From Acidobacteriota bacterium (GTDB taxonomy: Bacteria > Acidobacteriota > Thermoanaerobaculia > Multivoradales > JAGPDF01), in assembly GCA_012521815.1 (NCBI GenBank), contig JAAYLR010000070.1:1-49397 (forward strand): DNA of 49,397 bases, written 5' to 3'. How positions within the stretch are numbered: position 1 is the first letter of the stretch; each line of letters starts with the position of its first letter. Both the position numbers and the translations under genes were made by a program. Positions 1 through 49,397 of the stretch are shown in pieces. A model generated the notes under the pieces. That model did no database searches and was not told where the DNA came from. It saw only the letters and a list, made by a program, of their open reading frames with translations.

Positions 1-710
1 ACCCCCGGCGCCGGACTGGCGGCGAGGATCCGGCGGGCCAGGAGCGTGGCGGGCTGGCTCCAGTCGAGCCGCTGCCCGCCGCGCGGCAGCTTCGGCGCCC
101 GGGTGACTCCCTCTGCCGGCTGCGGCACCGGCTCGAGCCGGCCCTGCACGAGCCCCCGGAGCGACTCGACGAGCAGCTCCGCACCGAGCGTCGCGAGCCG
201 CGCCGCGAGTTCGCCCGCCGTCTCCGTCTCGCCGATCGGCGTGGCCCGCCGCAGCAGCAGCGGACCGCTGTCGAGGCCCTCTTCCATGAGCATCGTGGTC
301 ACCCCGGTCTCCGGGTCCCCCGCGGCGATCGCCGCTTGCACCGGCGCCGCTCCCCGCCACCGGGGCAGGAGGGAGGCGTGGACGTTGACGCAGCCCAGCC
401 GGGGCAGCGAGAGCAGCGCCGGCGGAAAGATCTGCCCGTAGGCGACGACCACCGCGAGATCCGGGGCGAGCTCCTCCAGCGCCGCGAGGAACGACGGCTC
501 CGCGACCCGCTCGGGCTGGGCGACCGCGAGCGACCGTTCCCGTGCCCAGCGGACGACCGGCGGCGAGACGAGCCGCCGGCCGCGCCCCGCCGGCCGGTCG
601 GGCTGGCTCACCACGAGCCGGGGCGGTACACCGGCGGCCACGAGCGCCGCGAGGGTGGGAACGGCGAACTCCGGGGTGCCGAAGAAGAGGAGGCGCAGGT
701 CGCCGATCAC
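1..710 (-). CDS. fmt: Methionyl-tRNA formyltransferase, partial (3' end beyond left edge)
   Basis: Transfers a formyl group from 10-formyl-tetrahydrofolate to Met-tRNA(fMet) for translation initiation. About 236 codons are present; the rest of the C-terminal tRNA-binding domain lies off the left edge. The N-terminus reads LRLLFFGTPEFAVPTL, a Rossmann-like formyltransferase start. The catalytic segment NVHASLLPRWRGAAPVQ supplies the conserved Asn and His, and the downstream EEGLDSGP supplies the catalytic Asp. The start is a GTG at 710: the in-frame codons upstream give a TAG at 722-720, and the nearby ATG at 718 is out of frame and hits a stop after three codons. It follows the EamA permease by 45 bp and is probably the last visible gene of the rsmA-ftsK-eamA-fmt run. 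Family assignment is secure. Confidence 0.95.
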   Translation of the reverse strand, partial: MIGDLRLLFFGTPEFAVPTLAALVAAGVPPRLVVSQPDRPAGRGRRLVSPPVVRWARERSLAVAQPERVAEPSFLAALEELAPDLAVVVAYGQIFPPALLSLPRLGCVNVHASLLPRWRGAAPVQAAIAAGDPETGVTTMLMEEGLDSGPLLLRRATPIGETETAGELAARLATLGAELLVESLRGLVQGRLEPVPQPAEGVTRAPKLPRGGQRLDWSQPATLLARRILAASPAPG

Positions 711-755
711 CGCGGCATGCTAGCAAGAAGGGCGGAGACCTCGGCGACCGGAGGC

Positions 756-1652
756 CTACGAGAAGAGACCCACGGTCCCCGCCACCGCGAGCAGGGCGCC
801 CGCCACCGCCCGCCAGCCGATCCGCTCCTGCCCGAGCAGCGCGACGAGCGGGAGGATCAGCACCGGCGTCGTGGCCATCAGGCTCGCCGCGACCCCGGCC
901 GGGATCTCCTGGACCGCGAGGAGGGAGAGCGACACCCCGGTCACCGGACCGATCACCGTCCCCACGATGCTGAGCCCGAGGACGCGCCGGTCCCGCAGCG
1001 CGGCCACCACGCGTCCCCACTGCCGCGTGACGGTGAAGAGAAGCGCGAAGGCGAGCGCGCCGGCGAGCAGCCGGATCTGCGTCGCGGGCAGGAACGGATA
1101 CGCCGCGAGCCCCCTCTTCGCGAGCACCAGCCCTCCGGCCTGGCCGATCGCGCCGCCGAGCGCGAGCAGGAGCCCGGTGGCCGGCCGGTCCGCCACCGGC
1201 GCCGGGAGAGCCGTTCGCGGCTGGCGGTCGAGCACCGCGAGACCGACGCCGAAGACCACCGCGAGCATCCCCGCGGTCTCCAGCGCCGTGAGGCGTTCGC
1301 CACCGAGCAGCCAGGCGCCGAGGGCCGTCCAGACCGGCGCGGTCGACATCACGACGGTGGCGCGCCGCGGGCCCACGAGGACGTACGCCCGGAAGAGACA
1401 GAGATCCCCGAAGGCGAAGCCGACGAGCCCCGAAACGCCCAGCCAGAGCCACTCGTGACTCCCGGCGTCGAGCGGCAGGGGCTGGCCGCGCGTCGCCCAG
1501 CAGAGCAGGGTGAGCAGCGGCAGGGCGAACCAGAGCCGCAACAGATTGACCGGCAGCGATCCGGCCCGCCGTCCGGCGGCACCGAAGGCGAGCGGGCTCA
1601 CCGCCCAGCAGGTCGCGGCGCCGAGCGCCGCCAGTTCGCCGACCCTCTGCAT
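756..1652 (-). CDS. EamA/DMT-family transporter
   Basis: A 298-residue hydrophobic protein of the drug/metabolite transporter superfamily, an inner-membrane permease with about ten transmembrane segments. It has two internally related halves. The first begins ELAALGAATCWAVSPLAF and the second LLLALGGAIGQAGGLVLAKRG, each the typical opening helix of an EamA repeat. The first half contains the motif STAPVWTALGAWLLGGERLT and the second TTPVLILPLVALLGQERI, the characteristic fourth/fifth-helix signature ending in GE or QER. Substrate cannot be predicted. The ATG start at 1652 lies 12 bp after the ftsK stop, so the two are probably co-transcribed. No clear Shine-Dalgarno is visible. Confidence 0.85.
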   Translation of the reverse strand: MQRVGELAALGAATCWAVSPLAFGAAGRRAGSLPVNLLRLWFALPLLTLLCWATRGQPLPLDAGSHEWLWLGVSGLVGFAFGDLCLFRAYVLVGPRRATVVMSTAPVWTALGAWLLGGERLTALETAGMLAVVFGVGLAVLDRQPRTALPAPVADRPATGLLLALGGAIGQAGGLVLAKRGLAAYPFLPATQIRLLAGALAFALLFTVTRQWGRVVAALRDRRVLGLSIVGTVIGPVTGVSLSLLAVQEIPAGVAASLMATTPVLILPLVALLGQERIGWRAVAGALLAVAGTVGLFS

Positions 1653-1664
1653 GGTGATCCGGTT

Positions 1665-4070
1665 TCAGCCGTCGCGGCGGGCGCGGTCGAGCTCTTCGAA
1701 GTAGTCGGGCTTGACGAGCACGTCGCGCGACTTCGATCCCTGCTGCGGCCCGAGCAGCCCCTCCCGCTCCATCATGTCAATGAGCCGGCCGGCGCGGGAG
1801 AAGCCGATCCGCATCCGCCGCTGCAGGAAGCTCGCCGAGGCCTGCCGCTCGGTGACCACGAGCCGGGCGGCCTCCTCGTAGAGCACATCGTCGAGGTCGG
1901 CGCCCTCGCCGCTCCCGCTCCCCTCGGGCGGTCCTTCGAGCACCGCCGGGTCGAGCTCCGGCGGCCCCTGCTTCTTGAGCCAGCGGACGAGCGCGGCGCT
2001 CTCCTGCTCGCTCAGGTACGGCCCGTGGAGACGGATGGTGCGCGAGGTTCCCGGCGGCATGAAGAGCATGTCCCCCTTGCCGAGGAGCTTCTCGGCGCCG
2101 ACCTGGTCGAGGATCGTGCGCGAGTCGTGCCGCGAGGCGGTGGCGAAGGCGATCCGGCAGGGGAAGTTCGCCTTGATCGTGCCGGTGAGGATGTCGACCG
2201 AGGGGCGCTGGGTGGCGACGATGAGGTGGATCCCCACCGCCCGGGCCATCTGCGCGAGCCGCGCGATCGCCGTCTCGACCTCCGCCGAGGCGACCATCAT
2301 CAGGTCGGCGAGCTCGTCGATCACGACGACGTAGTACGGCAGCGGCCGGAGCTGGCCGTCGGCGGCCGCCTCCCCTTCGCTGAGCGCCAGCCGGTCGCGC
2401 ACCTCCGGGTCGCGGATCGCGCGGTTGTAGAAATCGATCGAGCGCACGTGCACCTCGGCGAGCAGCCGGTAGCGGCGCTCCATCTCCGCCACCGCCCAGC
2501 GGAGGGCGTTGGCCGCCTTCTTCGGCTCGACGACCACCTCCGTCTTCAGGTGCGGGATGTCGGCGTAGGCGCCGAGCTCGATCCGCTTCGGATCGATGAA
2601 GATGAACTGCACCTGCTCGCGGGTGGCGCGGTAGAGCAGCGAGGTGATCAGGCACTGCAGGCCGACGCTCTTGCCCGAACCGGTGGCGCCGGCCACGAGC
2701 AGGTGGGGCATCGTCGCGAGGTCGGCGAAGTACGGCTCCCCCTGGATCGTGCGGCCGATCGCCATGGTGAGCGTCGCCGGCGACTTGCGGAACCCCTCGT
2801 GGCCGAGCATCGAGCCGAGGCGAATCATCTGACGCTGCCGGTTCGGCACCTCGACGCCGAGCGTGGAGCGGCCGGGGATCCGCTCGATGCGCACCGCTTC
2901 GGCCTTGAGCGCGAGCGCGAGGTCGTCCTGGAGGCCGACGATCTGGCTCACCTTGACCCCCGGCGCCGGCTGGAGCTCGAAGACGGTGATCACCGGCCCC
3001 GGGGAGATCCCCTCGATCGTCCCCTCGACGCCGAACTCCGCGCAGCGGCTGCGGATCGACTCCCCGAGCCGCACCAGCTCGTCTTCGTCGATCCGGGCCC
3101 GGTCCTCGTCCATCTGGAGGAGGTTGAGCGGCGGCAGAGAGGGCGCCGCGGTGCCCGCGGGAAACGGCAGGTCGCGCTGGGGGGCCGATGCCGCCGGCGG
3201 CGCCGCCGGCGGCCGCTCCGCTGCCGGAGCGACGCGGCGCACGGCGAACTCCGGCTCACCGGCCCGCGCTGTCACCCGCACCGGCGCGGGCGGCGGGGGC
3301 GTGAGCGGCAGATCGGGGTCGGGCCCGGAGCGTCGCGCCTCGGCCTCTTCCGGCGCCGCGGCGGCCACGGCGCGCGACCGCTCCTCGGCGGCGCGCTGGA
3401 GGTGCTTGACGATGACGCGCCGCCGCGCCTGCTCCTTCGCCCGCCGCTCACGCCGGCGCGCCCGCGCCAGCGCCAGGCGCTCCCAGCCGCGCCGCAGGCG
3501 GTCGCGCCAGGCGGCCACCACCTCGCCGAGGCTGGTCTGCACGAGGAGCACCAGGCCGACGAGGGCGGCGGTGCCGAGGACGGCGAGCGCGCCGGAGAGG
3601 TTCATCCGGGCGACGAGCCAGTCGCCGAGCAGCAGGCCGAAGGCGCCGCCGCTCTCGAGCGCGCCGCCGCGCCAGGCGACACGCGGCTGCAGGAGATGCG
3701 CGAGCGCGGGCAGCGCGGCGAAGAGGAGCAGCGCTCCGGTCCCGCGGCCGACGACCCGCACCAGCGGCCGCTTCATCAGCCGGCGGCCGCCCTGGACCAG
3801 GAGGAGGAGCGGCAGCAGGAGGACCGTCAGCCCGAGGAACCCGAACCCCGCGGCCGAGACCTGGGCGCCGACCGACCCGATGACGTTGTGCACGGCGTTC
3901 CCACCGGGAGCGCGGCGCAGGAAGCTCGGATCGGCGGGATCGTGACTGATCAGGCTGGCGGCGAGCAGGCCGGCGAGCACGATCAGGACGATGCCGACGA
4001 TCTCGCGACTTTTGGCGGCGGAAAGCTCGATCCGCTTCCGCTCCGGCTTCGCCTCTTCCCGTGTTTTCAC
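1665..4070 (-). CDS. ftsK: DNA translocase FtsK/SpoIIIE
   Basis: Membrane-anchored, septum-associated ATPase that pumps chromosomal DNA during division and activates XerCD recombination at dif. At 801 residues it is a normal compact FtsK. Residues about 20-195 hold four or so transmembrane helices (first one IVGIVLIVLAGLLAASLI). A basic, Pro/Ala-rich linker follows to about 330, then the alpha/beta motor. Walker A is VAGATGSGKS near residue 463, and Walker B is YVVVIDELADLMM. The C-terminal winged-helix gamma domain (SFLQRRMRIGFSRAGRLIDMME) reads the polar KOPS-type guide sequences. The start is GTG at 4070, preceded by GAAGGG. It lies about 96 bp after rsmA and just before the EamA permease. 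Confidence 0.95.
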   Translation of the reverse strand: MKTREEAKPERKRIELSAAKSREIVGIVLIVLAGLLAASLISHDPADPSFLRRAPGGNAVHNVIGSVGAQVSAAGFGFLGLTVLLLPLLLLVQGGRRLMKRPLVRVVGRGTGALLLFAALPALAHLLQPRVAWRGGALESGGAFGLLLGDWLVARMNLSGALAVLGTAALVGLVLLVQTSLGEVVAAWRDRLRRGWERLALARARRRERRAKEQARRRVIVKHLQRAAEERSRAVAAAAPEEAEARRSGPDPDLPLTPPPPAPVRVTARAGEPEFAVRRVAPAAERPPAAPPAASAPQRDLPFPAGTAAPSLPPLNLLQMDEDRARIDEDELVRLGESIRSRCAEFGVEGTIEGISPGPVITVFELQPAPGVKVSQIVGLQDDLALALKAEAVRIERIPGRSTLGVEVPNRQRQMIRLGSMLGHEGFRKSPATLTMAIGRTIQGEPYFADLATMPHLLVAGATGSGKSVGLQCLITSLLYRATREQVQFIFIDPKRIELGAYADIPHLKTEVVVEPKKAANALRWAVAEMERRYRLLAEVHVRSIDFYNRAIRDPEVRDRLALSEGEAAADGQLRPLPYYVVVIDELADLMMVASAEVETAIARLAQMARAVGIHLIVATQRPSVDILTGTIKANFPCRIAFATASRHDSRTILDQVGAEKLLGKGDMLFMPPGTSRTIRLHGPYLSEQESAALVRWLKKQGPPELDPAVLEGPPEGSGSGEGADLDDVLYEEAARLVVTERQASASFLQRRMRIGFSRAGRLIDMMEREGLLGPQQGSKSRDVLVKPDYFEELDRARRDG

Positions 4071-4166
4071 CGATTCCCTTCGCCGGCGCTCGGCCCGGTG
4101 GCTCGCGGAGCGCCATCGTCCGCTCGGCGGCGCCGCCGCTCTCGCCTCGCTGAACCGCAGGTGATC

Positions 4167-5000
4167 CTACCACCCGTCACGATCGCCTCCCGGCACGGAC
4201 GGCGCCGCGAACGTTTCACAACGCGCCCGGTGGAGCGCGAGGAAGCCGTCGAGAGCGACCTCTTCGGCCCGGGCCGACGCCGAGATCCCCGCCGCCGCGA
4301 GCAGCCGCTCTGCCGTGGCGCTTCCGAAGCGGGCGCCGAGGGAGTTGCGCAGCGTCTTGCGGCGATGGGTGAACGCGGCGTGGACGAGCCGTTCGAACCC
4401 CGGCATCTCCGCCTCGGGCAGGGGCGCCGGGTGCGGCGTGAGGCCGATGAAGGCGCTCTCGACCTTCGGCGGCGGCCGGAAGGCGCCCGGGCCGAGCCGT
4501 CCGAGCAGCCGCGCCTCCGCCCGGGCCGCCGTCAGCACCGAGAGCGCGCCGTACTCCTTCGCGCCGGGGCGGGCCACGAACCGCTCGGCGACCTCGAGCT
4601 GCACGAGGAACGCCGCGCGATCGAGGTCGCGGGCGCCACGGAGCAGCGCCGTCACGATCGCCGTCGCCACCGCGTACGGCAGGTTCCCGGCGACGCGGAC
4701 ACCCGCCGGCAGCCGCTCCCAGGCGAGCGTGAGGGCATCGCCGGCGGCCACCGCGAGACGCGGATCCGGCAGCACCCGCCGGAGGTGCGCGGCCCAGGCC
4801 AGATCGAGCTCGACCGCGAGCACCCGGGCTCCTTCGGCGAGCAGAGCCCGCGTCAGGACCCCGCCGCCCGGGCCGATCTCGACGACCGCGCCCCCGGCCG
4901 GGGCGAGAAAGGCGACGAGCGGCCGGCAGAGCGCGGGTCCGCGCAGATGGTGCTGGCCGAGGGCGCGACGGCGCCGGGGACGGTTGCGCGGAGACTCCAT
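4167..5000 (-). CDS. rsmA: 16S rRNA (adenine1518-N6/adenine1519-N6)-dimethyltransferase
   Basis: RsmA/KsgA dimethylates two adjacent adenines in the 3' terminal hairpin of 16S rRNA late in 30S assembly; its loss gives kasugamycin resistance in other bacteria. At 277 residues the length is normal. The SAM-binding motif I is VVEIGPGGGVLTRALL, motif IV is NLPYAVATAIV, and the C-terminal helical domain contains HRRKTLRNSL. The usual N-terminal GQNFL or GQHFL motif reads GQHHLRGP here, so the Phe/Leu pair is altered (see findings). The ATG at 5000 is the first of the minus-strand run. It diverges from moxR across an 80-bp gap. Confidence 0.93.
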   Translation of the reverse strand: MESPRNRPRRRRALGQHHLRGPALCRPLVAFLAPAGGAVVEIGPGGGVLTRALLAEGARVLAVELDLAWAAHLRRVLPDPRLAVAAGDALTLAWERLPAGVRVAGNLPYAVATAIVTALLRGARDLDRAAFLVQLEVAERFVARPGAKEYGALSVLTAARAEARLLGRLGPGAFRPPPKVESAFIGLTPHPAPLPEAEMPGFERLVHAAFTHRRKTLRNSLGARFGSATAERLLAAAGISASARAEEVALDGFLALHRARCETFAAPSVPGGDRDGW

Positions 5001-5080
5001 CGCAGGTCATTTTGGCATGCGCCGGGCGCCGGATCTCTGGCACTCCGATTGCACCTCGCGCCGGGCGGGAGGGGATTCTG

Positions 5081-6070
5081 ATGTCGGTCGATCTCGCTTC
5101 GCTCACCGCCCGCGTCGAGCGGGAATCGCTCTCGCTGCGCCAGGTCGAGACCGAGATCCACAAGGTGATCGTCGGTCAGGAGTACCTCGTCGCGCGCCTG
5201 CTCGTGACCCTGCTCGCCCGCGGCCACGTGCTCATCGAAGGGGTCCCCGGGCTCGCCAAGACGCTCGCGGTCAAGACCCTCGCGCGCTGCCTCCATCTCG
5301 ACTTCCAGCGCATCCAGTTCACCCCCGACCTGCTCCCCGCCGACCTGCTCGGGACGCTGATCTACGACCAGCGCAAGGGGGAGTTCATCCCGCGGCAGGG
5401 TCCGCTCTTCACCCAGCTGCTGCTCACCGACGAGATCAACCGGGCGCCCGCGAAGGTGCAGTCCGCCCTCCTCGAAGCGATGGAGGAGAAGCAGGTCACG
5501 CTCGGCGACACCACCTATCCGCTCGCCGAGCCGTTCATGGTCATGGCGACCCAGAACCCGATCGAGCAGGAGGGGACCTATCCGCTCGCCGAGGCGCAGG
5601 TCGACCGCTTCCTGCTCAAGCTGCGGCTCGACTACCCCACCCGCGAGGAGGAGGAGGAGATCCTCGAGCGGATGCTCGTCGAGCGGCCGATCGAGGTCTC
5701 GCCGGCGCTCGACCGCGACCGTCTCCTCGCGCTCCGGCAGACCGCCGACGAGATCTACCTCGACGCGAAGCTGCGCCGCTACATCCTCGATCTCGTCAGC
5801 GCCTCGCGCGATCCGAAGGCGGCGGGTCTTCCCGAGCTCGCCGAGCTGATCGGCTTCGGCGCCTCGCCCCGCGCCACCCTCTACCTCGCGCGCGCCGCCA
5901 AGGCGTTCGCCTTCCTGCGGGGCCGCGCGTTCGTCGTCCCCGAGGACGTCAAGGAGCTCGCCCCGGACGTGTTGCGTCACCGGCTGGTGCCGACCTACGA
6001 GGCCGAGGCCGAGAACGTCTCCGGCGACGAGCTGGTGCGCCGCCTCCTCGACGGCGTCGAGGTGCCCTGA
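5081..6070 (+). CDS. MoxR-family AAA+ ATPase
   Basis: A 329-residue cytoplasmic AAA+ ATPase of the MoxR group, which are thought to act as chaperones that work with VWA-domain proteins. Walker A is GVPGLAKT (residues 54-61), and the Walker B region LLTDEINRAPAKVQSALLEAMEE and sensor-1 MVMATQNPIEQEGTYPL are textbook MoxR signatures. The C-terminal lid domain follows. I chose the ATG at 5081, with GGGAGGGG 7-8 nt upstream. The open frame extends upstream to 5012, but that extra segment looks like untranslated sequence. It begins a seven-gene operon; the DUF58 gene starts 8 bp after its stop. Confidence 0.95.
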   Translation: MSVDLASLTARVERESLSLRQVETEIHKVIVGQEYLVARLLVTLLARGHVLIEGVPGLAKTLAVKTLARCLHLDFQRIQFTPDLLPADLLGTLIYDQRKGEFIPRQGPLFTQLLLTDEINRAPAKVQSALLEAMEEKQVTLGDTTYPLAEPFMVMATQNPIEQEGTYPLAEAQVDRFLLKLRLDYPTREEEEEILERMLVERPIEVSPALDRDRLLALRQTADEIYLDAKLRRYILDLVSASRDPKAAGLPELAELIGFGASPRATLYLARAAKAFAFLRGRAFVVPEDVKELAPDVLRHRLVPTYEAEAENVSGDELVRRLLDGVEVP

Positions 6071-6078
6071 GCCCGGCG

Positions 6079-7020
6079 ATGCGCGCGCTCCTCTCACGGC
6101 TGCGGCGGCGGCGCCCGGCCGCGCCCGCCCCCGAGCGCCGGGGCCCGATCACCCCGCCGGAGCTGATGCGGCGGGTGCGGCGGATCGAGATCCACACGAA
6201 GCGTCTCGTCGACCGGGGCGTGGCGGGGGATTACCACTCGGTCTTCCGCGGCCGGGGGATGGAGTACTCCGAGGTCCGCCCCTACCAGCCGGGCGACGAC
6301 GTGCGCGACATCGACTGGAACGTCACCGCCCGGATGGGCGTGCCGTTCGTCAAGCAGTACGTCGAGGAGCGCGACCTCACCGTCTTCCTCGCCATCGACG
6401 TCTCCGGCAGCCTCGCCTTCGGCTCGCGCGGCGTGCTCAAGCGGGAGCTCGCCGCCGAGGTCGCGGCGCTCCTCGCCTTCGCCGCGCTCGCCAACCAGGA
6501 CCGGGTGGGCGCTGCTCTCTTCTCCGACCGGATCGAGCTCTTCCTGCGCCCGGCGCGCCGCCGCAACCAGGTCCTCCGCCTCGTGCGCGAGATCCTCGGC
6601 CGTCCGGCGCGGGGCGGCACCGAGCTCGAGGCGACGCTGCGGGCGGCGCTCGCCAACCTGCGCCAGCGCTCCGTGCTCTTCGTGATCTCCGACTTCCTCG
6701 CCCCGCTGCCGGAGGGGGCGCTGAAGCTCGCCGCCGCCCGCCACGACCTCGTGGTCGTCGAGATCGTCGACCCGCGTGACCTCGCGCTGCCGGTCACCGG
6801 CCCGGTGGCGCTCGCCGACGCCGAGAGCGGCGAGCTGCTCGTCGCCGGCGGCCGCCACCTCGCCCGCGCCCATTTCGAGCGCGAGCGAGCCCGCCGGCAG
6901 GCGCTCGCCGACCTCACCCGGAAGCTCGACGTCGATCACCTCGAGCTGCGGACCGATCGCCCCTACCTGCCGGCGCTCGTCTCCTTCTTCGCCGCGCGCC
7001 GGCGCCGCTACGCCCGATGA
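6079..7020 (+). CDS. DUF58 domain-containing protein
   Basis: A 313-residue cytoplasmic protein of the DUF58 family, which is nearly always encoded next to MoxR ATPases. The family signature RPYQPGDDVRDIDWNVTARM lies at about residues 67-86. A degenerate von Willebrand A-like fold follows, with FLAIDVSGSLAFG giving a partial MIDAS (DVSGS) and VLFVISDFLAPL a second beta-strand edge. No signal peptide or membrane segment is seen. The ATG at 6079 was chosen because it follows the moxR stop by 8 bp; the open frame itself extends far upstream through moxR as a shadow. Its last codon overlaps the next gene as ATGA. Its biochemical role is not established; it is inferred to be a MoxR partner. Confidence 0.9.
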   Translation: MRALLSRLRRRRPAAPAPERRGPITPPELMRRVRRIEIHTKRLVDRGVAGDYHSVFRGRGMEYSEVRPYQPGDDVRDIDWNVTARMGVPFVKQYVEERDLTVFLAIDVSGSLAFGSRGVLKRELAAEVAALLAFAALANQDRVGAALFSDRIELFLRPARRRNQVLRLVREILGRPARGGTELEATLRAALANLRQRSVLFVISDFLAPLPEGALKLAAARHDLVVVEIVDPRDLALPVTGPVALADAESGELLVAGGRHLARAHFERERARRQALADLTRKLDVDHLELRTDRPYLPALVSFFAARRRRYAR

Positions 7021-7898
7021 CCGCCGCCCTCCTGCTCGCCGCGCTCCTCGCCACCCAGGCTCCGACCGTCCGGGTGGAGCTCGACCCGGCCGCGATCACG
7101 GTGGGCGATCCCGTCACCGCGCTCGTGGTGGTGGAAGGCACGGCGGCAGAGCCGGTGATCGGTCCGTGGAGCACGAGCTGGGGGGAGGCGGAGATCGCGG
7201 AGACCGGTCCCGTCGAACCGGCGGGGAGCGGCCGGTGGCAGCAGCGGCTGCGCCTCACCGCCTTCCGCACCGGCGAGCTCACGCTGCCGCCCCCCGAGAT
7301 CGTGGCCGACGGAGTTGCGCTCACCGCGGAACCCGTCATCCTCACCATCCGCTCGGTGCTGCCGCCGGACGAGGAGAACCCTGCCCCGCGCCCGCCGGCG
7401 CCCCCGGTGCCGCTGCCGACCCCGGCGGCGTTCTGGTGGCTCCTCGCGGCGCTCACGGCGTTCACCCTGGCCGGCGTCGCACTCCTCGCCGAGCGGGAGC
7501 GGCAGCGGCGGCGGGAGGTCCGGCCCCGGCCCGCGGTGCCTCCGCTCGCCGAGCTGCTCGCGGCGCTCGCGCCCCTCGGCGGCGGCGCGAGCGAGGCGGG
7601 GCACACCGCGCTCTCGCTCGCGCTGCGGCGCTATCTCGGACGGCGTCTCGACTTCCCCGCCGCCGAGAGCAGCACCTCCGAGATCGGCCGCTGGCTCGCC
7701 ACCCAGCGACTCGGCCGCGACCTCGCCCGGACGACCGTGCAGCTCCTGCGCGACTGCGACCAGGTGAAGTTCGCCCGCCGCCCGGCCACCGCCGCCGAGC
7801 TCGCCTCCCGGCTCGTCCTCGCCCAGGAGGTCGCCGGGGAGATCGAGGCGTCGCTGCAGCCGCCGGCGGAACCGGCCGCGCCGCAGGAGGCGGCATGA
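7017..7898 (+). CDS. DUF4381-like membrane protein of the Bat operon
   Basis: A 293-residue protein with a short signal-like N-terminus (MTAALLLAALLATQA), a periplasmic beta-rich stretch to about residue 125 resembling a small BatD-type domain, a proline-rich hinge, and one transmembrane helix at about 138-160. Its cytoplasmic tail contains LALRRYLGRRLDFPAAESSTSEIG. That tail resembles the DUF4381-type proteins placed between DUF58 and VWA genes in many MoxR operons. It overlaps DUF58 and the following VWA gene by 4 nt each (ATGA), so translation is probably coupled. Family placement rests on topology and position more than on a diagnostic motif. Confidence 0.7.
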   Translation: MTAALLLAALLATQAPTVRVELDPAAITVGDPVTALVVVEGTAAEPVIGPWSTSWGEAEIAETGPVEPAGSGRWQQRLRLTAFRTGELTLPPPEIVADGVALTAEPVILTIRSVLPPDEENPAPRPPAPPVPLPTPAAFWWLLAALTAFTLAGVALLAERERQRRREVRPRPAVPPLAELLAALAPLGGGASEAGHTALSLALRRYLGRRLDFPAAESSTSEIGRWLATQRLGRDLARTTVQLLRDCDQVKFARRPATAAELASRLVLAQEVAGEIEASLQPPAEPAAPQEAA

Positions 7899-8890
7899 GC
7901 GCGCTGCCGGTCTTCGCCTCCCCCTTCTGGCTCCTCGGGCTGGCGCTCCTGCCGCTCCTCGGCTGGTGGCACCACCGGCGTCCCCGGCACGGGGCGCTCC
8001 TCGTGAGCCGCCTGCCGGCCCCGGCTGCCGGCCGCTGGCGGCTGCATCTCCCCTTCTACCTGAAGCTCGCCGCGCTCGCCGCGCTCTTCCTCGCCCTCGC
8101 CCGTCCGCAGGCCGGCTACAGCTGGGAGGAGAGCCTCACCGAGGGGATCGACATCCAGCTCGTGCTCGACATCTCCGGGAGCATGGCGGCGGAGGATTTC
8201 CAGCCCGACAACCGTCTCGGGGTGGCGAAGCGGGTCCTGCGCGACTTCGTGGCTCGGCGCCCGGCCGACCGCCTCGGCCTGACGGTCTTCGGCGGCACCG
8301 CCATGACCCGCGCGCCCCTGACCACCGACCGGCGGCTGCTCGACGAGCTGATCGCCGCCGTCGACTTCAACGACGTCGCCGACGGCACGGCGATCGGGGT
8401 CGCGCTGGCCAGCGCCGCCCGCCGGCTGGAGGCGGCCGGCGCGAAGAGCCGGATCGCGGTCCTCGTCACCGACGGCGCCAACAACACCGGCGAGATCGAT
8501 CCGCGCTCCGCCGCCGCGCTCTGCGCCGGCCTCGGGATCCGCGTCTACACGATCGGCGTCGGTACCTCCGGCAGGGTGCCCATACCCGTGCCGGTGCGCG
8601 ACCCGCTCACCGGCCGGACGAGCGTGCGCCGCACCCTGATGGAGGTGGAGATCGACGAGCCGCTCCTGCGCGAGATCGCCACGCGCACCGGAGGCGCCTT
8701 CTACCAGGCGACCGATGCGGGCGCGCTCGCGGCCGTCTTCGCCGAGATCGACCAGCTCGAGAAGACCCCGCTGAAGGTCAAGCGGTACGTGCGCTACGAG
8801 GAGCGGTTCGCGCCGTTCGCCTGGGCGGCGCTCGCGCTGCTCGCGCTCTCGCCGGCGCTCGCCCTCGCCCGGATCACGGTGGAGCCATGA
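7895..8890 (+). CDS. VWA domain membrane protein, BatA-like
   Basis: A 331-residue BatA-type protein. Two N-terminal helices (about 11-26 and 54-70) anchor a von Willebrand A domain, followed by a C-terminal helix at about 308-328. The metal-ion-dependent adhesion site is complete: DISGS at D92, S94, S96; a Thr in TAMTRAPLTTD; and an Asp in VLVTDGANNTGE. VWA/MIDAS domains bind protein ligands through a divalent cation. In Bacteroides, Bat proteins affect aerotolerance, while elsewhere they are tied to envelope stress. The start ATG at 7895 forms an ATGA overlap with the preceding stop, and the end overlaps the next VWA gene the same way. Confidence 0.92.
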   Translation: MSALPVFASPFWLLGLALLPLLGWWHHRRPRHGALLVSRLPAPAAGRWRLHLPFYLKLAALAALFLALARPQAGYSWEESLTEGIDIQLVLDISGSMAAEDFQPDNRLGVAKRVLRDFVARRPADRLGLTVFGGTAMTRAPLTTDRRLLDELIAAVDFNDVADGTAIGVALASAARRLEAAGAKSRIAVLVTDGANNTGEIDPRSAAALCAGLGIRVYTIGVGTSGRVPIPVPVRDPLTGRTSVRRTLMEVEIDEPLLREIATRTGGAFYQATDAGALAAVFAEIDQLEKTPLKVKRYVRYEERFAPFAWAALALLALSPALALARITVEP

Positions 8891-9897
8891 AGCTCGGCGC
8901 CCCCGACCTCCTCTGGCTCGCCGCGCTCGCGCCCCTCGGCGCGCTCGCGGCCTGGTGGAGCCTGCGCCGCCGGGCCGCCGACGAGGCGCGGTGGATCGCC
9001 CGCGGCCTCTGGCCCCGGCTGCGGCCGGGCGGGCTCGCCCGCCCGGTCGCCTGGGCGCTCCTGCCCGCCCTCGCGCTCGCGGCGACGGCAGCCGGCCTCG
9101 CCCGGCCGCGCTGGGGGGAACGGACCGAAGCGGTCGAGCGCCAGGGCGTGGACGTGGTCTTCGTCCTCGACACCTCGCTCTCGATGGCGGTCGTGGACGT
9201 CACCCCGAGCCGGCTCTGGGTCGCCCAGTCGCTCCTCCGGCGCCTCGCCGCCGCCCTGCCCGGCAACCGGCTCGCCCTCGTCCAGGCCGAGGGGACCGGC
9301 GTCGTGCTGGTGCCGCTCACCGTCGACGCGGCGGCGATCGACCTCGTGCTCGACGGGCTCGAAGCGGGTTCGGCGCCGGTGGCCGGCACCCGCCTGACCC
9401 CCGCTCTCGAACGCGCCCTCGCGCTCTTTCCCGAGGGGAGCCAGAAGCATCGGGCGATGATCGTCGTCTCCGACGGCGAGATCCACGGCGAATCGCTCAC
9501 CGCCATCGCCGAGCGGCTGCGCGAGGCCGGCGTGGTCGTCCACACGATCGCCGTCGGCACCCCGTCCGGCGGCCCGGTGCCGGATGGAGGAACGGCGGGC
9601 GGTTACAAGCGGGACCGGCAGGGCCGGGTGGTCGTCAGCCGCGCCGATCCGGAGGCGCTCGCCCGGCTCGCCAGCGCCACGGGTGGCGAGGCGCTGCAGG
9701 CGCTCTCGGCCGCCACCAACCCGGAGAAGATCGCCGCCCGGGTGCGCGAGATGGAGCGACGGGCCGTGGACGGCGAGGTGGTCACCACCCTCGCGGAGCG
9801 GTTCCAGTGGCCGCTCGCCCTCGGCGCCGTACTGCTGCTCGCCGCGCTCGTCCGCACCCCGTTCGCGCCCCGGCCGGCCGGAAAGGAGGAGCGATGA
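8887..9897 (+). CDS. VWA domain membrane protein, BatB-like
   Basis: A 336-residue paralogue of the preceding protein with the same plan: two N-terminal helices (about 7-25 and 52-72), a VWA domain and a C-terminal transmembrane helix (WPLALGAVLLLAALV). The MIDAS is DTSLS at D95, S97, S99, with a later VVSDGEIHGES. It contains a glycine-rich loop (GGPVPDGGTAGG) near residue 230 that BatB proteins often carry. The ATG at 8887 overlaps the BatA-like stop as ATGA. The tandem BatA/BatB arrangement suggests a heteromeric membrane complex with the TPR and BatD proteins downstream. Confidence 0.92.
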   Translation: MKLGAPDLLWLAALAPLGALAAWWSLRRRAADEARWIARGLWPRLRPGGLARPVAWALLPALALAATAAGLARPRWGERTEAVERQGVDVVFVLDTSLSMAVVDVTPSRLWVAQSLLRRLAAALPGNRLALVQAEGTGVVLVPLTVDAAAIDLVLDGLEAGSAPVAGTRLTPALERALALFPEGSQKHRAMIVVSDGEIHGESLTAIAERLREAGVVVHTIAVGTPSGGPVPDGGTAGGYKRDRQGRVVVSRADPEALARLASATGGEALQALSAATNPEKIAARVREMERRAVDGEVVTTLAERFQWPLALGAVLLLAALVRTPFAPRPAGKEER

Positions 9898-10622
9898 AGG
9901 GCGCACCGTTCGTCGCCGGGCTCCTCCTGCTCGCCGCTGCGGCACCGCCGCCGGAGACGCCTGTCCCCGGCGAGCGCTGGCTCTTCAACCCCGGGGAGAG
10001 AACGCGCGCCGGTCTCGCCGGTTGGAACGATGGCGAGGGTGCGGAGACCTCCCGGGAGGCGTTCGAACAGGCGCTCCGCCTCGCGCCCGATACCGTGGAG
10101 ACCCGTTTCAACGCCGGCACGGCCCGTCTCGTCACCGGCAGCGAGGCGGCGGCACCGCTGCTCGAGGAGGCAGCGCGAGAGGCCGGCGCGGCGCTCGCGC
10201 CCCGCGCCTGGTACAACCTCGGCAACGCCCGGCTCGGTGCGGGCGACGCCGCCGGCGCCGTCGCCGCGTACGTGGAGAGCCTGCGCCGGGATCCCGCCTC
10301 GCTCGACGCCAAGCACAACCTGGAGCTGGCGTTGCGGGCACTCGCCGAACAGCAGTCGAACGGGGCGAACGGCCAGGGCGATTCGCCGCCGGAGAACGAC
10401 GAGAAGGGCGGCGAGGGCAGCCCGCCGGAGCAAGGCGGCGAGGAGCCGCCTCCGAAAACCGGACAGAGCCCGCAGCCCGAGGAGTTCGACCCGCAGCCCG
10501 ACATGACGCCGGAGCAGGCCGAGGCGCTGCTCGCCGCGGTCGAGAGCCTCGAGCGCGAACAGCGGCGCCAGGAGGCCGAACAACGGGCCGCGCAGCGGCC
10601 GCGCGTGGAGATCGACTGGTGA
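9894..10622 (+). CDS. Tetratricopeptide-repeat protein, BatC-like
   Basis: A 242-residue exported TPR protein. A short hydrophobic N-terminus (FVAGLLLLAAAAPP) is probably a signal peptide or anchor. Three or so TPR-like helical pairs run from about residue 40 to 150, including ETRFNAGTARLVTG and APRAWYNLGNARLGAGDAAGAV. A low-complexity Gly/Pro/Glu-rich acidic segment covers about 155-205, and a charged Glu/Arg coiled helix ends the protein. This matches BatC proteins, which sit next to BatA/BatB. The ATG at 9894 overlaps the upstream stop (ATGA). TPRs imply a protein-binding scaffold role in the Bat complex. Confidence 0.82.
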   Translation: MKGAPFVAGLLLLAAAAPPPETPVPGERWLFNPGERTRAGLAGWNDGEGAETSREAFEQALRLAPDTVETRFNAGTARLVTGSEAAAPLLEEAAREAGAALAPRAWYNLGNARLGAGDAAGAVAAYVESLRRDPASLDAKHNLELALRALAEQQSNGANGQGDSPPENDEKGGEGSPPEQGGEEPPPKTGQSPQPEEFDPQPDMTPEQAEALLAAVESLEREQRRQEAEQRAAQRPRVEIDW

Positions 10623-12391
10623 GCAATCGATTCGCGTTCATGGCGCTCGCGCTCCTCTGTCTCCTCCTGCTGCCGCTTTCGGCGGCCGCCGCGGACGCAC
10701 CCCGGATCACGGCCCGGCTGGAGCCCGAGGTGGTCGGTCTCGACGAGACCGCCACCCTGGTCGTCGAGGCCGGCGCCGAAGGGTTCGGCTCGCTCCGGAT
10801 CGGCGCGCCCTCCTTCGCGCTGGAGAACTTCGAGATCGTCTCCGGTCCCTCCCGTTCCGAGAGCTTCCGCTTCGTCAACGGCGAATCGAACCGGAGCGTG
10901 AGCTTCCAGTGGCGGCTTCGCCCGCTCGCCCCGGGACCGGCGCACGTCCGCGGCCTCACCCTCCAGATCGGCGAGAGCCGGCACCAGCTCGACGACCTCG
11001 AAGCCCGCGTCGAGGTGGAGGCCCCGCCCGGGCGACAGGCGCCGGCGGCACAGGACCCGTTCGATTCGTTCTTCCCCCAGCTCTTCCCGCGCCGGGAGGC
11101 GCGCCCCACGGGCCCGGCCCCGAAGATCCGGCTCCAGGCGGTGGTCGACCCGCCCCGTCCCTACGCCGGCCAGCAGGCGGTCTACTCGCTCTACCTGCTC
11201 ACCCAGGCCGACATCCGCAGCATCCAGGCACGGGCCCTGCCCGAGTTCCAGGGCTTCTGGACCCGCGACCTCGAGCTGCCCAGGCAGCCCCGCCCGGAGT
11301 GGGTGGAGATCGGCGGCGAGCGCTTCGGCCGCGTGCCCCTCCTGCGGAAGGCGCTCTTTCCCCTCGCGCCGGGGCCGATCGAGATCGGCCCCGCGACGAT
11401 CGACGTCGTCGCCAGCATCGCCGAGCTCGCGGCGTTCGGCGCCCCGTTCGGGCGCCTCTCCGAGGTGCGGCGATCGAGCGCTCCCCTCGTCGTCGAGGTG
11501 CGGCCGCTCCCCGCGGCGCCGGAAGCGTTCCGGGGAGCGGTGGGCAGCTTCCGCCTCGATGCGACGCTCGACCCGCCTGCGGTGACCGCCGGGGAGGCGG
11601 CCACGCTGATCCTCACCCTCACCGGCAGTGGCAACCTCCGCTCCCTCCCCGATCCGCAGCTCGACCTGCCGGCGGGGATCCGCTCCTTCCCCCCCGAGAG
11701 CCGGAGCGAAGAGCGGCTCGACCGGGGACGGCTGGAGAGCAGTCGCACCTGGCGCTACGTCCTGGTGCCCGAGCGCTCCGGTTCCCTGCCGGTCCCTCCG
11801 GTCGAGATCACCTACTTCGACCCCGAGCACGCCTCCTTCCGGCGCACCAGCTCCCCGGCGCTCGTTCTCACCGCCCGGCCGCGCCCCGAGGAGGAGGTGG
11901 CAGCCGCAACGCCACCCCCTTCGGTGCCGGAGGCGCAGCCGGCCGATCCCGAGACGGGGCTGCCGGCGCCCGCTGCCGCGCTCCGTACGCCCGGAGGGCC
12001 GTTTTTCCTCCTCGCCGCGATCGTCGTCCTGGGCCTCCTCGGGCTCGCCTGGCACCGGCGGCGCTCTCCCCGCTGGCAGTCGCAGCGCCGGCTCCTCGCC
12101 CGGCTCGCGGCCGCCCGCTACGAGACCCGGCCGCGGCAGGCCGCGGCCCGGATCGAGGAGGCGTGGGGCGAGTACCTCGGTGAACGGTGGCACCTGCCGC
12201 CCGGAACCCCGGTCGCCGACTGGGGGCACCTGCTCGCCGGGCAGGGGGTGCATCCCGGCCACGCCGAGGAGCTCGCGGCGTTTCTCGCCGACATCCACCA
12301 GCTGCGATCCGCGCCCGAGCTCGCGGCGACCGAGGCGCTCGCCGGCGACCTGGTCGAGCGGTCGCGGGCGCTCGCGCGCCTCCTGCGCTGA
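10619..12391 (+). CDS. BatD family protein
   Basis: A 590-residue BatD (oxygen-tolerance) protein. A signal peptide ends near SAAAADA (about residue 26). Tandem beta-sandwich domains follow, with repeated phrases ITARLEPEVVGLDETATLVVE, LQAVVDPPRPYAGQQAVYSLYL and LDATLDPPAVTAGEAATLILTL. A transmembrane helix lies at about 460-482, and the C-terminal cytoplasmic tail is helical. I chose GTG at 10619 because it makes a GTGA overlap with the preceding stop, continuing the coupled series; the in-frame ATG at 10640 is the alternative. It closes the operon and converges on pncB 13 bp away. The molecular function of BatD is not established. Confidence 0.88.
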   Translation: MSNRFAFMALALLCLLLLPLSAAAADAPRITARLEPEVVGLDETATLVVEAGAEGFGSLRIGAPSFALENFEIVSGPSRSESFRFVNGESNRSVSFQWRLRPLAPGPAHVRGLTLQIGESRHQLDDLEARVEVEAPPGRQAPAAQDPFDSFFPQLFPRREARPTGPAPKIRLQAVVDPPRPYAGQQAVYSLYLLTQADIRSIQARALPEFQGFWTRDLELPRQPRPEWVEIGGERFGRVPLLRKALFPLAPGPIEIGPATIDVVASIAELAAFGAPFGRLSEVRRSSAPLVVEVRPLPAAPEAFRGAVGSFRLDATLDPPAVTAGEAATLILTLTGSGNLRSLPDPQLDLPAGIRSFPPESRSEERLDRGRLESSRTWRYVLVPERSGSLPVPPVEITYFDPEHASFRRTSSPALVLTARPRPEEEVAAATPPPSVPEAQPADPETGLPAPAAALRTPGGPFFLLAAIVVLGLLGLAWHRRRSPRWQSQRRLLARLAAARYETRPRQAAARIEEAWGEYLGERWHLPPGTPVADWGHLLAGQGVHPGHAEELAAFLADIHQLRSAPELAATEALAGDLVERSRALARLLR

Positions 12392-12409
12392 GCGCGTCGC
12401 GCCTCAGCG
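12386..12409. terminator. Hairpin between convergent batD and pncB, spanning both stop codons
   Basis: Arms CGCTGAG (12386-12392) and CTCAGCG (12403-12409) are perfectly complementary around a CG-rich core. The left arm contains the TGA of batD and the right arm contains the complement of the pncB TGA, so the two stop codons pair with each other. There is no U-tract on either side. It could slow both convergent polymerases, but intrinsic termination is uncertain. Confidence 0.4.
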
Positions 12410-13876
12410 GTCGAAGCCGCGAGCCGCGAGCGCCAGGTCGGTACGCAGATCGAAGAGGCGCTGATCGAGCCCGACCGGGTAGGTGTGGGGGTTGACGAAC
12501 CGCTTGATCCCCACGTGGAACTCCGCGAGCTCGCGCTGGACCCGCTTCCGGGCCTCCGCCTCCCCGGCCAGGACTCCCACCCGGGAGCCCGCTCGCAGCA
12601 CCGGCGTCAGGAGATCCTCCCCCTCGGCCTCCGGCGGCACCCGCTTCCGGCGGGTGAGATCGAGCGGATCGATGAGCGTCGGCGGCGCCGCCGGCCCGAG
12701 CAGCTCGTCGTAGATCAGGTCGCCGATCGCCTCCCCGGCGAGACGGTACCGTCGCACCTGCTGGATGCCGGGGTTGGTCACCTTGATCGCCTGCTCGGAG
12801 AGCTTGAGCTTGTACTCCCACTCGCCCCCCTCGGCGCGCAGCGCGGTGAGCTTGTAGACGCCGCCGAGCGCGGGCTCCTCCCAGCCGGTGACGAGGCGGG
12901 TTCCCACCCCCCAGACGTCGATCCGGGCCCCCTGGAGCTTGAGGTTCTCGATCAGGTGCTCGTCGAGATCGTTCGAGCCGACGATCACCGCCTTCGGGAA
13001 ACCGGCGGCGTCGAGACGGCGGCGGGCCTCGGCGCTCAGGTAGGCGAGATCGCCCGAGTCGAGGCGGATGCCCACCAGCTCGTGGCCACGTGCCCGCAGC
13101 TCGTGGCCGATCTCGATGGCGTGGTCCACCCCGGCGAGCGAGTCGTAGGTGTCGACGAGGAAGATGCAGTTGTTCGGCAGCGCCTCCGCGTAGGCGGCGA
13201 ACGCCTCCCGTTCGGACGGGAACGCCATCACCCAGCTGTGCGCGTGGGTGCCGCGCACCGGCATCCCCCAGAGCCGCCCGGCGAGGAGCGACGAGCTCGC
13301 CGCGCAGCCGCCGATCCAGGCGGCCCGGCTCGCCGCCAGCGCGCCGTCGATCCCCTGCGCCCGGCGCAGACCGAACTCGATCACCGGATCGCCCTGCGCC
13401 GCCAGCACCACCCGCGCCGTCTTGGTGGCCACGAGGGTCTGGAAGTTGACGAGATTGAGCAGCGGGGTCTCGACCAGCTGCGCCTGCAGGATCGGCCCGC
13501 GCACCCGCAGCAGCGGTTCGTGCGGGAAGACCACCGTCCCCTCCGGCACGGCGTCGAGATCGATCTCGAGGCGCATCGCCTCGAGCTCGCGGAGAAACGG
13601 CTCGACGAAGAGCGGGGCGCCGTCGTTGCCGGTGAGGCTGGCGAGGTAGTCGAGGTCGTCGGTCGTGAAGCGGAACGCCTCCAGGAACTCGACCGCGGGC
13701 GCGAGGCCGCAGGCCACCGTGAACCCGCCGCCGAACGGATGGCGGCGGAAGAAGAGCTGGAAGACCGCCTCCCGGCGCGTCGTCCCCGCCCGCCAGTGCG
13801 CGTAGGCCATCGTGACCTGATAGAGGTCGGTGAGCAGCGCCAGCGACGAACGGTAGATACCGGTGAGAACGCTCAT
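12404..13876 (-). CDS. pncB: Nicotinate phosphoribosyltransferase
   Basis: Makes nicotinate mononucleotide from nicotinate and PRPP, the first step of the Preiss-Handler NAD salvage route. At 490 residues it belongs to the longer bacterial form. The N-terminal signature SLALLTDLYQVTMAYAHWRAG is diagnostic, and the core has LVETPLLNLVNFQTLVATKTARV. The segment PVRGTHAHSWVMAF (about 207-220) and the later IRLDSGDLAYLS and VGSNDLDEHLI form the PRTase-like barrel active site. The ATG at 13876 has an extended -10 box about 18 nt upstream. It faces the GAF-GGDEF gene across an 87-bp divergent region. Confidence 0.95.
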   Translation of the reverse strand: MSVLTGIYRSSLALLTDLYQVTMAYAHWRAGTTRREAVFQLFFRRHPFGGGFTVACGLAPAVEFLEAFRFTTDDLDYLASLTGNDGAPLFVEPFLRELEAMRLEIDLDAVPEGTVVFPHEPLLRVRGPILQAQLVETPLLNLVNFQTLVATKTARVVLAAQGDPVIEFGLRRAQGIDGALAASRAAWIGGCAASSSLLAGRLWGMPVRGTHAHSWVMAFPSEREAFAAYAEALPNNCIFLVDTYDSLAGVDHAIEIGHELRARGHELVGIRLDSGDLAYLSAEARRRLDAAGFPKAVIVGSNDLDEHLIENLKLQGARIDVWGVGTRLVTGWEEPALGGVYKLTALRAEGGEWEYKLKLSEQAIKVTNPGIQQVRRYRLAGEAIGDLIYDELLGPAAPPTLIDPLDLTRRKRVPPEAEGEDLLTPVLRAGSRVGVLAGEAEARKRVQRELAEFHVGIKRFVNPHTYPVGLDQRLFDLRTDLALAARGFDR

Positions 13877-13894
13877 GCGCGGAAGTCCCGCGCA

Positions 13895-13903
13895 ACCCTA
13901 GCA
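13895..13903 (-). promoter_or_regulatory. Extended -10 box upstream of pncB
   Basis: On the minus strand TGC precedes TAGGGT (13900-13895), an extended -10 element (TGn plus hexamer). The start codon is 18 nt further on. No good -35 hexamer is seen at 16-18 bp, which is common with extended -10 promoters. Prediction from pattern only. Confidence 0.4.
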
Positions 13904-13944
13904 CGCCCCGGCCGGCCGCCCGCTTCCCGGCCTCTCGGAACCTC

Positions 13945-13953
13945 TGCTATCGT
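13945..13953 (+). promoter_or_regulatory. Extended -10 box upstream of the GAF-GGDEF gene
   Basis: TGC followed by TATCGT (13948-13953) lies 10 nt before the GTG start at 13964, so any transcript would begin within a few nucleotides of the start codon. No Shine-Dalgarno is visible, consistent with a leaderless or near-leaderless mRNA. Prediction only. Confidence 0.4.
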
Positions 13954-13963
13954 TTCCGGCGCC

Positions 13964-15136
13964 GTGCCCAGGAGCGAGAACCGGAGCAGCGCCGACCCCG
14001 AAATCCACATCCTCGGAGCCGAGGAGCTCGAGGTCTTTCTCCAGCGCCGCCGGGCCTCTCCCGTCCTCGAGATGAGCCTCGCCGCGAACCTCGCGGCGGT
14101 CCTGACCAAGGCCAACGAGTTCGTCCCTTCCGAAGCCGGCTCGATCCTCCTCGACGACCCCCGCGAGAAGCATCCCGACCGGGCAGCGAACCTGCTCACC
14201 TTCGTCGCGGCCTTCGGCAGCCGCGCCGACCGCCTGATCGGCCAGCGCCTGCCGGCATCCAGAGGAGTGGCCGGGCACGTCTACCTCACCGGCGAGCCGT
14301 ACCACACCTCGGACTCCACCGGCGATCGCTTCTTCTCCGGCGAGGTGGACGCGGTGACCGACTTCTCGACCCAGTCGCTGGTCGCCATCCCGGTGCGGAT
14401 CGGGCACGACGTCTGCGGCGTCCTCGAGCTCGTCAACCGCCACGGTGCCGAGGGCTTCAACGAGACGGATCGCAACCTGCTCCACATCTTCGCCGGCTAC
14501 ATCGCGATCGCGATCGAGAACATCCTCGACGGCCGGCTGGCGCAGGAGCTCGCGCGCCGCGACAACCTCACCGGCCTCTTCAACGACCGCTACCTGCACG
14601 AAGGGCTCGAGCGCGCGATCGCCACCGCGCGGGACGAAGGAAGCGACCTCGCGCTCCTCTTCCTCGATCTCGACTTCTTCAAGCGGGTCAACGACCGTCA
14701 CGGGCACCTCACCGGCAGCCAGGTGCTGCGCGACGTCGGCCGGCTGCTGCGCGAACAGGTGACGGTGCCCGGCGCCATGCTCGCGCGCTACGGCGGCGAC
14801 GAGTTCGTCCTCGCCCTGCCGCGTCTGCAGCTCGGCGAGGTGGTGGCCCTGGCCGAGCAGCTGCGCGAGACCGTGGTCGCGACCACCTTCTCGGCGGAGC
14901 CCGGAGAGATCCAGCCGGAAGCGATCGGGCTGCGGGGGATCACCGTCTCGATCGGCATCGCCACCCTGCACCGCCACGTGCCGCCGGAGGCCGACCTGCA
15001 GACCGCGAAGAGCACGCTCCTGCGCCTCGCCGACGTGGCGATGTACGTCGCGAAGGAGACCGGGCGCAACCGGATCGCGGTGGCCGCCGAGTTCGTGCCG
15101 GCGGGAGTGCCGCTCACCCCTCCGCGCGCGCGTTGA
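13964..15136 (+). CDS. GAF-GGDEF protein (probable diguanylate cyclase)
   Basis: A 390-residue soluble signalling protein. Residues about 40-195 form a GAF sensor domain (LTKANEFVPSEAGSILLDDP, GVAGHVYLTGEPYHTSD, LVAIPVRIGHDVCGVLELVN). A GGDEF domain follows, starting DNLTGLFNDRYLHEGLERAI. The active site GGDEF is intact at residues 277-281, with metal-binding LLFLDLDFFKRVNDRHGH before it, so it should make cyclic di-GMP from two GTP. The inhibitory RxxD site expected just upstream of GGDEF is not seen (the stretch is REQVTVPGAMLARY), so product feedback may be absent. Start GTG at 13964 was chosen over the much longer open frame, which runs through the antisense of pncB. Its stop codon forms part of a -35 box for the next gene. 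Confidence 0.9.
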   Translation: MPRSENRSSADPEIHILGAEELEVFLQRRRASPVLEMSLAANLAAVLTKANEFVPSEAGSILLDDPREKHPDRAANLLTFVAAFGSRADRLIGQRLPASRGVAGHVYLTGEPYHTSDSTGDRFFSGEVDAVTDFSTQSLVAIPVRIGHDVCGVLELVNRHGAEGFNETDRNLLHIFAGYIAIAIENILDGRLAQELARRDNLTGLFNDRYLHEGLERAIATARDEGSDLALLFLDLDFFKRVNDRHGHLTGSQVLRDVGRLLREQVTVPGAMLARYGGDEFVLALPRLQLGEVVALAEQLRETVVATTFSAEPGEIQPEAIGLRGITVSIGIATLHRHVPPEADLQTAKSTLLRLADVAMYVAKETGRNRIAVAAEFVPAGVPLTPPRAR

Positions 15137-15162
15137 CCGGCCGCGTGGCGGGGTGATAGCGT
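15133..15162 (+). promoter_or_regulatory. Sigma-70-type promoter for lysine 6-transaminase
   Basis: -35 TTGACC (15133-15138) and -10 TAGCGT (15157-15162) are separated by 18 bp. The -35 overlaps the TGA stop of the GAF-GGDEF gene. The expected start near 15169 would leave a leader of about 70 nt to the ATG at 15240. Confidence 0.55.
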
Positions 15163-15239
15163 GGGCCGGCTGCAGCTGGCGGCCCGCGTCGGCCGGCCCC
15201 GATCTAACCCCGAGTCGGATCCTGATCCACGAGGTAGTC

Positions 15240-16583
15240 ATGCGCGATTCCATGACGGCGTCCACCCGCGTCGCCCCGGAAGATGTCCATGCCGTGCTCT
15301 CGCGGCACCTGCTGGTCGATGGTTACCATCTCGTCCTCGACCTGCGCCGGAGCCACGGCCCCTATCTCTTCGACCTGGTCCGGGGACGCGAGGTGCTGGA
15401 CTTCTTCGGCAGCTTCTCCACCTGCCCGATCGGCTACAACCACCCCGGCCTCGACAACCCGGAGTTCCACGCCCGCATCCTCCCGTCGGCGCTGAACAAG
15501 CCGGCCAACTCCGACATCTACACGCCCGAGATGGCCGAGTTCGTGGCCACCTTCGCCCGCACCGTGCCGGATGCGTTCAAGGAGCACCTCTTCTTCGTCG
15601 AGGGGGGCGCGGTGGCGGTCGAGAACGCGATCAAGGTGGCGTTCGACTGGAAGGTCCGCAAGAACCTCGCCGCCGGGCGCGGCGAGCTCGGCTCGCAGAT
15701 CATCCACTTCGAGCAGGCCTTCCACGGCCGGGGCGGCTACACGCTCTCGCTCACGAACACCGCCGATCCCCGCAAGACCCAGTATTTCCCGAAGTTCCGG
15801 TGGCCGCGGATCGTCAACCCGAAGCTGCGCTTCCCGGTGACCCCCGAGGTGGTGGCCGAGGTCGAGAAGGTCGAGGCGCAGGCGATCGCGGCGATCGAAG
15901 CGGCGCTCGCCGCGCACCCGCACGACATCGCCGGGCTCCTCCTCGAGCCGATCCAGGGCGAGGGCGGCGACAACCACTTCCGCCCCGAGTTCCTGCGGGC
16001 GCTGCGGCGCCTCGCCGACGAGCACGAGTTCCTGCTCATCTTCGACGAGGTCCAGACCGGCTTCGCGACCACCGGGCGCTGGTGGTGCTTCGAGCATTAC
16101 GGCGTCGAGCCGGACGTCTTCTCCTTCGGCAAGAAGACCCAGGTCTGCGGCGTCGCCGCGAACCACCGGATCGACGACGTCGACTCGGTCTTCAAGGTCT
16201 CGAGCCGGATCAACTCCACCTGGGGCGGCAACCTCGTGGACATGGTCCGCTGCCAGCGGTACATCGAGATCATCGAGCAGGAAGGGCTGCTCGAGAACGC
16301 CCGCCGGGTCGGCGCCCACCTGCTCGCCGGTCTCCAGGAGTTCGAGCGGCGCTTCCCCGGGCGGGTGTCCAACGCCCGCGGGCTGGGGATGTTCCTCGCG
16401 ATCGACCTGCCGAGCGGGGAGCTGCGCGGCGAGGCGCTCAAGGCCCTCAACCAGGCCGACGTGCTCGGGCTCGCCTCCGGCGACCGGGCGATCCGCTTCC
16501 GGCCGCCGGTCAGCCTCACCCTCGCCGAGGCCGACGAGGCTCTCCGGCGCGTCGAGCGCGCGCTCGACCGGGTGCTCGCCTGA
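15240..16583 (+). CDS. lat: L-lysine 6-transaminase (lysine epsilon-aminotransferase)
   Basis: A 447-residue class III, PLP-dependent aminotransferase that moves the epsilon-amino group of L-lysine to 2-oxoglutarate, giving 2-aminoadipate 6-semialdehyde (piperideine-6-carboxylate). The specific family is recognised from YDLV-type start sequences here reading LVDGYHLVLDLRRSHGPYLF, then FFGSFSTCPIGYNHPGL, SALNKPANSDIYT and LFFVEGGAVAVENA. PLP-site features are IIHFEQAFHGRGGY, LIFDEVQTGFATTG, and the Schiff-base lysine in FSFGKKTQVCG (K298). The start is the ATG at 15240 with GAGG about 6-9 nt upstream, not the longer open frame from 15153. The semialdehyde dehydrogenase that would take its product is encoded 2 kb downstream on the same strand. 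Confidence 0.92.
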   Translation: MRDSMTASTRVAPEDVHAVLSRHLLVDGYHLVLDLRRSHGPYLFDLVRGREVLDFFGSFSTCPIGYNHPGLDNPEFHARILPSALNKPANSDIYTPEMAEFVATFARTVPDAFKEHLFFVEGGAVAVENAIKVAFDWKVRKNLAAGRGELGSQIIHFEQAFHGRGGYTLSLTNTADPRKTQYFPKFRWPRIVNPKLRFPVTPEVVAEVEKVEAQAIAAIEAALAAHPHDIAGLLLEPIQGEGGDNHFRPEFLRALRRLADEHEFLLIFDEVQTGFATTGRWWCFEHYGVEPDVFSFGKKTQVCGVAANHRIDDVDSVFKVSSRINSTWGGNLVDMVRCQRYIEIIEQEGLLENARRVGAHLLAGLQEFERRFPGRVSNARGLGMFLAIDLPSGELRGEALKALNQADVLGLASGDRAIRFRPPVSLTLAEADEALRRVERALDRVLA

Positions 16584-16587
16584 ATCC

Positions 16588-16613
16588 GGTGCGCGCCCGT
16601 CAGGGCGCGCACC
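16588..16613. terminator. Perfect hairpin between convergent lat and the O-antigen-ligase-like gene
   Basis: Arms GGTGCGCGCCC (16588-16598) and GGGCGCGCACC (16603-16613) pair perfectly around the four-base loop GTCA. Bases 16600-16602 of that loop are the complement of the TGA stop of the minus-strand gene. The hairpin begins 4 bp after the lat stop. No U-tract is present in either direction. It is probably a shared 3' end structure. Confidence 0.55.
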
Positions 16614-18531
16614 CGGCCGGCGCGAAGAAGGCGGGAGCGGTCGTCGCGAGACGCGCCGCCGAGGGGATCGAGAAGCTCGCGACGAGATCGGGCCAGACCG
16701 GGGTGACGCCGAGCTCCGCGTACCAGGGCTGCCGCCGGAAGAGGTAGCGCGAGCCCGGCGCCCCGTTGCTCCCGTCCCAGACGAGGCCGATCTCGGCCTC
16801 CCGCCGCCTTCCCGCCGGCCTTTCCACCACCTTCGCCACGAGCTCGGCGCGCCAGCCGCGGTCGAGGCGTTCGTCGCGTTCGAGCGCGGCGAGCGCCGCG
16901 ACGAGCAGCTCCGGCTCCTGCTCCCAGACGCGCGCCGCCAGCAGCCGCGGCTCGGCCGCGATCGCCCGGGCCGCGAGCGCCGGCGCGCGGGGAGCGCCCG
17001 GTGCCAGGAGCGCGAGATGGAACGGCGCCATCGCCCCGAGCGGGTCGAGCTCGCAGGCGCGCGTGAGCGCCGCGGCGGCCCACGGCAGCTCCGCATCCCG
17101 CCCGAGCACGCCCGCCGCGAGCCAGAGGGGCGCGACGTCCACCGCCTGCTCGGCGGCGGTGCGAGCCGCCTCGGCGCCCTCCGGCCCGAGGAGCCACGCC
17201 CGCCGGGCCCGGTAGAGGGGAAAGCCGGGGTCGGCCTGGACGGCGCGCCCCAGCTCGCGGATCGCCACGGGCGGCTCCGGCGCCTCCCGCGCCCGGTCGT
17301 AGGCCAGGTGCGCGCGGGCGAGCGGCAGGAGCAGCGCCGCGGCCACCAGCATCCAGCCCGCCGCGATCCAGCCGCCCGGACGCCACCCCGCGATCTCCTC
17401 CCCCGCCGGCCTTCCCGCCGCGAGCGCGACGCCGCCGAGCACTGCCGCCGCCACCGGCAAGGCCAGGACCGTCAGCGCCGCGTTGCCGAGGAGCACGAAC
17501 GCCAGCCCGCCGAGCCCGAGCAGGGCCGCGTCGAGCAGCCTGGGGGCGCGGGACCGGGGCCGCTCCCGGCGGCGCACGGCGGCAAACGCCCCGAGCGAGC
17601 CGAAGGCGAGGAGGGCGCCGGGCAACCCGAGCTCATAGGCCAGGGCGAGCGGCAGGGAGTGGACATCGCCGACGAGCTCTCCCGGAGGGCGCCGGCCAGG
17701 CCCGGGTGCGAGGAAGCGGGCGAGCGTCCACGGCGTCGCGCCCGGCCCCTGCCCGGCGAGCGGATGGGCGGCGATCCCGCGTCCGGCGGCGGCGGCATAG
17801 TCGAGCCGGGCCCAGGCGGACGGGTCGTCGCCCCGGATCACCCGTTCGACCCGGGGGACGGCGAACGCCGCGGCGAGGAGCGCGACGCCGAGCACGAGCC
17901 GCCACGCCCGCCGGGCGCCCCGGTAGCCGGCGAGGCACTGCAGCGCCATCGCGACGAGACCGAGCAGGGAGCGGGTGGCGAGCACGCCGCCCCCGATCGC
18001 GAGCGCGGCCAGGAGACCGAAGAGCCGTTCGCTCCCCCGCCGCGAAAGGGACGGGAGCGCGAGGGGAAAGAAGGTGACCAGCCAGGCGGCGGCGAGCTGG
18101 TGATGGCCGAACGGCCGCAGCGCCCGCCCCCCGGAGAGCAGACCGGGGTCGGCGAGGGCCACGAGCGCCACCGCCGCCGCGGCGGCCGTGAGCACCGCCG
18201 CTCCGCGCTCGAGGCGGTCGCCGCCGAGGGCGCGCGCGACCGCCGCCGGCAGGAGCACGAAGGCGGGAAGCAGCAGGATCGCCACCATCCCCGCCCGCGG
18301 GACCGGCGAGAGCGCCCAGCTCACCCCCGCCGCCGCCACCGTCGCCCAGGGCAGCAGGCGCCAACGGCGCCCGAGACGCCACGGATCGAGAGCCCACGCG
18401 CCGCCCGCCACCGCGGCGAGCAGCAGGATGGCCTGCCCCGTGATCGCAGCCCAGGCCCCGCTGCCGCTCACGAACCCGCCGCAGCCGAAGGCGAAGAGAA
18501 GCACGAGGAGGGCGGGCAGGAGGCCGGTCAC
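16600..18531 (-). CDS. O-antigen ligase-like polytopic membrane protein
   Basis: A 643-residue inner-membrane protein with about ten to twelve transmembrane helices in residues 1-440. The O-antigen ligase/Wzy_C-type signature is the large periplasmic loop containing GIAAHPLAGQGPGATPW and then DVHSLPLALAYELGLPGALL, resembling the conserved H-x-x-(P/L)-x-x-x-x-E-x-G motif. A soluble, Ala-rich helical region (about 460-640) with repeat-like segments (AVQADPGFPLYRARRAWLLG, ACELDPLGAMAPFHLALLA) looks TPR-like, an arrangement seen in related family members. The likely role is transfer or polymerisation of a surface glycan; the substrate is unknown and no glycosyltransferase cluster surrounds it. 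Start GTG at 18531 follows a TATCAT box by 8 nt. Confidence 0.75.
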   Translation of the reverse strand: MTGLLPALLVLLFAFGCGGFVSGSGAWAAITGQAILLLAAVAGGAWALDPWRLGRRWRLLPWATVAAAGVSWALSPVPRAGMVAILLLPAFVLLPAAVARALGGDRLERGAAVLTAAAAAVALVALADPGLLSGGRALRPFGHHQLAAAWLVTFFPLALPSLSRRGSERLFGLLAALAIGGGVLATRSLLGLVAMALQCLAGYRGARRAWRLVLGVALLAAAFAVPRVERVIRGDDPSAWARLDYAAAAGRGIAAHPLAGQGPGATPWTLARFLAPGPGRRPPGELVGDVHSLPLALAYELGLPGALLAFGSLGAFAAVRRRERPRSRAPRLLDAALLGLGGLAFVLLGNAALTVLALPVAAAVLGGVALAAGRPAGEEIAGWRPGGWIAAGWMLVAAALLLPLARAHLAYDRAREAPEPPVAIRELGRAVQADPGFPLYRARRAWLLGPEGAEAARTAAEQAVDVAPLWLAAGVLGRDAELPWAAAALTRACELDPLGAMAPFHLALLAPGAPRAPALAARAIAAEPRLLAARVWEQEPELLVAALAALERDERLDRGWRAELVAKVVERPAGRRREAEIGLVWDGSNGAPGSRYLFRRQPWYAELGVTPVWPDLVASFSIPSAARLATTAPAFFAPAGCAP

Positions 18532-18539
18532 GATCGCCG

Positions 18540-18545
18540 ATGATA
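18540..18545 (-). promoter_or_regulatory. -10-like box just upstream of the O-antigen-ligase-like gene
   Basis: TATCAT on the minus strand (18545-18540) is followed by 8 nt and then the GTG at 18531. The spacing would place transcription initiation at or near the start codon (leaderless). No clear -35. Low-confidence pattern call. Confidence 0.3.
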
Positions 18546-18646
18546 GTAGCGCCTACCCGTCGAAGCGGTGAGACGGCCCTGCCCCTGCGCTATCCTGTCT
18601 CTGTCTCTGAGCTGGCTTCGCCACTCCCGAAAAGGAGGAGAACCCC

Positions 18647-20182
18647 ATGTCCGCGCTCACCGCTTCCGCCATCTCCGACCTGCTCGCGCGCCTCGAGCTC
18701 GCCCCCGACAACCCCGGCGCCTTCGACGGCGACTGGATCGAAACCACCGGCGCCCGGATCGAATCGCTCAACCCGGCCACCGGCGAGCCGCTCGCCGCCG
18801 TCCGCTCCTGTTCCCCGGAGGAGTACGAGCGGGTCGCCGCGGCGAGCGTGCGTGCCTTCGAGGAGTGGCGCACCTGGCCGGCGCCGAAACGGGGCGAGAT
18901 CGTGCGGCAGGTCGGCGAGGCCCTGCGCGCCCACAAGGAGGACCTCGGCCTGCTGGTGACCCTCGAAGTGGGCAAGATCCGCAGCGAGGGACTCGGCGAG
19001 GTGCAGGAGATGATCGACATGGCCGACTTCTGCGTTGGCCTCTCCCGGCAGCTCTACGGCCTCGCGATGCACTCCGAGCGCGCCCAGCACCGGATGTACG
19101 AGCAGTGGCATCCGCTCGGCCCGGTCGGCATCATCACCGCCTTCAACTTCCCCGTCGCCGTCTGGTCGTGGAACGCCCTGCTCGCCGCCGTCTGCGGCGA
19201 TTCGAACCTCTGGAAGCCGTCGCGCTTCGCACCCCTGACCGCGGTGGCGGTGACCCGGATCGCCGCCCGGGTGCTCGCCGCCAACCAGGCGCCGGCGATC
19301 TTCAACCTCGCCTTCGGCGACCGGCGGGCGGTCGGCCAGCCGATGGTCGACGACCCGCGGATCGCGCTCGTCTCGGCCACCGGCTCGGTGGCGATGGGCA
19401 AGCAGATCGCGCGCGGGCTCGCCGGCCGGCTCGGCCGCTCGATCCTCGAGCTCGGCGGCAACAACGGGATCGTCGTCACCGACGACGCCGACCTCGACCT
19501 CGCGCTCCGGGCGATCCTCTTCGCCGCGGTCGGCACCGCCGGCCAGCGCTGCACCACCACCCGCCGGCTCTTCCTCCAGAAGGGAATCGCCGCGGAGATG
19601 AAGCAGCGGCTGGTGCGCGCCTACGGCTCGATCCGCATCGGCGACCCGGCCGATCCCGCCACCCTCATGGGACCGCTCATCCACGCCGACGCGGTGGCCG
19701 ACTTCCGGCGCGCTCTCGAGGCGGCGGCCGCCCAGGGCGGGCGGATCCTCCACGGCGGCAAGGTGCTCGACCGGCCCGGCTACTTCGTCGAGCCGACCCT
19801 CGTCGAGGCGATTCCGCACATGCCGATCACCTGCGAGGAGACCTTCGCGCCGATCCTCTACCTCTTCGAGTACGAGACCCTCGACGAGGCGATCGCGCTC
19901 CACAACTCGGTGCCGCAGGGGCTCTCGTCGGCGATCTTCACCCTCAACCTGCGCTCGGCCGAGCGCTTCCTCGCCGCCACCGGCAGCGACTGCGGGATCG
20001 CCAACGTGAACATCGGCACCTCGGGGGCGGAGATCGGCGGCGCCTTCGGCGGCGAAAAGGAGACCGGCGGCGGCCGCGAGGCCGGCTCCGACTCCTGGAA
20101 GGCGTACATGCGGCGGCAGACCTGCACGATCAACTGGGGCGAGTCGCTGCCGCTCGCGCAGGGCGTGGAGTTCGACGTCTGA
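18647..20182 (+). CDS. Aldehyde dehydrogenase, probable L-piperidine-6-carboxylate / aminoadipate-semialdehyde dehydrogenase
   Basis: A 511-residue NAD(P)-dependent aldehyde dehydrogenase. The catalytic Cys is C302 in GTAGQRCTTTRRL and the general base is E268 in ILELGGNNGIVV. The NAD-binding region includes PVGIITAFNFPVAVWSWN. The LGGNN variant (rather than LGGKN) and the C-terminal NIGTSGAEIGGAFGGEKETGGGREAGSD are typical of the ALDH7 branch that oxidises alpha-aminoadipate semialdehyde. With the lysine 6-transaminase upstream this gives lysine to alpha-aminoadipate. A strong Shine-Dalgarno (AAAAGGAGGAGAA) precedes the ATG. The HD-domain gene follows after 14 bp. Confidence 0.88.
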   Translation: MSALTASAISDLLARLELAPDNPGAFDGDWIETTGARIESLNPATGEPLAAVRSCSPEEYERVAAASVRAFEEWRTWPAPKRGEIVRQVGEALRAHKEDLGLLVTLEVGKIRSEGLGEVQEMIDMADFCVGLSRQLYGLAMHSERAQHRMYEQWHPLGPVGIITAFNFPVAVWSWNALLAAVCGDSNLWKPSRFAPLTAVAVTRIAARVLAANQAPAIFNLAFGDRRAVGQPMVDDPRIALVSATGSVAMGKQIARGLAGRLGRSILELGGNNGIVVTDDADLDLALRAILFAAVGTAGQRCTTTRRLFLQKGIAAEMKQRLVRAYGSIRIGDPADPATLMGPLIHADAVADFRRALEAAAAQGGRILHGGKVLDRPGYFVEPTLVEAIPHMPITCEETFAPILYLFEYETLDEAIALHNSVPQGLSSAIFTLNLRSAERFLAATGSDCGIANVNIGTSGAEIGGAFGGEKETGGGREAGSDSWKAYMRRQTCTINWGESLPLAQGVEFDV

Positions 20183-20196
20183 GACCGGAGGAACCG

Positions 20197-20799
20197 ATGG
20201 ACCGCACCGCCGCCTGGGAGCTCGTCACCGCGCACGTCGAAGCCGCCGGCCTGCGCCGGCATCTGCTGGCGGTCGAGGCCGCGATGCGCCATTACGCCGC
20301 GCGGCTCGGCGCCGACGTCGAGGAGTGGGGCCTCGCCGGCCTCCTCCACGACTGGGACTGGGAGATCCATCCCGAGCTCCATCGCCATCCGCAGGAGGGG
20401 ATCCCGGTACTGCGCGAGAAGGGCGTCCCCGAAAGCGTGGTGCAGGCGATCCTCGCGCACAACCCGGAAGGGACCGGCGTCGAAGCCGTGGCGCCGCTCG
20501 ACTACGCGCTGCTCGCCTGCGACGAGGTGACCGGGCTCGTCATCGCCGCGGCGCTCGTCCGCCCCTCGAAGGACGTGCGGGACGTCGAGGTCAGGTCGCT
20601 GAAGAAGCGGTGGAAGGAGCGCGCCTTCGCCGCCGGGGTGAACCGCGAGGAGGTCGAGCAGGCGACCGCCGGATTCTCGCGGGTCTGCTTCGGCGGCGAG
20701 CTCGATCTCTGGACCCACGTCGGCAACGTGCTCGCGGCGATGCAGGCGGCCGCCGCGGCGCTCGATCTCGACGGCCGCCTCGCCGCGCCGGTGGCCTGA
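20197..20799 (+). CDS. HD-domain phosphohydrolase-like protein
   Basis: A 200-residue soluble protein with a compact HD domain. The metal ligands are H22 (in LRRHLLAVEAAMRHYA), the H51-D52 pair in LAGLLHDWDWE, further His residues at HPELHRHP, and D109 in LLACDEVTGLV. This H...HD...D pattern predicts a metal-dependent phosphohydrolase, but the substrate is unknown. The family occurs as small stand-alone HD hydrolases in many bacteria. The start ATG at 20197 has GGAGG 6-10 nt upstream. It is 14 bp behind the dehydrogenase and 4 bp before a small membrane protein, so the three are probably one transcript. Confidence 0.82.
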   Translation: MDRTAAWELVTAHVEAAGLRRHLLAVEAAMRHYAARLGADVEEWGLAGLLHDWDWEIHPELHRHPQEGIPVLREKGVPESVVQAILAHNPEGTGVEAVAPLDYALLACDEVTGLVIAAALVRPSKDVRDVEVRSLKKRWKERAFAAGVNREEVEQATAGFSRVCFGGELDLWTHVGNVLAAMQAAAAALDLDGRLAAPVA

Positions 20800-20803
20800 C
20801 GCC

Positions 20804-21184
20804 TTGCCCCCGGCACGCGCCCAGGAGCCGGCCGGCCCGCCCTCTTCCTCGCCGCTGCCGGGGGAGATCGACGGCGCCTACGCCTCGGTCGAGGCGCCGG
20901 ACGCCTGGCACGTCCTCGCGCTCGTCTGCTTCGCCGCCTCGCTCGCCGGCAAACCGATCGCCCGGGCGATCGCGCCGCTCTTCCCGCCGACGCGCTACCT
21001 CTGGGCCACCCTCCCGTTCGGCGTCACCCTGACTCTCTCCATGCTCGGTACCCTGCTGGCGCTCGTGGGCACCCGGCGGACCGCGATCCGCGGTGCCTCC
21101 CGGATCGCGCTCTTCCTCAACGGCACGGTCCTCGCGCTCACGCTGCTCGCCGCCGCCGCCGGCCTCTTCATCCTCCTGCACTGA
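20804..21184 (+). CDS. Small hypothetical membrane protein
   Basis: A 126-residue protein with a short Pro/Ser-rich N-terminus and three predicted transmembrane helices (about 37-55, 68-87 and 103-125: WHVLALVCFAASLAG, LPFGVTLTLSMLGTLLALVG, IALFLNGTVLALTLLAAAAGLFIL). No family is recognised. The start is a TTG at 20804, 4 bp after the HD gene; it is the only in-frame start that keeps the whole N-terminus. Codon use matches its neighbours, so it is likely real. Position suggests it is co-transcribed with the dehydrogenase and HD protein. Confidence 0.6.
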   Translation: MPPARAQEPAGPPSSSPLPGEIDGAYASVEAPDAWHVLALVCFAASLAGKPIARAIAPLFPPTRYLWATLPFGVTLTLSMLGTLLALVGTRRTAIRGASRIALFLNGTVLALTLLAAAAGLFILLH

Positions 21185-21192
21185 ATGAAAAA

Positions 21193-21220
21193 CGGAGGGG
21201 CCGCTCGCGCGGCCCCTCCG
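21193..21220 (-). terminator. Intrinsic terminator of the TonB-receptor transcript
   Basis: A perfect 12-bp stem (CGGAGGGGCCGC at 21193-21204 with GCGGCCCCTCCG at 21209-21220) closes a four-base loop, TCGC. On the minus strand it is followed by GTTTTTCATT, a good U-tract. It lies 42 bp beyond the receptor stop. On the plus strand it lies 8 bp after the small membrane protein but lacks a following U-tract, so it may be only partly bidirectional. Confidence 0.88.
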
Positions 21221-21262
21221 CAGGGTTCTGCGCCGGCGGCCCTCACGGGCCGCCGGAACGGA

Positions 21263-24200
21263 TCAGAAGCTGAAGCGCAGACCGAACTTCAGCTGCCAGC
21301 GGGAACGCAGGTCGTTGGCGCTGTACTGCCGGTCACCCTTCAGGGCGCCGGAGAAGTTCGGCTCGTAGATCGGCTTGCCGGTGGCCGCGTCGATGCCCCG
21401 GTAGGCGAGCGGGGTGAACGTCTGGTTCGCGACGTACTGGATCAGGCCCTTGTCGCTGTCGATGAGGTTGATCAGGTTGAGGACGTCGAACGACAGCTGC
21501 GTGCGCACGACCTTGATCGGGAGCTCGAGGTCGTAGTGGAAGTCGAGGCTCCGGTTCCAGCGGGCGCGCAGCGAGTTGCGCTTCTGGATCTCGCCCCGCT
21601 TCAGGCCGAGCGAATTCGCCCAGGCGTCGTACTCCGCCCAGGTGGTGCCGCGCAGCACGATGTCGTTCTGGTTGGCCGCGACCCAGAGGAGGTCGTTGCT
21701 GTTGTAGCCGTCACCGTTGATGTCCGTGCCGCCCTGGAGCACCGAGTACGGGCGACCCGACTGGGCGTTGTAGAAGAGCGCGACGGTGTTGCGCAGCGAG
21801 CCGATCTTGAACACCTGCGAGAGGGCGATGTTGAAGCGGTGCTCGACCTCCCAGTTGGTGGTCGAGATCTCCGGCGTGTAGATGTCGCCCCGGACCGGCA
21901 TGAAGCGCCAGGACGAGATCGCGCGGCTGGAGGTCGAGTCGAACGCCGACTTCGCGTCCATCCAGGCGTAGGAAGCGTCGACGTAGAGCCCCATGTCGAA
22001 GCGCTTCGTCAGCCGCAGCGAGGCGTTGAGCTGCTCACCCTTCGAGGTGTTGCGGAGGATGATCGTGTCGAGGAAGCCGCTGCTCTTGCGCGTGTAGACC
22101 GGGCGGCCATCGAAGGTCTTCCCGCCGGTGGGCACGCGGTTCAGGTTCTGGTAGTAGACGTCCTTGAGGGTCTCGGTGTAGACGCCCTCGACCGTGGCCC
22201 GGATCCCCCACGGCAGCTCGTGATCGTAGCCGAGGGTGGCGCGCATCACGCGCGGCAGCTCGAAGTCCGGATCCACGATGTCGACGCTGACGGTGCCGGC
22301 GGCGCCGAGGTTGCGCGGCTGGTTGTGCGGATCGGGGTTGAACGCCGGCGGCGTGCAGGCGGGCGCGATGCAGGAGAGCGCCGTCGTCTCGACGCCGGTG
22401 TTGGCATAGGCGTTGGAGACCCAGACGTACGGAGTGCGGCCGGCGAAGATGCCGATGCCGCCGCGCACCTGCTGCTTCGCGCTGAGGGCGTAGTTGAAGC
22501 CGACGCGCGGCGAGAGCGTCACGTCGTCCTTCGGAATGCCGCTGCTGCTGTAGCCGTAGGCGGCGTAGACCGCCGGGTTGTACGACGGCTTGTCCCGGAG
22601 GTCGAGCATGTCGGCGCGCACGCCGAAGACCAGCGAGAAGCGGTCGTTGACCCGCCACTGGTCGCCGGCGTAGAGGCTGTACTGTCCGACCTTGAACTGC
22701 GTCGGCCGGCGCGGGTCGGAACCGTTGGCGAAGCTGATCCGGTACTCGACGGCGTTGCCGGCCTCGAACTCGCTCACCGAGGTGAAGCGATACATGCCGT
22801 AGAACTCGGAGAGGAAGAGGTTCTTGAACTCGAACAGCTCGTTGTGGGTGCCGATCGTCAGGGTGTGGTCGCCCTTGATCAGCGTGAAGTCGTCGGTGAT
22901 CGCCAGGATGTCCTGGTCGAGAGCGTTGGCGCCCGAGAAGCGCTCGGTGCCCGCCGCGAGCGTCGGCTGCTGCGAGACGGTGCCGATCTCGATCGTCGGG
23001 AAGGTCACGCCCACGCTGCGGGAGTCACGGATCTTCTGGAGACCGACGCGGGCCTCGTTGAAGCGGTCGGCGCCGAAGATGCTGTTGAGCTGCGCGACCG
23101 TCGAGTTGGTCTCGGAGGCGAAGCCGTAGATCGAGGTGTTGAAACGGAACCGGGTCGAGGAGCGGTCGCCGACCACGTCGCGAATCGCGTCGACGTAGTT
23201 GTGGCGGAGGGTGAGGGAGTGGTTCGGCGCCACGTTCCAGTCGAAGCGGGCGAAGATGAGGTCGCTGTCCTGGACCGGCGAGAAGTCGCCGAGCGTCCCG
23301 GGGTCGTAGCCGTACCGGTTGATCAGGATGTTCTTGAAGCGGGCCGCCTCGGCCGGCTGGTTGAACTGGGTGGCGGTCGAGCCGTCGGCGGAGACGCCGG
23401 TCGGCGCCTCGCGGCGGTTCATCTCGCCGGAGACGAAGAAGAAGAGCTTGTCGCGCAGGATCGGACCGCCGAGCCGGGCGCCGTACTGGTCCTCGCTGAA
23501 CTTCGCGATCGGGCGCTTGAGCGGACCGTCACCGACATAGTCCTGGTCGCGCAGCGAGCCGTAGATCGAGCCCGAGAACTGGTTGGCGCCGCTGCGGGTG
23601 ATGGCGTTGATGCCGCCGCCGGTGAAGCCGCCCTGCCGCACGTCGTACGGCGAGACCACGAGCTGGAGCTCCTGGATCGAATCGAGGTTGATCGGCTGGG
23701 TGTCGGCCTGGCCGCCGGGCGTGCCGGTGTCGGCGAGACCGAAGAGGTCGTTGTTGACCGCGCCGTCGATCTGGATCGTGTTGTAGCGGTTGTTCTTCCC
23801 CGCCACCGAGATCCGGGTGCCACTCGGGTCGCTCGGGTCGACCGAGAAGTACGGGTTGAGCCGCGCGTAGTCCTGCAGCTGGCGGCGCACCGTGGGCAGC
23901 GCCTGGATGACGTCGAGCGAGACCGACGACGTCGAACCGGTCCGGTCGGCGCTGATCAGGTCGTCGGCCGAACCGACCACCTCGATGACCTCCTCGACCG
24001 TGTCGAGCGTGAGCTCGAAGGAGAGGTTGGTCACGTCACCGAGCGCCACGTAGACGTTCGCCGCCTCGAGCGAGCGGAACCCCTCGAGGTTCGCCGTGAC
24101 GCTGTAGGGGCCGCCGACGCGAGCGTTGACGATCGTGAAGCGGCCGCTCTCGTTGGTCACCGCGCTGTAGCGGGTGCCGGTCGGAACGTGGATCGCCTCG

Positions 24201-24364
24201 ATCGCCACCCCCGGAAGCGGGCTGCGGTCGCTCTGCGAAACGACCTGGCCAGCGAGACCGCCGGTGGTGAGCTGGGCGGTGGCCGGAGTGGCGAGCGCAC
24301 CGATCGCGAGAAACGCGATCAGGGCGGCGGCCATTCGGCTCATCCTGAAGATACCGGTGCTCAT
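21263..24364 (-). CDS. TonB-dependent receptor with carboxypeptidase-regulatory N-terminal domain
   Basis: A 1033-residue outer-membrane receptor. The signal peptide ends at ATPATAQ (about residue 31). A carboxypeptidase-regulatory-like beta-sandwich follows (GGLAGQVVSQSDRSPLPGVA ... YSVTANLEGF), then a plug domain and a large beta-barrel. The last residues, LKFGLRFSF, end in the aromatic C-terminal strand used for BAM insertion. This Oar-like architecture is greatly expanded in Acidobacteriota. The substrate is unknown; an oligosaccharide, peptide or metal chelate are possibilities. I chose the ATG at 24364 with AGGAGG 8 nt upstream; the open frame reaches 24412. It has a good promoter at 24491-24519 and a strong terminator. 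Confidence 0.92.
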   Translation of the reverse strand: MSTGIFRMSRMAAALIAFLAIGALATPATAQLTTGGLAGQVVSQSDRSPLPGVAIEAIHVPTGTRYSAVTNESGRFTIVNARVGGPYSVTANLEGFRSLEAANVYVALGDVTNLSFELTLDTVEEVIEVVGSADDLISADRTGSTSSVSLDVIQALPTVRRQLQDYARLNPYFSVDPSDPSGTRISVAGKNNRYNTIQIDGAVNNDLFGLADTGTPGGQADTQPINLDSIQELQLVVSPYDVRQGGFTGGGINAITRSGANQFSGSIYGSLRDQDYVGDGPLKRPIAKFSEDQYGARLGGPILRDKLFFFVSGEMNRREAPTGVSADGSTATQFNQPAEAARFKNILINRYGYDPGTLGDFSPVQDSDLIFARFDWNVAPNHSLTLRHNYVDAIRDVVGDRSSTRFRFNTSIYGFASETNSTVAQLNSIFGADRFNEARVGLQKIRDSRSVGVTFPTIEIGTVSQQPTLAAGTERFSGANALDQDILAITDDFTLIKGDHTLTIGTHNELFEFKNLFLSEFYGMYRFTSVSEFEAGNAVEYRISFANGSDPRRPTQFKVGQYSLYAGDQWRVNDRFSLVFGVRADMLDLRDKPSYNPAVYAAYGYSSSGIPKDDVTLSPRVGFNYALSAKQQVRGGIGIFAGRTPYVWVSNAYANTGVETTALSCIAPACTPPAFNPDPHNQPRNLGAAGTVSVDIVDPDFELPRVMRATLGYDHELPWGIRATVEGVYTETLKDVYYQNLNRVPTGGKTFDGRPVYTRKSSGFLDTIILRNTSKGEQLNASLRLTKRFDMGLYVDASYAWMDAKSAFDSTSSRAISSWRFMPVRGDIYTPEISTTNWEVEHRFNIALSQVFKIGSLRNTVALFYNAQSGRPYSVLQGGTDINGDGYNSNDLLWVAANQNDIVLRGTTWAEYDAWANSLGLKRGEIQKRNSLRARWNRSLDFHYDLELPIKVVRTQLSFDVLNLINLIDSDKGLIQYVANQTFTPLAYRGIDAATGKPIYEPNFSGALKGDRQYSANDLRSRWQLKFGLRFSF

Positions 24365-24490
24365 GACTCGATCCTCCTTACGGGATACATCGTGGTGATG
24401 ACGGCCCCGCAAGGGGAACCGCCGTAGGTATGGAGAGGCGCTCTTCCAAACGATGATGGCGGCGTCGTCAGGTGAGCCGCGATGGGCAAC

Positions 24491-24519
24491 ATTCTACTCA
24501 ACCATCCGCCGCCGGCCAA
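24491..24519 (-). promoter_or_regulatory. Sigma-70-type promoter for the TonB receptor
   Basis: On the minus strand, -35 TTGGCC (24519-24514), a 17-bp spacer, and -10 TAGAAT (24496-24491). The -35 and most of the spacer lie inside the 3' end of the symporter gene, whose stop is at 24498-24500. The predicted leader to the ATG at 24364 is about 120 nt. Confidence 0.65.
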
Positions 24520-26024
24520 CCGGTTTCCGCGACACCCCGACTCCGCCTGGCCGCGCCATTTTCGGAGTACGCGGATACCAGAATCAGGACGCCCGTGGAG
24601 AGGAGCAGGGCCGCGGCGGCCGGCGGCAGGCCTTCCGGGATCACGCCGGGAACGGCGCCCCACCGCCCCGCAGCCTCCAGGAGGAGATGGACCCCGAGCC
24701 CGGTCCAGATCGAAGCCGTGGCCGCCCGCGCGCCCACCCGCTCCCAGACGAGCCCGATCCCGACCGCCGGGGCGAGCGCGGCGGCGAGCAGCCCGAACGA
24801 GTAGGAGCCGAGGAGCGCCACCAGGTCGTCGTAGAGGAAGGCGAACCCGGTCGCGGCCAGCGCCACGAGCAGGGTCGCCCACCGCCCCGCGGCGAGCGTC
24901 GTGCGGTCCCGCCGCCCTCTCCAGGCCCGCGGCAGATCGCGCACGAGAGCGGCCCCGGCGAGCACGAGGAACGAGTTCGCGGTCGACATGATCGCGGCGA
25001 TCGCCCCGGCGAAGACGAGGCCGCTGAGCGCGCCGGGAGCGAAGGCGAGCAGGAACGCCGGCGCCGCCTCGTCGGCGATCCCGGGAGCCGCCAGCCGGCC
25101 CTGCGCGACCAGCGCCGGCACCGCGACCCCGAGCCCGAGCGGTACGAGGAGGCAGAGGCTCTGCGCGAGCCCGAGCGTCAGGGGGAGGTGCCGCAGCGGC
25201 CGTTCGTCACGGAGCATGAAGAACTTGTGGAGCATCTGCGGCTGGCCGGCGATGCCGAAACCGAAGACGAGGAACCAGCCGAATGCCGTCCAGACCGGGA
25301 TGCGGCCGAGCGGTGCGAGGAACTCCGGGCCGAAGGCAGGGGCGACGGCCAGCGAGGTAGCGATCGTCCCCGGGCCGCCGGCGGTCGCGAGCGCGAAGGC
25401 GAAGATCGCCACCGCCGCCACGAGCATCAGGCCACCCTGGAAGCAGTCCGCGATCACCCCCCCGAGCATGCCGCCGCCGACGCTGTAGAGCAGGATCACC
25501 GCGAGCCCCACCGCCACCCCGGCCGGCACCGCCCAGCCGCCGAGCACCCCCTCCCAGCCGAAGACCGAGGCGAGCAGGATGCCGAGGGCCTGGATCTGGG
25601 TCCCGAGGTAGCCGACGCTGCCGAGCAGCACCGCGACCGCCGCCGCCCCGCCGACGCCGGCGCTGCCGAACCGTTGTCGCAGGAGGTCGGAGACGGTGTA
25701 GACCTCGCCGGTAGCGGCGAGCCGCCGCAGCCGCCAGCCGAGCCCGGCGGCCAGCAGCGCGGGGGTCAGGCCGAGCGGGAGGAAGATGAAGAACGCCCCG
25801 AAACCGAGCCGGTAGGCGAGCCCCGGCCCCCCGAGGAAGAGGAAGCCGCTGAAGGCGGTCGCCATCGTCGCGAGCGCCGTCATCCAGAGGCCCGGCCGGC
25901 GGCCGGCGAGGAAGAAATCTTCCGCGGTACGGGTCCGGCGGCGCGACCACCAGCCGATCGCCGCCACCACGACGAGGTAGAGGAGCGCCGTCGCCGCGAG
26001 CCAGAGGCGGTCAGGGCCCGGCAT
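24498..26024 (-). CDS. Sodium:solute symporter (SSS) family transporter
   Basis: A 508-residue inner-membrane symporter with about 13 transmembrane helices. Family features are an N-terminal WWSRRRTRTAEDFFLAGRRPG loop, a sodium-site helix with ATMATAFSGFLFLGGPG, VLLGSVGYLGTQIQALG and AIAAIMSTANSFLVLAGAALVRD near helix 9. The FGIAGQPQMLHKFFMLRD loop resembles proline/pantothenate-type (PutP/PanF) members. Substrate is uncertain. The ATG start at 26024 overlaps the preceding small membrane protein by 14 nt, so the two are translationally linked and may form a transporter with a small subunit. Confidence 0.87.
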   Translation of the reverse strand: MPGPDRLWLAATALLYLVVVAAIGWWSRRRTRTAEDFFLAGRRPGLWMTALATMATAFSGFLFLGGPGLAYRLGFGAFFIFLPLGLTPALLAAGLGWRLRRLAATGEVYTVSDLLRQRFGSAGVGGAAAVAVLLGSVGYLGTQIQALGILLASVFGWEGVLGGWAVPAGVAVGLAVILLYSVGGGMLGGVIADCFQGGLMLVAAVAIFAFALATAGGPGTIATSLAVAPAFGPEFLAPLGRIPVWTAFGWFLVFGFGIAGQPQMLHKFFMLRDERPLRHLPLTLGLAQSLCLLVPLGLGVAVPALVAQGRLAAPGIADEAAPAFLLAFAPGALSGLVFAGAIAAIMSTANSFLVLAGAALVRDLPRAWRGRRDRTTLAAGRWATLLVALAATGFAFLYDDLVALLGSYSFGLLAAALAPAVGIGLVWERVGARAATASIWTGLGVHLLLEAAGRWGAVPGVIPEGLPPAAAALLLSTGVLILVSAYSENGAARRSRGVAETGWPAADG

Positions 26025-26466
26025 CGGGTTTCTTCTCGCCGCTCCGCGCGGCGTTCGCTTCCGTTTCCGCCACCGGCGGTGGCGAGAGCGCCAGCGCTCC
26101 CAGGCCGAGCAGGAGGAGCGGCAGCAGCCAGAGTCCCGCCAGCGCGAGCAGGCTCCCGAACGGCCAGCCGCCGACGAGCTGGCGGCCCGACTCTCCCGGG
26201 GCGGCGATCCCCATCGCCGCGCTCCCGGCCGCGAGCGCCGCCAGGGCCCACGAGAGCCACCAGCGGCGAGGGCTCCTGGCGGGGATTCCGGCCGCGAGCA
26301 GCCCGAGCGGCAGCCCCACCGCGCCGGCGGCGAAGAGCACCGGCCCCGCCCCCGTGCGGAGGAGGATCCCGGCGAACGCCGCGCACAGCGCGCCGGCCAC
26401 GAGCCGGAGGCCGAGGCGCGAGGCGCGGGAGGCGGACGGCCGGGAGGGGATCAAGGTGCCGATCAT
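26011..26466 (-). CDS. Small hydrophobic protein, possible SSS transporter partner
   Basis: A 151-residue protein with four predicted transmembrane helices (about 21-40, 42-58, 69-88 and 100-128) and a charged C-terminal tail (ETEANAARSGEKKPDAGP). No family is recognised. It overlaps the symporter start by 14 nt and no other gene is in the transcript, which is the typical layout for small accessory subunits of SSS transporters, although it does not look like DUF485 or DUF4212. It starts 23 bp from the divergent CBM9-like gene. Confidence 0.6.
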   Translation of the reverse strand: MIGTLIPSRPSASRASRLGLRLVAGALCAAFAGILLRTGAGPVLFAAGAVGLPLGLLAAGIPARSPRRWWLSWALAALAAGSAAMGIAAPGESGRQLVGGWPFGSLLALAGLWLLPLLLLGLGALALSPPPVAETEANAARSGEKKPDAGP

Positions 26467-26477
26467 AGAGCGCCCCG

Positions 26478-26483
26478 TAGAAT
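26478..26483 (+). promoter_or_regulatory. -10 box (TAGAAT) 6 nt before the CBM9-like gene
   Basis: TAGAAT is followed by six bases and then the ATG at 26490. The hexamer equals the -10 boxes of better promoters elsewhere in the window. The spacing predicts a leaderless transcript. No -35 match at 16-18 bp. Confidence 0.4.
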
Positions 26484-26489
26484 CAGGCC

Positions 26490-27218
26490 ATGACGATCGC
26501 CGGTTCGCGGCGGGCGGTCCCGGCTTCCGGCGCCTCCGCGCCGGTTGCCGCGATCCGGCCTCTTCCCGCCTCCTGGGAGGCTGTCGCCGACCTCGGCGGG
26601 CTCCCCTGGGAGAGGGTGCCGGACCCTCTCGTGCTGCTTCGCGCCGAGGACGCCACCGCGCCCGCGCAGCCGACCATGGTGCGCTGCGGATGGAGCCCGG
26701 AAGCGCTCTGGGTGCATTTCGACTGCATGGACGCGCAGCCGTGGGCGACGTTGCGGGAGCGCGACGCGCCGCTCTGGACCGAGGAGGTCGTCGAGGTCTT
26801 TCTCGCCGCCGGCGAGAGCGCGCCCGAGCGGTACGTGGAGATCGAGATCAACCCCCACGGCGCGCTGTTCGACGCCCTGATCTCGAACCCCGGCGGGGAG
26901 CGGACGGCGCTCGCCGCCGACCCCGGTTTCGACTGGCCGGGCCTGCGCTGGGCCGCCGGACGAAGCGCAACGGGTTGGTGGGGAACGCTCCGCCTGCCAT
27001 GGGCCGGCCTCCCCTCCGCCGCGGGCGGTCCGCTCCTCGCGCCCCCGTCCAGGCTGCGGGCCAATTTCTACCGGATCGACCGTCCGCCCGGGGAGCCCGC
27101 CGAACACTCCGCCTGGTCTCCCACCTTCGTGACCCCCGCGGATTTCCATCGCCCCCGCCGTTTCGGCCACCTGCGCCTCGACGGCGCCCGCCGGAAGGCG
27201 CGAACGCGGGCGCGATAG
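26490..27218 (+). CDS. Carbohydrate-binding family 9 (CBM9)-like protein
   Basis: A 242-residue protein whose core (about 45-230) matches stand-alone CBM9-like beta-sandwich proteins: PTMVRCGWSPEALWVHFDCMD, LWTEEVVEVFLAAGE, RYVEIEINPHGALFDALI, and the late ANFYRIDRPPGEPAEHSAWSPT followed by PRRFGHLRL. These phrases are typical of the family in Acidobacteriota and Bacteroidota. There is no obvious signal peptide and no attached catalytic domain, so its ligand and compartment are open. The M23 peptidase follows after 9 bp and may share its transcript. Confidence 0.78.
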   Translation: MTIAGSRRAVPASGASAPVAAIRPLPASWEAVADLGGLPWERVPDPLVLLRAEDATAPAQPTMVRCGWSPEALWVHFDCMDAQPWATLRERDAPLWTEEVVEVFLAAGESAPERYVEIEINPHGALFDALISNPGGERTALAADPGFDWPGLRWAAGRSATGWWGTLRLPWAGLPSAAGGPLLAPPSRLRANFYRIDRPPGEPAEHSAWSPTFVTPADFHRPRRFGHLRLDGARRKARTRAR

Positions 27219-27227
27219 GCTCGAAAC

Positions 27228-28025
27228 ATGCGCTGGCTCGCGCTCCTCCTGCTCGCCGCCGCGCCCCCTGCCGACGTGGTGGAGGTCGCCCCCGGCACGG
27301 TCGTGCGCTGGCCGGCCGCCGAGATCGTCGAGTGCCGGCAGTCCTCCCGCCGCTCGGCCCCCCTCGACGGCGCCTGCTACTTCCCCATCGACCTGCTCGC
27401 CAGGGGCGAGATCGAGGTCGCGATCCGCACCCGCTCCGGGGAGGAGCGGCGGCGGCTCCGCGTCGGGCCGTACCCGTATCCGGTCCAGGAGATCCGCGGG
27501 GTCGAGGAGAAGTACGTCGCCCCCTCGGCGGCCGAGCTGGAGCGGATCCGCCTCGACCAGCAGCGCACCGGCGCGCTCTGGGCGCTCGCCTCCGCGCGCC
27601 GCTTCACGCTCCCCCTCGCCTCCCCCCTCCCCATCCCGCTCGAAGGGGGCCGGTTCGGCGCCCGGCGGATCTTCAACGGCGAGCCCCGCAGCCCGCACGG
27701 CGGCGCCGACTACCGCGCCCGGCCCGGCACTCCGGTGCTCGCCCCCGCCGACGGGGTGGTGGTGCTCGCCGAGGAGCAGTTCTTCGCCGGCCGGGCGGTC
27801 TACCTCGACCACGGCGACGGCCTGATCTCGATGTCATTCCACCTCTCCGAGATCGCGGTCGCGGAGGGGCAGGAGGTGAAGCGGGGGCAGCTGATCGGCC
27901 GGGTCGGGGCGACCGGACGGGTCACCGGCCCGCACCTGCACTTCGGCCTGCGCTGGCGCGGCGCCCGCATCGATCCGGCGGCGCTGCTCGGCGAGCCGGC
28001 CGCGCTCCCGTCAGCCGCCCCCTGA
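27228..28025 (+). CDS. M23-family metallopeptidase (LytM-like)
   Basis: A 265-residue exported protein with a short signal peptide (MRWLALLLLAAAPPADV). The C-terminal peptidase domain has the first zinc ligands in SPHGGADYRARPGTPVLAPADG (His and Asp) and the HxH motif in TGPHLHFGLRW; both are intact, so it should be active. M23 enzymes cut peptidoglycan cross-bridges or act as division-associated endopeptidases. Residues about 30-115 form an unclassified beta-rich N-terminal domain. A TAGGCT box lies 6 nt before the ATG, but co-transcription with the CBM9-like gene is also possible. Confidence 0.9.
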   Translation: MRWLALLLLAAAPPADVVEVAPGTVVRWPAAEIVECRQSSRRSAPLDGACYFPIDLLARGEIEVAIRTRSGEERRRLRVGPYPYPVQEIRGVEEKYVAPSAAELERIRLDQQRTGALWALASARRFTLPLASPLPIPLEGGRFGARRIFNGEPRSPHGGADYRARPGTPVLAPADGVVVLAEEQFFAGRAVYLDHGDGLISMSFHLSEIAVAEGQEVKRGQLIGRVGATGRVTGPHLHFGLRWRGARIDPAALLGEPAALPSAAP

Positions 28026-28033
28026 GGGGCGGC
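28014..28033 (+). terminator. Hairpin with the M23-gene stop codon in its loop
   Basis: Arms GCCGCCCC (28014-28021) and GGGGCGGC (28026-28033) close a CTGA loop; the TGA at 28023-28025 is the stop of the M23 gene. No U-tract follows. It is the second case here of a stop codon placed in the loop of a perfect GC-rich hairpin. Confidence 0.45.
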
Positions 28034-28052
28034 CCGGAGGTTCCGCTGCTTC

Positions 28053-30170
28053 CTAGAGGTCGAGACCCCGCTTGACGAGGAGCGGCGCGACCGACGGCTC
28101 GCGGCCGCGGAAGCGGACGAACATCGTCATCGCGTCCTCGCTCCCCCCCTTCTCGAGCACCTCGGTGCGGAAGGCGCGCGCCGTCTCCGGATCGAAGAGC
28201 CCCTTCTCGCGGAACGCCTCGAAGGCGTCGGCGTCGAGCACCTCGGCCCAGATGTAGCTGTAGTAGCCCGCCGAGTAGCCGGCGCCGCCGCCGAAGATGT
28301 GCTGGAAGTAGGAGGAGCGGTAGCGCGGCACGATCTCGCGCGGCATGCCGATCCGGGCGAGGGCGATCCGCTCCAGGGTGTCGGTGTCGGGCGCGGCTGC
28401 CGCCGCCAGGGTGTGCCACTCCATGTCGAGGTAGGAGGCCGCGAGGTACTCGACGCTCTTGAACCCCTGGTTGAACCGCTGTGTCTGCTCGATCTTCTCC
28501 ACCAGCGCCGCGGGAATCGGCTCGCCGGTCTGCCAGTGGCGGGCGTAGGTGGCGAGCACCTCGGGGGCGAACGCCCAGTTCTCCATGATCTGCGAGGGGA
28601 GCTCGACGAAGTCGCGCGGGGTGCCGGCGAGCGAGCGGTAGCGGATGCGCGAGAGGATCGAGTGGAGGCCGTGGCCGAGCTCGTGGAAGAGGGTCTCGAC
28701 CTCGTCCCGGGAGAGCAGCGCCGGGGCGTCGCCCGTGGGGCGGGAGAAGTTCCCGACGTTGACGACGACCGGCCGGATCTCCTCGCCGTCACGCTGGTAC
28801 TGGCCGCGGTAGCGGCTCGACCAGGCCCCTGAGCGCTTGCCCGGCCGCGGGAAGTAGTCGGTGTAGAAGACCGCGAGATGGGAGCCGTCGGCGTCGGTCA
28901 CCTCGAACGCCTTCACCTCCGGATGGTAGACGGGGATATCCGGGCGCTCGGTGAAGGTGATCCCGTAGAGCCGGTGGGCGACCGCGAAGGCGCCGTCGCG
29001 CACCCGTTCGAGCGGGAAGTAGGGGCGCAGCGAGTCCTCGTCGAGGGCGAACTCCGCCTGCCGCACCTTCTCGGTGTAGTAGAACCAGTCCCACGGCTCG
29101 AGCTGGAAGTCGTGGCCGTCGGCGGCGATCGCCGCCTGCAGCGCCGCCGCCTCGCGGGCCGCGACCTTCCGGGCGGCGCCCCAGAGCTGCCCGAGGAGAT
29201 CGTAGACCCGCGCCGGGTTCTCCGCCATGTTCTCGTCGAGGACGAAGTCGGCCCAGGTCGGGAAGCCGAGCAGGCGCGCGGCCTCGGCGCGGAGGGCGGC
29301 GATCTGCGCCACCAGCGCCCGCGTGTCGCGCTCGTCGCCGTGGCTGCCCCGCGTCGTGTAGGCGGTGAAGAGCTCACGGCGCAGCTCGCGGTTCTCGGCC
29401 GCGGCGAGGAACGGCCAGAGGCTCGGGCCGTGGAGGGTGAAGACCCACTTCCCCGCGAGCCCCGCCTGCTCGGCGGCGGCGGCCGCGCCGGCGACGACCC
29501 GGTCGGAGAGGCCGGCGAGATCTTCCCGCTTCTCGACCACCAGCCGGTAGCCGTTCATCTCCGCGAGCAGGCTCTCGCCGACCCGCACCCCGAGCGAGGC
29601 GAGCTCGGCGTTGATCGCCCGCAGCCGCTCCCGCCCCGCCGGCGCGAGCAGCGCGCCGCCGCGCGTGAACCGCTTCCAAGTCTCCTCGAGGAGCCGGGCC
29701 TGATCGGGTTCGAGGTCGAGCGCCGCGCGCCCCTCCCAGACCGTCCGCACCCGGGCGAAGAGCCCCTCGTCGAGGTTGATGTCGTCGCGGTGGGCGGCGA
29801 GCATCGGCGCCGTCCGCTTCTGGATCGCCTGCAGCTCGTCGTTCGTCTCGGCGCCGACGAGGTTCTGGAAGACGGAGAGGACCCGGCCGAGCAGCTCGCC
29901 CGAGCCGTCGAGGGCCGCGATGGTGTTGGCGAAGGTGGCCGGCTCCGGCGCGGCGACGATCGTGGCGATCTCCTGCTTCTGCGCCGCGATCCCCGCCTCG
30001 ATCGCCGGCAGGAACTGCTCCGGCCGGATCTCGGCGAACGGCGGCACGCCGAACGGCGTCTGCCAGTCGGCGAGCAGGGGGTTGGCGCTCTCCGCGGCGC
30101 GGGCGGCGGCGGGCAGGATGGTGGCGAACAGCGCGCCCAGCAGGGCGAGGCAGACGACCCACTCTCTCAT
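28053..30170 (-). CDS. M3-family metallopeptidase (peptidyl-dipeptidase/oligopeptidase)
   Basis: A 705-residue zinc peptidase of the thimet oligopeptidase family. A signal peptide (about 1-25, ending AAARAAES) predicts periplasmic location, which favours a Dcp-like exported dipeptidase over cytosolic oligopeptidase A. The active site LFHELGHGLHSIL has H496, E497 and H500, with the third zinc ligand expected about 25-30 residues later (NWAFAPEVL region). Family-specific sequences include GKRSGAWSSRYRG and PRDFVELPSQIMENW. It probably recycles short peptides. A TAGAAT box lies about 54 nt upstream of the ATG. Confidence 0.93.
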   Translation of the reverse strand: MREWVVCLALLGALFATILPAAARAAESANPLLADWQTPFGVPPFAEIRPEQFLPAIEAGIAAQKQEIATIVAAPEPATFANTIAALDGSGELLGRVLSVFQNLVGAETNDELQAIQKRTAPMLAAHRDDINLDEGLFARVRTVWEGRAALDLEPDQARLLEETWKRFTRGGALLAPAGRERLRAINAELASLGVRVGESLLAEMNGYRLVVEKREDLAGLSDRVVAGAAAAAEQAGLAGKWVFTLHGPSLWPFLAAAENRELRRELFTAYTTRGSHGDERDTRALVAQIAALRAEAARLLGFPTWADFVLDENMAENPARVYDLLGQLWGAARKVAAREAAALQAAIAADGHDFQLEPWDWFYYTEKVRQAEFALDEDSLRPYFPLERVRDGAFAVAHRLYGITFTERPDIPVYHPEVKAFEVTDADGSHLAVFYTDYFPRPGKRSGAWSSRYRGQYQRDGEEIRPVVVNVGNFSRPTGDAPALLSRDEVETLFHELGHGLHSILSRIRYRSLAGTPRDFVELPSQIMENWAFAPEVLATYARHWQTGEPIPAALVEKIEQTQRFNQGFKSVEYLAASYLDMEWHTLAAAAAPDTDTLERIALARIGMPREIVPRYRSSYFQHIFGGGAGYSAGYYSYIWAEVLDADAFEAFREKGLFDPETARAFRTEVLEKGGSEDAMTMFVRFRGREPSVAPLLVKRGLDL

Positions 30171-30223
30171 CGGGGATCTCCTCCGGTCGGAGCCGGGCGC
30201 GAGGGGCGCCGGGCCACCCCCGG

Positions 30224-30229
30224 ATTCTA
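30224..30229 (-). promoter_or_regulatory. -10 box (TAGAAT) upstream of the M3 peptidase
   Basis: TAGAAT on the minus strand lies inside the palindrome CCGGATTCTATCCGG (one central mismatch pair) and about 54 nt from the start codon at 30170. No convincing -35. The symmetry could also be a regulator site. Confidence 0.35.
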
Positions 30230-30267
30230 TCCGGGGCCCCGGTGGCGAGGCCGGAGACGGGCGTCGC

Positions 30268-31437
30268 TCAGCCGCCGGCGAGCGGGCGCCGCTCGGGGGA
30301 GAGCGCGTGGCGGTACTGCTCGGCGAGCGGAGCCGTCTCCTCGCGGGTGACGAACCGTTCGTAGAGGTTCGTGCGCTGGCGCGGGGTGTAGCCGGCGGCG
30401 TGGATGAGCCGCTCCATCTCCTCCTGGCTCATCTGGTAGCGGGCGCCCGCCGCGGCGACGACGTTCTCCTCGATCATGATCGAGCCGAGGTCGTCGGCGC
30501 CGAAGGCGAGGCCGAGCTGGCCGATCTTCTTCCCCTGGGTGACCCAGCTCGCCTGAAGGTGCGTCACGTTGTCGAGGAAGAGCCGGGCGACCGCGAGCAG
30601 CGTCAGGTACTCGTGGGCGGAGACCTCCGGCAGGTCGGGCAGATCGGTGTGCTCGCGCTGGAAGGTCCAGGGGATGAAGGCGGTGAAGCCGCCGGTCTCG
30701 TCCTGCAGATCGCGGATCCGGTGCAGGTGCTCGACCCGCGCCGCGAGCTCCTCGCCCATGCCGAACATCATCGTCGCCGTCGTGCGCAGCTCGAGCCGGT
30801 GCGCCTGCCGCATCACCTCGATCCACTCGTCGGCCGACGCCTTCGGGTGGGCGAGCACCTCCTTGCGGATCGCGTCGGAGAGGATCTCGGCGCCGCCGCC
30901 GGGGATCGACATCAGCCCCGCCTCCTTGAGCCGGCCGATCACCTCGGCGAAGCTCAGCCGCTCCTTCTTGGCGAGGAACTTCACCTCCGGCGGCGAGAAG
31001 GCGTGGCGGTGGATCGTCGGGTACCGCTCCCGGATGAAGCCGAGGAGATCGAGGTAGTACTGGAGCGGCAGGTCGGGATGGACGCCCCCCTGGAGGAGGA
31101 TCCCGGTGCCGTGCAGCGCGAGCGTCTCCTCGATCTTCCGGCCGATCTCCTCGAACGGCACGAGGTACCCCTCCGGATCCCCGGGAGGCCGGTAGAAGGC
31201 GCAGAAGCGGCACTTGTAGACGCAGACGTTCGTGTAGTTGATGTTCCGGTCGATCGCGTAGGTGGCGACCGCCGGATCGTTCATCCGCTCACGCACGGCC
31301 TGGGCCGCGAGGCCGAGGTCGAGCAGATCGCCGTCGAGCAGCAGACGGTGGGCGTCCCCGGCGCTGATCCGGCGGCCCGCCACCGCATCGTCGAGGATCG
31401 CCGCCACCGCCCGCCCGGAAGGTTCGAAACCAGACAT
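30268..31437 (-). CDS. mqnC: Cyclic dehypoxanthinyl futalosine synthase (radical SAM)
   Basis: Radical-SAM enzyme of the futalosine menaquinone pathway that cyclises dehypoxanthinyl futalosine. At 389 residues the length is normal. The [4Fe-4S] motif CVYKCRFC places the cysteines at C72, C76 and C79, within DRNINYTNVCVYKCRFCAFYR-type sequence. Further support comes from LLQGGVHPDLPLQYY, AFSPPEVKFLA, MSIPGGGAEILSD and DLGSIMIEENVV, which distinguish MqnC from aminofutalosine synthase MqnE. The ATG at 31437 has an extended -10 box only 8 nt upstream. mqnA is on the same strand 2.2 kb upstream, separated by vapBC and a kinase gene. Confidence 0.92.
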   Translation of the reverse strand: MSGFEPSGRAVAAILDDAVAGRRISAGDAHRLLLDGDLLDLGLAAQAVRERMNDPAVATYAIDRNINYTNVCVYKCRFCAFYRPPGDPEGYLVPFEEIGRKIEETLALHGTGILLQGGVHPDLPLQYYLDLLGFIRERYPTIHRHAFSPPEVKFLAKKERLSFAEVIGRLKEAGLMSIPGGGAEILSDAIRKEVLAHPKASADEWIEVMRQAHRLELRTTATMMFGMGEELAARVEHLHRIRDLQDETGGFTAFIPWTFQREHTDLPDLPEVSAHEYLTLLAVARLFLDNVTHLQASWVTQGKKIGQLGLAFGADDLGSIMIEENVVAAAGARYQMSQEEMERLIHAAGYTPRQRTNLYERFVTREETAPLAEQYRHALSPERRPLAGG

Positions 31438-31444
31438 GGCGGCG

Positions 31445-31453
31445 GATTCTACC
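31445..31453 (-). promoter_or_regulatory. Extended -10 box of mqnC
   Basis: On the minus strand TGG precedes TAGAAT (31450-31445), giving an extended -10. Eight bases separate it from the ATG, so initiation should be at or next to the start codon. No -35 match. mqnC is therefore likely transcribed independently of vapBC. Confidence 0.5.
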
Positions 31454-31517
31454 AGCGCGGCGGAAGCCGGCTCTTCTTCGGATCAGATCGAGTCGCGACG
31501 CCGGGATCGGCCCCCGC

Positions 31518-31952
31518 TCACCGTCCGCCCACGACCACGAGCCCCTCGCGGCGGGCGGCGAGGTTGAGCAGATCGTCGAGGGAGACGAAAGCGAGCGGGG
31601 GACCGGCGTCGGGGGTGAGGGCGAGGCAGGAGGCGAGCTGGAGGGCGTCGGCGGCGCGGAGCGGATGGACGCGCAGGAGGCGGCGGGCGAGCCGGCGCAC
31701 GGCGGGGCCGATCGGGACCTCCGCCCAGACGCTCGCGAGCAGATCGAGCTGGACGAGGAGCGCCTCGACCTCCGCGGGGTCGAGGCGCCCTTCCCGCTCC
31801 CGGCGGGCGATCGCCGAGACGCATTCGATCTCGGTCGTCGCGGCGACGACCGGACGGCTCTCCTCCTCGAGCAGCAGCCTTCGGAGCTCGTCCGCCTCGG
31901 GCGCCTCTTCGAGCAGCACGCTGACGATCGCCGAGGAGTCCCAGAACCTCAC
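31518..31952 (-). CDS. vapC: PIN-domain ribonuclease toxin (VapC family)
   Basis: A 144-residue PIN-domain protein, the probable toxin of a type II toxin-antitoxin pair. The acidic metal-binding residues are D5 (RFWDSSAIV), E41 or E43 (TTEIECVSAIA), D102 (LRAADALQLA) and D126 (FVSLDDLLN), so the nuclease site looks complete. VapC enzymes cut RNA, often tRNA or rRNA. The start is a GTG at 31952 that overlaps the antitoxin stop (GTGA). It is somewhat longer than the 125-135 typical of the family. Codon use resembles its neighbours. Confidence 0.9.
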   Translation of the reverse strand: MRFWDSSAIVSVLLEEAPEADELRRLLLEEESRPVVAATTEIECVSAIARREREGRLDPAEVEALLVQLDLLASVWAEVPIGPAVRRLARRLLRVHPLRAADALQLASCLALTPDAGPPLAFVSLDDLLNLAARREGLVVVGGR

Positions 31953-32236
31953 CGGCCCTCCCGCCGCTCCGCGACGACCGCGTCCACGAGCGCGGCAACC
32001 TGCCGGGTGCGCACCGGGCGGAAACGCCGCAGCTCACCGGCTTCGCCGCGCGGACGGAGCACGAGGCCCCGCCGGACGAGCGTCTCGAGCTGCTGCTCGC
32101 CGGCGCTGGCCGGAACCGGCTCGAGCCGGGCGACCGGGCGGCCACGATCGGTGATGGTGACGCTCGCCCCCTCTCGCACCTCGTCGAGCAGCGCGCTCAG
32201 CCGGTTCTTCGCTTCGGAGATCGAAACGGTAGTCAC
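31949..32236 (-). CDS. vapB: Antitoxin of the Phd/YefM type
   Basis: A 95-residue protein whose N-terminus MTTVSISEAKNRLSALLDEV and following GASVTITDRGRPVARLEPVP are the DNA-binding Phd/YefM domain. The C-terminal part (LRPRGEAGELRRFRPVRTRQVAALV) would bind and neutralise the PIN toxin. The GTG start lies 6 nt after a TAAAAT box. These antitoxins usually repress their own operon, and the inverted repeats at 32238-32276 are the likely operator. Confidence 0.88.
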   Translation of the reverse strand: MTTVSISEAKNRLSALLDEVREGASVTITDRGRPVARLEPVPASAGEQQLETLVRRGLVLRPRGEAGELRRFRPVRTRQVAALVDAVVAERREGR

Positions 32237-32237
32237 G

Positions 32238-32276
32238 TGGCTATTTTAGCTAATTCAACATGGCTTGAATAGCCAT
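32238..32276 (-). promoter_or_regulatory. vapBC promoter/operator region
   Basis: An unusually AT-rich stretch. It contains a perfect inverted repeat ATGGCT-5 nt-AGCCAT (32260-32276). A third half-site, TGGCTATT (32238-32245), is itself inverted relative to AATAGCCA (32268-32275). The minus-strand -10-like TAAAAT (32248-32243) sits between them. Antitoxin or toxin-antitoxin complex binding here would cover the promoter, which fits conditional auto-repression. Confidence 0.65.
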
Positions 32277-32319
32277 TTAGACACGATCACTTCGATCGCC
32301 CGTTCGCCTGGGGCCGGGC

Positions 32320-33612
32320 TCACTCCGCGACGTAGTCGCGCAGGATCTCCCGCCAGGGGCCGGCGGCGCGGAGGCGGGAGAGGTTGCCGAAGTGGCCGCC
32401 GACGGTGCGGTTGACGAAGAGGAGATCGGCGGGGAAGACGATGTCGCTGGTCGCGTCGAGGTTCTCCCAGCCGAGCGAGAAGAGGCGCCGGTAGACCGAA
32501 TCGTCCTCGCCGAAGCGGTAGGGCGGTGCCGGGCGGAACGCCTCGGCGAAGAGTGCCGCGTACGGCCGGACGAGCTCCTCCCCCACCGCCTCGCCGCCGC
32601 TCCGGCACACGCCGAGCGCGGCGAGCAGCGGCGGGATCTCCTCGACGTGACCGGCGAGCACCGCGCGGGTGAGCGCCGCGTAGCCGTGGGCGAGCGCCGG
32701 CGGCACCTCCTTCACGCAGCCGAAGTCGTAGACCGCCAGCCGGCCGCCGGGCAGGAAGGCGAAGTTGGCGAGGTTCGGGTCGGCGTGGAGGAGCCGGTGG
32801 CGGAAGAGGCCGCGCAGCAGGAACTCGAAGAGCGTCCGTCCCCACCGGTCGCGCTCCGCCTGCGCCACGCCGTCGGCACAGGCCTCGTCGGCCGAGAGCC
32901 CCTCGACCCGCTCGCAGGTGATCACCCGGCGTGCCGATGCCTCCGCGATCACCGCCGGCACCACGATCTCCGGCACCGCGGCGTGGAGCGCGGCGAGCCG
33001 CCGGGCGTTCTCCGCCTCGTGACGGTAGTCGATCTCCTCGCGGAGCCGGTCGCGCACCTCGCTCCAGACCGGCTCGAAATCGGTCTCCGAGACGAGCGCG
33101 AAGAGCGTCTCCAGGAGGAGGCGCAGGTTGTCGAGGTCGGCCTCGATCACCTCGGCGATCAGCGGATACTGCACCTTGACGACGACCGGCCTGCCATCGG
33201 CGAGCGTGGCCCGGTGGACCTGTCCGATCGAAGCCGCGGCGAACGCCTCCGGCTCGATCTCCCGGAAGAGCTGGCGCCAGCCGGGCAGCGCCGCATCGAG
33301 CTCGTAGCCGACGATCTCGAACGGAAGCCGGGGCGCCTCGCGCTGGAGCCCGCGCAGCACCGCCGTCACCTCGGGGGGGAGCGCCGCCTCGTGCAGGCTC
33401 AGCATCTGCCCGACCTTCATCGCCGCGCCTTTCAGCTCGCCGAGCGTCTCGACGATCCGGGCGGCGTTGCGCACCAGCAGCTCGCGGCGGCGGGCGGCCC
33501 GGGCCGCCTCGTCCCCGGCGAGGCCGCGCAGGCCCTCGCCGGCGAGCGAGACCCCGATCCGGCCCACGAGGCCTCCGAGGCGCAGCAGGCGGCGCAGGGG
33601 GGAGGTGATCAT
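32320..33612 (-). CDS. UbiB/AarF (ABC1)-family atypical kinase
   Basis: A 430-residue atypical kinase-like ATPase of the UbiB/ADCK/AarF family, involved in isoprenoid quinone metabolism in many organisms. The family KxGQ motif is LKGAAMKVGQMLSLHEAALPPEV. Lys in RPVVVKVQYP is the ATP-binding residue. The catalytic-loop equivalent is HRLLHADPNLANFAFL and the metal-binding DFG is in LAVYDFGCVKE. I chose the ATG at 33612; the open frame extends to 33867 through mqnA in another frame. It follows mqnA by 34 bp and is probably co-transcribed. It lacks a visible C-terminal membrane helix. Function in menaquinone synthesis is inferred from position. Confidence 0.88.
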   Translation of the reverse strand: MITSPLRRLLRLGGLVGRIGVSLAGEGLRGLAGDEAARAARRRELLVRNAARIVETLGELKGAAMKVGQMLSLHEAALPPEVTAVLRGLQREAPRLPFEIVGYELDAALPGWRQLFREIEPEAFAAASIGQVHRATLADGRPVVVKVQYPLIAEVIEADLDNLRLLLETLFALVSETDFEPVWSEVRDRLREEIDYRHEAENARRLAALHAAVPEIVVPAVIAEASARRVITCERVEGLSADEACADGVAQAERDRWGRTLFEFLLRGLFRHRLLHADPNLANFAFLPGGRLAVYDFGCVKEVPPALAHGYAALTRAVLAGHVEEIPPLLAALGVCRSGGEAVGEELVRPYAALFAEAFRPAPPYRFGEDDSVYRRLFSLGWENLDATSDIVFPADLLFVNRTVGGHFGNLSRLRAAGPWREILRDYVAE

Positions 33613-33646
33613 CGTCGCCGCGCCGGCGGCCGCTCCCGGCCGGACG

Positions 33647-34429
33647 TCAGCACGCCGGCAGCGTGGCGAGCAGCCCGTGGGCGTGGGCGCGGCGATGGAA
33701 CTCGGCGAGCCCGGCGAGCTCGTCGGGGCCGAGCGGATAGCGCAGGTGCCGGGTGAAGTAGTCGCGCAGCACGGGCGCGGGCAGCCCGGTGGCGTGCGCC
33801 GCTTCGGCGACGATCTGCGGCAGCTCGCGCCTCCCGATCGCGAAGCTCTCGGCGAGCAGCTCGGCAAGACCGGGACGCAGTCCCTCCGTCGTGGCGGCCC
33901 AGACCGCGAAGACGAACGGCAGGCCGGTCAGCTCCCGCCAGGCGGCGGCGAGATCGAGGACATGCACCCGGTCACGGTCGACCGCGAGCGCCGGGTCGCC
34001 GATCAGGAGCGCCGCGTCGTGCGCGGCGAGCATCTCGTCGACCGCCGGCGGCGCGGGCGTGAAGGCCGGATCGAGCCCGCGGGCGGCGAGCAGCAGGCGC
34101 AGGAGCGCGACCGAGGTCCGGCTGTTGACGTCCACCGCCACCGAACGGATCTCGGCCAGCGGCCGGCGCGAGACGAGCAGCACGCTCCGCACCTCGGCCA
34201 CGGCGGCGATTCCGAGCTCGCCCAGCCGTCGCACTCCCGGGATCCGTGCCAGCTCGATCGTCGGCACGAGACCGACCTCCAGCGTGCCGGCGGCCAGCCG
34301 GTCGGCGACCACCGCCGGCGGCAGGTCGAGCGCCTCGACGCCGTCGCCGCCGAGCCCCTGCCGGAGCCCGCGGGCGAGCGGCCACGAGTTCAGATAGTGG
34401 ACGATGCCGATGCGAAGCGGAGCGTTCAT
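33647..34429 (-). CDS. mqnA: Chorismate dehydratase, menaquinone (futalosine) pathway
   Basis: Catalyses the first step of the futalosine pathway, dehydrating chorismate to 3-enolpyruvyl-benzoate. About 260 residues, a periplasmic-binding-protein-like fold without a signal peptide. Diagnostic sequences are [54 protein letters not shown] and the later [14 protein letters not shown] prefer the ATG at 34429 (MNAPLRIG); a GTG two codons upstream at 34435 is possible. The rho stop is 85 bp upstream and the UbiB-like kinase follows closely. Confidence 0.92.
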
Positions 34430-34514
34430 GGTCACCGGAAGCGGCCGGGGCCGGGCACCGCGCGCCCGCGGACGCCTGGCGCTGCGGGGGCAGCGGCGGC
34501 CCGCACGGCCGCGG

Positions 34515-35838
<1,324 letters not shown>

Positions 35839-35846
<8 letters not shown>

Positions 35847-36465
35847 TCCCTTCTTTCCTCTCCGCATGCGGCGCGCGCGCGACCGCGAGAACGTCTTCGA
35901 TGTATCTCCAGAGCTCACGAGTTCCCTCCCCGGTGTGGGACGAAAAGGCGTGGACCGGCCGCTCGGCGGCCAGCATCAGGGTTCCCCGGACGGCGGCGAG
36001 CGCCTTCGCCCGCCGCCCTTTCGGCACCTTGTCGATCTTGGTGGCGACCACCGCGAACGGCGCCTGCACCTCGTCGAGAAAGGTCGCGGCCTGCTGGTCG
36101 AGCCGGGTGGGGCCGACCTCCGCGTCGACGAGCAACAACACGGTACGGCTCGCGGCGGGCTGCCGAAAGTACGCTTCGATCAGCTCTCCCCACCGGGCGC
36201 GCTCGGAGCGCGCGGCGCGGGCGTAGCCGTAGCCGGGCAGATCGACGACGAAGAAGCGGCCGTCGACCAGATAGAAATGGATCGCGCGCGTCCGCCCCGG
36301 GGTGCGGCTGACGCGCGCGAGCGCGGCGCGTCCCAGGAGCCGGTTGAGCAGCGACGACTTGCCCACGTTGGAGCGCCCCACCAGGGCGAGCTCCGGGCGT
36401 CCGTCGCGCGGGAGGTCCCGCTCGCCGTGCACGGCCCGGAAGAGTTCCGCCTGGGGGTTTCTCAT
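35839..36465 (-). CDS. engB: Ribosome-assembly GTPase EngB (YihA/YsxC)
   Basis: A small TRAFAC GTPase needed for 50S subunit assembly and, in many species, division. 208 residues. G1 is GRSNVGKS (30-37), the G2 region includes [11 protein letters not shown]3 is DLPGYGYA and G4 is TKIDK. The position after lon is common in bacteria. The end overlaps the rho GTG start by 8 nt, indicating translational coupling. The start ATG at 36465 lies close to a TAGAAA sequence, but the spacing is too short for a confident promoter call. Confidence 0.94.
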
Positions 36466-36593
36466 TCGTTTCTAGGACTCCAACCGGATCGGGGAGGCGC
36501 GACGCCCAAGGGCGCATTCGCGCGGTGCGACTCGGATGTCCAAACGGGTTGGCCGCCGGGGGCTACCGGCTCCCGTGGCGGCCCCGGCGACTG

Positions 36594-39008
<2,415 letters not shown>

Positions 39009-39014
39009 CTCGGC

Positions 39015-40253
<1,239 letters not shown>

Positions 40254-40397
40254 CTCACCTCCGCCGGGGACCCCGCCCCCAGGGCATGCGGGTCCTCCCG
40301 CTCACGTCCAACCGCGGCGCGGCCGTCTCCATTCCCGCCGGCCGCGAAACGCGTGCCGGCGCCTTCGGTTCGGTTCCGCGCCGGGACGCTTCCTGAA

Positions 40398-40406
40398 ATC
40401 TTAGCA
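40398..40406 (-). promoter_or_regulatory. Extended -10 box upstream of clpX
   Basis: On the minus strand TGC precedes TAAGAT (40403-40398), about 144 nt before the clpX ATG and just past the clpP stop. No clear -35. It would allow clpX-lon expression independent of tig-clpP. Confidence 0.4.
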
Positions 40407-40421
40407 GACGCCTCGCGGCGC

Positions 40422-41009
40422 TCAGTCCTGCCGCCTGACCATCACCTCGTCGGCGATGCCGTAGGCGACCGCCTCTTCGGCCGAGAGGATCTTGTCCCGC
40501 TCGGTGTCGGCGTGGATCAGCTCCTTCGTCTGCCCGGTGTGGAAGGCGAGGATCTCGTCGATCCGCTCGCGCATCTTGAGCAGCTCGCGCGCGTGGATCT
40601 CGATCTCCGTCTGCTGGCCGGCAAGGCCGTAGAGCAGCGGCTGGTGGATCAGCACCCGGCTGTTGGGCAGCACCCGCCGCTTGCCCCGGGTGCCGGCCGC
40701 CAGCAGCACCGCCGCCATCGACGCCGCCTGGCCGATGCAGAAGGTGGCGACGTCCGGCTTCACGTACTGCATCGTGTCGTAGATCGCCATGCCGGCGCTC
40801 ACCGACCCGCCGGGCGAGTTGATGTAGAGCTGGATGTCGCGCTCCGGGTTCTCCGCCTCGAGGAAGAGCATCTGGGCGATGACCAGGCTCGCGATCTCGT
40901 CCTCGATCGGCCGGCCGAGGAAGATGATGTTGTCCTTGAGCAGGCGCGAGTAGATGTCGTAGGCGCGCTCGCCCCGGTTCGACTGCTCGATCACCATCGG
41001 CACCAGCAT
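40422..41009 (-). CDS. clpP: ATP-dependent Clp protease proteolytic subunit ClpP
   Basis: Barrel-forming serine protease that degrades substrates unfolded by ClpX. 195 residues with a short propeptide. The triad is S97 ([16 protein letters not shown]), H122 (SRVLIHQPL) and D172 ([14 protein letters not shown]). [23 protein letters not shown] is a diagnostic stretch. It lies 32 bp after tig and upstream of clpX, the conserved tig-clpP-clpX order. Start ATG at 41009. Confidence 0.96.
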
Positions 41010-41041
41010 CGTCGTCTCTCCGTTCCCCGTTCCGCCCGCGC

Positions 41042-42301
41042 TCAGGCTTCGGGCGTCTCCCCGAGCATGAGGGAAAGCGCCTTCTCGTGCCGCAGCTGGG
41101 CGCGGAAAGCCCGGAGCTGACCGCTGCGATCGAGCTGCTGGCGAACCGTCATCGCGGAGTGGCCCTGGCTCCGCCCGAGCGCGGCGAGGGCCGCCTCGAA
41201 CTCCTCCTCCGGCACCTCCAGCTCCTTCGCCTCGGCCACCGCGTCGAGGAGAAGGCGGGCATGCACCCGCCGCTCGGCCTGCGGCTTGAGCTGGTTGCCG
41301 ATCCCCTGCCAGTCGATCTCCGAGCGCTGCAGGTCGACGCCCCGCAGCGCCAGGCTCTCGGCGTACTCGCGCATCAGGCTCTCGGTCTCCTCCCGCACCA
41401 CGCCTTCGGGCAGCGGCAGCGGATGGCGCTCGATCAGCTGGTTGAGCAGCGCCTGTTCACGCTGCCGCCGGCGCTCCCTCTGCTTGGCCGTCCGGAGCTG
41501 CTCGCGGATCGACTCGCGCAGCTCGGCGAGCGTCGTGAACTTCCCGACGCGCGCCGCGAAGGCGTCGTCGAGCTCGGGCAGCACCGGCGAGAGCAGCTCG
41601 CGGAGGGTGACCCGGAACCGGCGCACGGTCGCGTTCTCCCCCTCGCCCTCGCGGCGCTCGAACTCCCGGTCCTGGCCGACCTCGGCGCCCACCAGCGCCA
41701 GGCTCAGCTCCTCCCAGACGCGGGGCGCGCCGATCTCGACCTCGGTCTCCTGCGGTTCCGGTTCACCGCTCCCTTCTCCGGTGAGCTCGACGACCTGCAG
41801 GCGGGCGCGGTCCCCGTGGGCGGCGGAACGGGTGGCGGGCACCCAGTCCGCGGCCTGGTGGCGCAGCTCGCCGAGCGCGGCCGCGACCTCTTCGTCCGCC
41901 GGCTCGACGGCGGGGTCCGGCAGGTCGAAATCGACGATGTTGCGCAGCTCGATCGCCGGCCGCGTCTCGACGGTGGCCGTGAAGCGCAGCGGCTCACCGG
42001 CCTTGTATTCGATCCCCGCGACCTCGGGTGCGCCGAGCGGCCGCAGCTCCCGCTCGGCCTCGGCGAGCTTCCAGTAGCGCGGCACCAGCCGCTCGACCAC
42101 GCGCCGCTCGATCTCCTCGGGGAACTGCCGCTCCACGAGCGTCACCGGCACCTTCCCCCGCCGGAAGCCCGGCAGCCGCACCTCGCGCGCGAGCTCGCGC
42201 ACGACGCGCCCCGATTCGGCCTCCACCGCCGCCGCCGGCACCTCGACCTCGAGCCGCGTACGGCAGGGGCCGGTCTTTTCCATTGCAAGCACGACGCTCA
42301 T
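41042..42301 (-). CDS. tig: Trigger factor (ribosome-associated chaperone)
   Basis: Binds nascent chains at the ribosome exit tunnel. 419 residues. The N-terminal ribosome-binding domain has the signature region [20 protein letters not shown] (classic GFRxGKxP). A divergent PPIase domain (about 150-240) is interrupted by a Glu-rich segment ([15 protein letters not shown]), and the C-terminal helical arms end the protein. The PPIase active-site aromatic pattern is not obvious, so isomerase activity is uncertain. ATG at 42301; two tRNA genes lie just upstream on the same strand, possibly sharing the promoter. Confidence 0.93.
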
Positions 42302-42358
42302 CGTCGGTTCTCTTCCTCTCTGTCGGGTTCACCCGGGAGGTTCGCCACGCCGGGGGGA

Positions 42359-42447
42359 TGGTGCGAAAGGGGGGACTCGAACCCCCAACCCGATCACTCG
42401 GGACTAGATCCTAAGTCTAGCGCGTCTGCCAGTTCCGCCACTTTCGC
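42359..42447 (-). tRNA. tRNA-Leu(UAG)
   Basis: The minus strand folds into a class II tRNA: acceptor stem GCGAAAG pairing CTTTCGC, D-arm GGCGGAACTGGCAGACGC, anticodon loop CTTAGGA with anticodon TAG, a long variable arm (TCCCGAGTGATCGGG region), T-arm GGGGGTTCGAGTCCCCC, discriminator A and an encoded CCA (42361-42359). It reads Leu codons of the CUN box. It lies 50 nt after tRNA-Lys and 57 nt before tig. Confidence 0.97.
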
Positions 42448-42497
42448 GCTGCCTGGCCCCGGACGCCGCAGGGCCCCGGATCGGGCACAAGGGGGGG

Positions 42498-42573
42498 TGG
42501 TGAGCCGCGTAGGACTTGAACCTACAACCCGCAGATTAAGAGTCTGCTGCTCTACCAATTGAGCTAGCGGCCC
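42498..42573 (-). tRNA. tRNA-Lys(CUU)
   Basis: A 76-nt tRNA on the minus strand. The acceptor stem GGGCCGC pairs with GCGGCTC (one G-U pair), D-arm GCTCAATTGGTAGAGC, anticodon stem-loop GCAGA-CTCTTAA-TCTGC with anticodon CTT, T-arm GTAGGTTCAAGTCCTAC, discriminator A and encoded CCA. It decodes AAG. A promoter-like TTGCGC-18 bp-TATAGT lies 10 nt upstream of the 5' end. Confidence 0.97.
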
Positions 42574-42583
42574 GCCCGGGGAA

Positions 42584-42613
42584 ACTATAAACAGGGAACG
42601 CCCGGCAGCGCAA
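42584..42613 (-). promoter_or_regulatory. Promoter of the tRNA-Lys/tRNA-Leu (and possibly tig) transcript
   Basis: Minus-strand -35 TTGCGC (42613-42608), 18-bp spacer and -10 TATAGT (42589-42584). The mature tRNA-Lys 5' end is 10 nt after the -10 box, so the primary leader would be only a few nucleotides. A short GC-rich discriminator (TTCCCCGGGC) follows, as often seen at stable-RNA promoters. Confidence 0.55.
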
Positions 42614-42630
42614 CCCCCGCCGGGGCGATC

Positions 42631-43308
42631 TCAGAGAAGGCTCTTGATCTCCGCGCGGCCGACGATGGAGACGGCCGAGATGATCAGCGCCGCCGTGCCC
42701 CGCGCGAACTCCGGCATGTCGATCGCGACCTCGAGCCGCCCGTTCCGGTCGGTCTCGCCGGCGTTGACGATCCTTGGCTCGGCCACCGTGGAGAGGATCT
42801 TGATCTGGACCTGGGCGCCACCGACCGGCTGGCCGCTGCGGCTCGTGGAGGCGCGCACCACCACCTGATTGCGCACCCCGGGCTCGATCTCGCCACCCTC
42901 CTCGACGGTGAGCACCAGTTGATCGGTCTCCGACTCGCTGGAGAGATAGTCGAGGATCACCTGGTCGAGCGTCGGGCCGGCGGCCGCCTCCGGCCGCAGC
43001 ACCGTGGCTTCCGTCGTCGGACGCGGCGTCGGCCGGACCCCGAACTGCGCGGTGAGCTTCTCGTCGAAGCGGCCGGCGCGGATGGCGGCGATGATCGTCC
43101 GGTGCTGGTGCTCCATGAGCGAGGCGACCGCCTGCTCGCCCTTCCCCTCGGCCATGAGCGCCGCATAGTTCGAGCGCTTCGCGGCGAGGACCTGGCCGCC
43201 GATGTAGATCACGCTCTCGATGAACGGGTTGTTCATCCCCTTGTCCTCGGTCTGGACGTGGAGGACGAGGTCACCGTGGCGTACGTCGGTGTTGTAACCC
43301 GTGATCAT
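42631..43308 (-). CDS. Uncharacterised protein with GYNTDV N-terminal domain and Ig-like C-terminal domain
   Basis: A 225-residue protein without a signal peptide. The N-terminal region, ITGYNTDVRHGDLVLHVQTEDKG followed by NPFIESVIYIGGQVLAAKR, resembles a short conserved beta-hairpin domain found in uncharacterised proteins of Acidobacteriota and Deltaproteobacteria. A helical middle segment (ASLMEHQHRTIIAAI) and a Pro/Thr-rich linker follow. The C-terminal third (VVVRASTSRSGQPVGGAQVQIKILST ... RNGRLEVAIDMPEF) is a carboxypeptidase-regulatory or Ig-like beta-sandwich. Function unknown. It has the best promoter in the window, 43 nt upstream of the ATG at 43308. Confidence 0.7.
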   Translation of the reverse strand: MITGYNTDVRHGDLVLHVQTEDKGMNNPFIESVIYIGGQVLAAKRSNYAALMAEGKGEQAVASLMEHQHRTIIAAIRAGRFDEKLTAQFGVRPTPRPTTEATVLRPEAAAGPTLDQVILDYLSSESETDQLVLTVEEGGEIEPGVRNQVVVRASTSRSGQPVGGAQVQIKILSTVAEPRIVNAGETDRNGRLEVAIDMPEFARGTAALIISAVSIVGRAEIKSLL

Positions 43309-43350
43309 CTGGTGCGGTGGCGGAAAAGGCGCGGAGCCCGCGATTGGCTG

Positions 43351-43379
43351 ATTCTAGGAACCCATACGCGGAGGGTCAA
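43351..43379 (-). promoter_or_regulatory. Sigma-70-type promoter for the GYNTDV protein
   Basis: Minus-strand -35 TTGACC (43379-43374), 17-bp spacer and -10 TAGAAT (43356-43351). This is the closest match to consensus in the window. The expected leader to the ATG at 43308 is about 35 nt. It is divergent from the promoter at 43399-43427, with 19 bp between the two -35 boxes. Confidence 0.75.
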
Positions 43380-43398
43380 GGAGCAGGCCGGCCCGCGG

Positions 43399-43427
43399 TT
43401 GGCTGGCCTGCCGGGCCGTGGCAGAAT
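43399..43427 (+). promoter_or_regulatory. Promoter for the class I glutamine-amidotransferase-like gene
   Basis: -35 TTGGCT (43399-43404), 17-bp spacer and -10 CAGAAT (43422-43427); the bases before the -10 are TGG, giving an extended -10. The leader to the GTG at 43575 would be about 140 nt. No known riboswitch is recognised in that leader. Confidence 0.55.
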
Positions 43428-43574
43428 CGGCGCCCGCAGCCGCGGACCCGGGGACTCGTTCCCGTCCACGCCCTCGTCTCCCGGAGGAGTCTCGTTTTCG
43501 ATGGTGCCAGATTCCGCCCGCTTCCGTCCCGCCTCCCTTCGCCCGCGGCGCGCCCGGCCCCGGAGGCCACGCCG

Positions 43575-44333
43575 GTGAACGGCCCGATCCTGATCGCCTA
43601 CTTCCGGGAGGAGAAGCTCCCGCCCTACCGCGCCGCGCTCCTCGCCGCCGGGGTCCCGGCCGGCGCGATCGTTCCGGTCTCTCCCCGCAGTGCCGAAGCC
43701 GCCGACCCCGCCGGGCTCGTGGCGGCGGCCGCCGGCCTGCTGCTGACCGGCGGCCCCGACCTGCAGCCGGCGCTCTACCGGGAGGCCCGCCTCCCCGCCG
43801 CGAAGGTGGACGAGCCCCAGCCCGGCCGCGACCAGCTCGAGTGGGATCTGCTCGCGGCGGCGGCCCGCCATCACCGTCCGGTATTCGGGATCTGCCGGGG
43901 CGTTCAGCTGCTCAACGTCTTTCTCGGCGGCACCCTCTACCAGGACCTGCCGCTGCAGCTGCCGCAGGCGGGGCCGCACGGACGCCCCGGAGCGGCGGGG
44001 CCGCCTCTCCCGCAGCCGGCGCACGGCCTGCGGGTTCCGGCCGGCGAGACGCACGAGCTCGCGCGCCTGCTGGCGGCGCCGGGCGTCGAGGTCAACAGCC
44101 GCCACCACCAGGCGATCCGGGAGCTCGGCGACGGGTTGCGGGCGGCCGCCACCGCGCCCGATGGCGTGATCGAGGCGATCTATCTCGACTCGCCTTCATG
44201 GTGGGCGCGGGGAGTGCAGTGGCATCCCGAGGACCTGGTGGCCGACCCGGTCCACCGCCAGCTCTTCGTACAGTTCGCCGCCGCCTGCGGGCTGCCGGCC
44301 GCCGCCCATCCGGGCGCGACCGGGCCGCGGTAG
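43575..44333 (+). CDS. Gamma-glutamyl-gamma-aminobutyrate hydrolase-like (peptidase C26) protein
   Basis: A 252-residue class I glutamine-amidotransferase-fold hydrolase of the PuuD/C26 family, which cleaves gamma-glutamyl amides. The nucleophile is C107 in RPVFGICRGVQLLNVFLGGTLYQD, and the His and Glu of the triad are H217 and E219 in VQWHPED. LLLTGGPDLQPALY and VNSRHHQAI are family signatures. The start is a GTG at 43575; the open frame continues upstream to 43317 but through the promoter region. The enoyl-CoA hydratase gene follows after 27 bp. Confidence 0.88.
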   Translation: MNGPILIAYFREEKLPPYRAALLAAGVPAGAIVPVSPRSAEAADPAGLVAAAAGLLLTGGPDLQPALYREARLPAAKVDEPQPGRDQLEWDLLAAAARHHRPVFGICRGVQLLNVFLGGTLYQDLPLQLPQAGPHGRPGAAGPPLPQPAHGLRVPAGETHELARLLAAPGVEVNSRHHQAIRELGDGLRAAATAPDGVIEAIYLDSPSWWARGVQWHPEDLVADPVHRQLFVQFAAACGLPAAAHPGATGPR

Positions 44334-44360
44334 GGCGGCCGCTTCCCGAAAGGAGCCGCG

Positions 44361-45137
44361 ATGACCGAGACCGTGCTGACGACGCGAGAAGGCCGCGTCG
44401 CGATCCTGACCGTCAACCGCCCGGAGAAGCTCAACGCCCTCAACGACCAGGTCCGTGACGAGATGCTCGCCGCCCTCGCCGCCCTCGAACAGGACGACGG
44501 GATCGGCGCGGTGGTCATCACCGGCAGCGGCGAGAAGGCGTTCATCGCCGGCGCCGACATCGGCGAGTTCGCCGGGCGCACCCCGTTCGACCAGCGGCAC
44601 GCCATGCGCACCCCCCGGATCTTCGACGTCGGGGCGGAGTTCCCCAAGCCGGTGATCGCGATGATCAACGGCTTCTGCCTCGGTGGCGGCTGCGAGCTGG
44701 CGATGGGCTGCGACCTCCGGGTGGCGGCGGACACCGCCCGCTTCGGGCAGCCGGAGATCAAGCTCGGGCTGATCCCCGGCGGCGGCGGCACCCAGCGTCT
44801 GCCGCGGCTCGTGGGCCTCGGGCAGGCGCTGCGCCTCATCCTCACCGGCGAGATGATCGGCGCCGCCGAGGCTCGGGAGATCGGCCTCGTCGATCTCGTC
44901 TATCCGGCCGCCGAGCTGCGCGCCCGGACCCTCGAGCTCGCCGCCCGGATCGCCGCCTTCAGCCCGCTCACCCTGAAGGTCGCCAAGGAGGCGGTGCGCG
45001 CCTCGCAGCGGCTGCCGATCGAAGAGGGGCTCCGCTACGAGCGCGACCTCTTCTGCCTCTGCTTCGCGACCGCCGACAAGGAGGAGGGGGTCGCGGCGTT
45101 CCTCGCCAAGCGCGACCCGGTCTGGACCGGCCGCTGA
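44361..45137 (+). CDS. Enoyl-CoA hydratase/isomerase (crotonase family)
   Basis: A 258-residue crotonase-fold enzyme that hydrates 2-trans-enoyl-CoA. The oxyanion-hole segment is EKAFIAGADIGEF. The two catalytic glutamates are E112 (LGGGCELAMGCDLRVAAD) and E132 (FGQPEIKLGLIPGGGGTQRLPRLVG), both with the normal 20-residue spacing. The length is that of short-chain enoyl-CoA hydratases acting in fatty-acid or amino-acid breakdown. Shine-Dalgarno AAAGGAG lies 6-7 nt before the ATG. It could serve beta-oxidation or degradation of crotonyl-type CoA esters; no other beta-oxidation gene is adjacent. Confidence 0.93.
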   Translation: MTETVLTTREGRVAILTVNRPEKLNALNDQVRDEMLAALAALEQDDGIGAVVITGSGEKAFIAGADIGEFAGRTPFDQRHAMRTPRIFDVGAEFPKPVIAMINGFCLGGGCELAMGCDLRVAADTARFGQPEIKLGLIPGGGGTQRLPRLVGLGQALRLILTGEMIGAAEAREIGLVDLVYPAAELRARTLELAARIAAFSPLTLKVAKEAVRASQRLPIEEGLRYERDLFCLCFATADKEEGVAAFLAKRDPVWTGR

Positions 45138-45155
45138 GCGCCGCCGCGGCGGCGC
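45138..45155. terminator. 18-bp perfect palindrome between convergent genes
   Basis: GCGCCGCC-GC-GGCGGCGC begins directly after the crotonase TGA and ends 7 bp before the pit stop. The RNA would form a very stable stem with a minimal loop. No U-tract. It is a candidate shared terminator. Confidence 0.45.
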
Positions 45156-45162
45156 GCCGCCG

Positions 45163-46230
45163 TCAGCCGCCGGCGGCGCCGCGCAGGGCGTGCACGGCGT
45201 AGAAGGAGATCACCCCGACGAGCCCCGACATCGGGATCGTGAGTACCCAGGCCCAGACGACCCGGGCCGCGACCCCCCAGCGCACCGCCGAGAGGCGCTG
45301 CACGGAGCCGACGCCGACGATCGCACCGGCGATCGTGTGAGTCGTCGAAACCGGCACTCCGAGCTTCGACGAGAAGAAAAGGGAGATCGCCGCCGCCGTC
45401 TCGGCGCAAGCGCCTCCGTACGGCTGCAACCGGGTGAGCTTCATGCCCATGGTCTTGACGATCCGCCATCCCCCGGCCATCGTTCCCAACGCGATCGCCG
45501 TGTGACAGACGAGCACGATCCAGAACGGAAACTCGATCGTCCCGGCCTCGAACGCCGTCTGCTGCTCGCGCCAGATCGTGGCGTAGAAGAGGGCGGCGAT
45601 GATCCCCATCGTCTTCTGCGCGTCGTTGGTGCCGTGTCCTAGGCTGTAGGCGGCCGCCGAGGCGAGCTGGATGATGCGGGAAGGGCGATCGATCTTTCCC
45701 GGCGGCGTGCGCCAGAAGATGCGGATCACCACGACCACCAGGAAAAGCCCGAGCAGGAAACCGAGCAGAGGTGCCGCGACGATGAATGCGACCGTCGTCC
45801 AGAGCGTCTCCTCGTGCACTACGTCGTGCCATCTGCCGGCATAGGCGATCGCCGCACCACCGAAGCCTCCGAGCAACGCATGGGAGCTCGAGGTCGGCAG
45901 GCCGAAATACCAGGTGATCAGCCCCCAGACGATCGCGCCCAGCAACCCCGCGAAGATCACCTCCGGCGTCACCCATTCGGCGTGGACGAACTTCGCCACC
46001 GAGTTGGCCACCGCCAGGCCGAATCCCCAGGCAGCCGCGAAATTCCACCAGGCAGCCCAGACCACCGCGGCGCCCGGCCGCAGCACCCGCGTGCCGACGA
46101 CCGTGGCGATCGCGTTGGCGGCGTCGTGGAAGCCGTTGATGAAATCGAAGACGAGCGCGACCGCGAAGATCAGCAGCACCCAGGGCTGCAGAGCCAGAGC
46201 CGCCAGGGTGTGGAAGAAGGAGGTATCCAC
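45163..46230 (-). CDS. pit: Inorganic phosphate transporter, PiT family
   Basis: A 355-residue polytopic permease (about ten helices) importing phosphate with a cation. The duplicated PiT signatures are DFINGFHDAANAIATVVGTRVL near the N-terminus and YSLGHGTNDAQKTMGIIAAL in the second half. LPTSSSHALLGGFGGAA and VPVSTTHTIAGAIVGVGS are the paired sodium/phosphate-site loops. The start is a GTG at 46230, 4 bp after the DUF47 stop. The DUF47-pit pair is a widespread operon. Confidence 0.93.
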   Translation of the reverse strand: MDTSFFHTLAALALQPWVLLIFAVALVFDFINGFHDAANAIATVVGTRVLRPGAAVVWAAWWNFAAAWGFGLAVANSVAKFVHAEWVTPEVIFAGLLGAIVWGLITWYFGLPTSSSHALLGGFGGAAIAYAGRWHDVVHEETLWTTVAFIVAAPLLGFLLGLFLVVVVIRIFWRTPPGKIDRPSRIIQLASAAAYSLGHGTNDAQKTMGIIAALFYATIWREQQTAFEAGTIEFPFWIVLVCHTAIALGTMAGGWRIVKTMGMKLTRLQPYGGACAETAAAISLFFSSKLGVPVSTTHTIAGAIVGVGSVQRLSAVRWGVAARVVWAWVLTIPMSGLVGVISFYAVHALRGAAGG

Positions 46231-46234
46231 CGCC

Positions 46235-46867
46235 TCACGCGTACTTGACCAGGATCGTCTCGACGATGTTGGCGACGTCTTCGCACTTGTCGGTGGCGAT
46301 CTCGAGGTGTTCGTAGAGATCTTTCCACTTGATCACCTCGAGCGGCACCCGGGCCATGCCGTTGAAGAGGTCGTCGAGCGCCTCGCCGAGCACGGCGTCG
46401 CCGTCGTTCTCGTACTCGTTGAGTCGGCGGCAGCAGTCCTGGATCTGCGCCGTCTGCCGCAGATCGTGCAACAGGCTCACCGCCGTGACGACCTCCTCGC
46501 AGGCCCTCCCCACGATCCGCGCGAGCTCGAGCGCCTGCGGCGTCGGCCGGGTGATCCGGTAGGTCACGACCCGCTGCGCGACCGCGTCCACGTAGTCGAG
46601 CACGTCGTCGAGGCGGGTGGTGAGCAGATAGATGTCTTCGCGGTCGATCGGGGTGATGAAGGTCGCGTTGAGCTCGCGGATGACGCGGTGGCAGATCTCG
46701 TCCGCGACGTTCTCCACCTTGTGGATGGCGATGGCGGCCTCGCGCACCTGCTCGGGGGTCGTGGCGTTCTCGAAGCAATCGAGGAGCATCGACGCCCCCC
46801 GCCGCGCGGTTCCCGCCAGCTCTTCGAGCATCTCGAAGAAGTCCACCCGTCTCGGAATGAGTCGCAT
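46235..46867 (-). CDS. DUF47 (PhoU-like) phosphate-transport regulator
   Basis: A 210-residue all-helical protein related to PhoU, found next to PiT transporters and thought to regulate them. Sequences such as FFEMLEELAGTARRGASMLLDCFENA, DEICHRVIRELNATFITPIDREDIYLL and DDVLDYVDAVAQRVVTYRI are diagnostic, with the metal-binding E/DxxxD clusters of the PhoU fold. I chose the ATG at 46867 (MRLIPRRVDFF) with AAAGGGGAGAG just upstream; the longer open frame to 47023 overlaps the divergent sufT start. It is followed immediately by pit. Confidence 0.9.
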   Translation of the reverse strand: MRLIPRRVDFFEMLEELAGTARRGASMLLDCFENATTPEQVREAAIAIHKVENVADEICHRVIRELNATFITPIDREDIYLLTTRLDDVLDYVDAVAQRVVTYRITRPTPQALELARIVGRACEEVVTAVSLLHDLRQTAQIQDCCRRLNEYENDGDAVLGEALDDLFNGMARVPLEVIKWKDLYEHLEIATDKCEDVANIVETILVKYA

Positions 46868-47016
46868 CTCTCCCCTTTCGGACCGGGACTGCCCGCGAAG
46901 AGCTCGCCGGCGCCGCCCTCGGCCGGCATCCGGGCGAGCCGACGCCGAGCGCTGGATTAGACTATCGCACATGTCGCGACACCACCTTCCACACCCGATT
47001 CCGGAGGAGCGCAGCG

Positions 47017-47562
47017 ATGGCACCCCGTGAAGAGATCGCCCTCAGCCGCGACTGCGAGGCGATCCAGATCCCCGATGGCTACCCGGTCCTGCTGCCGAAA
47101 GGCTTCCGGGTCCGTATCACCCAGACGCTCGGCGGCACCTTCACCATCGCCGGTGATCTCGGCGGCCTCTACCGCATCGAGGCGAAGGACGCCGACGCGC
47201 TCGGACGCGAGGTCGTCGAACAGCCGGTGGTCACCGTCACCAGCGACGCCGACCTGGAACAGCTGGTCTGGACCCAGCTCCGGGAGTGCTACGACCCGGA
47301 GATCCCGGTCAACATCGTGGATCTCGGGCTGGTCTACGACTGCCACCTCGAAACCGGTGCCGATGGCGGACGGATCGTCCACATCCAGATGACCCTCACC
47401 GCGCCGGGCTGCGGCATGGGCGAGGTCCTCGCCCAGGACGTGCGCAAACGGCTCGAGGCCCTGCCCGGCGTCGTCCGCGCCGAAGTGGAGATCGTCTTCG
47501 ATCCGCCCTGGAACCAGTCGATGATGAGCGAGGCGGCGCGCCTGCAACTCGGTTTCTACTGA
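47017..47562 (+). CDS. sufT: Probable Fe-S cluster assembly protein SufT (MIP18/DUF59 family)
   Basis: A 181-residue protein. An N-terminal domain of about 75 residues (IQIPDGYPVLLPKGFRVRITQTLGGTFTIAG) is joined to a C-terminal MIP18/DUF59 domain (about 85-175: LRECYDPEIPVNIVDLGLVYDCHLE, MTLTAPGCGMGEVLAQDVRKRLEALPGV, VEIVFDPPWNQSMMSEAARLQLGF). The Cys in APGCGMG is the conserved ligand-type residue. This two-domain plan is that of SufT, which aids Fe-S cluster maturation. A strong Shine-Dalgarno (GGAGGAGCGCAGCG) precedes the ATG. No suf operon is in the window. Confidence 0.88.
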   Translation: MAPREEIALSRDCEAIQIPDGYPVLLPKGFRVRITQTLGGTFTIAGDLGGLYRIEAKDADALGREVVEQPVVTVTSDADLEQLVWTQLRECYDPEIPVNIVDLGLVYDCHLETGADGGRIVHIQMTLTAPGCGMGEVLAQDVRKRLEALPGVVRAEVEIVFDPPWNQSMMSEAARLQLGFY

Positions 47563-47566
47563 GACC

Positions 47567-48082
47567 GTGCAGACCCCGGCCGCCGGAGCACCCATGCCAC
47601 CGATCGGATCCGATCAGTTCAAGGACACCCTGCGCTTTTTCGCCTCCGGGGTGACGATCCTCACCATCCGGGCGGGCGAGGCGCGTCACGGGCTCACCGT
47701 CTCGGCGTTCGCCTCCGTCTCCCCCGAGCCGCCGCTGATCGCGGTCCTCGTGGATCAGCGTCACCGCGGTCACGAGCTGCTTGTCGAGCCGGGAGCGACC
47801 TTCGCCGTCAACGTCCTCACCGAAGCGCAGAGCGAACTCTCCGAGCGGTTCGCCTGGAGCCCGGAGGGCGACCGGTTCGCCGCCGGCCGCTGGACGACGG
47901 CGGTCACCGGAGCGCCGATCCTCGAAGACGCCCTCGCCTGGCTCGACTGCCGCCCGGTGGAGCGGTTCACGGCCGGGAGCCACTCGGTCTTCGTCGGCGA
48001 GGTGCTGGCGAGCGCCACGCGAGAGGACGGACAGGGCCCTCTCCTCTACTGGAACCGCGGCTACCGGAAGCTCGCCCGCTGA
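47567..48082 (+). CDS. Flavin reductase-like (FMN-binding split-barrel) protein
   Basis: A 171-residue flavin reductase-like domain protein. The opening FKDTLRFFASGVTILTIRAGE and HGLTVSAFASVSPEPPLIAVLVDQRHRGHELL are diagnostic, and the end FVGEVLASATREDGQGPLLYWNRGYRKL is typical of the family. Such proteins reduce FMN/FAD with NAD(P)H for partner monooxygenases; none is adjacent. The start is GTG at 47567 (4 bp after sufT) or the in-frame ATG at 47594, which would drop nine residues before the conserved core. Probably in one transcript with sufT and the methyltransferase. Confidence 0.9.
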   Translation: MQTPAAGAPMPPIGSDQFKDTLRFFASGVTILTIRAGEARHGLTVSAFASVSPEPPLIAVLVDQRHRGHELLVEPGATFAVNVLTEAQSELSERFAWSPEGDRFAAGRWTTAVTGAPILEDALAWLDCRPVERFTAGSHSVFVGEVLASATREDGQGPLLYWNRGYRKLAR

Positions 48083-48090
48083 GCCCGGCG

Positions 48091-49254
48091 ATGACCCCGC
48101 CCACGGCGCTCTCGCTGGTGGCCACCTGCGCCCTCGGCCTCGAGGAGCTCCTCGCGGCCGAGCTCGCGGCGCTCGGGATCGGCACCTCCGAGACGACCCC
48201 GGGCGGGGTGCGCTGGCAGGGCTCCTGGACCGATCTCTACCGCGCCAACTGGCGGCTGCGAACCGCCAACCGGGTGCTCGTCGAGCTCGGGCGCTGGTCG
48301 GCTCCGGACGGCGACGCCCTCTACGCCGGCGCCCGCGCGCTCGTCCGGGGGGGCGCCGGCGTCGAACGGAGCTCGGCGCTCCCGCCGGGAACCTGGTTCG
48401 ACCCCGCGCTGCCGTTCGCGCTCGCCGCCACGACCTCCGGCTCGCAGGTCCGCGACGCCCGCTGGGCGGTGATGCGCGTCAAGGACGGGCTCGTGGACGC
48501 CCAGCGCGAGCGGTTCGGCCGGCGGGCCGACGTCGACCGCCGGGACCCGGTCCTCCCGCTGCGGCTCCGTCTGAGCGGTGACGAGGCGACCCTCCTGCTC
48601 GACAGCTCCGGCGAGCCGCTCGATCGGCGCGGCTACCGCGTCGTCAGCCGCGGCGCGCCCGTCCGGGAGCAGCTCGCCGCCGCCGCCGTGCTCGCCTCGG
48701 GCTGGGATGGAAGCGGCCCGGTCGTCGATCCGATGTGCGGTACCGGCACCCTGCTGGCGGAGGCGGCGGCGGTGGCGCTCGGCCTCCCTCCCGGCCGGCT
48801 CCGGGAGAGCTGGGCGTTCACCCGCTTCCCCGGCTTCGAGCCGCGGCGGTTCGCAGCCATCCGCGCCGAGCCGCTCCCCTGCCCCGGCCCCGACCTCACC
48901 CTGCACGGCAATGATCGGGAGCCCGAGGCGATCCGGGCCGCGGCGGCGAACCTCGCACGGGCGGGGCTGCGGGAGCGGACCCAGCTGAGCACCGGCGACG
49001 CTTTCGCCTTCACGCCCCCTTCCGGCCCCGGCCTCGTCCTCGTCAACCCGCCCTACGGGGAGCGGCTCGCCGAGGAGCCCACCCAGTGGCGCCGACTCGG
49101 CGACCTCCTCAAGCAGCGGTTCCGGGGCTGGAAGGCGGCCGTTCTGGCCGGCGACGCGGGGCTCGGCAAGCACCTCGGGCTCCGTCCCCGCCGCCGCCTG
49201 CCGGTGCGCAACGGGCCGCTCCCGATGCGGATCCTGCTGCTCGATCTCTACTGA
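48091..49254 (+). CDS. THUMP-domain rRNA guanine-N2 methyltransferase, RlmL N-terminal type
   Basis: A 387-residue class I SAM-dependent methyltransferase. A ferredoxin-like/THUMP RNA-binding part (CALGLEELLAAELAALGI ... AKDG-type end here MRVKDGLVDAQRERFG) precedes the catalytic domain, with motif I VVDPMCGTGTLLAEAA and motif IV VLVNPPYGERLAEE. These match the N-terminal half of RlmL (m2G2445 of 23S rRNA); the RlmK half that follows in enterobacteria is absent, as in many phyla. LDRRGYRVVSRGAPVREQLAAA is a further family signature. The ATG at 48091 is 8 bp after the flavin-reductase stop. Confidence 0.9.
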   Translation: MTPPTALSLVATCALGLEELLAAELAALGIGTSETTPGGVRWQGSWTDLYRANWRLRTANRVLVELGRWSAPDGDALYAGARALVRGGAGVERSSALPPGTWFDPALPFALAATTSGSQVRDARWAVMRVKDGLVDAQRERFGRRADVDRRDPVLPLRLRLSGDEATLLLDSSGEPLDRRGYRVVSRGAPVREQLAAAAVLASGWDGSGPVVDPMCGTGTLLAEAAAVALGLPPGRLRESWAFTRFPGFEPRRFAAIRAEPLPCPGPDLTLHGNDREPEAIRAAAANLARAGLRERTQLSTGDAFAFTPPSGPGLVLVNPPYGERLAEEPTQWRRLGDLLKQRFRGWKAAVLAGDAGLGKHLGLRPRRRLPVRNGPLPMRILLLDLY

Positions 49255-49264
49255 AAAAACGAAT

Positions 49265-49295
49265 CGGGCCGGCCACCCGAACCGTGGCCGGCCCG
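49265..49295 (-). terminator. Intrinsic terminator for the minus-strand gene entering from the right edge
   Basis: A perfect 12-bp stem, CGGGCCGGCCAC (49265-49276) with GTGGCCGGCCCG (49284-49295), and a 7-base loop. On the minus strand it is followed by ATTCG and then a TTTTTT run (complement of 49253-49259), so it ends a minus-strand transcript. The methyltransferase stop lies about 10 bp beyond. Confidence 0.8.
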
Positions 49296-49323
49296 CGCCG
49301 GATGCGGTGAGCGCACCGGCGGC

Positions 49324-49397
49324 TCAGAGGAAGGTCTTCACCTCCGCCTTCGTCCGCAGGCTCTCGACCCGGTCGAAGATCAGCTGCCGGAGATGCT
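49324..49397 (-). CDS. C-terminal tail of an unidentified protein (partial)
   Basis: The minus strand carries an open frame with a TGA at 49326-49324. Its last 23 residues, continuous to the window edge, include HLRQLIFDRVESLR and end in KTFL, an amphipathic helix. The strong terminator 28 bp downstream supports a genuine gene end. Too short to name a family. Confidence 0.45.
   Translation of the reverse strand, partial: HLRQLIFDRVESLRTKAEVKTFL

Follow-up and report, generated by a model that had tools for sequence, protein, structure and literature searches.

The stretch of DNA analysed here, referred to as the window, comprises 49,397 nucleotides of a genome assembly (the source genome, G000) of 2.95 Mb in 243 contigs, and the gene under study is located on its reverse strand, with the features compiled in Table 1. 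The original prediction had described an open reading frame for 225 residues with the motifs GYNTDV...HVQTEDKG...IYIGGQVLA, all of which are present, and had considered its product an unknown protein. The latter view is ruled out by the N-terminal half: residues 1-83 match the 83-position NCBIfam model RomY_Nterm (NF053858) with 98 bits, compared with a cut-off of 50, and a match of the N-terminus to a well-characterised domain is what the prediction itself had named as evidence against it. The model, taken here as a description of RomY from M. xanthus on the strength of its name, is matched by all 17 members of alignment A1, and both the whole protein and the N-domain model find a single match each in the source genome. 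The nearest named relatives come from MAGs of Thermoanaerobaculia and other Acidobacteriota (79% identity for the best), which very probably places the window in that class, and the search via sequence for a solved relative returned nothing convincing, the best profile match being ketol-acid reductoisomerase at E 0.023. By its sequence, the gene is the romY orthologue of a Thermoanaerobaculia-type acidobacterium, a member of the RomY family by its N-domain and a variant by its C-domain.

Table 1. Features of the romY locus in the window.
Feature	Position	Strand	Basis
romY ORF, 225-aa RomY-type protein, probable MglB co-GAP	42631..43308	(-)	ORF list and NCBIfam NF053858
RomY N-terminal domain, residues 1-89, four antiparallel strands and helices	43042..43308	(-)	NF053858, AF2 model
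Linker, residues 90-112, partly disordered, variable length	42973..43041	(-)	pLDDT and length variation
Conserved helix, residues 114-127, LDQVILDYL motif	42928..42969	(-)	alignment and model
Macroglobulin MG4-like beta-sandwich, residues 129-225	42634..42924	(-)	fold comparison; Pfam below cut-off
sigma-70-type promoter TTGACC-17-TAGAAT, 42 nt before ATG	43379-43351	(-)	consensus score, conservation

The N-terminus (MITGYNTDVRHGD...) is devoid of a hydrophobic signal segment, as judged by inspection, and a direct reading of the sequence finds no cysteine in the protein. The lack of a signal peptide had been recognised from the outset and regarded as a puzzle, which dissolves with the family assignment: RomY of M. 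xanthus (MXAN_5749, 188 aa) and its partner MglA are described as cytoplasmic (PMC9481161), and an absent signal peptide is to be expected because RomY acts as a cytoplasmic co-GAP in this organism. Downstream of romY, on the same strand, follow tRNA-Lys, tRNA-Leu, tig, clpP, clpX, and lon (the four protein-coding genes named by eye), with a gap of 57 nt between romY and the tRNA. Among 80 named loci of relatives, both tRNAs lie on the romY strand in 34; 33 loci contain tig, 34 clpP, and 31 clpX; 22 of the 47 loci without tig carry Holophagae-type names, and some of the others end at the contig end. The order romY-tRNA-Lys-tRNA-Leu-tig-clpP-clpX (window 41042-43308) recurs in Thermoanaerobaculia-type relatives, although the presence of a polarity gene at this place has no obvious explanation.

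The predicted structure bears out the proposed two-domain make-up, i.e., an N-domain and a C-terminal region folded as an Ig-like or macroglobulin-like beta-sandwich. The AlphaFold2 model of the full-length protein has a pLDDT of 87 and a pTM of 0.47, and the low pTM would fit two domains joined by a flexible linker. When modelled alone, the N-domain reaches a pLDDT of 93 and a pTM of 0.83, and 17 of its columns are invariant among 25 sequences. Foldseek returned no match to its fold at E 0.001 or better, and a comparison by VIA-align 2 against 999 chains gave a best Z of 5.8, in a range that the tool calls common; actin-capping protein (rows at Z 4.5-5.3) was not believed to be a fold relative. 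Within the linker, residues 97-108 have pLDDT values below 50. In the helix that follows, L114, D115, and L122 are invariant in 17 sequences; one further locus, L116, gave no start motif and was dropped. The seven-strand sandwich spans residues 131-224, and in successive blocks of ten residues from 131 onward the pLDDT lies at 86-98. Three proteins of the same phylum (L259, L260, and L262) end just past the LDE...YL helix and lack the sandwich; they are the three read as N-domain-only forms among ten stretches fetched, the motif filter having given no RomY frame in the others. A helix of the type LDxhhhxYL is conserved in the long forms and in these three short ones, and the sandwich is best described as an add-on, because RomY forms without it exist in the phylum. 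Weaker second stretches resembling the RomY N-domain occur in some genomes of the order, at G021:C210, G037:C221, G045:C502, G034:C47, G013:C103, G034:C14, and G045:C686; in three of these seven (G021, G037, and G045:C502), an in-frame TGA lies within the matched stretch.

The sandwich most closely resembles macroglobulin domain 4 of the complement components C4 and C5, with a best Foldseek E of 1.6e-5, and its superposition on complement C4b by VIA-align gives Z 10.8 and an rmsd of 2.5-2.6 over 93 aligned residues. The first rows outside the macroglobulin superfamily appear at Z 9.1, compared with 10.8, such that the predicted domain is assigned to the macroglobulin fold by a modest margin and as a likeness of fold only. 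The Pfam models MG4 (PF17789; 17.2 bits, gathering cut-off 24.7) and bMG3 (PF11974; 15.3 bits, gathering cut-off 34.9) remain below their cut-offs on the C-terminal half, and bMG3 is matched at E 0.01 or better by 8 of 17 family members. When the helix and the sandwich were combined in one profile, 167 of 396 genomes of the phylum gave a match, namely 164 of the 242 RomY-positive genomes and three lacking a RomY match; up to 11 candidates per genome were scored, and the 78 RomY-positive genomes without a match may include misses. A literature search found no RomY architecture with a macroglobulin or Ig-like domain.

With respect to transcription, the original prediction had singled out the sigma-70 match upstream of the gene as the best in the window, and this assessment is confirmed. 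The romY promoter agrees with 10 of 12 consensus positions, and its spacer of 17 nt falls within the 16-18 nt allowed for the sigma-70 hexamers; the only other window site with at least 9 of 12 positions scores 9/12 (24519-24491), and shuffles of the romY promoter stretch yield 0.2 sites on average. The pattern TTGACC-N16-18-TA[GC]AAT occurs once in the 2.95 Mb of the source genome, a count that refers to sites modelled on the romY site and leaves other near-consensus promoters aside. In the 59 genomes of the order it is found 90 times, in 35 genomes (backward control: 4), and in 24 of the 45 RomY-positive genomes it lies upstream of romY on the same strand, 14-195 nt before the start codon; the 45 include G033, which has no N-terminal match and is absent from the site table. 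Under a looser rule (at least 9/12 within 150 nt upstream), 17 of 29 orthologues carry a site, compared with 0.46 expected from shuffles, and 12 do not; L012, with 1 nt of upstream sequence, was dropped from this count. The romY promoter is more than a chance resemblance, because its pattern has a single match genome-wide and the orthologues retain a site far more often than expected. In relatives, 23 further sites were inspected, of which two precede asnS-like (asparaginyl-tRNA synthetase-like) and two rnpA-like (ribonuclease P protein-like) genes, both named by eye, one precedes a tRNA-Ser (ARAGORN), and the remainder are mixed. The simplest reading is a promoter of the housekeeping type; a special, non-housekeeping promoter for romY is conceivable and yet not supported, given that housekeeping genes also follow some of these sites.

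High expression, which had been deduced from the strong promoter, does not follow and is not established, because romY lacks a Shine-Dalgarno sequence (window 43309-43330): the predicted pairing amounts to 0 kcal/mol, compared with -5.7 to -13.6 kcal/mol for six other genes of the window. In 29 orthologue leaders the median is -3.2, close to the -2.9 obtained for shuffled copies of one leader, one in ten of which reaches -6.0; most of the leaders have no clear Shine-Dalgarno sequence, and a few orthologues possess one, e.g., L005 at -10.7. In five species the -10 element is only 14-25 nt away from the ATG, and their leaders would be very short. Elsewhere in the window, a strong terminator-like hairpin at 21221-21192 (-) consists of 13 pairs, 11 of them G-C, followed by TTTTCATTCA.

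The partners expected for a RomY protein are encoded in the same genome, at a distance from romY, which is not adjacent to mglBA. Contig C189 carries mglB (172 aa) followed by mglA (194 aa); in phmmer, MglA matches chain 6hjh, named MglA, at E 5.7e-96, and MglB matches 6h5b_B at E 1.1e-51. A second Roadblock protein, on contig C116, matches MglC (7ct3) at E 2.1e-12. The names MglA, MglB, and MglC-like follow these PDB sequence matches; among the NCBIfam matches listed, none gives MglA, MglB, the MglC-like, or the RomR-like protein a name above its cut-off, with MglB at 85 of the 200 bits needed and MglA scoring 25.5 against the 42.5 of small_GTP. With Pfam, the score of MglA falls narrowly short of the Arf cut-off (19.8 vs 22.3), and both Roadblock proteins exceed theirs. 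The RomR-like protein, picked by eye after 14 of 21 receiver-domain loci had passed the frame filter, consists of a receiver domain joined by a Pro-rich linker to a C-terminal helix ...REVAWEVVPDLAEVA... with the tail AWEVVPDLAE; among its best rows (the best 25 of 95 NCBIfam families), only receiver domains were matched. The published C-terminus of RomR is described as acidic, and both a Trp and a Pro in it as invariant (PMC3441718); Trp394 is followed eight residues on by Glu402 (PMC12719032), and the tail found here fits these features, so that the RomR-like protein is named by its anatomy. With its Gly21, MglA agrees with the MglB-associated form described in PMC3983030; this residue was discarded as a discriminator of this form, the long paralogues sharing GPGL. 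One such paralogue is a second MglA-like GTPase, 61% identical (contig C129:30672-31250, L266), whose open frame of 394 aa includes a linker rich in Pro and Ala and additional C-terminal sequence; many genomes of the order encode comparable long forms (51-63% identical).

RomY and MglA travel together. In the order sample of 59 genomes, each is present in the identical 45, and Roadblock proteins are found in 43 of these, the source genome included. The 14 genomes without a match to RomY, MglA, or Roadblock (G010, G018, G025, and 11 others) represent a single evolutionary event, because all belong to one genus, g6, which would fit a loss of the entire module there. In the phylum sample of 396 genomes, RomY was found in 242 and MglA in 265 (both in 241, RomY only in G370, MglA only in 24, neither in 130), with up to 8 candidates per genome scored, so that absences may include misses; all 60 families with RomY fall within the 68 with MglA, which leaves 8 with MglA alone. 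No Roadblock match at E 0.001 was obtained for G014 and G024, both RomY-positive members of the order, and the sole one in G005 is weak and MglC-sized (E 3.6e-6, 127-aa frame). The long paralogue is what MglA matches best in each of these three genomes, and in G014 and G024 it carries the C-terminal extension. RomY may thus also act without MglB, by analogy with Bdellovibrio, unless mglBA fell in assembly gaps.

Given the family membership of the N-domain, the partners in the genome, the co-occurrence across the phylum, the predicted anatomy, and the conservation of the promoter, the romY product is likely a co-GAP that raises the action of MglB on MglA-GTP, equipped with a macroglobulin-like add-on and a conserved vegetative promoter. 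Transcription would most likely start from this sigma-70 promoter; the N-domain would most likely dock onto the MglB dimer with MglA-GTP and raise the GAP activity of MglB, such that MglA-GTP would be removed where MglB is concentrated, which in Myxococcus is the rear pole. The add-on domain probably adjusts where or how tightly RomY binds, for instance by docking to a polar partner; a polar scaffold is a reasonable guess in view of PMC10329633. A bolder version, which we put forward tentatively and hold to be doubtful, sees the macroglobulin-like domain, which RomY carries in most of the Acidobacteriota sampled, as a second anchor of high affinity that would hold on to a polar scaffold such as RomR/MglC or to RomY itself, with rear-pole GAP activity set by recruitment via this domain in place of the low affinity for MglB proposed for M. 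xanthus.

The conserved promoter could mainly serve tRNA-Lys, tRNA-Leu, and tig-clpP-clpX by read-through, with romY as a passenger, as the widely kept same-strand order, the tRNA orientation in 34 of 80 loci, and the short gap in the window might suggest. We regard this as rather unlikely: the gap extends to several hundred nt in many relatives, a direct reading reveals a TATAGT -10-like element just before tRNA-Lys, and the 24 genomes that keep the site have it before the romY start codon, at the distances given above. The likeness of the sandwich to extracellular macroglobulin domains of complement would suit an Ig-like protein that is abundant and either secreted or exposed at the surface, an idea that is highly improbable for a product that has neither signal peptide nor cysteines, whose gene has no Shine-Dalgarno sequence, and whose N-domain type belongs with the cytoplasmic MglA and MglB.

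A role of RomY mainly with another partner, such as the second, long MglA-like GTPase or RomR directly, is distinctly unlikely. It would account for G014 and G024, with G005 as a similar case, and it has a precedent in Bdellovibrio bacteriovorus, reported as lacking MglB (PMC3983030), where RomY (Bd0164) binds RomR directly in the POLAR assay (PMC11025332). Against it stand the Roadblock proteins in nearly all RomY-positive genomes of the order and the behaviour described for M. xanthus RomY, which by itself showed no GAP activity and, when overproduced without MglB, left reversals unchanged (PMC9481161). The reading of the romY product as a co-GAP of MglB is preferred. MglA, MglB, and RomR had earlier been listed for some Acidobacteria (PMC3441718, PMC3983030); the literature search found no paper linking RomY and MglA to Acidobacteria, and the term 'Acidobacter' is absent from the main text of PMC9481161. 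With RomY added, nearly the whole Myxococcus module becomes nameable in the phylum, and its co-GAP commonly carries an extra folded domain. This turns into a testable question whether the extra domain replaces the low-affinity, concentration-dependent rule for the location of the GAP complex.

In M. xanthus, RomY is described as enhancing the effect of MglB, a Roadblock protein with GAP activity, on MglA, a Ras-like GTPase; residues 8-89, which form the N-domain, suffice for partial activity, the model past residue 90 is of lower accuracy, and a C-terminal motif is partially conserved (PMC9481161). RomY helps in Myxococcus to turn MglA off at the rear of moving cells, and a low affinity for MglB has been proposed for M. 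xanthus. The acidobacterial protein shares with it the N-domain of the NF053858 kind and the company of MglA, MglB, MglC-like, and RomR-like proteins; it differs, as far as the description in that paper allows a comparison, in the MG4-like domain past the N-domain, and its gene has tRNAs and tig-clpPX as neighbours. Bdellovibrio likewise encodes a RomY homologue alongside MglA and RomR (PMC11025332), and it differs in its lack of MglB from the source genome with its mglBA pair. Finally, the C-domain has the seven-strand beta-sandwich of the MG4/bMG3 domains, with complement C4/C5 rows up to the Z given above; unlike these, it stands alone on what is presumed to be a cytoplasmic regulator of a GTPase, with no other macroglobulin part.
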